From the NCBI GenBank assembly GCA_002683335.1, contig NYTE01000058.1, positions 22,675 to 60,846 on the forward strand: DNA of 38,172 nt, given 5' to 3'. The position numbers and the translations under genes were made by a program. Under the pieces are notes generated by a model. The model was not told the origin of the DNA, searched no databases, and saw only the letters and a program-made list of their open reading frames with translations. The DNA comes from Halieaceae bacterium. Its GTDB lineage: Bacteria; Pseudomonadota; Gammaproteobacteria; Pseudomonadales; Halieaceae. Positions 1-38,172 of the stretch are shown piece after piece. How positions within the stretch are numbered: position 1 is the stretch's first letter; every line of letters begins with the position of its first letter.

Positions 1-4
1 CCCA

Positions 5-2965
5 TCAGCGGTTTGACCCTTTATGATGTAGCGCCTGTCGAGGCATGATTGCGTGAAATGACTCCACACTGTCGATCAGGTTCGCACCGTCAAAGCTGGC
101 GTAGGGCTGGTCTTGCCAACGCTGGCCACGCAGTTGAATCAATATTCTGCTGGGGTCCTCAGTCAGCACTGTGGCCTGATAATACTCTCGGATGGAAGCG
201 ATTGTGACCGCCTGCACTGCGGCAATCAGTTGTTTACGACTGCTAAAGTCATATTGTTCCCGGCTCCAGTCCGCCAGATAGGGACCTGCCTCATCCGCGA
301 GATTGGTGGGCGGCTCTGTTAATTGGGTCAGAACGCCTGATTTAAGATTATCAAACTGCTCCTGGGTGAGTGCTTCCAACATCGTGGCGTACTCCTGCGC
401 AAAATCCTCAAAGCGGGTAAGCATCGCTCGTGGCGCCTTGACCGGCGTCTGAATGTAAAACCCAACCCAGGGATGGTCCTGCATGGCGGTCGCAAGCCCG
501 CCTGCGGCATATCCGAGTTGCTCCTCGGTCCGAAGCGTATCAAATGCGCGGTTACGCAGATGCCGGCCCAACACAAGGCCATTTGCTTCATTCTCAACAC
601 CGGGAGACGGCGCGGCATAAAGCAGCATCATGCCCAGATCTTCCACGGGCAGGTCAGCGTTATACATCAATGTCTGTCCGACCACCGGGGCATAAACGGC
701 CCCACGCGTGTAAGGTGAGGCGATCGGTCGCCCTGCGGGAAGCACCTCGCGGATCGTCGTGACGGTTTGCTTTGCGTAGGCCTTGTCGTAATTACCAAAT
801 AAATACACGCGCACCAGCGCGCTATCCAATAAAGCTTCGACAAAGCCATTAAAATTATTCAGCGTGACCTCGTCCACCGCCTTGCGGACGGAAGCTTCGT
901 CGTAATAACCGGTTCGCGTCAGGCTCGATAGCACTCTGCCCAACTGGCTCACCGGCAACTCTCTTTTTCGATTATCCAACCCCCTCACCAGACGATCGAT
1001 TGCCTGTTGAAGGCTCTGCTCATCCGGACTCACACGCAGGCCTGCCAGCGCAGTAGAGAGCAGTTCTGGCTGCTTGTCGGTAAAGCCCGAAAGCGTCAGC
1101 CTGAGCCCTTCATCCAAAGCGAGGTTAAGGCCCATACCGGCGATGCCCGCTTCATTAATGAGCGCCGTTTGGGCCAGGTTGTAGAGATCGGTCCACAGCA
1201 CCAGCATCACAGCGGCATCGACGCTTTGCTGACGATAGGGCGTATTGAGGTAAACCTGGGTATAACCCCGGGGGAGATCTGCAAAGGCTTCGCTCCCCTG
1301 AAGCCATACGCTGATATCTGACGTGGCCATGACCTGCTCAGGATGCTGGCTGGTTTCGGCGATAGTGAACTGCTCTGGCAGTAACCGATTTTCTGCGGGT
1401 AACGACAGGTCATAAGTCGCCACCCCGTCCCGCAGGGCTGAGACGTCAGGCAGCACCAGTTCCTCAACCTCATACTGCCCATCATAAAAATAGAGTGACT
1501 CGGTAGCCGTCTGCTGTTGATCTATCTCCCAGACATGTAAACGCTCAGGAATGAGTTGAGCAAGCACAGCCTCCACTGCCTCTTTATCAAAGCCGGTAAA
1601 CCGGTAAGGTGCTGAAATCGCAAACTGGGCGGGGTAGGTCTGCATTGCACGGGTCAGCTCATGCGCGTAGCTAAAGTCATCCATTTTTTCTAAAAAGCGA
1701 AATCGATTGGCAAGCGCAGTCCCAAACTCATCGGCATAGCGATCGTCCACCCCCTTTTCGCGTAGCATCGCAAGATAACCGAGCAACATGCGGGTAATGT
1801 CCTCGCGATGCGCCAACCCCTCAGGGGTCAGATTGACCGAGAGCGTAAACAAACCATAGTTGCCATAACGTGAGGGATCGGCACTGACTCCCAGCGCGCT
1901 GGCCCAACCCAGTTCTCTAAGCTTTACCGCAGGTGTGCCCGGCATCTCCGAGCCTAGAATGTAAGATAGGTACTCACTGGGTTTCGTGGCGTAGCGATCA
2001 TTATTGTTGTCGATAATAAAATCCAGGCGCAGCTCTCGCGTGTCATCCTTGGGCACATACCGCACTCGTTTGGACCCTACCGCTGCAAAATTAAGCGGCG
2101 CCTTGATCTCAGGTTTCGGAGTCTGCTTGTTGGGGATATCGGCAAAGTACGTCTCAGCCAGTGCTCGCAGTTCAGTGATCGATCGGTCACTGATCAGGGA
2201 AGCTTTCATTAGATTAGCGCTGTAGTACTGCTCGAAAAAAGCCACCGTCGCCGCGTGAAGGCCGCCCTCGGTTTTATCGGCTAATGATTCAAGATTACCT
2301 ATCTGAAAACGGTTAGCAGGATGATCCCCCAACAGTTTCCGCGCCAGCCGATAGGCAATGCGGAAATCCTGCTCCCTGCGCATGGACCACTCTGCATTAA
2401 CGGCATTTTTTTCTTTGTCGATATACGTGGGATCGAGAAGCGGGTCGGTGAAGAAACTGGAAAAGCGATCCAAGGCCCCGGGAAAGACGTCGTTTTCGAC
2501 GAGCATCATGTAGTTGGTAATGTCCAATCCGGTATACGCATTGGACATCCCGCCATGTTCCGCGGTGAAGGCCATAAAACCGTCTGGCTCGGGGTATTGG
2601 GCGGACCCCATAAAGAGCATGTGTTCCAGATAATGCGCCATCCCGGGATAGTCCGTCGGATCAGAAGCAGCACCCAGACCAACACTGAGTGCAGCAGCTG
2701 ATTTTTCGACAGTGGGATCACTTACCAGCACAACCTCCAATCCGTTTTCCAGCAGAATCAGGTCATAACGTCTTTGGTCATTTGGACTCGTGACTACCGG
2801 CGCATCGGAAACGGCAGCCTCATCGGCTTGCTCCGGCCGATCGCAAGCGGCGATCCCAAAAAGCAGCAGAGATCCCAGCGCTGTCCGGCTGAGACAAGTG
2901 AGCGCAGCAGTCAAACGGGCTCCGCGCTCAATGCTGCACACGTTGAGCGCTCTATTTATCATCAA
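5..2965 (-). CDS. ptrA: Pitrilysin-type M16 zinc protease, probable lipoprotein
   Basis: This is an insulinase-family (M16A) metallopeptidase of 986 residues, close to the roughly 960 of E. coli protease III. The inverted zinc motif HYLEH gives ligands H111 and H115 with catalytic E114. A third ligand, E192 in NAVNAEW, lies 77 residues after H115, the same spacing as in pitrilysin. The family clamps and degrades short peptides in the periplasm. The N-terminus has a hydrophobic stretch ending in IAAC (C41), a plausible lipobox, so the enzyme may be membrane-anchored rather than soluble; that is inference. The longest start is TTG at 2965, with GGAG 8 nt upstream; an ATG one codon later (2962) is also possible. 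It is the last gene of a minus-strand group with perM and the TusA-like gene, 56 nt after perM. The M16 assignment is secure; the anchoring is not. Confidence 0.93.
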   Translation of the reverse strand: MMINRALNVCSIERGARLTAALTCLSRTALGSLLLFGIAACDRPEQADEAAVSDAPVVTSPNDQRRYDLILLENGLEVVLVSDPTVEKSAAALSVGLGAASDPTDYPGMAHYLEHMLFMGSAQYPEPDGFMAFTAEHGGMSNAYTGLDITNYMMLVENDVFPGALDRFSSFFTDPLLDPTYIDKEKNAVNAEWSMRREQDFRIAYRLARKLLGDHPANRFQIGNLESLADKTEGGLHAATVAFFEQYYSANLMKASLISDRSITELRALAETYFADIPNKQTPKPEIKAPLNFAAVGSKRVRYVPKDDTRELRLDFIIDNNNDRYATKPSEYLSYILGSEMPGTPAVKLRELGWASALGVSADPSRYGNYGLFTLSVNLTPEGLAHREDITRMLLGYLAMLREKGVDDRYADEFGTALANRFRFLEKMDDFSYAHELTRAMQTYPAQFAISAPYRFTGFDKEAVEAVLAQLIPERLHVWEIDQQQTATESLYFYDGQYEVEELVLPDVSALRDGVATYDLSLPAENRLLPEQFTIAETSQHPEQVMATSDISVWLQGSEAFADLPRGYTQVYLNTPYRQQSVDAAVMLVLWTDLYNLAQTALINEAGIAGMGLNLALDEGLRLTLSGFTDKQPELLSTALAGLRVSPDEQSLQQAIDRLVRGLDNRKRELPVSQLGRVLSSLTRTGYYDEASVRKAVDEVTLNNFNGFVEALLDSALVRVYLFGNYDKAYAKQTVTTIREVLPAGRPIASPYTRGAVYAPVVGQTLMYNADLPVEDLGMMLLYAAPSPGVENEANGLVLGRHLRNRAFDTLRTEEQLGYAAGGLATAMQDHPWVGFYIQTPVKAPRAMLTRFEDFAQEYATMLEALTQEQFDNLKSGVLTQLTEPPTNLADEAGPYLADWSREQYDFSSRKQLIAAVQAVTIASIREYYQATVLTEDPSRILIQLRGQRWQDQPYASFDGANLIDSVESFHAIMPRQALHHKGSNR

Positions 2966-3021
2966 TCAATCCACTCCGTTTGTCAGATTATATGGCACCG
3001 TCGGCAGCGCCGTTTACCATG

Positions 3022-4086
3022 CTACTCGGCAGACCAAGCATCCCGTGCGGGCCAGGCGGAAAGCAGTGCATTGACCATCGTCGCCAAGGGAATAGCGAAA
3101 AAGACGCCCCACAGCCCCCAGATACCGCCGAAAAAAAGCACGGCTATCACAATCGCCACCGGGTGGAGGTTAACGGCCTCTGAAAACAACAACGGGACCA
3201 ACACGTTGCCATCGAGCACCTGAATAACAAGATACGCCCCAATCACCCAATAGAAATCGGGAGTGACACCGAATTGAAAGTAAGCCACGACCACAACGGG
3301 CAAAGTCACCAGCGCCGCGCCGATATAGGGCACGATGACCGACAACCCCACCAATAGCCCCAGCAAAGCGGCGTAACTGAGCGAGAACAGAGCGAACACA
3401 AAATAAGACGACAGGCCGATAATCAGCACCTCGATGCCTTTACCTCTCGCATAGTTGGCAAACTGTTGGCTTAACTCACCCCAGATACGATCGAGAAGTG
3501 GCCTTTTCTCGGGTAGAAACCCCACAAACCAAGTGACCAGTTGTTCCCGGTCCTTGAGGAAGAAAAACACCATTAAGGGAATCAGGATCAAATACACGAT
3601 CGTTGCCAAGACACTGGGAATAGAACTCAGGCCCTTGGTCACCAATGCCTGTCCGATTATCGCCATCTCGGTCTGAATAGCGCCTGTCAGCTCGTTAACC
3701 TGCTGTTGGGTGAAGAATACCGGGTACTCCTCCGGCAGCGTTACCAGAACCTTACGACCCGCCTCGATCATGGCAGGTGCTTCCCGCAGCAGTGCCACAG
3801 ACTGGCGCCATACGAGAGGCGCCAAACCGAAAAGAAAAGCGAAAAAACCGCCGAGAAAGAGGAAAGTGGAAGCCGCCACACCAACTTCGGAAGGCAAATC
3901 CCTGTGACTCAGGAAATTCGCAACCCCCTGCATCAAATAGGCCAGAATCACCGCCACCAGCACTGGCGCTAACACGTCCCCAAAAACCAGCATGGCGGTA
4001 AACGCAAGTGCGAGGATCACCAGCAAAATGACCGCCTCTTCCTCGCTCAAATAGCGGTGGTACCAGCGGACTAGAACTTCTTTCAC
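3022..4086 (-). CDS. perM: AI-2E/PerM family membrane transporter
   Basis: A 354-residue polytopic inner-membrane protein of the AI-2E exporter (PerM, formerly DUF20) family, the same length as E. coli PerM. Hydrophobic segments are seen around residues 18-60, 68-90, 155-180, 210-280 and 290-340. The C-terminal part carries the glycine/proline-rich segments typical of the family (VIVPYIGAALVTLPVVVVAY and GGIWGLWGVFFAIPLA). Members have been linked to autoinducer-2 or Na+/H+ transport, but the substrate here cannot be read from sequence. The gene begins 19 nt after the TusA-like gene and precedes the M16 protease, so the three are probably co-transcribed. Family assignment is firm, function is not. 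Confidence 0.9.
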   Translation of the reverse strand: MKEVLVRWYHRYLSEEEAVILLVILALAFTAMLVFGDVLAPVLVAVILAYLMQGVANFLSHRDLPSEVGVAASTFLFLGGFFAFLFGLAPLVWRQSVALLREAPAMIEAGRKVLVTLPEEYPVFFTQQQVNELTGAIQTEMAIIGQALVTKGLSSIPSVLATIVYLILIPLMVFFFLKDREQLVTWFVGFLPEKRPLLDRIWGELSQQFANYARGKGIEVLIIGLSSYFVFALFSLSYAALLGLLVGLSVIVPYIGAALVTLPVVVVAYFQFGVTPDFYWVIGAYLVIQVLDGNVLVPLLFSEAVNLHPVAIVIAVLFFGGIWGLWGVFFAIPLATMVNALLSAWPARDAWSAE

Positions 4087-4105
4087 GTTGCGTCAAATCC
4101 TCACA

Positions 4106-4345
4106 TCAGGCCTTGATAATGGTGAGTCTAATCACCTCATTCGGCAAATGATCGCAGGTCACTGTGTGGCCTGCGAGGCGCGCAAAACTCTCGAAATCGC
4201 GCTCTGATCCCACATCCGTAGACAATACTTCTAACGATGCCCCAGAAGGTATACCGCGCAATGCGCGCTTGGCCATTAACAGCGGCATGGGGCAGCGTTC
4301 GCCTCGAGCATCAACGGACTCGATCGGCACGGATGAATCTTGCAT
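4106..4345 (-). CDS. TusA/YeeD-like sulfur carrier protein
   Basis: A small protein of 79 residues with the TusA-family signature RCPMPLLMAKRAL, in which the Cys of the CPxP motif normally carries a persulfide sulfur. The following beta strands and the C-terminal VIRLTIIKA fit the two-layer fold. The reading frame is open further upstream to 4441, but that extension is not TusA-like. I start at the ATG at 4345, which leaves a normal-length protein; the ribosome site there is weak. Its position between a PerM-type transporter and a divergent BepA protease resembles pseudomonad loci, where a TusA-like protein affects molybdoenzyme maturation. That role is only a suggestion from context, and the sulfur acceptor is unknown. 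Confidence 0.87.
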   Translation of the reverse strand: MQDSSVPIESVDARGERCPMPLLMAKRALRGIPSGASLEVLSTDVGSERDFESFARLAGHTVTCDHLPNEVIRLTIIKA

Positions 4346-4471
4346 GGCGCTCACACGCGTGGTCAGGAAAGCGCAGTATATCTTTTCTTCCCTATAATAA
4401 CGGCAATGAGCACGCAGTTGTACGTCCCCGATAATCCACAAGTTACCTCACAAGTGGGCTAGAGTGCGCAC

Positions 4472-5941
4472 ATGCCACCCCTGATTGTTAACTGTTGTCG
4501 ATACGCCCTGTTGGCGCTGTTGTTATGCCTCCCGGGTTTTAATTTCGCAGAAGCAGCCAACGAAGATCTTAAGATTCCCAATCTGGGGGAATCCAGCACC
4601 AGTCTCTTTTCCGCTGACTACGAGTACGAATTGGGCCGCATGTGGTTGAGGGGTTTTAGGGGGCAGGCACCCCTGGTAACCGATCCACTGCTGTACGGCT
4701 ATCTGGAGAATCTGGTTTTCGAGCTGGTACAGCACAGTGAGCTTCAGGATCGCCGTATTGAGCTCGTCATCGTCGACAACCCCACCATCAACGCGTTTGC
4801 AGTACCCGGAGGCGTTATAGGGGTGCATAACGGCCTCTTCAACTATGCCGTCACGGAAGACGAATTTGCCACCGTCATGGCTCATGAAATTGCGCACATC
4901 AGTCAGCGCCATTTCTCGCGAAGGATGGAGCAGGCTCAGGAGCAGGGACCCATGCAGCTGGCAGCGCTGCTGGCCGGCGTACTGCTGGCGGCAACCGTGG
5001 GCTCAGACGCAGGTCTCGCGGCCATGACAACCGCCCAGGGGCTCGCTCAGGATGCTCAATTACGCTATAGCCGCGCCAATGAGGCCGAAGCTGATCGTGT
5101 TGGCTTGCGCACGCTCTATAACGCCGGAATGGATCCTTATGCGGCACCACAGATGTTCGAGAGAATGTACGCTGCAACCCGCTATAGCCAAGGGGATCGT
5201 ATTCCCGAGTTTCTGCGAACGCACCCATTATCCGAAAAACGCATCGCCGATACGCGCGCCCGGGCCATGCAGTATCCAAAGCAGATTCGATCCGTCAGTC
5301 TGGATTATCAATTAATGCGAGCACGCGTGGCAGTGCAATCTGCCCAAACGCCCGAGGAGGCGGTGGCACAGTTTCGCTCTGCTGCCGAAGGTGACCCTAT
5401 CTCTGCAGAAGCCACGGCCTATGGATTGGTCTTGGCGCTCACCGCCGCGGGCCGACCCGACGAAGCCGCACTCACGCTGGACAGTGTCTGGTCCGTCAAC
5501 AGTGATCGAATTGAGTATGTCATGGCAGCTGCGGATATCGCTTTGGCGCGTGGTAAACCCGATCGCGCCGTGGCGGGCCTGGAGCGCCGGTTAGAGCTCT
5601 CGCCCGGCAACCATCCATTGACCATGGCCTATGCCAACGCACTTCATCAAGCAGGTTCGCCACACCTCGCCGAGGCAGTATTATTGGAGCAGTCCCGCAG
5701 AGTCAACGACGATCCGGGTCTTTGGTATCTGCTCGCAGAAGTACAGGGTTTAGCAGGCAATATCGTTGGGCTCCATCAGTCGCGGGCCGAATACTTTATC
5801 TTGGTCAATGCACTGGATGCTGCAGAGGCGCAACTGGGCTATGCACAGCAATTGGTGGGTAATGACTTCACACGAGCCTCATTGATTAACGAGCGAGTGC
5901 GCGACATTAAAGAGATGCGCGCCGCCATGGACCGGAGTTAG
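4472..5941 (+). CDS. bepA: BepA/YfgC-type M48 metalloprotease with TPR domain
   Basis: A 489-residue periplasmic M48 zinc protease. Residues 1-29 look like a cleavable signal peptide (hydrophobic core then AEA). The metal site is H138-E139-I-A-H142, with E204 in the ExxxD motif as third ligand and H251 (RTHP) matching the regulatory His of E. coli BepA. Residues from about 290 to 480 form alpha-helical TPR-like repeats. BepA promotes assembly of the LptD outer-membrane translocon and degrades stalled LptD or BamA. The gene is divergent from the TusA-like gene across about 126 nt. The ATG at 4472 is supported by the signal peptide that follows, not by a strong ribosome site. bamE, encoding a BAM component, lies elsewhere in the window. 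Confidence 0.93.
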   Translation: MPPLIVNCCRYALLALLLCLPGFNFAEAANEDLKIPNLGESSTSLFSADYEYELGRMWLRGFRGQAPLVTDPLLYGYLENLVFELVQHSELQDRRIELVIVDNPTINAFAVPGGVIGVHNGLFNYAVTEDEFATVMAHEIAHISQRHFSRRMEQAQEQGPMQLAALLAGVLLAATVGSDAGLAAMTTAQGLAQDAQLRYSRANEAEADRVGLRTLYNAGMDPYAAPQMFERMYAATRYSQGDRIPEFLRTHPLSEKRIADTRARAMQYPKQIRSVSLDYQLMRARVAVQSAQTPEEAVAQFRSAAEGDPISAEATAYGLVLALTAAGRPDEAALTLDSVWSVNSDRIEYVMAAADIALARGKPDRAVAGLERRLELSPGNHPLTMAYANALHQAGSPHLAEAVLLEQSRRVNDDPGLWYLLAEVQGLAGNIVGLHQSRAEYFILVNALDAAEAQLGYAQQLVGNDFTRASLINERVRDIKEMRAAMDRS

Positions 5942-6000
5942 GCGAGCGAGAGATATCCTGCAAGGCATGAAAATCGACGAAGCACCGCTAAAGGATACAA

Positions 6001-6019
6001 GCAGCATGCACTCTGCTGC
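6001..6019. other. Hairpin between convergent bepA and nadA
   Basis: Arms GCAGCA and TGCTGC flank a 7-nt loop in the 81-nt gap between the two convergent genes. There is no T-tract on either strand, so it is not a classical intrinsic terminator. It could still act as a 3' end barrier. Confidence 0.35.
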
Positions 6020-6022
6020 CAA

Positions 6023-7078
6023 TCAAGGCTGAAGCGTTTTCGCAAAATCCAACATGCGTTCCAACGGCCGCATCGCCGCCACCGCCAAACCCTTGGGAAC
6101 GTGTATTTCGTTATCCTGGCGATCGAAAATCGCCGCCATTGCTTCGAGATCATTCATCGCCATCCATGGACAGCTGGCACAGCTGCGGCACGTAGCACCT
6201 TGCCCAGCCGTAGGCGCGACAATAAACGTTTTCTCTGGTGCGGCCTGTTTAAGCTTGTAAAAAATGCCCTGATCAGTTGCTACGATGAAAGTCTGATTCG
6301 GCAATTCTTTCGCCGCGCGGATAATCTGCGTAGTTGACCCAACGCGATCCGCGAGCTCGATGACACTGGCGGGTGATTCCGGATGGACCAATACGGCGGC
6401 CTCCGGGTGAACCTGCTTCAGATCACGAATACCACGCGCTTTAAACTCCTCGTGCACAATGCACGCACCGTCCCATAACAGCACATCCGCACCCGACTCA
6501 CGTCGCACGTAGTCCCCCAAGTGTCGATCCGGCGCCCAAATGATGGGCTTATCCTGTGCAGCGAGATGCTCAGCCACATCCAAAGCGATGCTGGAGGTTA
6601 CCACCCAGTCTGCTCGGGCTTTGACCGCAGCAGAAGTGTTGGCATACACCACAACTTCCCGATCCGGATGCGCATCACAGAATGCCGAAAACTCTTCGAT
6701 CGGGCATCCCTCATCAAGAGAACAGGTCGCTTCCAACGTCGGCATCAGCACCCGCTTGTGCGGCGTGAGTATTTTGGCGGTCTCGCCCATAAAGCGAACC
6801 CCTGCCACGATGAGGGTTTCAGCAGGATGATCGCGCCCGAATCTCGCCATTTCGAGTGAATCTGATACACAGCCACCGGTCGCCTCCGCCAATGCCTGAA
6901 TCTCCGGCGCGGTGTAATAGTGCGCCACCAGCACGGCGTTGTGGGCAACCAAATGCCCCCGGATTGTGGCCTCCAAGGCGCTGCGACGCTCATTGGACAA
7001 GGTCACGGTTTCTCGGCGCTCAAGATGCGCCTGCACCTGCTCGCGGATCTTATCGAGTTTTTCTTGGGCTATGGACAT
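6023..7078 (-). CDS. nadA: Quinolinate synthase A
   Basis: NadA condenses iminoaspartate with dihydroxyacetone phosphate to quinolinate, the first pyridine-ring compound of de novo NAD synthesis. The 351-residue protein carries the three [4Fe-4S] ligands C119, C206 and C303. Their spacings of 87 and 97 residues equal those of E. coli NadA (C113, C200, C297). The last lies in a CRSCASCP segment with an additional CxxC. The frame stays open upstream to 7234, but the extra residues are not NadA-like. The ATG at 7078 gives the family's usual length, although no clear Shine-Dalgarno precedes it. The gene follows an enoyl-CoA hydratase-family gene on the same strand by 61 nt, with no obvious functional link. 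nadB is not in the window. Confidence 0.96.
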
Positions 7079-7139
7079 GTCGGGTGGAAAACGTGGTAGT
7101 TGGTTAACACTAGCATAATGGCTGGGTCTTTTTTTTAGA

Positions 7140-7892
7140 TCATCGGTTCTTAAAATTCGCCGCTCTTTTTTCGCGCTGTGCCAAAATACCCTCCTGAACA
7201 TCTTGCGACTCAGAACATGCGTTCGCCAGTGCAATAGCGGTCTTTCGATCCAGCGCGCCTTCTTCGAGCTGTCTAATGATCGTCAGCATACTGGTTACCG
7301 CCATCGGCGCCAGCCCCAGCAAAGATTCTGCGTACGAAGCGGCCTCGGCCCGCAATTGCGCCGCAGGTAAAATCCGATCGACAAGACCGAGTGTCAGCAT
7401 GTCGTCTGCAGAAAATGTTTCTGCCGCCACCAACAACCGCCTTGCAAGTGACACCCCCAGACGACTTGTCAGCCGTTCAATGCCCACCACGGGATAACAC
7501 AAACCGATCGCCGCCGCTGGTATGCGCATCACGATACCCTCGCGCCCCAGCCGAAAATCGCAGCTCAGAGCGAGCTCGGCGCCGCCGCCAAAAACATTAC
7601 CTGTCAGCACTGCAATAGTAGGAACAGATAAACCGGCAATTTGATTGGTCACAGACTGAAAGCGGTCGCCGTCGAGTGACCCATCAAGAATCTGGTTCAG
7701 ATCAGCCCCTGCACAAAACACTCGGTCGTCTGAGGAAGTGATGAGCAAGACGCGGGTCGCGTCATCCAATGCACCCAACGCCCTCTCAATGGCCTCAAGC
7801 TCTACCGAGCCCAGCGCATTGCGGCGTTCAGGATTATCGAAAGACAGCGTGGCAATACCACGTTGCTGCCGAAAAGATATGGTGTCGGACAC
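7140..7892 (-). CDS. Enoyl-CoA hydratase/isomerase family protein
   Basis: A 250-residue crotonase-fold protein. The CoA/oxyanion-hole segments are present: [10 protein letters not shown] at about 59-68 and [12 protein letters not shown] at about 101-112, with E106 matching the first catalytic Glu of enoyl-CoA hydratases. The second Glu (E164 in the rat enzyme) is replaced: the segment reads [11 protein letters not shown], with Ala at 126. It may therefore be an isomerase, a hydrolase or a hydratase with altered chemistry, and its substrate is unknown. The start is GTG at 7892. It is transcribed divergently from the tandem TetR gene across 220 nt, so it could be a target of that regulator; this is inference. 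Confidence 0.85.
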
Positions 7893-8040
7893 GTCGACGC
7901 TCTACTCTCAGTTTTGGGATCATTGCAAGTGTGGCACAGAGCCAGCCCGACGCCCAACACCCGCCGCGGTAGCTCGTTAATACGGTGACGTTTTGCCTTC
8001 GCCCACACGAATAGCTAACAACCTCGACACGAAGGGAAGC

Positions 8041-8059
8041 TTGTCAAGCTGATCGACAA
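8041..8059. promoter_or_regulatory. Inverted repeat in the ECH / TetR divergent region
   Basis: TTGTC and GACAA form 5-bp arms around a 9-nt spacer. An overlapping short palindrome (AGCTTG-T-CAAGCT, 8038-8050) shares the left arm. The site sits midway in the divergent intergenic region and could be a second operator. Short arms make chance a real possibility. Confidence 0.3.
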
Positions 8060-8083
8060 TCGTGGACAGGTTCAGTAAAAATA

Positions 8084-8111
8084 CTTAAAGTTCGAATTCT
8101 TGAACTTTAAG
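8084..8111. promoter_or_regulatory. Perfect palindrome overlapping the TetR gene start, likely operator
   Basis: Ten-base perfect arms (CTTAAAGTTC at 8084-8093 and GAACTTTAAG at 8102-8111) flank an 8-nt spacer. The right arm ends one base before the ATG of the double-TetR gene. A -35-like TGGACA lies at 8063-8068 and a poor -10-like TAAAGT falls inside the left arm. This geometry would let the regulator block its own transcription or translation initiation. Operator function is inferred from symmetry and position. Confidence 0.6.
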
Positions 8112-8112
8112 G

Positions 8113-9432
8113 ATGGCCCTGCCGGGTCAGATTGACCCGATACCGCCAGTGGAACAACTCAGCACCGATCAACGCTCCCCCTTCAGCCGTGGCTTGCAAC
8201 GCGAAACTAAGCGCGCCGCCGTGCTCTCCTGTGCAGCCAAACTTTTCAATACCAAGGGCGCCCGCTCCACCACATTAGCCGATGTTGCCAGTCGTCTTGG
8301 CTTGACCAAAACCAGCCTCTACTACTATGTGGCGACCAAAGAAGACCTGATTTACCAATGCTATGAGGCAAACGTTAGGCGAGCACATGCGCAGCTTGAT
8401 GCGGCGGAACAATTCAACGCCGCGCCACTCGAGTGCTTGTTACACTTCCTTGAAGGCCAGATTGCGACCACACTCAGATCACTCGATGGCGAGGGCGATT
8501 TTTATGCGGCACCCCTAGAGGTAGCATCGCTGGCCACCAAGCATCGCCAGGCATTGGAGGAGGAATACCGACGTTTACTGCGACGCCTTATTGACCTCAT
8601 GAATCAGGGGATGGCTCAAGGTGACATCAAGCCCTGTAATCCGGTGGTCACTATTCGCGCCATTCTGGGCGCGCTCGACTGGTCCTTCTATTGGCTCTAC
8701 GAAATGCCCCGGGAGGAGGCTTCCTCAGTCAGTGGTGTGCTGCGAGACCTTTTCAGTCATGGATTGCTGAATACAACTGGAACCTCACAAATAGGTGATC
8801 TCCCGAGTCTGGATGTGCTCGCCGCGGAAGAGGATGCCTTCGATCGCGACACTCAAAACCGTCTCAAGCAGGAAGCCTTTCTGAAGGCCGGCACTCGCTG
8901 CTTCAACCAGAAGGGCTTCAGTGGCACTTCACTCGACGAAATTGCAGAAACCCTGCAAGTCTCCAAAGGCGCCTTTTACTACCACTTTGCTAATAAGGAA
9001 GCGCTGCTGACACAGTGTTTTGACTACTCGCTGGACCAACTTGAGCGAGTGATGGCGAGCGTCGCATCGCTAGACGAGCCACCTTTTATACAACTTGAGG
9101 TCGCCTGTCGGCACATTTTTTCTCTGCAAAATTCAGATCAGGGACCGCTGGTACACTTCAACGCGATCACGTCCCTACCACCCGCCGTCAGGCAGCGACT
9201 ACTGGAGCGAGTGGGCGCAGTGCATGGCACACTCGAAGGCTTCATCGAAGATGCTATTCAGGAAAATCAATTTCGACCGGTGCCCGCCGGCATCGTGATT
9301 CAGCTACTGACAGGCGCACTGAATGCCGCGATGGATCTCGAAGAATGGCAATCAATTGAGTCTATTGAACACAGCGCCAGTGACTATTTTTCGGTTTTCT
9401 TCCATGGACTGAAGCTAACCCATTCACTGTAA
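8113..9432 (+). CDS. Tandem TetR-family regulator (two TetR units fused)
   Basis: A 439-residue protein, about twice the length of a normal TetR regulator. It contains two complete TetR DNA-binding domains, at about residues 34-81 (TTLADVASRLGLTKTSLYYY) and 253-301 (TSLDEIAETLQVSKGAFYYH). Each is followed by a roughly 150-residue helical ligand or dimerisation region. A normal TetR dimer has two headpieces, so this chain may form a pseudo-dimer or a four-headed dimer. The ATG at 8113 lies right against a palindrome, leaving AAGG too close to be a good ribosome site. A leaderless transcript or an in-frame GTG at 8149 are alternatives. tesB starts 13 nt downstream and is surely co-transcribed, suggesting control by an acyl-CoA or fatty-acid-type ligand (inference). 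Confidence 0.9.
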   Translation: MALPGQIDPIPPVEQLSTDQRSPFSRGLQRETKRAAVLSCAAKLFNTKGARSTTLADVASRLGLTKTSLYYYVATKEDLIYQCYEANVRRAHAQLDAAEQFNAAPLECLLHFLEGQIATTLRSLDGEGDFYAAPLEVASLATKHRQALEEEYRRLLRRLIDLMNQGMAQGDIKPCNPVVTIRAILGALDWSFYWLYEMPREEASSVSGVLRDLFSHGLLNTTGTSQIGDLPSLDVLAAEEDAFDRDTQNRLKQEAFLKAGTRCFNQKGFSGTSLDEIAETLQVSKGAFYYHFANKEALLTQCFDYSLDQLERVMASVASLDEPPFIQLEVACRHIFSLQNSDQGPLVHFNAITSLPPAVRQRLLERVGAVHGTLEGFIEDAIQENQFRPVPAGIVIQLLTGALNAAMDLEEWQSIESIEHSASDYFSVFFHGLKLTHSL

Positions 9433-9445
9433 CAAGGGGTCGTGC

Positions 9446-10285
9446 GTGACTGATTTTATAGAGGCGCTGAAGCACATTACTCCTCGTCAGACAGGTGCAC
9501 TGACATTTGTCGGCGACAGCCTGATGCCGCAAAGCCGCCTTTTTGGTGGCCAGGTGGTAGCCCAGTCCCTCATGGCAGCCAACCAAACGGTGGAATCCTC
9601 CCTTGAGGCGCACAGCCTTCACGGATATTTTTTGCGCGCAGGCGACCCCTCTATTCCCATTGAATTCGACGTCGATCCCATCCGCAACGGACGCTCTTTT
9701 TCTACGCGCCGAGTCGTGGCGCGACAACACGGTGAGGCCATCTTTAATACCTCAATTAGCTATCACATCGACGAAGAGGGCGTCTCATATTCTTTCACGA
9801 TGCCCGAGATAGCCCCCCCGACAAGCGAAGCGGATGACGTATCGAACTTTCATGGATTCGCGACTAAAGCCGGTCATCCCAATCTGATGGAGCTTTACGG
9901 GATCGACCGGCAGCGCGTCACTGAGTACCGCGCGGAAAAACAGCCCCCTGTGGGTCGCTCCTGGTTTCGCGCGATAGGCGCGTTATCGAACGACAAGGCC
10001 ATCCATCAGGCGGCGCTGGTCATGATTTCCGACTACTCGCTGCTCAGCACCGTTTATTACCCCCACGCGTCAACCAACCCGTTTAAAGACTTTATGGGAG
10101 CCAGTTTGGATCATGCGATTTGGTTTCATCACCAGGGGAAAATGGATGAGTGGGTGCTGTATGACTGCGATACACCCCGTTCGGGAGGCGCCAGAGGATT
10201 GAGCCGCGGGTTTATCTGGTCGCAAGATGGCACGCTGCTCGCATCTACCGCGCAGGAGTCATTAATGCGGCTGAAGCGTCGTTAG
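9446..10285 (+). CDS. tesB: Acyl-CoA thioesterase II (TesB family)
   Basis: A 279-residue double-hotdog thioesterase that hydrolyses acyl-CoA to free acid and CoA. Typical TesB segments are seen: LFGGQVVAQSL at about 31-41, HSLHGYFLRAGD at about 57-68, SLDHAIWFHH in the second hotdog (bearing the catalytic Asp), and the C-terminal STAQESLMR (bearing the catalytic Gln). The start is GTG at 9446, preceded by AAGGGG six nt upstream, the best ribosome site nearby. It lies 13 nt after the tandem TetR gene and overlaps the 3' end of the convergent SixA-like gene by 4 nt. Chain-length preference cannot be read from sequence. Confidence 0.94.
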   Translation: MTDFIEALKHITPRQTGALTFVGDSLMPQSRLFGGQVVAQSLMAANQTVESSLEAHSLHGYFLRAGDPSIPIEFDVDPIRNGRSFSTRRVVARQHGEAIFNTSISYHIDEEGVSYSFTMPEIAPPTSEADDVSNFHGFATKAGHPNLMELYGIDRQRVTEYRAEKQPPVGRSWFRAIGALSNDKAIHQAALVMISDYSLLSTVYYPHASTNPFKDFMGASLDHAIWFHHQGKMDEWVLYDCDTPRSGGARGLSRGFIWSQDGTLLASTAQESLMRLKRR

Positions 10286-10833
10286 TTGATGACACTCTCC
10301 AGCATTTCACCACGACGCATCCACCGCCAATCGTCCCCATTGATCCGCAAGTGATGCACCGAACCGTTGCCCGGTAGGCATTGCAGTACAGTGTTGTCCC
10401 CCGAGATCTTCGACTCCACTGAATTGATAACCAAAAAGTGAGTAAAGATGACGGTGGGTCCTGGGCACGCCTCTAGGGCTCTGAATATCTCTGCTCGCCA
10501 CACCGAAACAGATTCCGGCAGATCACTCCAATTCGCCCTCAGGACCTTTTGTATCCAAGTGTGGCGCTCATCGAGATTCCCGGGCGAGGGCAATTCAATA
10601 AAACGCGAGTCACTTAAGAGATCCTGACCTCTCGATCCCGCAAAGGGCTCGCCTGTCTCAAGCGCGCGACGTTTGGGACTACTGAGAAGAATAGCGCCCT
10701 CCGGCACAACTGGCGTTAGAAGCTTTTCAGCAGTCTCGGCCTGCTGATGCCCCAGCGGAGACAGACCCGGATCAATGTCCTCGCCGAAGCCAGCAGCCGC
10801 CTCGCCATGCCGCACCAGCCAGATATCAGTCAT
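10282..10833 (-). CDS. SixA-like histidine phosphatase
   Basis: A 183-residue branch-2 histidine phosphatase resembling SixA. The catalytic RHGE motif is at residues 8-11 (phospho-accepting H9), followed by LSPLGHQQAE and SSPKRRALETGEPF as in SixA proteins. SixA removes phosphate from phosphohistidines, for example on phosphotransfer proteins, but the substrate here is unknown. The gene is last in a six-gene minus-strand operon, 10 nt after a second histidine phosphatase gene. No His-kinase or PTS gene is nearby, so the partner would lie elsewhere or the substrate may be a small molecule. Confidence 0.85.
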   Translation of the reverse strand: MTDIWLVRHGEAAAGFGEDIDPGLSPLGHQQAETAEKLLTPVVPEGAILLSSPKRRALETGEPFAGSRGQDLLSDSRFIELPSPGNLDERHTWIQKVLRANWSDLPESVSVWRAEIFRALEACPGPTVIFTHFLVINSVESKISGDNTVLQCLPGNGSVHHLRINGDDWRWMRRGEMLESVIN

Positions 10834-10843
10834 GTCTCAAGCG

Positions 10844-11554
10844 CTACCGATACGTGACCAAAGACTCCCCCAGCTGCTGACTGAGCAACTGCAGGTGCGC
10901 AGTGTCATTGAAATTGGAAAGTGAGATACGTCCACGGGAGAAGATCAGCCGGGTGATTGAGCAATTGAATACCGGTTCGTAAAAACCGTAGATCTGGTCA
11001 TGGCGCACCCCAAGCACCCCACTGACAGCGGTGGCAATGGTGCCACCCGATGTGAAAATCGCCGTATCGCTGCCCCCCGTAGCGCGCGCCATGGCATCCT
11101 CAAGAGCACCGTTTACTCCCTCGAGATACGCCTGCCACGACGCCGTGTCGGGTAACGCCGGACAATCGGGAGCCACCCAAGCATTAAATACCGCCTGAAT
11201 CACTTTCTGATACTGCTTGCTGTCGGTACGCCCAGCCTTCACACGCTCGGCAAAACCCGGGTCCCGCTCGCATAGAATCGGCAACAACGCTGCAATCTGA
11301 CCTTCGTTGTCGACTTCGTTTAGGCGCGGGTCAATATGGAAAGGGACTTTTTCCGGCTGTGCGGCCAATACACGCTCGCCTGTCTCGCGTTGGCGAGACA
11401 AATCACCGCTGACGGCCTGTGCAAAATGCAGACCCACGTCAGTAAAGTAGCGACCCGAAATATCAGCTTGTCGTTGTCCCAATGATGAGAGTTGATCATA
11501 GTGATCGCTGCCAAAAGAGGCTTGACCATGTCGAATAAGGTATAGCGATGCCAT
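10844..11554 (-). CDS. Histidine phosphatase (phosphoglycerate mutase-like) family protein
   Basis: A 236-residue branch-1 histidine phosphatase. The RHGQ motif at residues 8-11 (LIRHGQASFG) supplies the nucleophilic H9. A later SGDLSRQRETGERVLA carries the conserved Arg, and FTSGGTIATAV stands where the second catalytic His region usually lies, with TSGG in place of the common HGG. It starts 2 nt after the aceK stop and is surely co-translated with it. Proteins of this type are often found beside acyl-CoA dehydrogenase and phosphotransferase genes, but their substrate is not established. Confidence 0.86.
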   Translation of the reverse strand: MASLYLIRHGQASFGSDHYDQLSSLGQRQADISGRYFTDVGLHFAQAVSGDLSRQRETGERVLAAQPEKVPFHIDPRLNEVDNEGQIAALLPILCERDPGFAERVKAGRTDSKQYQKVIQAVFNAWVAPDCPALPDTASWQAYLEGVNGALEDAMARATGGSDTAIFTSGGTIATAVSGVLGVRHDQIYGFYEPVFNCSITRLIFSRGRISLSNFNDTAHLQLLSQQLGESLVTYR

Positions 11555-11556
11555 GG

Positions 11557-13296
11557 TTAAGCCGCCTCTTGCTGTCGGGAAAAGCGCACACGCCGCGGAT
11601 AAGGATAAAAATCCTCTACAAAACCGTCGCGCAACTTGTTCTGTAAGCGAATCCAGAAATCCGCGTCGTATAGATCAGCATGCTGAGCATCAAAGGCGTC
11701 GCGTGCCCGCGCATTGCCAGAGAAGAACAACCGAAATTCCTCAGGGAAAATGTCCTTTGGCCCAACCGAGTACCAGGGCTGCGCTGACATCTCATCCATT
11801 TCATCCCGCGGGGGTGGAATGCGTCGAAAGTTACAGTCCAGCAAGGGCTCAATCTCGTCGTAATCATAAAAGACCACTCGGCCATGCCGCGTCACGCCAA
11901 AATTTTTCAGCAGCATATCGCCCGGGAAGATATTCGCGGCCGCGAGCTGCTTGATGGCGTTGCCGTAGTCATTCATCACCTCATTTACCTCGTCGTCCGT
12001 CGCATCCTGCAGGTAGAGATTCAGAGGATTCATGCGCCGTTCGACGTAACAGTGCTTGATAATGAGCGCACGACCGTTGACCCGGATTTGTGAAGGACAG
12101 GTGGCGCTCAGCTCTCTCGTCAGCTCTTCCGAGAACCGGCTGGCGTCAAACACGAGATTCTTGAACTCTTGCGTATCCGCCATCCGTCCTGCGCGATCCC
12201 AGCGTTTCACCAAATGGTATTTATCTTTCACGATCTGGTGCGTGACTTCTTTCGGTGGCGTAAAGCGGTCCTTGATGATTTTAAAAACATACTCGTACGA
12301 CGGCAGGGTAAACACCGTCATCACCATGCCTTTGATGCCGGGTGCAACAATAAACTGATCTTCGGTTGAGCGAATATGTCGCGTCGAGGCCCGGTAGAAG
12401 TAGGTCTTGCCGTGTCGAAAATGGCCGATAGCGCTGTAGATCTCCGAGATTTCCTTCTTAGGCATCAACTGCTGAAGGAACAACACGTACTGAGAGGGAA
12501 TAGACGCGTCCACCATGAAATAACTTCGGGTGAATGAAAACAGCAAACTCACTTGATCGGAGCCAAATAAAAATGCATCCACGTAGACCGCCGGCTTCGT
12601 TGGGTTGTCATTGTTCAGCAGGGGTAAAACGAAAGGCATTTGGTCGCCATCACAATACAGACGCCCAACAATATAACTGGCCTTGTTGCGAAAAAAGTGA
12701 TGCTCCAAAACCTGCAACTCGACACCGCCGCGGCGAATATCAAAATAGACCGACATATTTCGCTCTATCGCGATGCAAATACTGGAGACATCCCTCACCT
12801 GGTCCTCAAACGGAATATGGAATGCGTAATCATCGAGCAAACGGTGAAACGCGCCGGCGAGATCTCCTCCCACGACATAATGTTTTACCACACGTCCTAT
12901 ATCAACCGGAGGCACGTCTCCTTGAGGGGAGAACACAAAGGCGTATTCATCGCGAATGGCCCGGTGGCCAAAATGCGAATTGAAAATCGAGTTGTAAAAC
13001 GTCTCGGCAATCTCGAAATTGGTCATACCCTGAACCAGATTCGCGTAAAGACTCCGCGTACCAGACCAGAAGTTGAGATCATCAATGTGCTCCCCTGCGA
13101 TGTGACGCGCCACACTCAGGGTTTCAATAACCGTTTCCTTGTAGATATCAATCCGTCGACTGGAAATCTCTCCCATAGTCGACCATTCCGCTTGCTCGAA
13201 CCGCGTCCGCGCAGCCAACGTGATATTTTCGAATTCGGCAAAATAAGCGTAGAAGCCGTTCAGGATAACCCGGGCAAAACGCTGCTGTCTGTCCAA
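11557..13296 (-). CDS. aceK: Isocitrate dehydrogenase kinase/phosphatase
   Basis: AceK phosphorylates and dephosphorylates isocitrate dehydrogenase, setting flux between the TCA cycle and the glyoxylate shunt. The 579-residue length equals the family norm (578 in E. coli). The N-terminal regulatory half begins with RVILNGFYAYFAEF. The kinase half has the ATP loop VAPGIKGMVM (about 317-326), a Lys in FKIIKDRF (about 338-345), the loop FPGDMLLKNFG (about 457-467) and the metal-binding FYDYDE (about 476-481). The start is TTG at 13296 with GAGG seven nt upstream. Unusually, it is not next to aceA or aceB but lies between an SDR gene (20 nt upstream) and a histidine phosphatase gene (2 nt downstream), in an operon headed by acyl-CoA dehydrogenases. 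Confidence 0.96.
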   Translation of the reverse strand: MDRQQRFARVILNGFYAYFAEFENITLAARTRFEQAEWSTMGEISSRRIDIYKETVIETLSVARHIAGEHIDDLNFWSGTRSLYANLVQGMTNFEIAETFYNSIFNSHFGHRAIRDEYAFVFSPQGDVPPVDIGRVVKHYVVGGDLAGAFHRLLDDYAFHIPFEDQVRDVSSICIAIERNMSVYFDIRRGGVELQVLEHHFFRNKASYIVGRLYCDGDQMPFVLPLLNNDNPTKPAVYVDAFLFGSDQVSLLFSFTRSYFMVDASIPSQYVLFLQQLMPKKEISEIYSAIGHFRHGKTYFYRASTRHIRSTEDQFIVAPGIKGMVMTVFTLPSYEYVFKIIKDRFTPPKEVTHQIVKDKYHLVKRWDRAGRMADTQEFKNLVFDASRFSEELTRELSATCPSQIRVNGRALIIKHCYVERRMNPLNLYLQDATDDEVNEVMNDYGNAIKQLAAANIFPGDMLLKNFGVTRHGRVVFYDYDEIEPLLDCNFRRIPPPRDEMDEMSAQPWYSVGPKDIFPEEFRLFFSGNARARDAFDAQHADLYDADFWIRLQNKLRDGFVEDFYPYPRRVRFSRQQEAA

Positions 13297-13316
13297 AGGG
13301 CGTCCCTCGGAGAGTG

Positions 13317-14108
13317 TCAGGGGAGTGTAGGGGGCCGCATGGTTCGGCGCAATTTACGCATACCACCGATCCATCTGTCATAGTTCTGCGCCTTATTCAG
13401 ATGATACTGCTGCACCTGCTCGTGAGGCAGAATCAGGAACTGCTCTTCTCGCAAACCGACCACTGTGGCCTCGGCGACCTGCGCGGGGCTGAGAATACCA
13501 TCCAGTCCCGCGGCCCCCCCATCGCTGCCACCCAACATTGCTGTGTCAACCCCTTGCGGACATAGACAGCTCACCTTGATGCCATCGTCACCGTGAGCAA
13601 TCGCCAGCGACTCTGCAAACCCAATGGCTGCATGCTTGGTAGTGGCATAGGCGGCCGTATAGGGTTGATTAAGTAAACCTGCCGCGGACACCGTGTGTAA
13701 AAAATGGCCCTCAGCACGGCGGATCATGCTAGGAAGACAGGCACGGGCAGCATAGATGTGCGCCATCACATGTATTTCCCAGTTTCGCTGCCATACGTCA
13801 TTTGGGCTGGAAGTGGCCCAGTAGTCACCCTCATCGAGGTTGAGGATGCCTGCATTCGAGCAGAACAAATCAATTTGCCCAAACTCCGCCTCGGTATCAG
13901 CCACCAGGGCCGCAATCGCAGACTCATCACGCACATCTACACCATGACTTCTGGCGCCCAATTCGACAGCCAACGATGCAGCGGCCTCACTATTGAGGTC
14001 TGCAATGACCAAACCTCGCACCCCTTCTTCGCAAAAACGGCGGGCCAGCCCGGCGCCAATACCACTGGCGCCACCGGTGACAACAACGACCTTATCCCTG
14101 AGCTCCAT
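13317..14108 (-). CDS. Short-chain dehydrogenase/reductase
   Basis: A 263-residue classical SDR. The cofactor motif TGGASGIG is at about residues 11-18, NAG is at about 84-86 (SNAGILN), and the active site has Ser in HTVSAAG and YxxxK in YATTK. The Rossmann fold is complete. It is third in the acyl-CoA dehydrogenase operon, 2 nt from its upstream neighbour, so a role as a 3-hydroxyacyl-CoA or alcohol dehydrogenase in a beta-oxidation-like route is plausible. SDR sequences alone do not define the substrate. Confidence 0.9.
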   Translation of the reverse strand: MELRDKVVVVTGGASGIGAGLARRFCEEGVRGLVIADLNSEAAASLAVELGARSHGVDVRDESAIAALVADTEAEFGQIDLFCSNAGILNLDEGDYWATSSPNDVWQRNWEIHVMAHIYAARACLPSMIRRAEGHFLHTVSAAGLLNQPYTAAYATTKHAAIGFAESLAIAHGDDGIKVSCLCPQGVDTAMLGGSDGGAAGLDGILSPAQVAEATVVGLREEQFLILPHEQVQQYHLNKAQNYDRWIGGMRKLRRTMRPPTLP

Positions 14109-14110
14109 AA

Positions 14111-15259
14111 TCAGGCAGCGTAAGTGGTTTCGATGTAACGACTGCGGTGATAGTTCGCATCGCCGAATGTCGTATTGATCATCATCAGCCGCTTGGCGTA
14201 GTGGCCAATATCAAGCTCGTCGGTCATACCCATACCACCGTGCAGCTGAATCGCTTCGCCAAAAACGTGCTTACCGTTGCGGTCGATCAGCACTTTTAGC
14301 GCATGAATCGTCTCCGCTGCCATGGCGGGGTCCTGTTTGTATTCACACAGGGCTTTAAACAGCAAAGATTTACTCTGCTCGTAGGCCATCATGGTATCCA
14401 CCATGCGATGTTGCAGCGCCTGATAAGAGCTAATAGCCACGCCGAACTGCTCGCGTGTTTTGGTGTACTCGAGCGTTTTCGAATTGAGTACGCCCATAAT
14501 GCCCACCGCCTCTGATGCCAAGGCGATGATAGCCGCGTCGACTACCGCATCAACCACCGGCAGCGCTGTTCCCTCCTCGCCTAACAGCGCATCCACAGAC
14601 ACCTTAACGTCTGTAAAGGTGATATTCGCGACACGCTGCCCATCCATCATGGGGTAGCTCATCTTGTCGACACCGGCCGCTGCCGCATCAACCACAAACA
14701 AAGACAATCCGTCCCGATCAGATTGCGCGCCGGCGGTGCGCGCCAAAACCACCAAATGATCGGCTTGCTCACCATTAAACACCACGACCTTCTCACCGTT
14801 AAGCACATAACCGTCACCCGAACGCGTCGCAGTGGTTTGGCAATCATGGAGCGCAAATCGGCTCTGGCGCTCAACGTAGGCAAAGGCACCGAGTATCTCG
14901 CCACCGATAACGCGCGGCAACCACTCGGCCTGTTGCGCCTCACCTCCCGCGCGTGCAATCAATCCGCCAAACAACACCACCGTAGGAAAGTAAGGCTCAA
15001 CGACTAATCCCTTGCCCAGCTCTTCCATCACCACTGAGAGATCGACAATATTGCCGCCAAAACCACCATGCTCCTCGGCAAAGGGAATCGACAGCCAGCC
15101 GAGCTCCGCAAATAGTTGCCAATTGTCGCGGCTCATCCCCGCATCCGAGGCGACGATTGCCTTGCGGGTATCCCAGTCGTAATCGTCCTGAACGAAGCGC
15201 GCGATCGAGTCGCGGACCATCTGCTGCTCTTCAGTAAAATCAAAATTCATGGTCTTCAA
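14111..15259 (-). CDS. Acyl-CoA dehydrogenase family protein, possibly non-catalytic partner subunit
   Basis: A 382-residue acyl-CoA dehydrogenase-fold protein (N-terminal helices, middle beta domain, C-terminal helices with REQFGVAISSYQALQHRMVD). The C-terminal segment reads LHGGMGMTDELDIGHYAKRL, so the loop where medium-chain enzymes carry the catalytic Glu lacks it. The helix-G position used by isovaleryl- and long-chain types also appears to be Ala (in DAAIIALASEAVG). With the neighbouring dehydrogenase gene only 3 nt upstream, a heteromeric enzyme like the paired mycobacterial FadE proteins is a reasonable reading. GAGG precedes the ATG at 15259 by six nt; an in-frame ATG at 15250 is an alternative. 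Confidence 0.88.
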   Translation of the reverse strand: MKTMNFDFTEEQQMVRDSIARFVQDDYDWDTRKAIVASDAGMSRDNWQLFAELGWLSIPFAEEHGGFGGNIVDLSVVMEELGKGLVVEPYFPTVVLFGGLIARAGGEAQQAEWLPRVIGGEILGAFAYVERQSRFALHDCQTTATRSGDGYVLNGEKVVVFNGEQADHLVVLARTAGAQSDRDGLSLFVVDAAAAGVDKMSYPMMDGQRVANITFTDVKVSVDALLGEEGTALPVVDAVVDAAIIALASEAVGIMGVLNSKTLEYTKTREQFGVAISSYQALQHRMVDTMMAYEQSKSLLFKALCEYKQDPAMAAETIHALKVLIDRNGKHVFGEAIQLHGGMGMTDELDIGHYAKRLMMINTTFGDANYHRSRYIETTYAA

Positions 15260-15262
15260 TCC

Positions 15263-16441
15263 TCACTCAAGGCCCAGCACATACTTGGCGATAATATTTT
15301 TCTGTACTTCGTTGGAACCACCGTAAATCGTGGCAGCCCGACCGTACATATAAGAGCGCCGCGCATCTGTTGCGAACTCATGACCCAGCGCATTCGAATC
15401 CCGGTCAGTCGGCAGGACGCCCTGATAATAGGCGGCAATCTCCATCAACAACTCCTGAGTGGCCTGTTGTAACTCGGTACCCTTGATCTTTAATAACGAT
15501 GATTCGGGTCCCGGGAAGCCACCCGCTGCCTGAGTCGCCAACGTGCGCAGCTCGGTAAATTCCAGCGCCATCAACTCCACCTCGATATCGGCAAGGCGCT
15601 GCTGGAAGCCAGGATCGTCGAGGAGCCGCTGACCCCCGTTCTCTTCCTTCGCGGCGACTTCCTTGATCACCCGCACCGCCCGCTTCACATCGGCAACGCC
15701 CGCAATCCCAGTGCGCTCATGCGCAAGTAATGCCTTGGCAACGGTCCAGCCCTTGCCCACTTCTCCCACTACGTTCTTCGCTGGCACCCGAACATTGTTG
15801 AACTCCACTTCATTCAAGCTGTGGTGATTGTCGATCGATATGATGGGATTCACTTTGATTCCCTCGGATTTCATGTCAATCAGGATAAAAGTGATGCCTT
15901 CCTGCTTTTTGCCGGAGTTGTCAGTGCGCACCAGACAGAAAATCCAGTCTGCGTATTGCGCATAAGTAGTCCAGATCTTGGCACCGTTAATGATGAAATC
16001 GTCTCCATCGCGCTCGGCTTTGGTCTTGAGGCTCGCAAGATCAGAACCAGAGCCCGGCTCAGAATAACCCTGACACCACCAGTCTTCACTCTTCAAAATG
16101 CGAGGCAGGAAATAGGATTTTTGCTCATCCGTGCCGTACGCCATGATCACATTTGCCACCATCACCAGACCAAAAGGCACGACGCCTGGAATTCCGGCGA
16201 GCGAGCGCTCGGTCTCGTATATGTACTTCTGAGTGGCCGTCCAACCGGTTCCACCATATTCAGCGGGCCAATTAGGCGCTACCCAGCCTTGCTCGTAGAG
16301 CTTTTTTTGCCACTCTTCGATGGCTTCCTTGTAATCAACAGAGCGCAGGCTGTTCTGTACTTCCGGGGTAAAGGCCTTTTCAAAAAAGTCTCGCACTTCA
16401 TCACGAAATGCCAAATCTTCAGCGGAATATGCGGTATCCAT
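15263..16441 (-). CDS. Acyl-CoA dehydrogenase
   Basis: A 392-residue acyl-CoA dehydrogenase that introduces a C2-C3 double bond into an acyl-CoA using FAD. Diagnostic segments are WCQGYSEPGSGSDLASL (about 122-138) and the C-terminal IYGGSNEVQKNIIAK. Gly replaces the catalytic Glu of the YEG type, but E242 in AHERTG lies where isovaleryl/long-chain types keep theirs, so it is probably active. It is the first gene of the six-gene operon, with a good ribosome site (GAGGTG) before the ATG at 16441, and it is followed 3 nt later by a second dehydrogenase gene. This subclass is common in steroid or branched-acid side-chain degradation, but no substrate can be assigned here. Confidence 0.93.
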   Translation of the reverse strand: MDTAYSAEDLAFRDEVRDFFEKAFTPEVQNSLRSVDYKEAIEEWQKKLYEQGWVAPNWPAEYGGTGWTATQKYIYETERSLAGIPGVVPFGLVMVANVIMAYGTDEQKSYFLPRILKSEDWWCQGYSEPGSGSDLASLKTKAERDGDDFIINGAKIWTTYAQYADWIFCLVRTDNSGKKQEGITFILIDMKSEGIKVNPIISIDNHHSLNEVEFNNVRVPAKNVVGEVGKGWTVAKALLAHERTGIAGVADVKRAVRVIKEVAAKEENGGQRLLDDPGFQQRLADIEVELMALEFTELRTLATQAAGGFPGPESSLLKIKGTELQQATQELLMEIAAYYQGVLPTDRDSNALGHEFATDARRSYMYGRAATIYGGSNEVQKNIIAKYVLGLE

Positions 16442-16456
16442 AGTTCACCTCACACG

Positions 16457-16489
16457 AAAAGCCCCACCGACAAACTCATCGGCAGGGGG
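16457..16489 (-). terminator. Probable intrinsic terminator downstream of cnoX
   Basis: On the minus strand, CCCCTGCCGA and TCGGTGGGG form an imperfect GC-rich stem around an 8-nt loop, followed by GCTTTTC. It lies just upstream of the acyl-CoA dehydrogenase start and would end the hrcA-to-cnoX transcription unit. The T-tract is only four bases long. Confidence 0.6.
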
Positions 16490-16671
16490 ATTTGAATATT
16501 GAGTATGTTTTCTGACTAAAGGGAAGGTAGGGGACTTGGAGAATCTTTGCAACCCCCTGTGGCCGGCGCTGCCCCTCCTTTCGGAGGTGCACGACCTGCA
16601 ACGGTTGATCGCGCCGCATCTTCATCCAATTTTTGAACGATGCTGCCTTCGCACCGGTTCTGATTAGCGAT
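16490..16671 (-). other. Structured 3' region of cnoX, no convincing gene
   Basis: This stretch of about 180 nt lies between the cnoX stop and the terminator. On the minus strand it contains a GAAA-tetraloop hairpin at 16571-16590 (GCACCTCC and GGAGGGGC arms with one mismatch). It could be a long 3' untranslated region or the source of a small RNA. The cnoX frame stays open for about 50 codons past its stop, but no start or known domain supports a gene there. Confidence 0.3.
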
Positions 16672-17532
16672 TCAGTACAAGAGGGAAAACAGCTTGCGCT
16701 GATATTCCGCGGCCAGCGGATCTCCCTTACCAATCGTCGCGATCATATCCAAATAGACGCGTTTCGCCTCGCCATTGCCCCAGTCCCGATCGGCTCGCAA
16801 TACCACCAGTAAATGCTCCAGGGCCTCTCGATACCGCCCATGACTACTGAGCTGTACCGCTAATTTGATCCTGATCTCATGATTTTGCTCGTCACTGGCG
16901 AGATCCGCTTCTAGCGCCTCTATCTCGGGTGATCGCGCTGCCTGCCGCTGCAATTCAATTTGCGCCATCAGTTGCTGGTAACGGGCATCCTGATCCACCA
17001 TTTTGATATCACTCAACAGCGCTTCAGCCTCATCCAGCCGATTTGCGGTAATCAGCGCACCTGCATAAGCCATAGTGAATTCTGGCTTCTGCCCAGAGTC
17101 CTCCCACGCACCGCGAAACAATGCCAAAGCGCCGGGGATATCACCTTCCGCTAGCAGTTGCTCAGCCTCAGCCAACGAGTCGGCTTGTGGCGAAGGCACG
17201 TGTTTATCGAGCATATCGCGCACGGCTGATTCCGGCTGCGCACCGGAGAAACCATCAACCGGTTGGCCATCCTTGATCACCATAACGGTAGGTAAAGATC
17301 GAACGCCCAGCTGTTGCGCCAGCATCTGTTGCTCGTCTGCGTTGACCTTGGCCAACAAAAACGCCCCCTGATACTCGGCTGCCAACTTCTCAAGAATAGG
17401 CATCAGCTGCTTGCAAGGGGCACACCAATCGGCCCAAAAATCCACAATGACCGGTCGCTTTTGAGACTCCTCGATCAATAGTGTCTGGGCATTACTCTCA
17501 TCAATATCGACGATGTAATTGGCTGCATTCAT
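16672..17532 (-). CDS. cnoX: CnoX (YbbN) thioredoxin-fold chaperone with TPR region
   Basis: A 286-residue protein with an N-terminal thioredoxin domain (residues 1-110) and a C-terminal helical TPR-like region (about 115-286), the CnoX/YbbN layout. The active-site WCAPC (C37, C40) is intact, unlike the SQHC of E. coli CnoX, so it may have real redox activity. CnoX holds oxidised or HOCl-damaged clients and delivers them to GroEL or DnaK. Its start overlaps the dapB stop by 4 nt, so it is translationally coupled to an operon that begins with heat-shock genes; that context fits a chaperone role. A GC-rich hairpin with a short T-tract downstream marks the likely operon end. Confidence 0.93.
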   Translation of the reverse strand: MNAANYIVDIDESNAQTLLIEESQKRPVIVDFWADWCAPCKQLMPILEKLAAEYQGAFLLAKVNADEQQMLAQQLGVRSLPTVMVIKDGQPVDGFSGAQPESAVRDMLDKHVPSPQADSLAEAEQLLAEGDIPGALALFRGAWEDSGQKPEFTMAYAGALITANRLDEAEALLSDIKMVDQDARYQQLMAQIELQRQAARSPEIEALEADLASDEQNHEIRIKLAVQLSSHGRYREALEHLLVVLRADRDWGNGEAKRVYLDMIATIGKGDPLAAEYQRKLFSLLY

Positions 17533-18350
17533 GATCCGGTCTCCTCACTGGCTAGAACATCTCGCATGCTGTACCGACCAGCAGGCTGTCCAGCTAACCA
17601 GCACGCCGCTGTCACCGCGCCGGCGGCAAAGGCCGACCTAGAGCTCGCCTTGTGGGTAATCTCCAGTCGCTCGCCCTCGCCTGCGAAGATCACCGTATGG
17701 TCGCCCACAATATCCCCGGCACGAATCACGCTGAACCCAATGGCTCCGGGCTCGCGCGCCCCAGTGCGGCCCTCTCGGGCATAGACCGCCATCTCAGACA
17801 GCTCTCGACCCAGTACTGAGGCCACCACGTCGCCGAGGGCGAGAGCCGTTCCCGAGGGAGCATCAATCTTGTGACGATGATGCGCTTCTGCAATTTCAAT
17901 ATCAGCACTCTGACCTAAAGCCCGCGCTGCTGCTTCTACAAGCGTGAAGGCAAGGTTCACGCCCGGGCTGAAATTGGCAGACTGACAAAGCGGGATGTCT
18001 TGCGTGATCGCATGCAATTGCGTGACCTGAGTATCCGTGAAGCCGGTGGTCCCTACGACCATTGGCACGCTGTGCCGTGCGCACAATGCAGCGTAGGACA
18101 AGGTCGCCTCGGGCATAGTGAAGTCGATCAAGACATCGACCCCCGTGATCGCAGCCGCCAAATCAATGCCCACCGTTGTGCCATTGATGCCTATACCGAG
18201 GAGCTCTCCCATGTCGGCGCCGTTCAGCGAAGATTCTTGGCGCTCAATCGCAGCGGTTAGCTGACAAATACCGTCTCGTTTAAAAATGGTCTCTGCGAGC
18301 ATACGACCCATGCGACCCGTGGCGCCCGTAATACCGATCTTGATGGTCAT
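17529..18350 (-). CDS. dapB: 4-hydroxy-tetrahydrodipicolinate reductase
   Basis: DapB reduces 4-hydroxy-tetrahydrodipicolinate to tetrahydrodipicolinate with NAD(P)H in lysine and diaminopimelate synthesis. The 273-residue protein has the N-terminal nucleotide motif [12 protein letters not shown] and the catalytic signature [16 protein letters not shown] (about 155-170), with the acid/base His at about 158 and Lys161. Length equals the E. coli enzyme (273). The ATG at 18350 overlaps the dnaJ stop by 4 nt, and its own stop overlaps cnoX by 4 nt. dapB next to dnaJ is common in gammaproteobacteria, but carAB does not follow here. Confidence 0.97.
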
Positions 18351-19471
18351 CCGGTCATGCCATCAAAGAATTTTTTCACGCCCTCAAACCAACTTGTCTG
18401 ACGCGGCGATTGTTGTTCTCCCCCCGCCTTAAGACCACTTCGAAACTCCTCCAGAAGTGCTCTCTGCTCGCGGGTGAGGTTGACGGGGGTTTCCACCACC
18501 GCGCGACACAATAGGTCGCCCACAGGGCCACCACGCACTGGCTTCACTCCCTTCCCTCGCAAGCGAAACATCTTGCCTGTTTGTGTCTCGGCTGGAATTT
18601 TCAACTTTACCCTGCCGTCCAGGGTCGGGACTTCAAGCTCACCACCGAGTGCGGCGTCGGCAAAACTGATTGGCACTTCGCAGTAAAGATGGCGCCCGTC
18701 GCGCTCAAACAAAGAATGCTGGCGCACCGCAATCTGCACAAATAAATCACCGGGGGGTCCCCCCGCAGGTCCTGCTTCACCCTCACCACTCAACCGGATC
18801 CTATCACCCGTATCGACACCCGGCGGCACCTTGACGGAAAGCGTTTTGGTTTTTTCCACTAAACCCTGACCACGGCATTCACCGCAAGGGTTCGAGATCG
18901 TTTGACCACGACCTCGGCATTTCGGACACGTTTGCTGGACCTGGAAAAAACCCTGCTGGGATCGGACCTGACCACTGCCACCGCAGCCGCCACAGGTCAT
19001 AGGGGCGCTGCCTGGTTTTGCCCCGCTGCCGTCACAGGCCTCACAGTGTTGTAGCGAGGGCACGCGGATCTCAGCCGTGGAGCCTCGTACCGCCTCTTCT
19101 AGCGCAACTTCTAACGTGTAACGCAGGTCGGAACCACGTTGGGGTCCCTGTCGGCGCCCGCCACCGCCGCCGAATATGTCTCCGAACACGTCACCGAAAA
19201 TGTCGGAAAAACTGCCGCCCTGGAAGCCACCGCCACCCATAGAAGGATCGACACCGGCATGACCAAACTGGTCGTAGCTCCCGCGCTTATCGCTGTCCGA
19301 CAGGATCTCATAGGCCTCTGTCGCTTCTTTAAATTTACTATCCGCATCAGCATCGTCCGGATTACGGTCCGGGTGATACTTCATAGCAATACGACGATAA
19401 GCCTTCTTGATATCCTGCTCATCGGCCGCTCTGTCGACACCGAGCACCTCGTAATAATCGCGTTTAGACAT
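18347..19471 (-). CDS. dnaJ: Chaperone protein DnaJ
   Basis: DnaJ delivers unfolded clients to DnaK and stimulates its ATPase. The 374-residue protein has the J domain (residues 1-70, with the HPD motif in KYHPDRNP), a Gly/Phe-rich linker ([17 protein letters not shown]), four CxxCxGxG zinc repeats ([32 protein letters not shown]) and the C-terminal client-binding domains. The frame is open to 19561, but [11 protein letters not shown] at 19471 is the canonical start, despite a weak ribosome site. It lies 143 nt after dnaK, separated by a strong hairpin, and is coupled to dapB. Confidence 0.97.
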
Positions 19472-19513
19472 ATATACCGTGTGCGCCTGTGGGGTGCGCT
19501 TCAACTCCTCCCT

Positions 19514-19555
19514 AAAAACGGACGCGGGCCCCATGATTTGATCACGGCCCGCGTC
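19514..19555 (-). terminator. Intrinsic terminator / attenuator between dnaK and dnaJ
   Basis: On the minus strand, perfect 10-bp arms GACGCGGGCC (19546-19555) and GGCCCGCGTC (19521-19530) are followed by CG and five T. Inside the 15-nt loop a TGAT-CAA-ATCA mini-stem can also pair. It should end or reduce transcription after dnaK, giving more DnaK than DnaJ. Readthrough would be needed for dnaJ-dapB-cnoX unless they have their own promoter. Confidence 0.82.
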
Positions 19556-19614
19556 AAACAAACCTCCTCCCAGAGGCGCTTCAGAACGTCCCTATCCTGA
19601 ATGGAGAACTGCCG

Positions 19615-21546
19615 TTAGGCACGCTTGTCTTCCTTGACTTCCTCGAACTCAGCGTCAACAACATCTCCCTGATCAGGCTCTGGCTCAGCCTCCGCCGAAT
19701 CAGCGCCTGCCGACGCGTCCTGAGCCTGCTGCGCGGCATACATCTTTTGCGCTACACCGCCGGTTGCCTCGGTGAGCTTCGTCGTAGCGGCTTCCATCGC
19801 GGCCGCATCGTCACCTTTAATCGTTTCTTCTGCCTCAGTAATTGCGGCTTCGATAGCACTGCGATCATCATCTGTCGCGTGCTCACCAGCTTCTTCCAGC
19901 GTTTTGCGCGCTGCATGGACCATCCCATCAGCCGTATTGCGAGCAGCCACCAACTCCTCGAACTTCTTGTCGGCTTCTGCATTCGCTTCGGCATCTTGCA
20001 CCATTGACTCGATCTCGCCCTCTGACAGTCCGCCCGAGGCCGTAATGCGGATTGACTGCTCTTTCCCTGTCGCCTTGTCTTTAGCGGAAACATTAAGAAT
20101 ACCGTTAGCATCAAGATCAAAGGTTACCTCGATCTGGGGCATGCCCCGCGGCGAGGGGGGGATGTCGGCCAGGTCAAAACGCCCCAGAGACTTGTTCTGA
20201 GTCGCCTGCTTTCGCTCACCTTGCACTACATGAATCGTCACCGCCGTCTGGTTATCTTCAGCGGTTGAGAACACCTGCGACTTTTTCGTGGGTATTGTGG
20301 TGTTCTTGTCAATCAGCGGAGTGGCAACACCACCCATGGTCTCGATACCCAGTGTCAGTGGGGTGACGTCAAGAAGCAATACATCCTTAACGTCCCCAGA
20401 CAATACGGCGCCCTGAATCGAAGCACCCATCGCCACCGCCTCGTCGGGATTGACGTCTTTGCGCGCTTCTTTGCCGAAAAAATCAGCAACGGCCAGCTGC
20501 ACCATGGGCATCCGGGTCTGGCCACCGACAAGTATGACATCGTTGACTTCACTGGGTGACAAGCCTGCATCTTCCAGAGCGGTCTTAACCGGCGCCAAGG
20601 AGCGCTTAACCAACTCCTCGACTAGAGATTCGAGCTTAGATCGGCTCAATTTGACTACCAAGTGTTTTGGGCCGGTCGCGTCTGCCGTGATGTAAGGCAA
20701 GTTGACTTCGGTCTGCTGCGAGCTGGACAGCTCGATCTTGGCTTTTTCAGCCGCCTCTTTCAGTCGCTGCAGAGCCAGCGGGTCATTGTGCAGATCAACG
20801 CTATTTTCCTTTTTAAATTCCTCGGCAAGATATTCGATCAGACGAAGATCAAAATCTTCGCCACCCAAAAAGGTATCACCGTTGGTCGCCAAAACCTCAA
20901 ACTGATGCTCTCCATCCACTTCGGCAATTTCAATAATAGAAATATCGAAGGTACCGCCACCAAGGTCATATACTGCCACGGTGCGATCACCCTGTGCCTT
21001 GTCCATCCCATAGGCCAGCGCGGCTGCCGTTGGCTCATTGATGATGCGCTTGACCTCCAAGCCCGCGATTCGACCTGCGTCTTTAGTAGCCTGTCGCTGG
21101 GCATCGTTGAAGTACGCAGGCACGGTGATCACCGCCTCGGTAATGGACTCACCCAGATACTCTTCAGCGGTCTTCTTCATCTTACGCAGGACTTCCGCGG
21201 ACACCTGAGGCGGCGCCATCTTATCGTCGTTAACCTGCACCCAAGCGTCACCGCTTTCCGCTTTAACGATCTTGTATGGCACCATTTTGATGTCTTTCTG
21301 CACGACGTCGTCGTCGAATCTGCGACCAATCAGCCGCTTCACCGCAAATAAGGTGTTCTGCGGATTAGTCACCGCTTGACGCTTTGCAGATTGACCAACG
21401 AGGATTTCGCTATCGTCCGTATAGGCGACCACAGAGGGTGTGGTTCTTCCGCCTTCCGCGTTCTCAATTACTCGAGGCTTACCGCCCTCCAGTACCGACA
21501 CGCAACTGTTGGTGGTACCCAGATCAATACCAATAATTTTTCCCAT
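19615..21546 (-). CDS. dnaK: Chaperone protein DnaK (Hsp70)
   Basis: DnaK is the ATP-driven Hsp70 chaperone. At 643 residues it has the usual length. The ATPase domain begins [18 protein letters not shown] and contains [17 protein letters not shown] and [12 protein letters not shown]. The substrate domain has [14 protein letters not shown], and the C-terminal lid ends in an acidic tail ([17 protein letters not shown]). The start at 21546 has a strong ribosome site (AAAGGAG, 6-7 nt away). It has its own sigma-32-like promoter in the 145-nt gap after grpE, and it is followed by a terminator-like hairpin before dnaJ. Confidence 0.98.
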
Positions 21547-21644
21547 ACCTTTCTCCTTTGGCCCGACTTTGCCTTGTGTGGGCCGATATGCTGATCTGCT
21601 TTCTAGGCCATACCGTCACGGCTGGCCTCTCTCCTTGTTTATCT

Positions 21645-21672
21645 ATGTGGTGTCGATTCCATCAATTTCAAG
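21645..21672 (-). promoter_or_regulatory. Sigma-32-type heat-shock promoter of dnaK
   Basis: On the minus strand, CTTGAAA (perfect -35) is followed by a 15-nt spacer and CCACAT, fitting the RpoH -10 (CCCCATnT) imperfectly. It lies about 100 nt upstream of the dnaK ATG. The same elements with the same spacing recur before grpE. Confidence 0.7.
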
Positions 21673-21691
21673 CACGTGCGAGCACAATTCC

Positions 21692-22288
21692 CTACCCCTG
21701 CTCGCTGAGTGCCTTTGCCACCATCACCATAGCCGGTCGCAGAAGTCGACCGTTTAGTGTGTATCCCTTCTGCATTACCGCAATGACCGAGTTGGGTTCG
21801 GCATCCGGCTGTTCCACCATACTCATTGCCTGCGCCGTCTCTGGGTCGAAGGGCTCACCCATCGGGTCGACAGATTCAACGCCATATTTCACCAAGACAT
21901 CCATGAGCCCCTTGCGGGTGAGTTCAATACCCTCCAGCAACGAGGCAATTCCCTGATCGTCACCAGCTGATTCCAATGCCCGCTCGAGGTTGTCGACCAC
22001 ACTGAGCAGGTCTCCGCAAAACCGCTCCAAGGCAAACTTTCTGGCTTTCTCTATTTCCTGCTCGGACCGGCGCTGCATATTCATGGCATCGGCCTGAGCG
22101 CGCAGCGCCGCATCCTGCGCTGCCGCCAACTCCGCCTCAAGGTCTCTCTCGGCAGAATGCTCTGCTGACCCGCCGTCCGTCTCTTCTTGCGCCTCACCTA
22201 ACGTGACCGCATCGCCAGACACCGGTGCCTCACCGTCGGTCACCGCGTCTTCACCCTCGTGGTCGGGGTCGGTTTTGTCATCTTTCAT
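21692..22288 (-). CDS. grpE: Nucleotide exchange factor GrpE
   Basis: GrpE releases ADP from DnaK and so recycles the chaperone. The 198-residue protein has an acidic disordered N-terminus (residues 1-50), a long coiled-coil (about 50-100, [20 protein letters not shown]) and the C-terminal beta domain with [19 protein letters not shown] and [12 protein letters not shown], the family signature. The ATG at 22288 has GGAG seven nt upstream. A sigma-32-like promoter sits about 60 nt before the start, and hrcA lies 256 nt upstream on the same strand. Confidence 0.97.
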
Positions 22289-22343
22289 GGGATTTCTCCG
22301 CGTAAACTTTACATAGCGGGGCCGATCGCTTCCGCTGCGGATA

Positions 22344-22371
22344 ATGTGGGGGTGTGCTAAACATTTTCAAG
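22344..22371 (-). promoter_or_regulatory. Sigma-32-type heat-shock promoter of grpE
   Basis: On the minus strand, CTTGAAA is followed by 15 nt and CCACAT (within CCCCCACATT), a close match to the RpoH consensus. The spacer carries TTTAGCACA, resembling one half of a CIRCE site, but no second half is present. The promoter lies in the 256-nt gap between hrcA and grpE; the rest of that gap shows only a short GCCCATGGGC palindrome at 22485-22494. Confidence 0.77.
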
Positions 22372-22544
22372 GGTTAAAACAGCACCGAGTGACAGTCAGA
22401 TCGCCAATACAACACGGTGTCACCGATGGGGACATCTGCACAATCAACTGGAGAAGTTACCTAGCGCTCATGATGACGGGTCAGGCCCATGGGCAGCCTG
22501 CCATGCTTTGAGGTGTTAAATCGGGGAGCTGAGGGGGCGTAGCG

Positions 22545-23573
22545 CTAACGGGAGAGTGCTGCACTCAACATGCGGGCGGTCACATCCACAATTGGGATAA
22601 CACGCTCGTATGCCATTCGTGTCGGGCCTATCACTCCCAACACCCCGAGCGACTGGGTCCCTTGGGCATAGGGCGCCGTGATAACGCTAAAGTCGCCAAA
22701 AACATCGAAGCCTGCCTCTTCACCGATAAAGATCTGAATACCGTCTGCTCGAGAGCAGCGTTCCATGAGTTCCAGCAGGTCCCGCTTGCTCTCAAAGGCA
22801 TCAAAAAGTTCCCGCAGCTTCTGCATATCTTCCGGAGACGCCTGATTCAGCAAACTCGCTTCTCCCGCTAACACTACTCCGTCTGTTGTGTCGGCGTTGT
22901 CGATCGCCGCGCTGGCCAGCTCCAAAGCCGCCTCGAGATAGGCATCGATCCGCAAGCGCGCCTCGGACATCTCTCGAACAATCTGGCTTTTGACCTGCGA
23001 TAAATCACGCCCCGCGTAGCGTTGGTTAATTAGATCGGCGGCCGCTTTCAACTGCTCTTCTGTCATGGTGTGCTGCACTTGAATAATACGATTCTGTACT
23101 TCGCGCTCATTGATCACCATGATCACCAGCACCCGATCTCCAGACAGTGGCAAAAACTCGATCTGCCGCAGTTGACTGCTGGCAGGCTTGGGGACAGTAA
23201 CAATGCCAGTCTGATAGGTGATTTGAGCGAGCAAATTGGATGCTGACTGGACCAGTTCCCCTGCGCTCCGATTAGGGTCTAAACCCGCATTAAGTGCCGA
23301 CATGGCCCCCTGCTCAACAGGGCCCACCTGCAACAAGCTATTCACGAAAAATCGATATCCCTGGGCGGTAGGGACTCTCCCAGAGGAGGTATGGGGTGAC
23401 GATAAGTACCCGAGATCCTCGAGCTCCGCCATAATATTGCGAACCGTTGCGGCACTGACAGCGAGCCCGCTCTCGCACTGCAGGTTTTTCGACGCCACTG
23501 GCTGGCCTTCGCGGATATGTATTTCCACCAAAGTTTTCAGAATTGATGAGGCGCGAGACGAAAGGGCTTCCAA
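22545..23573 (-). CDS. hrcA: Heat-inducible transcription repressor HrcA
   Basis: HrcA represses class I heat-shock genes by binding CIRCE elements, with activity dependent on GroEL. The 342-residue protein has the N-terminal winged helix (about 1-75) with SAATVRNIMAELEDLGYL and SSPHTSSGRVPTAQGYRFFV, both family signatures, then the GAF-like dimerisation region and the C-terminal LGVLGVIGPTRMAYERVI. The start is TTG at 23573 with only a weak ribosome site. It heads the hrcA-grpE-dnaK-dnaJ cluster. HrcA is absent from E. coli but present in some other gammaproteobacteria. No full CIRCE was found here, so its target (often groESL) is probably elsewhere. Confidence 0.95.
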   Translation of the reverse strand: MEALSSRASSILKTLVEIHIREGQPVASKNLQCESGLAVSAATVRNIMAELEDLGYLSSPHTSSGRVPTAQGYRFFVNSLLQVGPVEQGAMSALNAGLDPNRSAGELVQSASNLLAQITYQTGIVTVPKPASSQLRQIEFLPLSGDRVLVIMVINEREVQNRIIQVQHTMTEEQLKAAADLINQRYAGRDLSQVKSQIVREMSEARLRIDAYLEAALELASAAIDNADTTDGVVLAGEASLLNQASPEDMQKLRELFDAFESKRDLLELMERCSRADGIQIFIGEEAGFDVFGDFSVITAPYAQGTQSLGVLGVIGPTRMAYERVIPIVDVTARMLSAALSR

Positions 23574-23753
23574 GGCTGATCCCGTTGGCGAAAACTAAAT
23601 CCCGTTTTAGCACAGCCCACGCTGGTGACAAAGCCTCCCGACAGCCCCTTTCATCCAAAACGGTGATTAAACGCACGCTGAAGCCTTCGCGCATTTGGTT
23701 CACTCTCAAGGCAGTCTGCGCTATAAACCTCTTTCTAGGCTCAGGGAATCAAA

Positions 23754-25403
23754 ATGCTGCTCCATCTAGCGATTCAGGACTATGCCGTGGTCGACCACCT
23801 CGAACTCGATCTGGCTTCCGGAATGACCTGTATTACAGGGGAGACCGGTGCGGGCAAATCGATCATGCTGGACGCCCTAGGCTTGTGTATCGGTGATCGA
23901 GCAGACTCCAGGGCCATTCGTCCCGGCGAGACTAAAACAGACATCACCGCTTGCTTTGACGTCTCGAGCAATACCCGGGCAAAGATATGGCTCGCAGCGC
24001 GCGACTTAGAAGCAACGGGAGAATGTTTACTCCGCCGCACAATCACCGCCGAGGGGCGCTCTCGTGCCTACATAAACGGCACGCCTGCCACTCTCTCTGA
24101 CTGCGCGGACCTCGGTCAGTTACTAGTGGATATCCACTCTCAACATGCGCACCAATCCCTGCTGCGCCGCCCAACCCAACGCAGCTTGCTCGACACCTAT
24201 GCCGGCGCAGAGTCCTTGATTGTCGAGGTGAGCGATCTCGCACAGCAATGGCGCTTGCTCGAAGAGGAGCACACACGGTTACTGGGCAGAACTGAGGAAT
24301 CCGACGCTCGGCGAGAGTTGCTGACCTACCAAATTGCCGAACTAGCCACGCTCAACCCCCTTCCCGGTGAGCTTGCCCAGCTCGAGAAACAGCACAAACT
24401 TCAGACGAACGCGGCATTTATCATCGAAACAGCCAATGACATTACCACTGGCTGCGAAACACAAAGAGACCAGCTCGCCCGGCTCGTTCAGCTTGCCAAT
24501 GATGAGCGGATGAGCAGCGACTCTACGGCCAATCTCCGCGAGCTACTGCAGTCTGCGCTAATCCAAATAGAAGAGGCACAGGCCGAGACAGCGGGCTTTG
24601 CAGAAGGGATTGAGTTAGATCCAGAGGGTTTGCGTGCTACCGAGGAGCGACTGGGTGCATTGCATGATCTCGCGCGCAAACACCGGGTTGCAGCGGATGC
24701 ACTGCCAGATTTGCTGGCCACGCTGCAGATGGAACTCGACTCGCTCGCCGGCGGCTCAGCACAACTGGTGCAGATAGAGCAGCAAATGTCGGATACCGCA
24801 CTGACCTGGCACGAGGGCGCCGCGCTGCTATCAGCAAAGCGACGCGAGGCCGCAACCGCACTCAGTAAGCGGGTTATGGGAACCCTCGGTCAGCTCGCGA
24901 TGCACAAATGCATCTTCGAAATAGCCCTAATTCCGTTTAGCGACGCACGACCCGATCCCCGAGGCGCCGAAGATGTCGAGTTTTTGATTGCCACAAACCC
25001 AGGCGCATCTCCCGGACCATTGAACAAAATCGCATCGGGCGGGGAACTGTCCCGCATCAGCTTGGCCTTGCAGGTCGTCGCCGCAGATACAGCGACGGCA
25101 CCCACGATGATTTTTGACGAAGTTGATGTTGGAATTGGTGGTGGGGTTGCCGAGATCGTCGGCGAACTGCTTCACACCTTAGGTTCCCGTAGTCAGGTCC
25201 TCGCAGTCACACATCAGCCTCAGGTTGCAGCCAAAGGCAATCACCACCTGTTGGTCACCAAAGAGGGAGCTGACGAGGTCTACTCAACGCTCTCGCTGCT
25301 CAAGGGCGAAGCCCGCATTCAGGAAATCGGCAGAATGCTGGGGGGTGCCAAACTCACCGACAACACCCTGGCACACGCGCGGGAAATGTTGGAACAAATT
25401 TAG
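23754..25403 (+). CDS. recN: DNA repair protein RecN
   Basis: RecN is an SMC-like ATPase acting early in double-strand break repair. At 549 residues it matches the family (about 553 in E. coli). The Walker A GETGAGKS is at 29-36, the ABC signature region is LNKIASGGELSRISLAL, Walker B is MIFDEVDVGIGG, and a distal His motif is VLAVTHQPQVAA. Two central coiled-coil stretches (about 150-230 and 250-365) separate the ATPase halves. The ATG at 23754 follows AGGG. No convincing LexA box was found upstream, although recN is often SOS-controlled. It is divergent from hrcA and its 3' end overlaps the convergent fur gene by 4 nt. Confidence 0.96.
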   Translation: MLLHLAIQDYAVVDHLELDLASGMTCITGETGAGKSIMLDALGLCIGDRADSRAIRPGETKTDITACFDVSSNTRAKIWLAARDLEATGECLLRRTITAEGRSRAYINGTPATLSDCADLGQLLVDIHSQHAHQSLLRRPTQRSLLDTYAGAESLIVEVSDLAQQWRLLEEEHTRLLGRTEESDARRELLTYQIAELATLNPLPGELAQLEKQHKLQTNAAFIIETANDITTGCETQRDQLARLVQLANDERMSSDSTANLRELLQSALIQIEEAQAETAGFAEGIELDPEGLRATEERLGALHDLARKHRVAADALPDLLATLQMELDSLAGGSAQLVQIEQQMSDTALTWHEGAALLSAKRREAATALSKRVMGTLGQLAMHKCIFEIALIPFSDARPDPRGAEDVEFLIATNPGASPGPLNKIASGGELSRISLALQVVAADTATAPTMIFDEVDVGIGGGVAEIVGELLHTLGSRSQVLAVTHQPQVAAKGNHHLLVTKEGADEVYSTLSLLKGEARIQEIGRMLGGAKLTDNTLAHAREMLEQI

Positions 25404-25819
25404 GCGTCGTGCTTCTTGCGCACGTACAGCACCAGAGAATGGTCGATGATTTCATAGCCCTGCTCTTCAGCGATCAAGTGCTGCCTGCGCTCGATCTCTT
25501 CATCGATAAACTCAATGACCTCATTGGTGTCAACGTCGACCATATGGTCGTGGTGGTGATCTGAAGCCATTTCAAAAATCGAGTAGCCGGCCTCAAAATT
25601 GTGTCGGATCACCAATCCGGCACTTTCAAATTGCGTCAACACCCGATAGACCGTCGCCAGGCCAATATCTTCCCCGGTGTCACGTAAGCGCTGATAGAGA
25701 TCCTCTGCGCTGAAGTGGTCACCTTGTCCCGAGGCATCACTCAGCATCGACAGAATCTTTAGTCTGGGGGCCGTTACCTTAAGTCCCGCTTTCTTGAGTT
25801 CTCGATTCTCTAGGGTCAT
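25400..25819 (-). CDS. fur: Ferric uptake regulator Fur
   Basis: Fur is the iron-responsive repressor. The 139-residue protein has the winged helix (about 1-80, GLKVTAPRLKIL and GLATVYRVLTQFESAGLV) and the metal-binding dimerisation domain with HHHDHMVDVDTNEVIEF at 88-104. Where E. coli Fur has the structural-zinc CxxC, this protein has D95 and T98, and it contains no cysteine at all; pseudomonad-type Fur proteins similarly lack that site. The His/Glu/Asp ligands of the regulatory sites remain. It is convergent with recN and divergent from bamE across about 70 nt. Confidence 0.96.
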   Translation of the reverse strand: MTLENRELKKAGLKVTAPRLKILSMLSDASGQGDHFSAEDLYQRLRDTGEDIGLATVYRVLTQFESAGLVIRHNFEAGYSIFEMASDHHHDHMVDVDTNEVIEFIDEEIERRQHLIAEEQGYEIIDHSLVLYVRKKHDA

Positions 25820-25889
25820 GCTGGGAAGGTTCTCTGCGAGTGACGTTTAACGGTATCATGCCAGTTGCACTGCCACCTTGGAAGACAAT

Positions 25890-26288
25890 GTGTTGAGAAT
25901 CAGCTCCCACCCCCTCGCTTGGCCCGGTATCTGCCTTTTGCTGACATTGGCGGGTTGCGGCAGCAACTTCGGCTTTCCCGGTGTTTACAAAATCAATGTG
26001 GAACAGGGGAATGTGGTTACACAGGAGATGGTGGAGCAGTTGCGGCCAGGTCTGAACCGTCGGCAGGTGCGCTACATCATGGGAACCCCTCTTATCGAGG
26101 ACTCGTTTCATAGTGACCGTTGGGATTACCGTTACCTCTTGCGAAACGGCAACCAGACCGTTTCCGAAACACGACTCACACTATGGTTTGACAATGACGA
26201 GCTGATTCGTGCCGGAGGCCCTGACGCCCCGGACTGGGATCGTTCTCAGTCAGAAAGCGATGGGGACACAGAACCCTCCGAGGACTGA
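25890..26288 (+). CDS. bamE: Outer membrane assembly lipoprotein BamE (OmlA)
   Basis: BamE is a small lipoprotein of the BAM complex that inserts beta-barrel proteins into the outer membrane. The lipobox LAGC follows a short hydrophobic segment. The conserved core reads PGVYKINVEQGNVVTQEMV, LRPGLNRRQVRYIMGTPL and FHSDRWDYRYLL, as in pseudomonad OmlA. I start at GTG 25890, five nt after GGAAG; the frame is open to a TTG at 25878, and TTG 25893 is also possible. The mature protein is about 105 residues with an acidic Ser-rich tail. It is divergent from fur, and its last 43 nt overlap the convergent rnfH gene. Confidence 0.94.
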   Translation: MLRISSHPLAWPGICLLLTLAGCGSNFGFPGVYKINVEQGNVVTQEMVEQLRPGLNRRQVRYIMGTPLIEDSFHSDRWDYRYLLRNGNQTVSETRLTLWFDNDELIRAGGPDAPDWDRSQSESDGDTEPSED

Positions 26289-26593
26289 TCTGCCGCAGCG
26301 CGTGCTGCCTTGACCTTGGCAGCCCTCGCCTTTCTAACGGCTTTTGGGTCTGCCTTTAACGGACGGTATATCTCTACTCTCTCACCGGCCTGCAATATGC
26401 GGTCATTGTTGGTCGACTTGCCCCACACGCCCAATTTCAGATCAGGACCCAACGTTAACTCTCCAAAGAGAGTCTCCATACTGCTCTGCATCACTGCTTC
26501 AAGGACAGTGGTGCCCTGAGGGACCTGCAACTTTATGATGCGTTGCTTTTCTGGCAAGGCGTATGCCACTTCTACCGATATCTTTTCGCTCAT
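26246..26593 (-). CDS. rnfH: RnfH family ubiquitin-like protein
   Basis: A protein of about 115 residues of the RnfH (UPF0125) family, a beta-grasp ubiquitin-like fold. The typical N-terminus ISVEVAYALPEKQRII and the central LGVWGKSTNNDRILQAGERVEIYRPL are clear. Biochemical function is unsettled, but the gene is conserved next to ratA. The start is uncertain between ATG 26593, used here, and ATG 26602. The C-terminal tail is Lys/Ala-rich then Ser-rich and runs 43 nt into the convergent bamE coding end. Confidence 0.9.
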   Translation of the reverse strand: MSEKISVEVAYALPEKQRIIKLQVPQGTTVLEAVMQSSMETLFGELTLGPDLKLGVWGKSTNNDRILQAGERVEIYRPLKADPKAVRKARAAKVKAARAAADQSSEGSVSPSLSD

Positions 26594-26659
26594 GACATGC
26601 AAAGCTCAGATTTTAGCGCCTGACGTTGTGTTGAAACGGCCTGACTCATAGCATTTCTC

Positions 26660-27091
26660 TTAGGATAATTGCAGCGTTGCCCGGGTCACAACCGCGTCGA
26701 CCAAGTCTACCGCGACTTTATCAAAGAGCCGGCCGGCTGCGACACTGACAAGCCCACCTGTCATTTGAAACTCAAGACACAGCGAGACCTTACAGGCTGA
26801 TTCGCCCAGCGCGCGAAATCGCCAAGTGCCAGAAAAATGCTCAAATGGGCCCTCAACCAAGGTCAGTTCCATCCTCTCGGGGCGATACAAAATATTGCGG
26901 GTGGTGAAGCTTTGACTTACCCCAGCGCGTGACAGCCGCAAGGTAGCGACCACGTTGCCCGCTGAACACTCATGCACCTCTGCACCCACACAGCCATCCA
27001 AAAAGTCAGGGTAATGCTCAATGTCGGCGACCAGATCAAATATCTGTTCGACGCTAAAGGGAATCAGAGCGCTGCGTTCAATGATCGTCAT
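26660..27091 (-). CDS. ratA: RatA family protein (START/SRPBCC fold)
   Basis: A 143-residue START-like protein related to the coenzyme Q-binding Coq10 and E. coli RatA. The signature ALIPFSVEQIFDLVADIEHY near the N-terminus and the EFQMTGGLVSVAAGRLFDKV region near the C-terminus are typical. E. coli RatA was described as blocking 70S ribosome assembly, while Coq10 relatives bind ubiquinone; which applies here is unknown. I start at ATG 27091, whose N-terminus matches the family; ATG 27130 would add 13 residues and is preceded by AGAGG. It sits between an NSS transporter gene and rnfH on the same strand. Confidence 0.92.
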   Translation of the reverse strand: MTIIERSALIPFSVEQIFDLVADIEHYPDFLDGCVGAEVHECSAGNVVATLRLSRAGVSQSFTTRNILYRPERMELTLVEGPFEHFSGTWRFRALGESACKVSLCLEFQMTGGLVSVAAGRLFDKVAVDLVDAVVTRATLQLS

Positions 27092-27130
27092 GAAAGTAGT
27101 GTAGTGCAACTCGCTGTCGCGGAGAGCCAT

Positions 27131-28450
27131 TCACAGCAGACCTCTGATTAGCCATGCCGCGCAAACTGGCGGGATCAGCCAACGCAGAACACGCCACCAT
27201 AACCAAAAAAGCCAAAGGGGCTCCCGATAGAGCTCACCACGCAGCACCGGCCTCGGCATCAACCAGCCCACAAACAGGCTCATGGCCAGCAAGCTGGCAG
27301 GAATCAACCAGTCGACTGTGAGAGTGGCAAGATTCGCCAATATTGCCACGTCGAAAAACAAACAGATCGCCACAATCAGCGCGATCAGTGTGTGAGCGAG
27401 AATCGATCCCCCTAACCGGCCAGCACCCCATTCTCGTCCGATCACCAGCACAGTGGGTTCTACAAGAATCACCGTTGCACCGGCGGCAATGCATGCCATG
27501 GAAAAGTAAAATAATGCCCCATAGGTTTCCCCCAGCGGCAGGTTTGCAAACGCGTAAGCCAGCCCGATAAACACCGTCGCTAACCCCTCAGCTGGCGCTA
27601 CGTTCGCCTCAAACAAAGCTGCGCAAACAATTACCGCTGTCACGATCATGAAGGCAGTGTCCAACACCGCAACCGCCAGAATGGAGCGCCCCCAGGGCAA
27701 GCCCGGGGGCGATTGAGCCCCTAGTGCCATGCCCACCCCGAGCCCGGCCCCAAGGGTGATTCCCGCCGAAGAGAGCGCGACCCAAATTGCATCCAGCCGC
27801 CAGGCGGATAGGTCGCGAGCAAATAAAAACTCGCTGACCGAGCGCAAGTCGGTATAAAGAAAAATAAAATCCAGCACCCCCAGGAGCGTGATAGCCACCA
27901 TAGGCAACACCGCCCAGGCAAGAAAACCCATACCAAGGCGAACTCCCAGAGCTGACAAGCAACCGGTTATCACCACCAGAGCCAATGAGCCCAGGAATTG
28001 GCCAGGCTCATCCTCAATATGCTCAAGATAAATTTCAGATACGTCAATCACGCTCGCTGCCGCCAGATCTCCTTCGAAAATGAGTACCGCCCAGCGACAG
28101 CACCAGACCGCCATCAGCGCCGCCATTGCGGCCATTATCAATCCCAAAAAAGCTTGCAGGAGAGCCAAGTGTCGCCACCGCGAATCAACATTAGCGGCAC
28201 TGGCGGCCCAATGCATTGCCAGCCCCGGCGAACCCCTACCAAGACTCCCCAGAGCGATCTCAGCGATAAGAATTGGCACACTCAGCAACATTACCGATGC
28301 TACGTAGGCAAGAAAAAAAGCGCCGCCACCATACTCGCCGACTAGGTAAGGCAGGCGCTGTAGGTTACCCAACCCCACCGCCACCAGCGTCAACGTCAAG
28401 ACCAGCGTTGTTCTTGCACGCCAGGGCTGGGGCACATTGTCATCCAGCAA
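27131..28450 (-). CDS. Neurotransmitter:sodium symporter family transporter
   Basis: A 439-residue inner-membrane protein of the NSS/SNF family (LeuT fold). The hallmark unwound TM1 sodium/substrate region reads VGLGNLQRLPYLVGEYGGGA (about 25-44), with Gln where many members have Trp. About eleven hydrophobic segments follow. Family members co-transport amino acids with Na+; the substrate cannot be assigned. The start is TTG at 28450 with AGGAG seven nt upstream. It heads an apparent minus-strand group with ratA and rnfH and is divergent from smpB. Confidence 0.9.
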   Translation of the reverse strand: MLDDNVPQPWRARTTLVLTLTLVAVGLGNLQRLPYLVGEYGGGAFFLAYVASVMLLSVPILIAEIALGSLGRGSPGLAMHWAASAANVDSRWRHLALLQAFLGLIMAAMAALMAVWCCRWAVLIFEGDLAAASVIDVSEIYLEHIEDEPGQFLGSLALVVITGCLSALGVRLGMGFLAWAVLPMVAITLLGVLDFIFLYTDLRSVSEFLFARDLSAWRLDAIWVALSSAGITLGAGLGVGMALGAQSPPGLPWGRSILAVAVLDTAFMIVTAVIVCAALFEANVAPAEGLATVFIGLAYAFANLPLGETYGALFYFSMACIAAGATVILVEPTVLVIGREWGAGRLGGSILAHTLIALIVAICLFFDVAILANLATLTVDWLIPASLLAMSLFVGWLMPRPVLRGELYREPLWLFWLWWRVLRWLIPPVCAAWLIRGLL

Positions 28451-28527
28451 TCACATGCTCCTCTGGTCGGGTCCTTTTCTGTAAGAATACCGGCGCGGCA
28501 TAAAACCGACACCCGTATAATACGGTC

Positions 28528-29013
28528 ATGGCAAGAACCAAACGTAAAAAGACAGCTGACAATACCATCGCGCAGAACAAAAGAGCACGCTTCGACTATC
28601 ACCTGCTGGACTCTTTTGAAGCGGGCCTCTCACTTGCGGGCTGGGAGGTCAAAGCGCTCAGAGCAGGTAAAGTCCAGCTCACAGACTCCTATGTCTTGAT
28701 GAAAGACGGGGAGGCTTACTTACTGGGCGCCAATATCACCCCCCTTGATACGGTCTCGACACACTTTGTGACCGACCCCATTCGCACCAGAAAGTTACTG
28801 CTTCACAAGAAAGAATTGGCCCAGATCAACGCCGCTGTCACTCAAAAAGGTCAAACCTGCGTGTGCAGCGCTTTGTATTGGAAAGGGCATTTGGCTAAAG
28901 CCCGGATTTATCTTGCACAAGGCAAAAAACTCCACGACAAGAGAGACACAGAGAAAGACCGTGACTGGCAACGTCAGAAAGCCCGGATTGTCCGGGACAA
29001 TATAAAGCAATAA
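28528..29013 (+). CDS. smpB: SsrA-binding protein SmpB
   Basis: SmpB binds tmRNA and enters the A site of stalled ribosomes to start trans-translation. The 161-residue protein has the OB-fold core with [20 protein letters not shown] and [20 protein letters not shown]. The basic C-terminal tail ([20 protein letters not shown]) folds in the decoding centre. The length matches the family (about 160). It is divergent from the NSS gene and convergent with the TSUP permease gene. No tmRNA gene is recognisable in the 99 nt after it. Confidence 0.97.
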
Positions 29014-29112
29014 CGCCTGCGGACTCTGTCAAGACCTGGTGTCAAAAGTGTTTATGTGACGCGGCTGACTAACGCTTGAGGAGATCATCGAGATCAGGCT
29101 GCAAACCGGATG

Positions 29113-29874
29113 TTAGAGATCAATCAAGGCCTTTGCCGAAATCGACAGCCCAATGAGAACGCACAAACCCACCACGAGCGGTCTATAGGCCGCTCCAGCA
29201 AAGCGATGGAACGCCGCATTGCCCAGCTGGTTACCGAGCCACATCGCGGGGATAGCCACCCACAGAAGCTGGAATGGCCGCGTCGAAACCAGACCAGCCA
29301 GGCTGAACATCGCCAACGACACAATGCTGGACCCGAAGAAAAACATCATCAGAAATGCCCGCGACTGAGCGGGGTCTGTGAGTGTCGCCACTACATACAA
29401 AATGACCGGAGGGCCGGGTATGGCGAAAGCACCATTCATTAACCCCGATGCCACGCCAGTGCCCAAGGCCAAGGGGGGTGAAGCGGGCCTCTCCCCCGGG
29501 GTGAAACGCGCCAGCGCCAGCGATGCTGCCGCCACTAATACGCCGATCCACAGCTGAAACTCGAGCACGGACAGCGAGGACAAAAACCATACGCCGACTG
29601 CAGTGCCGAAAAATGCCCCTGCCATCATGGGCAGAACAGGCGCTAATGGAAATAATCCCCACCAAGCGCGATAGGTGACTAAACCCAAAATGAGTGCTAA
29701 CACCGCACTCAGTACCACAGCGTCGTTTGGCGCCAAAATAAGTGAAAACACCGGAACCACCAACATGGCGAATCCAAAACCCGTGAAGGCACGGATGAGA
29801 GCGGCAACGCCCACAGAAGTAGCGATCCATAGAATCTGATCTGCCGGTAAGGCGAGGGCTCCCCACGCTGTCAC
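29113..29874 (-). CDS. TSUP family permease (TauE/SafE-like)
   Basis: A 253-residue membrane protein of the sulfite exporter TauE/SafE family, with about eight hydrophobic segments arranged as two similar halves. The family-like glycine-rich segments AFTGFGFAMLVVPVF (N half) and GVASGLMNGAFAIPGPPVIL (C half) are present. The frame is open to 29940, but GTG 29874 overlaps the stop of the MOSC gene as GTGA, giving a coupled start with GGAG upstream. Members move sulfur-containing or organic anions; the substrate here is unknown. The MOSC partner hints at sulfur or molybdenum-related chemistry, but only by association. Confidence 0.87.
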   Translation of the reverse strand: MTAWGALALPADQILWIATSVGVAALIRAFTGFGFAMLVVPVFSLILAPNDAVVLSAVLALILGLVTYRAWWGLFPLAPVLPMMAGAFFGTAVGVWFLSSLSVLEFQLWIGVLVAAASLALARFTPGERPASPPLALGTGVASGLMNGAFAIPGPPVILYVVATLTDPAQSRAFLMMFFFGSSIVSLAMFSLAGLVSTRPFQLLWVAIPAMWLGNQLGNAAFHRFAGAAYRPLVVGLCVLIGLSISAKALIDL

Positions 29875-30371
29875 AAGGCCGGCTCCGGTAATACAGCGTC
29901 TCCACAAGCAATAACGCCCGCTTCGATAATTCGGGCGCAAAGCCCTCCATAACCGAGCATTGCGACTACGCCGCCCGAGCCCAGTTCTTGTTCCATACGA
30001 GCACAGGGGTGGCAGAGCTGGGTCGCCTCGAACAGCGCTTTCCCGACTCTGAACCGCTGTCTGCGCAGCGCATTAAGATTGATCCCCGAGACAACAATAT
30101 TCCGGCGCAACCGAGCCGGCTTGATGCTAGGCAAGCTCATGTGCGCGGCGATTTGGTCAATAAACTCCTGCGAGATCAGTGTGACCTGCCGGCCTGAGCC
30201 GGGCGTTTTGCTCATTCGGTGATCTCCTTCCAAGCCATGTTCCGCCACTGCATACGCCTTAGTAACACTCAGCAACGGCTCACGCCGCCGCGGACGCAGC
30301 CCGATCCACTCGACAGTACCTGCTGGCACCTGATTAATGTAACGATCCAGAGGAGAACGTCGCTCGTGCAT
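29871..30371 (-). CDS. MOSC domain-containing protein
   Basis: A 166-residue MOSC-domain protein. MOSC domains occur in molybdenum-cofactor sulfurase C-termini and YiiM/YcbX, and are thought to carry sulfur or bind Moco. The segment LCHPCARMEQEL supplies the conserved Cys, and EGDHRMSKTPGSGRQVTLIS and RRNIVVSGINLNAL are family-typical. The start at ATG 30371 has AAGGTGAG just upstream and is preferred over the longer frame from 30413. It is coupled to the TSUP permease gene by a 4-nt overlap. Whether it acts on Moco enzymes or detoxifies N-hydroxylated compounds is not determinable. Confidence 0.88.
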   Translation of the reverse strand: MHERRSPLDRYINQVPAGTVEWIGLRPRRREPLLSVTKAYAVAEHGLEGDHRMSKTPGSGRQVTLISQEFIDQIAAHMSLPSIKPARLRRNIVVSGINLNALRRQRFRVGKALFEATQLCHPCARMEQELGSGGVVAMLGYGGLCARIIEAGVIACGDAVLPEPAL

Positions 30372-30830
30372 GATCTCACCTTTTATTTGCCGAACAGTTT
30401 GTCCTCGTAACATGCCTCAAGAGCGATGAGACGCTGCCCCTAGTCTATCTGAAGGTGGCATGGCTGAGGACGATCACTGTTGCTCGGCGTGGCGGCGCTG
30501 AGTACCGACAACCGCCCGCGCTGACCCAATACAACACATCTGGCCCCATCCAACTCTCCTGAGGCCTGAAACATGCGCCTTACAGTCCCCTCGGAACGGC
30601 AAGGCCGTTTTGATGAGCAGAAACAAGTGATCCAGATGGTAATAGTTGGCGTAACCCAGATGTCAGTGTCTTAGGACCGCTCAGCCAACGTGTTAGGGCG
30701 GCCGCTCTGGGGATGACTCTGTCGCTTCGGGCATGCCGTATCGCCGGAACAATAAAGGGTGCGCAACCGAAGGCGATCGGTATTTTTCCGGAGCTTTCGT
30801 GTCGGCGCCTTTCGATAGAGAGGAGGCGTT
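30372..30830. other. Long intergenic region upstream of pcs
   Basis: About 459 nt without a supported gene, between the divergent MOSC gene and pcs. It holds a small AACGGC-AAG-GCCGTT hairpin followed by four T (30595-30611). Nearer pcs there is an ACCGA/TCGGT stem followed by A and five T (30766-30787), which could be a weak attenuator in the pcs leader. AGGAGG at 30821-30826 is the pcs ribosome site. No convincing sigma-70 promoter could be picked by eye. Confidence 0.45.
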
Positions 30831-33800
30831 GTGACAAATCACGACGATAATTGGGGCATCTTGCAGTCCCAACAAGACGAAGACCACGCGCGTGCAAGCG
30901 CTGTTGCAGATCCCGCGGGCTATCACGCCAACATTGCCGCCCGAGAGCTACATTGGTTCAACGCCAGTGCAAGTCAGTGGCTGAGCCGCTGTGACGGAAC
31001 TTGGCGGGGATGGCACTCCCAGTCGGGCGAGCAATCTGAGGCGGACGCAGACTGGGCCCCCTGGACAACGCCGCTGGATGATACCGCCGCGCCTTTCTAT
31101 CGTTGGTTTGTTGATGGTCACACCAATGCCTGCTTTAACTTGCTTGATCGCCACGTGCTATCGGGAAGGGGTGAACAACAGGCACTGGTCTTTGAGGGCG
31201 ACCGCTGGGACCCCTCCAAGAACGGTGGTCGCGGAGGCCCTGTATTCGAGCAACGCCTGAGCTACCGGGAACTGCTCATCGAAGTCGCATTGCGCGCGCG
31301 TGTTCTCGATCGGCTAGGTTTGAGCTGTGGTGATCGAATTGCCTTGAACCTGCCTAACATTCTGGAACAGATTTACTACATTCTCGCGGCCCAGCGTCTC
31401 GGCGTGATCTATACGCCGGTGTTCGGCGGCTTTTCTGCTAAGACATTGTCTGACCGCATCCATGACGCGGGTGCCAAGGTCGTGATCACTGCAGATGGCG
31501 GCTACCGCAACGCCGAAGTCGTGCCTTATAAAAGCGCCTATGTGGATCCAGCACTGGACAATTACGTGCCCCGCCCCGCCGCATTAAAGGCACTTTCCGA
31601 AACCTTGCATGCGCGACTCCCTGCCGAGGTAGCGGCACGACTTGAAACACAGGTGACGGACGCGGTCGCTGGCGAGATCACACTGGAGCGCGCCGATGTC
31701 ATGCGCGAACTGGGCTTGGCACTTGAGCGAGAGCGCGATACCGCGCCAGAGATCATTGCCGAGCTTCGCACAACGGTCGCTAGCGAACTGGCAAACGTCG
31801 GTCATGCAGTCGAGCACGTGATTGTGGTTCGCTATACCGGTAACGACATCGTCGAGCATGGGCGCGACAGTTGGTCCCACCAAATCATTAGCGCGCTTGA
31901 AGCGGAGGTACTGGCAGATGCCGGCGTTGCCGACAGAGCGTCGCTCTATTCCTTGGGCGACTCAGCTTTCTGGCAGGCGGTTGGAGCCCACATTCCCGCC
32001 GTCCCGGTCGAGGCGAACTGGCCACTTTTCATCATCTACACCTCGGGCTCTACCGGCAAACCCAAAGGCGTCGTCCACACCCACGGCGGCTGGCTATCGG
32101 GTATTACGCACACCATGCGCACGGTCTTTAACGGCAATCAGGACGACTGCCTTTACGTAATCGGCGATCCGGGTTGGATTACAGGCCAGTCCTACCTTAT
32201 TGCGGCACCCCTGGCATTTGGTATGTCAACGGTGGTTGCCGAGGGCTCACCACTCTTCCCGCATGCGGGTCGGTTTGCCTCGATTATCGAGCGCAATCAG
32301 GTCACGCTGTTCAAGGCGGGCTCGACCTTCCTCAAGGCTGTGATGACTGATCCAGCCAGCTCGCAGGAAATGTCGCGCTACGATATGTCGACTTTGAAAG
32401 TGGGCACCTTCTGCGCCGAACCGGTATCGCCGGCGGTACAGAAATTTGCAATGGAGAACATCTGCTCGCATTACATCAACTCATATTGGGCCACTGAGCA
32501 TGGCGGCATTGTCTTCTCTTGTCCTTGGGGCGATTTCAAGCCCTTGGAGGCTGACGCCAAGACATGGCCGCTTCCGTGGGTGCAGGCCCAAGTTCGCATT
32601 GTTGAAGCAATAGGCGATGATGGCGCTGTGAGCCAGTGGCGCGAAGCCCAGGCCGGCGAGAAGGGAGAGCTGGTGATTACGCAGCCCTACCCTTATCTCG
32701 CGCGAACCCTATGGGGCGATGGCGATATGTTGGGTCAAGCGCACTGGCAGGGCGATATTGAGCGCTTCGGAGAGGTGTATTTCCGACGCTGGGCAGGTGA
32801 GCTTACCTATACCCAAGGGGATTATGCACGACGCGGAGAGGAGGGCGCCTTTACGCTACACGGTCGATCCGATGACGTGATCAACGTCTCGGGTCACCGC
32901 ATCGGGACAGAGGAAATCGAGGGCGCCATCCTGCGCGACAAAACGCTGCGACAGGATTCACCCGTAGGCAACGTGGTAGTAGTGGGCGCGCCCCACGATG
33001 AGAAAGGGGAAACCCCGATCGCCTTTCTCGTTGCAGCTGCCGGTAGAAAGCTCTCGGATGAGGATCTGAGCCGCTTACAAAATTTAGTGCGAACCGAAAA
33101 AGGCGCAACTGCAGTGCCCTCTGACTTTCTGGTGGTATCCGCTTTTCCCGAGACGCGCTCGGGCAAATACATGCGCCGCACATTGCGGGCCATTCTGCTG
33201 GATCAACCTCTGGGCGACCTGTCCACGCTCCGAAACCCGGAATCAGTCGAGGAAATTCAAGGCGCCGTGGCGCAATGGCGCGACTTTGGTCGCCTTGCCG
33301 AAGCACGCCAGATTATCCAGACTTGGCGCTACCTGCGAGTGGAAACCCATCGGATCGACGATCAACACAAGGTTGCACTGCTGGTGATCAATCATCCACC
33401 CGTCAACGCGCTTAATGAACGCACGCTGGATGAGTTACACACGGTGGTGCAACAACTCGAGCATCAAGACGATGTTGATGCCGTGGTGATTACGGGTGCA
33501 CGGGGTGCATTCGTTGCGGGCGCAGACGTCAAGGAGCTGCTGGAAGTCGGTGAAGCGGGAGACCTGGAATCTGCGCGCACCCCCCCCAATGCTGCGCAAG
33601 CCGCTTTCGCGGCGCTCGAGCAACTTGGCAAGCCTGTGATTGCGGCGGTAAACGGTCCGGCACTCGGCGGTGGTAACGAACTGGTTCTGGCCTGCTCCTA
33701 TGTCATTGCAGCCGAGCACGCACAGTTCGGCCAGCCAGAGATCAATCTCAACTTGCTACCCGGGTATGGTGGCACCCAGCGTCTGGTTCGTAAGCTGTAC

Positions 33801-36242
33801 CGCCGCAGAGGTGAAGAGGGCATGGCCGAAGCGCTGCGCCTCATGGTGAGCGGCCGCAACATCTCTACCGCCGAGGCACAGGCCTGTGGCCTGGTGGACG
33901 AAGTGGTAACAGAGGCCGGTGCGTCCCCTGTTGAAGTCGCCATGGAGCGGCTGCGCGCTTACTTTGACCAAGAAGGGCCCTTGTCTGCAGCGCAAGACGA
34001 GCATCATAAGGCGTTGGCTGATCGCGAGGCGGTAATCCCCTACTCCGAGGCCACTCTAGAGCACTCGGCACTGAATCAAGCACTGTCACAAATCCGCGCG
34101 AGCGGGCGAGACAAGCCTGTCAGCCGCGTGCTTGAGGCCGTTGCACTGGGCGCCACACAGGGTCAATCGGCCGGTCTGCTGCGCGAGGCGGAGCTGTTTG
34201 CTGAAGCGGTTTGTGACCCCCAATCCGGACCGACAGGTATTACCGCATTCCTCGAAAAACGCAGCGCACCCTTACCAACACGGTATACCGACGTTGCACC
34301 CGATGCGTCTGGTGAGCAGGTCGAAGCCTTGTTGTTGTCCGGGAAATTACTGCCCATGGGCGCAAGCTTCTTCCCCGGTGTGACGCCGATCCCCACCTAC
34401 CAATATGGCTATGGGGTACCTAAGTCACCGGTAGACGGTAAACCCGCCCACGGCGACCCTCAGGATGCCGAGATTAAACTGATCTTCAAAACACCTGACC
34501 CCGAACCTAACGAGGCGTTGGTTTACGTGCTCGCGTCAGAGATGAACTTCAACGACATCTGGGCCATCACCGGCATTCCGGTATCACCATTTGATGCGCG
34601 CGATGCCGATGTGCAAGTGACCGGTTCAGGTGGTGTGGCCATGATCGTGAGGCTGGGGAGCGAGCTTGTTGCGGAAGGCCGGCTGTCCGTCGGTGATATC
34701 TGCACCGTCTACTCGGGTCAAAGCGAGCTGCTCTCACCTGACCAAGGTCTGGACCCTATGGCGGCAGACTTTCGCATTCAGGGCTATGAACGCAACGACG
34801 GCAGCCATGCGCAGTTTCTGACCGTTCAGGGTCCTCAGCTACACCCAAAGCTACCTAGCCTTAGTTTTGAAGAGGCCGGGTCCTATGGGCTAACGCTGGG
34901 CACGATCCACCGCGCGCTCTATCACACGCTGGATATTGAGCCAAACAAGCGGCTCTTTGTCGAAGGCGCATCCACCGGTACGGGTTATGACTGCCTGCGC
35001 AGCGCGGTCAGCAGTGGTCTCAGTGTCGTCGGCATGGTCTCCAATACGGAGCGCGCTGCACGTGTAAAGGCCATAGGGGGCGCAGCGGTGGATCGAAAAG
35101 ATCCGCAGTGGGCCAACGCATTTACCCCGGTCCCCGATGACCCCGCTCAATGGGCTGCTTGGGAGCAAGATGGAGACAGTTTTGTCGCAGCAAGCGAAGC
35201 CGCTGCCGGAGGCAGCATTGATTACGTAGTTTCTCACGCTGGCGAGACAGCATTCCCGCGATCTTTCCAGACCCTTGGCGAAGGTGGAGTGCTCACCTTT
35301 TACGGCGCCTCCTCGGGCTACCGCTTTACCTTTATGGGCAAAAAAGGTAGCTCGAGCCCTGCAGAGATGTTCACGCGTGCGGGACTGCGTGCGGGACAAA
35401 GCCTGCTGGTGGTGTATGGGCCCGGAGCCGAAGATGGCATCGTGGATCGCGTCGCGATCGAGGCAATTGAAGTAGGCTGTCAGCGCGGCGCGCAAATCGC
35501 CGTTCTGGTCGACACAGTGCCGCAGCGCGAGTTTGTGAACTCTCTGGGCTTTGGTGCTCAGGTGAAAGGGGTCGTGAGTCTCGAAGAAATTGAGCGCCGC
35601 TTGGGTGATGACTACGACCCACCCGGCCCCTTTGCGGAAATGCCCAATCCGTTTACTGAATCGCAGGCCTTCAAAGAGGCCGTGCGACTATTCTCGGATC
35701 GCACACTCAAGCCGATTGGTTCGGCAATAGCGCCATTCCTTCGCAACACACTCGACAAGCGGGGTTTGCCAGATGTGGTCTTCGAGCGCGCCGGCCGAGA
35801 TGGCCTCGCACTAGCAACCTCTTTGGTGAAACCGAATGTCGGCAAGGTGGTCTACTCGGAAGAGCTCAGTGGCAACCGCTTCACCTTTTATGCGCCGCAG
35901 GTGTGGATGCGCCAGCGTCGCATTCTGATGCCCAGCGCCGAGATTCGTGGCACGCACTTAAACACCGCTCGAGAGTTCGCCGAGATGCAACAGCGAATCG
36001 CTGCGGCTCAAATTGACGTCTTGCCACCGTTGGCACGACCCATTGAAGACATTGCCGAGATTCATCAGGCGATGTGGGAAAATCGGCACGGCGGTGCCAA
36101 TTATGTCGTGACCCATGCACTCCCCCGCATGGGCCTTAAAACCAAGGATGAACTATACCGGGCTTGGGCGCTGCGTGATGCAGCGGAGCGCGGCGAAGTC
36201 ATCGCTAAAGTTGAAACAGGATCAGCCGGAGCGCTCAGATGA
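30831..36242 (+). CDS. pcs: Propionyl-CoA synthase (trifunctional)
   Basis: A 1803-residue fusion that converts 3-hydroxypropionate, ATP, CoA and NADPH to propionyl-CoA in one protein; the Chloroflexus enzyme is about 1822 residues. Domain 1 (about 40-810) is an acyl-CoA synthetase with TSGSTGKPKG at 404-413 and the catalytic Lys779 in TRSGKYMRR. Domain 2 (about 830-1130) is an enoyl-CoA hydratase keeping both catalytic Glu, E950 (GGGNE) and E970 (QPEINLNLLPGYGGTQRL), 20 apart as in the family. Domain 3 (about 1180-1803) is a medium-chain reductase of the crotonyl-CoA reductase type with GASTGTG at 1379-1385. A charged helical insert (about 230-330) in domain 1 fits known Pcs proteins. The start is GTG at 30831, four nt after AGGAGG. 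It overlaps mcr by 4 nt. Confidence 0.95.
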   Translation: MTNHDDNWGILQSQQDEDHARASAVADPAGYHANIAARELHWFNASASQWLSRCDGTWRGWHSQSGEQSEADADWAPWTTPLDDTAAPFYRWFVDGHTNACFNLLDRHVLSGRGEQQALVFEGDRWDPSKNGGRGGPVFEQRLSYRELLIEVALRARVLDRLGLSCGDRIALNLPNILEQIYYILAAQRLGVIYTPVFGGFSAKTLSDRIHDAGAKVVITADGGYRNAEVVPYKSAYVDPALDNYVPRPAALKALSETLHARLPAEVAARLETQVTDAVAGEITLERADVMRELGLALERERDTAPEIIAELRTTVASELANVGHAVEHVIVVRYTGNDIVEHGRDSWSHQIISALEAEVLADAGVADRASLYSLGDSAFWQAVGAHIPAVPVEANWPLFIIYTSGSTGKPKGVVHTHGGWLSGITHTMRTVFNGNQDDCLYVIGDPGWITGQSYLIAAPLAFGMSTVVAEGSPLFPHAGRFASIIERNQVTLFKAGSTFLKAVMTDPASSQEMSRYDMSTLKVGTFCAEPVSPAVQKFAMENICSHYINSYWATEHGGIVFSCPWGDFKPLEADAKTWPLPWVQAQVRIVEAIGDDGAVSQWREAQAGEKGELVITQPYPYLARTLWGDGDMLGQAHWQGDIERFGEVYFRRWAGELTYTQGDYARRGEEGAFTLHGRSDDVINVSGHRIGTEEIEGAILRDKTLRQDSPVGNVVVVGAPHDEKGETPIAFLVAAAGRKLSDEDLSRLQNLVRTEKGATAVPSDFLVVSAFPETRSGKYMRRTLRAILLDQPLGDLSTLRNPESVEEIQGAVAQWRDFGRLAEARQIIQTWRYLRVETHRIDDQHKVALLVINHPPVNALNERTLDELHTVVQQLEHQDDVDAVVITGARGAFVAGADVKELLEVGEAGDLESARTPPNAAQAAFAALEQLGKPVIAAVNGPALGGGNELVLACSYVIAAEHAQFGQPEINLNLLPGYGGTQRLVRKLYRRRGEEGMAEALRLMVSGRNISTAEAQACGLVDEVVTEAGASPVEVAMERLRAYFDQEGPLSAAQDEHHKALADREAVIPYSEATLEHSALNQALSQIRASGRDKPVSRVLEAVALGATQGQSAGLLREAELFAEAVCDPQSGPTGITAFLEKRSAPLPTRYTDVAPDASGEQVEALLLSGKLLPMGASFFPGVTPIPTYQYGYGVPKSPVDGKPAHGDPQDAEIKLIFKTPDPEPNEALVYVLASEMNFNDIWAITGIPVSPFDARDADVQVTGSGGVAMIVRLGSELVAEGRLSVGDICTVYSGQSELLSPDQGLDPMAADFRIQGYERNDGSHAQFLTVQGPQLHPKLPSLSFEEAGSYGLTLGTIHRALYHTLDIEPNKRLFVEGASTGTGYDCLRSAVSSGLSVVGMVSNTERAARVKAIGGAAVDRKDPQWANAFTPVPDDPAQWAAWEQDGDSFVAASEAAAGGSIDYVVSHAGETAFPRSFQTLGEGGVLTFYGASSGYRFTFMGKKGSSSPAEMFTRAGLRAGQSLLVVYGPGAEDGIVDRVAIEAIEVGCQRGAQIAVLVDTVPQREFVNSLGFGAQVKGVVSLEEIERRLGDDYDPPGPFAEMPNPFTESQAFKEAVRLFSDRTLKPIGSAIAPFLRNTLDKRGLPDVVFERAGRDGLALATSLVKPNVGKVVYSEELSGNRFTFYAPQVWMRQRRILMPSAEIRGTHLNTAREFAEMQQRIAAAQIDVLPPLARPIEDIAEIHQAMWENRHGGANYVVTHALPRMGLKTKDELYRAWALRDAAERGEVIAKVETGSAGALR

Positions 36243-38172
36243 ACGACATGTCCGATCTTTCCAATGCAGTTGTCTCGCAGTCTCTGACAGGTCGGCGACT
36301 CGAGAATAAATCAGTCATCCTGACGGGTGCCGCGGGGTCGATTGGCCGCTACATTTCTCGTCACCTCCTCCGGGAAGGCGCCATGGTCACGATGACTGGC
36401 CGTGACCAGAGCAAACTGGATGCCTTTGTTGAGGAGCTCTCTGAGGAGGGATTTGATGCGGACAACATCTCGACGATCGTGGGTGACTGTGCGGACCCGC
36501 AGGTGTGCCGTGATATCGTGGATCAAGCGGTGGGTGCCTTCAGCAAGCTCGATGTGCTGGTGAATAATGCCGGCGCGGCGGGGCCCAAGTACACCCTGCG
36601 AGATATTCCCTTTACCGATGTGGAAATGCGCGCGGCCGGCTCTGATCAAACCATGTTCGATTCGGCCATGAATTTGCTGGGCGCACCCTGGAATATGGCT
36701 CGCGCTGCTGCAGCGCATTTGACTGACGGCGGTACGATCGTCAACGTTTCTACCATCTTCTCGCGCACACACTATTACGGACGTATTCCTTACGTAGTGC
36801 CAAAGTCAGGATTGAACGCGTTGGGTAAGGGCCTTGCGCTGGAGCTCGGCGACGAGCGCGGTATCCGGGTCAATACCCTGTTCCCAGGACCCATTGAGTC
36901 AGAGCGCATCGATACCGTTTTTGCAACCATGGATGAGCTGCAAAATATTCCGCCCGGTAGCACCAGTCAGGAATTCCGTGATCTGATGATTACGACGCGC
37001 AAGACCGAGGATGGCCTAGATTACCGTTACCCCACGCCAACTGACGTCGCCAATGGCATTGTTTGGCTGGCATCGGAGGAATCAGCGGCGGTATCGGGCC
37101 ACCACATTGAAGTGACTAACGGTATGCAGGTTCCTGCGCAGAGCCGATCACAACTGGTGTCATGGCCCGATAAACGTCTTGAAGACCTGACAGATCACGT
37201 GGTACTGATTCTGGGCGGCTCTGACTATGAAGAGGCACTGACCTATGCCGAGCGGCATATAAAAAGCGGCGCCCACGTGTTACTGGCGTTCCGATCCCTC
37301 GAATCTGTCGGCCACGCGCGCTCATTGATTCAAAGCAAAGGTCTCGATGAAATTCAGCTTTCTCACCTTGACCCGCTACGCCGTGAGTCGGTTGATCGCA
37401 CTATGCAGTTCATCGACGATCACTTTGGTCGACTCGACGGCGTCATTGTGCTGCCGCGCAAGCCTAACGGTCATTATGGATACGCTCTTTGCAGTGCGAC
37501 CGACGAGGATGTTGAAAACTTTGTCCGCGAAGAAGTGGTCGCGCCTGTCGCGTTTGCCAGCATGTTTGCCACCAATATGTCACGCTGGTTCGGCAAATGT
37601 GATCCCCCCGCCATCACCTACGCAACCAATGGTAGTGACACCCATGGCAACCTGCTGAATGAAGTCATTCGCGCCTCTATTGAAGCCTTAATTCGTGGCT
37701 GGAGACATGAAGACGAAACGCTGCAAACCGCGGGTGAGCTAGAGTGGGCTGTGCGGCCCAATCAGTTGGTGCGATATGACAGTGAAGATAAGGACAACCT
37801 GACTTTTGCTGCCGACTGGGCGGCAACGCTAACCAACCGCGTTCGGCAGATGGACCCCATCAATCTGTGGATCCCTAAAAGCATCAAGCGAGCGACGGGC
37901 AAAGAATCGATGCCCACCCCGCTGATGCGAGTGTTACCCGGGTTACACAAAGGTAAAACCGCCGTCATCACCGGCGGAAGTTTGGGTATCGGACTTCAAC
38001 TTGGTCGCTATCTTGCCATTGCCGGTTGCCGGGTGCTGCTGAGCGCCCGGAGTGCTGCCAAATTAGAGGAAGCACGCAGCGAGATTGTCGAAGAACTTCG
38101 CGGCATTGGGTATCCGCAAGCGGACACCCGTGTCAGCATCTTGGCAGACATAGATGTGGGCGACCCCAAGGC
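36239..38172 (+). CDS. mcr: Malonyl-CoA reductase, bifunctional (partial, 3' end outside window)
   Basis: An open frame from ATG 36239 to the window end: 644 codons with no stop. The first SDR unit (about 20-295) has TGAAGSIG at 29-36, NNAG at 109-112, S171 and Y185-V-V-P-K189. A degenerate Rossmann unit follows (from about 318, VVLILGGSDYEEA). A second SDR begins with TAVITGGSLGIG at about 574-585 and is cut off. This matches Chloroflexus Mcr (about 1219 residues), whose N-half reduces malonate semialdehyde to 3-hydroxypropionate and whose C-half reduces malonyl-CoA to the semialdehyde. The start overlaps the pcs stop (ATGA), with GGAG seven nt upstream. Only the N-half and about 75 residues of the C-half are visible. 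Confidence 0.92.
   Translation, partial: MNDMSDLSNAVVSQSLTGRRLENKSVILTGAAGSIGRYISRHLLREGAMVTMTGRDQSKLDAFVEELSEEGFDADNISTIVGDCADPQVCRDIVDQAVGAFSKLDVLVNNAGAAGPKYTLRDIPFTDVEMRAAGSDQTMFDSAMNLLGAPWNMARAAAAHLTDGGTIVNVSTIFSRTHYYGRIPYVVPKSGLNALGKGLALELGDERGIRVNTLFPGPIESERIDTVFATMDELQNIPPGSTSQEFRDLMITTRKTEDGLDYRYPTPTDVANGIVWLASEESAAVSGHHIEVTNGMQVPAQSRSQLVSWPDKRLEDLTDHVVLILGGSDYEEALTYAERHIKSGAHVLLAFRSLESVGHARSLIQSKGLDEIQLSHLDPLRRESVDRTMQFIDDHFGRLDGVIVLPRKPNGHYGYALCSATDEDVENFVREEVVAPVAFASMFATNMSRWFGKCDPPAITYATNGSDTHGNLLNEVIRASIEALIRGWRHEDETLQTAGELEWAVRPNQLVRYDSEDKDNLTFAADWAATLTNRVRQMDPINLWIPKSIKRATGKESMPTPLMRVLPGLHKGKTAVITGGSLGIGLQLGRYLAIAGCRVLLSARSAAKLEEARSEIVEELRGIGYPQADTRVSILADIDVGDPK

Follow-up and report, generated by a model that had tools for sequence, protein, structure and literature searches.

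Surface waters commonly harbour aerobic anoxygenic phototrophs, generally regarded as heterotrophs for which light does no more than save respiration. Key enzymes of the 3-hydroxypropionate (3HP) bicycle are reported for Porphyrobacter ULC335, in which expression of 3HP-bicycle genes is higher by day (PMC10674011). Growth of Luminiphilus syltensis is described, in a 2013 study of this species and two relatives, as light-enhanced and redox-governed, with no light-dependent yield gain on pyruvate; according to the same study, genes balancing redox through CO2 or nitrogen fixation had not been detected in obligately aerobic anoxygenic photoheterotrophs (PMC3666943). For eight Luminiphilus MAGs a 3-hydroxypropionate/4-hydroxybutyrate (3HP/4HB) cycle was proposed by Garritano and others in 2022, in a paper which gives RuBisCO as absent in Luminiphilus (PMC9802188).

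The window, i.e. the whole stretch of 38,172 nucleotides analysed here, corresponds to G000:C43:22675-60846, on a contig extending to 65214. The source, a Halieaceae MAG of Luminiphilus type with 74% completeness, agrees with the gammaproteobacterial host anticipated in the preliminary description. The adjacent pcs and mcr genes found in it probably represent a coupled operon in an open-ended route from acetyl-CoA plus two CO2 to succinyl-CoA, most likely serving light-assisted co-assimilation of CO2 and NADPH disposal, not autotrophy. If so, light could directly increase carbon yield through a coupled pair which adds CO2 to acetyl-CoA and consumes NADPH.

pcs and mcr are intact and under purifying selection

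The pcs gene (30831..36242, + strand) starts with GTG at 30831 and encodes 1803 aa, identified as a trifunctional propionyl-CoA synthase, converting 3HP to propionyl-CoA. Directly 5' of the gene is GAGAGGAGG; the intergenic stretch ahead of it (30414..30830, + strand) features a Shine-Dalgarno-like GAGGAGG. CoA ligase, enoyl-CoA hydratase and enoyl-CoA reductase are found, as in the Pcs family, in a single chain of about 1800 aa. The ligase part (31248..33167, + strand), which matches acetyl-CoA synthetases, is composed of AMP-binding (residues 140-619) and AMP-binding_C (709-779) domains. The hydratase part (33363..33965, + strand; ECH, residues 845-1045) keeps both glutamates, in GGGNE and GQPE, which we take to be those of crotonases; the reductase part (34449..35333, + strand) is an MDR-reductase region, whose residues 1207-1501 match crotonyl-CoA carboxylase/reductase. 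Residues 18-1783 match chain 6eqo, the propionyl-CoA synthase of Erythrobacter sp. NAP1, with 1876 bits, and the same three fused parts are shared along the whole length. The activity predicted from the sequence is formation of propionyl-CoA, dependent on 3HP and NADPH.

Since the ATG of mcr is at 36239 and the pcs stop at 36242, the two genes overlap by the four nucleotides ATGA (36239..36242, + strand): the back-to-back, coupled arrangement described earlier is thus borne out. The first 644 aa of the bifunctional malonyl-CoA reductase lie in the window (36239..38172, + strand), including the N-terminal SDR domain (36308..36916, + strand; residues 24-226) and the start of the C-terminal half (37934..38172, + strand; residue 566 onward), presumably the part reducing malonyl-CoA. 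The gene continues to G000:C43:62566 (L003:9062). A check past 38172 had been recommended for early stops and for the C-terminal SDR active site: the frame is open to 1217 aa with no internal stop, nine codons containing ambiguous bases (eight of which lie at the end of the window or immediately beyond), and the site is kept. The Tyr/Lys pairs of the two SDR halves, Y185/K189 and Y737/K741, which we take to be the SDR active-site pattern, are invariant in all 8 aligned Halieaceae Mcr. Residues 17-1217 match chains 8hi4 (1010 bits) and 8hjw (949 bits). Domains and full-length matches confirm the identity of both genes, and their catalytic motifs are intact, as had been claimed. Malonyl-CoA-dependent oxidation of NADPH, yielding 3HP, is the predicted activity of Mcr.

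In all 37 Halieaceae rows holding both genes (29 genomes), the pcs stop lies within ATGA, which in all but G063 is in frame with the mcr match. In seven comparisons with relatives, dN/dS is 0.02-0.05, although all pcs comparisons except the one with G080 have dS close to saturation; both genes are under purifying selection. A decayed or truncated mcr is ruled out by these values, together with the open frame. Of the 47 mcr-positive Halieaceae genomes, 46 also contain pcs: in this family, presence of Mcr implies Pcs.

Partner enzymes and gene neighbourhood

In the proposed route, acetyl-CoA carboxylase would feed Mcr, which would turn malonyl-CoA into 3HP; Pcs would carry 3HP to propionyl-CoA, where propionyl-CoA carboxylase, epimerase and methylmalonyl-CoA mutase would take over. 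Mcr uses 2 NADPH, Pcs uses 1 NADPH and splits ATP to AMP, and the route from acetyl-CoA to succinyl-CoA adds 2 CO2. As a whole, it would co-assimilate CO2 with organic substrates and act as an electron sink for surplus NADPH during phototrophy; enzyme activities, direction of flux and light dependence are what we infer from gene content.

The partner genes, for which a search had been advised, are found in the same MAG. Both accA (L170:265-1212) and accD (L171:87-1031) score over NCBIfam cut-offs. On contig C52 (L163:3388-11462), genes for carboxyltransferase, biotin carboxylase/carrier, methylmalonyl-CoA epimerase, mutase and MeaB occur in a run; the last three are over NCBIfam cut-offs, and propionyl-CoA carboxylase, whose NCBIfam matches fall below cut-off, is named from its operon position. 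Isocitrate lyase has a match in 128 of the 140 family genomes, including this MAG (where the gene is over the NCBIfam cut-off), and aceK is inside the window: the pcs-mcr route is therefore not needed for growth on acetate, and its interpretation as a glyoxylate-shunt replacement is ruled out.

Among 42 loci compared, carboxylase genes are the commonest recurrent neighbours of pcs-mcr. Genes of acetyl-CoA-carboxylase type adjoin the pair in 10 loci: accA is over cut-off in seven (L089, L093, L114, L120, L121, L134, L142), with accC in addition in L121 and L134, and a fused putative biotin-dependent carboxylase, of unproved substrate, is found in L080, L109 and L132. None of the 10 Halieaceae loci in this set has a carboxylase gene beside the pair. 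In 14 Halieaceae neighbourhoods, no conserved neighbour besides pcs and mcr is found beyond close relatives, except one gene common to G062 and G059.

TGTN12ACA sites, which we take to be of PpsR type, are absent from the 400 bases before pcs. They show no excess in 111 upstream stretches (some genomes being represented twice), with 8 matches against 8.8 expected, three of which come from the L147 stretch, mis-cut to 10650 bases; co-regulation with photosynthesis genes through such sites is thus unsupported. Physical linkage to reaction-centre genes is not general either: the two share one contig in G062, about 34 kb apart, and in G013, at about 125 kb, and are far from each other in the single-contig genomes G058, G060 (about 0.2 Mb) and G112 (about 1.5 Mb).

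Reaction-centre genes co-occur with the pair

Outside Halieaceae (by record title), type-2 reaction-centre genes are present in 42 of the 50 genomes with pcs, among the best 80 of 179 Pcs relatives. Adjacency of mcr was judged within flanks up to 6 kb, shorter in L084 and L085 (1.1 kb or less upstream) and in L146 (about 2 kb downstream). In the same best 80, reaction-centre genes are found in 30 out of 32 genomes with mcr adjacent to pcs and, outside Chloroflexota, in 1 out of 7 with lone pcs, a group of few lineages (Dasania, a Cellvibrionales MAG, an alphaproteobacterial MAG and four Bacillota).

Within Halieaceae, all 5 genera with mcr fall among the 6, out of 28, with a reaction centre (p = 6e-5, related genomes not being independent). 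No mcr is found in the remaining 22 genera, even though six of them (18 genomes) have rhodopsin, and presumably live in the light. Rhodopsin as the light partner is rejected, being present in only 2 of 57 genus genomes. Reaction-centre genes are found in 17 out of 17 congeners at least 90% complete. In the 16-genome subclade of the MAG, delimited by a Pcs identity of 88% or more over the longest piece, they are present in nine, and not found in seven genomes, 54-87% complete. The MAG itself, 74% complete, has no match for reaction-centre or rhodopsin genes, which counts against the light-assisted reading; the organism is presumed to be phototrophic.

Counterexamples are the pair without reaction centre in L091 (with a divergent Mcr), L113 and G040 (86% complete), the reaction centre without the pair in G086 (96% complete), G007, G037, G038 and G012, and lone pcs with a reaction centre in L075 and G012. 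Pcs and Mcr were already known in phototrophic proteobacteria, and the genes, as stated beforehand, are not new; what is new is how broad the association is. The occurrence of the pair mostly in reaction-centre-carrying bacteria suggests extension of acetate units by CO2 with the help of light, as opposed to complete autotrophy.

Among the best 80 of 179 Pcs relatives, members of the Halieaceae-type Pcs/Mcr clade come from Pseudomonadota, Gemmatimonadota and Myxococcota; 8 of the 9 non-Halieaceae rows in the Pcs clade are MAGs whose isolate codes (PL/IP) belong to a single survey, so that mis-binning is possible, and the trees are quick ones, with long-branch warnings, above all for L091. Tentatively, pcs-mcr, in some lineages with carboxylase genes, may be seen as a mobile module dedicated to CO2 assimilation and NADPH consumption in aerobic anoxygenic phototrophs. 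On this view it would have reached at least four phyla in two Pcs/Mcr clades, mostly entering genomes with type-2 reaction centres though not beside those genes, and would supply the CO2-based redox balance reported as missing from such bacteria.

The co-occurrence might also reflect shared habitat or ancestry, with no functional coupling and pcs-mcr used for general propionyl-CoA supply. This explanation, compatible with the route itself, is considered unlikely. It draws on the span of the clade, outside Halieaceae mostly known from one survey's MAGs, and on independent contrasts on the Pcs tree (p = 1), a test without power because only 2-4 contrasts are available; it is at odds with the lack of mcr in reaction-centre-less Halieaceae genera, rhodopsin-bearing ones included, and with the absence of the association for lone pcs.

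Alternative pathways and comparison with known systems

Pcs could assimilate 3HP, acrylate or related carbon, e.g. from DMSP breakdown, with Mcr serving some minor or different purpose and CO2 assimilation playing no part. Besides the seven lone-pcs genomes, only one with a reaction centre, pcs occurs without mcr in G012 (single contig) and in G025 (99% complete). In the locus described here, mcr is kept, coupled and conserved, and no neighbour recurs more often than carboxylase genes in the 42 loci, which makes such a function rather improbable. Among the roles listed in the preliminary description, the one in which Pcs alone uses 3HP or acrylate is a better fit for the mcr-less relatives G012, G025 and Dasania; mixotrophic assimilation and reductant disposal are best supported, because of the carboxylase and epimerase-mutase genes in the MAG, the carboxylase neighbours and the co-occurrence with reaction centres.

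A full 3HP/4HB cycle, where Mcr and Pcs would act in the first half and 4-hydroxybutyryl-CoA dehydratase in the second, is favored by the published claim for Luminiphilus (PMC9802188), and is judged very improbable here. A true-type dehydratase (about 240 bits), with CFQRC and YHRxSYVC motifs and matches to 6vjr and 1u8v, is found in 13 of 57 genus genomes, all mcr-positive, typed by sequence reading in G058, G060 and G070 and by score in the other 10. It is also present in pcs-less genomes: G001 (sequence read) and G003-G005 (by score). No PF03241 match is found in this MAG, 74% complete. In its subclade, 8 of the 16 genomes have one, always of the lower-scoring type, and a dehydratase bearing the 4Fe-4S ligands is found in none: two of the four positions which we take to be iron-sulfur ligands are lost in G066 and G105, the remaining six matches being typed by score (G075 from fragments). 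The same loss is seen outside the subclade in G059 and G077. PF03241 matches are also absent from the single-contig G112, where pcs-mcr is present, and from G079, which has a reaction centre and lies outside the subclade, one of its two Pcs pieces being 82% identical. The evidence argues against the 3HP/4HB autotrophic-cycle reading of pcs-mcr in at least one subclade; judged from these sequences, the claim for Luminiphilus does not fit that of this MAG.

A complete Chloroflexus-like 3HP bicycle, closed via glyoxylate assimilation (mch, mct, meh, mcl), is hardly credible: mcr, pcs, accA, accD, PCC-type, epimerase and mutase genes are all in the MAG, and a PF19315 match is over cut-off, but it covers half of the model, in a 162-aa protein whose scores, 198 bits with (R)-specific enoyl-CoA hydratase RipB/Ich and 93 with 2-methylfumaryl-CoA hydratase, both fall short of the cut-offs. 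This half-length match is the only one for mesaconyl-CoA (2-methylfumaryl-CoA) hydratase in the 74% complete MAG, and the model is weakly selective: two Chloroflexus genomes reach only 33 bits (ORFs of 370 and 373 aa), and 12 of 19 genomes pass the cut-off. The single-contig G058 has no PF19315 match. For six Halieaceae isolates, a published report gives 0 of 6 canonical pathways as complete, and proposes a reductive glycine pathway in three of the six (PMC10100682). Of the "half of the bicycle" originally suggested, the pcs-mcr step genes are real, and should not be taken as evidence of a bicycle, the sole match to the mesaconyl-CoA hydratase model in this MAG being nearer to itaconyl/enoyl-CoA hydratase.

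The closest known counterparts of the two enzymes are from Erythrobacteraceae and Chloroflexota. Chains 8hi4, 8hjw and 6k8s/6k8v, bifunctional malonyl-CoA reductases from these two groups, share with Mcr the full-length, two-half SDR architecture and the Tyr/Lys pairs. Chloroflexota/Sphingomonadales-type Mcr rows are 40-45% identical to the Mcr of this MAG, which belongs to a distinct clade; its clade-mates, at 59-64%, are from Woeseiaceae, Lysobacterales, Longimicrobiales, Myxococcota and one Pseudomonadales MAG. Luminiphilus-type Pcs is also in a clade separate from Erythrobacteraceae Pcs (51-53% identity). In Erythrobacteraceae, mcr begins about 100 nt past pcs, and accA comes next in L114 and L142, whereas the Luminiphilus MAG features the 4-nt overlap and no accA beside the pair.

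The MAGs with a proposed 3HP/4HB cycle belong to the same genus and have the same acetyl-CoA to succinyl-CoA enzymes; true 4-hydroxybutyryl-CoA dehydratase, in contrast, is confined to other genus genomes, and none is found in the subclade of this MAG (PMC9802188). In the genus covered by the 2013 study, pcs-mcr are candidate redox-balancing genes (PMC3666943). Another parallel is the partial 3HP bicycle of Porphyrobacter ULC335 and Erythrobacter NAP1: a phototroph, with key enzymes and no full carbon-fixation pathway, for which CO2 co-assimilation is proposed. Unlike Luminiphilus, these are Alphaproteobacteria, and day-time up-regulation was measured there (PMC10674011).

The pcs-mcr gene pair and its conservation

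The gene for propionyl-CoA synthase, pcs, occupies positions 30831-36242 of the window on the forward strand (GTG start, 1803 aa), and is followed on the same strand by mcr, encoding a bifunctional malonyl-CoA reductase, which starts at 36239 and has its first 644 aa inside the window. The 4-nt overlap claimed for the two genes in the preliminary description is confirmed, the shared sequence being ATGA. The source MAG (G000) comprises 2.24 Mb in 65 contigs and is 74% complete; the window corresponds to positions 22675-60846 of its contig C43, which extends beyond it to 65214, and mcr, followed there as had been suggested, is open to 1217 aa without a stop, nine codons being unreadable because of ambiguous bases. 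Pcs residues 18-1783 match 6eqo (1876 bits), while Mcr matches both 8hi4 and 8hjw over residues 17-1217. The pcs gene is single-copy in the MAG: runner-up matches are far weaker (200 bits, in the CoA-ligase part). The 3' neighbour of mcr (L003:9198-10445) encodes a Vgb-lyase-like propeller protein of 415 aa that carries, close to the N-terminus, a CSTCH haem-binding-like motif; elsewhere in the window, a 439-aa ORF (8113-9432) features two TetR-type HTH domains, an unusual fused regulator.

The closest relative of the source MAG is G080 (Pcs 97%), from which we infer that the host genus is Luminiphilus, as used in public records, family Halieaceae. Of 140 genomes of the family, 56 gave a match to pcs and 47 to mcr. 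All but one of the latter also carry pcs (46 of 47); in the remaining one, G088, the match is a fragment at the end of a contig. In every one of the 37 Halieaceae rows (from 29 genomes) with both genes, the pcs stop falls within ATGA, which is in frame with the mcr match in all genomes but G063 (28 of 29). Across seven comparisons, four for pcs and three for mcr, dN/dS ranges from 0.02 to 0.05; in three of those for pcs, dS is close to saturation. Distances between taxa are concordant for the two proteins (r = 0.94 over 41 taxa, locus L091 being omitted; 0 of 999 permutations), and the pair therefore travels together. The flanking genes vary between Halieaceae subclades (14 neighbourhoods compared, two with pcs alone), indicating that the operon stands on its own and has moved.

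At G111:C18:6977-16042 both genes are fragmented, and the last piece of mcr contains two TGA codons in frame (decay or assembly error). Four loci (L063, L073, L074, L075), from Halieaceae G025, Cellvibrionales-type and one alphaproteobacterial genome, form a distinct Pcs clade without mcr in the examined flanks, whose Pcs is possibly an enzyme of 3HP or acrylate assimilation. In Lysobacterales and Woeseiaceae MAGs, a metallo-beta-lactamase-fold gene directly precedes pcs (L099:4876-5904, L100:4821-5786, L117:76-909; fold typed in two of the three).

Association with reaction-centre genes

Type-2 reaction-centre genes (PF00124) are found in 53 of the 140 family genomes. All five mcr genera fall among the six reaction-centre genera, of 28 (Fisher p = 6e-5); outside Luminiphilus, a reaction centre is present in 4 of 5 mcr genomes versus 5 of 78 genomes without mcr, these association counts including related, non-independent genomes. 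Independent contrasts on the gene tree had no power. Of 50 named genomes that carry pcs and, by their titles, fall outside Halieaceae, 42 also have reaction-centre genes: 30 of 32 in which mcr adjoins pcs, 1 of 7 with a lone pcs outside Chloroflexota, 7 of 7 Chloroflexota with mcr unseen in the flanks, and 4 of 4 with loci cut by contig ends. The pairs are spread over Pseudomonadota, Gemmatimonadota, Myxococcota and Chloroflexota, in two deep Pcs clades; non-Halieaceae members of the Halieaceae-type clade are mostly MAGs from one survey. In the single-contig genomes (G058, G060, G112) pcs-mcr and reaction-centre genes lie at least 0.2 Mb apart, so that linkage does not explain their co-occurrence.

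Reaction-centre genes were not found in the source MAG (74% complete), probably owing to its incompleteness, since 17 of 17 better congeners carry them. Rhodopsin and reaction-centre genes occur together in G094 (G094:C3:20224-20874, G094:C12), and also in G095, where the rhodopsin frame has three stops. In the Longimicrobiales MAG G176, two pairs of reaction-centre genes are spread over two contigs, which points either to two sets or to a mixed bin.

From acetyl-CoA to succinyl-CoA: a proposed open route and closed cycles

Contig C52 of the source MAG contains a run of genes for a carboxyltransferase (573 aa), a biotin carboxylase/carrier protein (939 aa), methylmalonyl-CoA epimerase, methylmalonyl-CoA mutase and MeaB, the last three exceeding their NCBIfam cut-offs. 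Operon context suggests that the first two form a propionyl-CoA carboxylase (PCC); the 939-aa subunit of this putative enzyme (L163:5134-7953) matched known models weakly. The acc genes, which the preliminary description proposed to seek beyond the window, are represented in the MAG by accA and accD, both above cut-offs. Two acetyl-CoA-synthetase-like copies (G000:C20:38480-40255, G000:C40:2424-4199) score equally over the longer stretch, a duplication or binning artefact.

In 8 of 8 genomes examined, no more than about 5 kb separates a carboxyltransferase gene from the mutase gene; the capacity to use propionyl-CoA thus appears to be shared by the family, with pcs-mcr feeding into it. Of the 42 loci compared, 10 have carboxylase genes next to pcs-mcr, all of them among the 32 from outside Halieaceae and none among the 10 from within: accA is 3' of mcr in five Sphingomonadales loci, accA and accC flank mcr-pcs in two Chloroflexota of the Roseiflexus type, and pcs has a gene for a fused biotin-dependent carboxylase beside it in Rhodopila, Phenylobacterium and one Pseudomonadales MAG. 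Such neighbours favour a carbon flux that runs from acetyl-CoA towards propionyl-CoA.

The 3HP/4HB cycle requires 4-hydroxybutyryl-CoA dehydratase, whose model, PF03241, finds two score classes in Luminiphilus. The upper class (13 of 57 genomes) matches 6vjr and 1u8v and keeps the residues which we take to be the cluster ligands; in the lower, two of these four are replaced in the alignment to 1u8v (four genomes read, the rest assigned by score). Neither class is matched in the source MAG (74% complete), the upper is present in none of its 16-genome subclade, and single-contig G112 has pcs-mcr and no PF03241 match. As far as the examined genomes show, the pair is thus kept where the 3HP/4HB cycle, the reading given for Luminiphilus in PMC9802188, cannot run. 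The lower-class, HpaB-family relative is seen in G066, G105, G059 and G077 (L053-L055, L057); a single-domain gene matching PF19315, the mesaconyl-CoA hydratase model, is found about 5 kb away from it in G059 and G062.

A closed bicycle is unlikely: PF19315, a poor marker because Chloroflexus itself scores 33 bits, is matched in the source MAG (74% complete) over half its length only, on a 162-aa protein. This protein (L173:593-1081, contig C29) resembles itaconyl/(R)-enoyl-CoA hydratase RipB/Ich more than 2-methylfumaryl-CoA hydratase, with neither match reaching its cut-off, and may belong to itaconate-type degradation genes.

Light and known systems

The open route would convert acetyl-CoA and two CO2 into succinyl-CoA, at the cost of 1 ATP for ACC, 2 NADPH for Mcr, ATP to AMP plus 1 NADPH for Pcs, and 1 ATP for PCC. 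Light-driven ATP and surplus reductant would pay for this CO2-adding route. Upstream of pcs, TGTN12ACA sites are not in excess.

In support of such a role for light, 3HP-bicycle genes of Porphyrobacter ULC335 are up by day (PMC10674011), and growth of L. syltensis is light-enhanced on malate-containing medium, not on pyruvate alone, its pigments being under redox-state control (PMC3666943); its authors state there that CO2-based redox-balancing genes were not known in such bacteria. Six Halieaceae isolates are described in PMC10100682 as lacking complete canonical pathways, a reductive glycine pathway being proposed for three. Earlier publications already describe pcs and mcr from both Alpha- and Gammaproteobacteria, as well as such carbon-fixation genes in Luminiphilus (PMC9802188, PMC10674011). 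For the cross-phylum co-occurrence of pcs-mcr and reaction-centre genes, no report was recognised in the literature searched, where subscription journals were mostly missing; this association offers a means of testing the question of light and CO2 in such bacteria.
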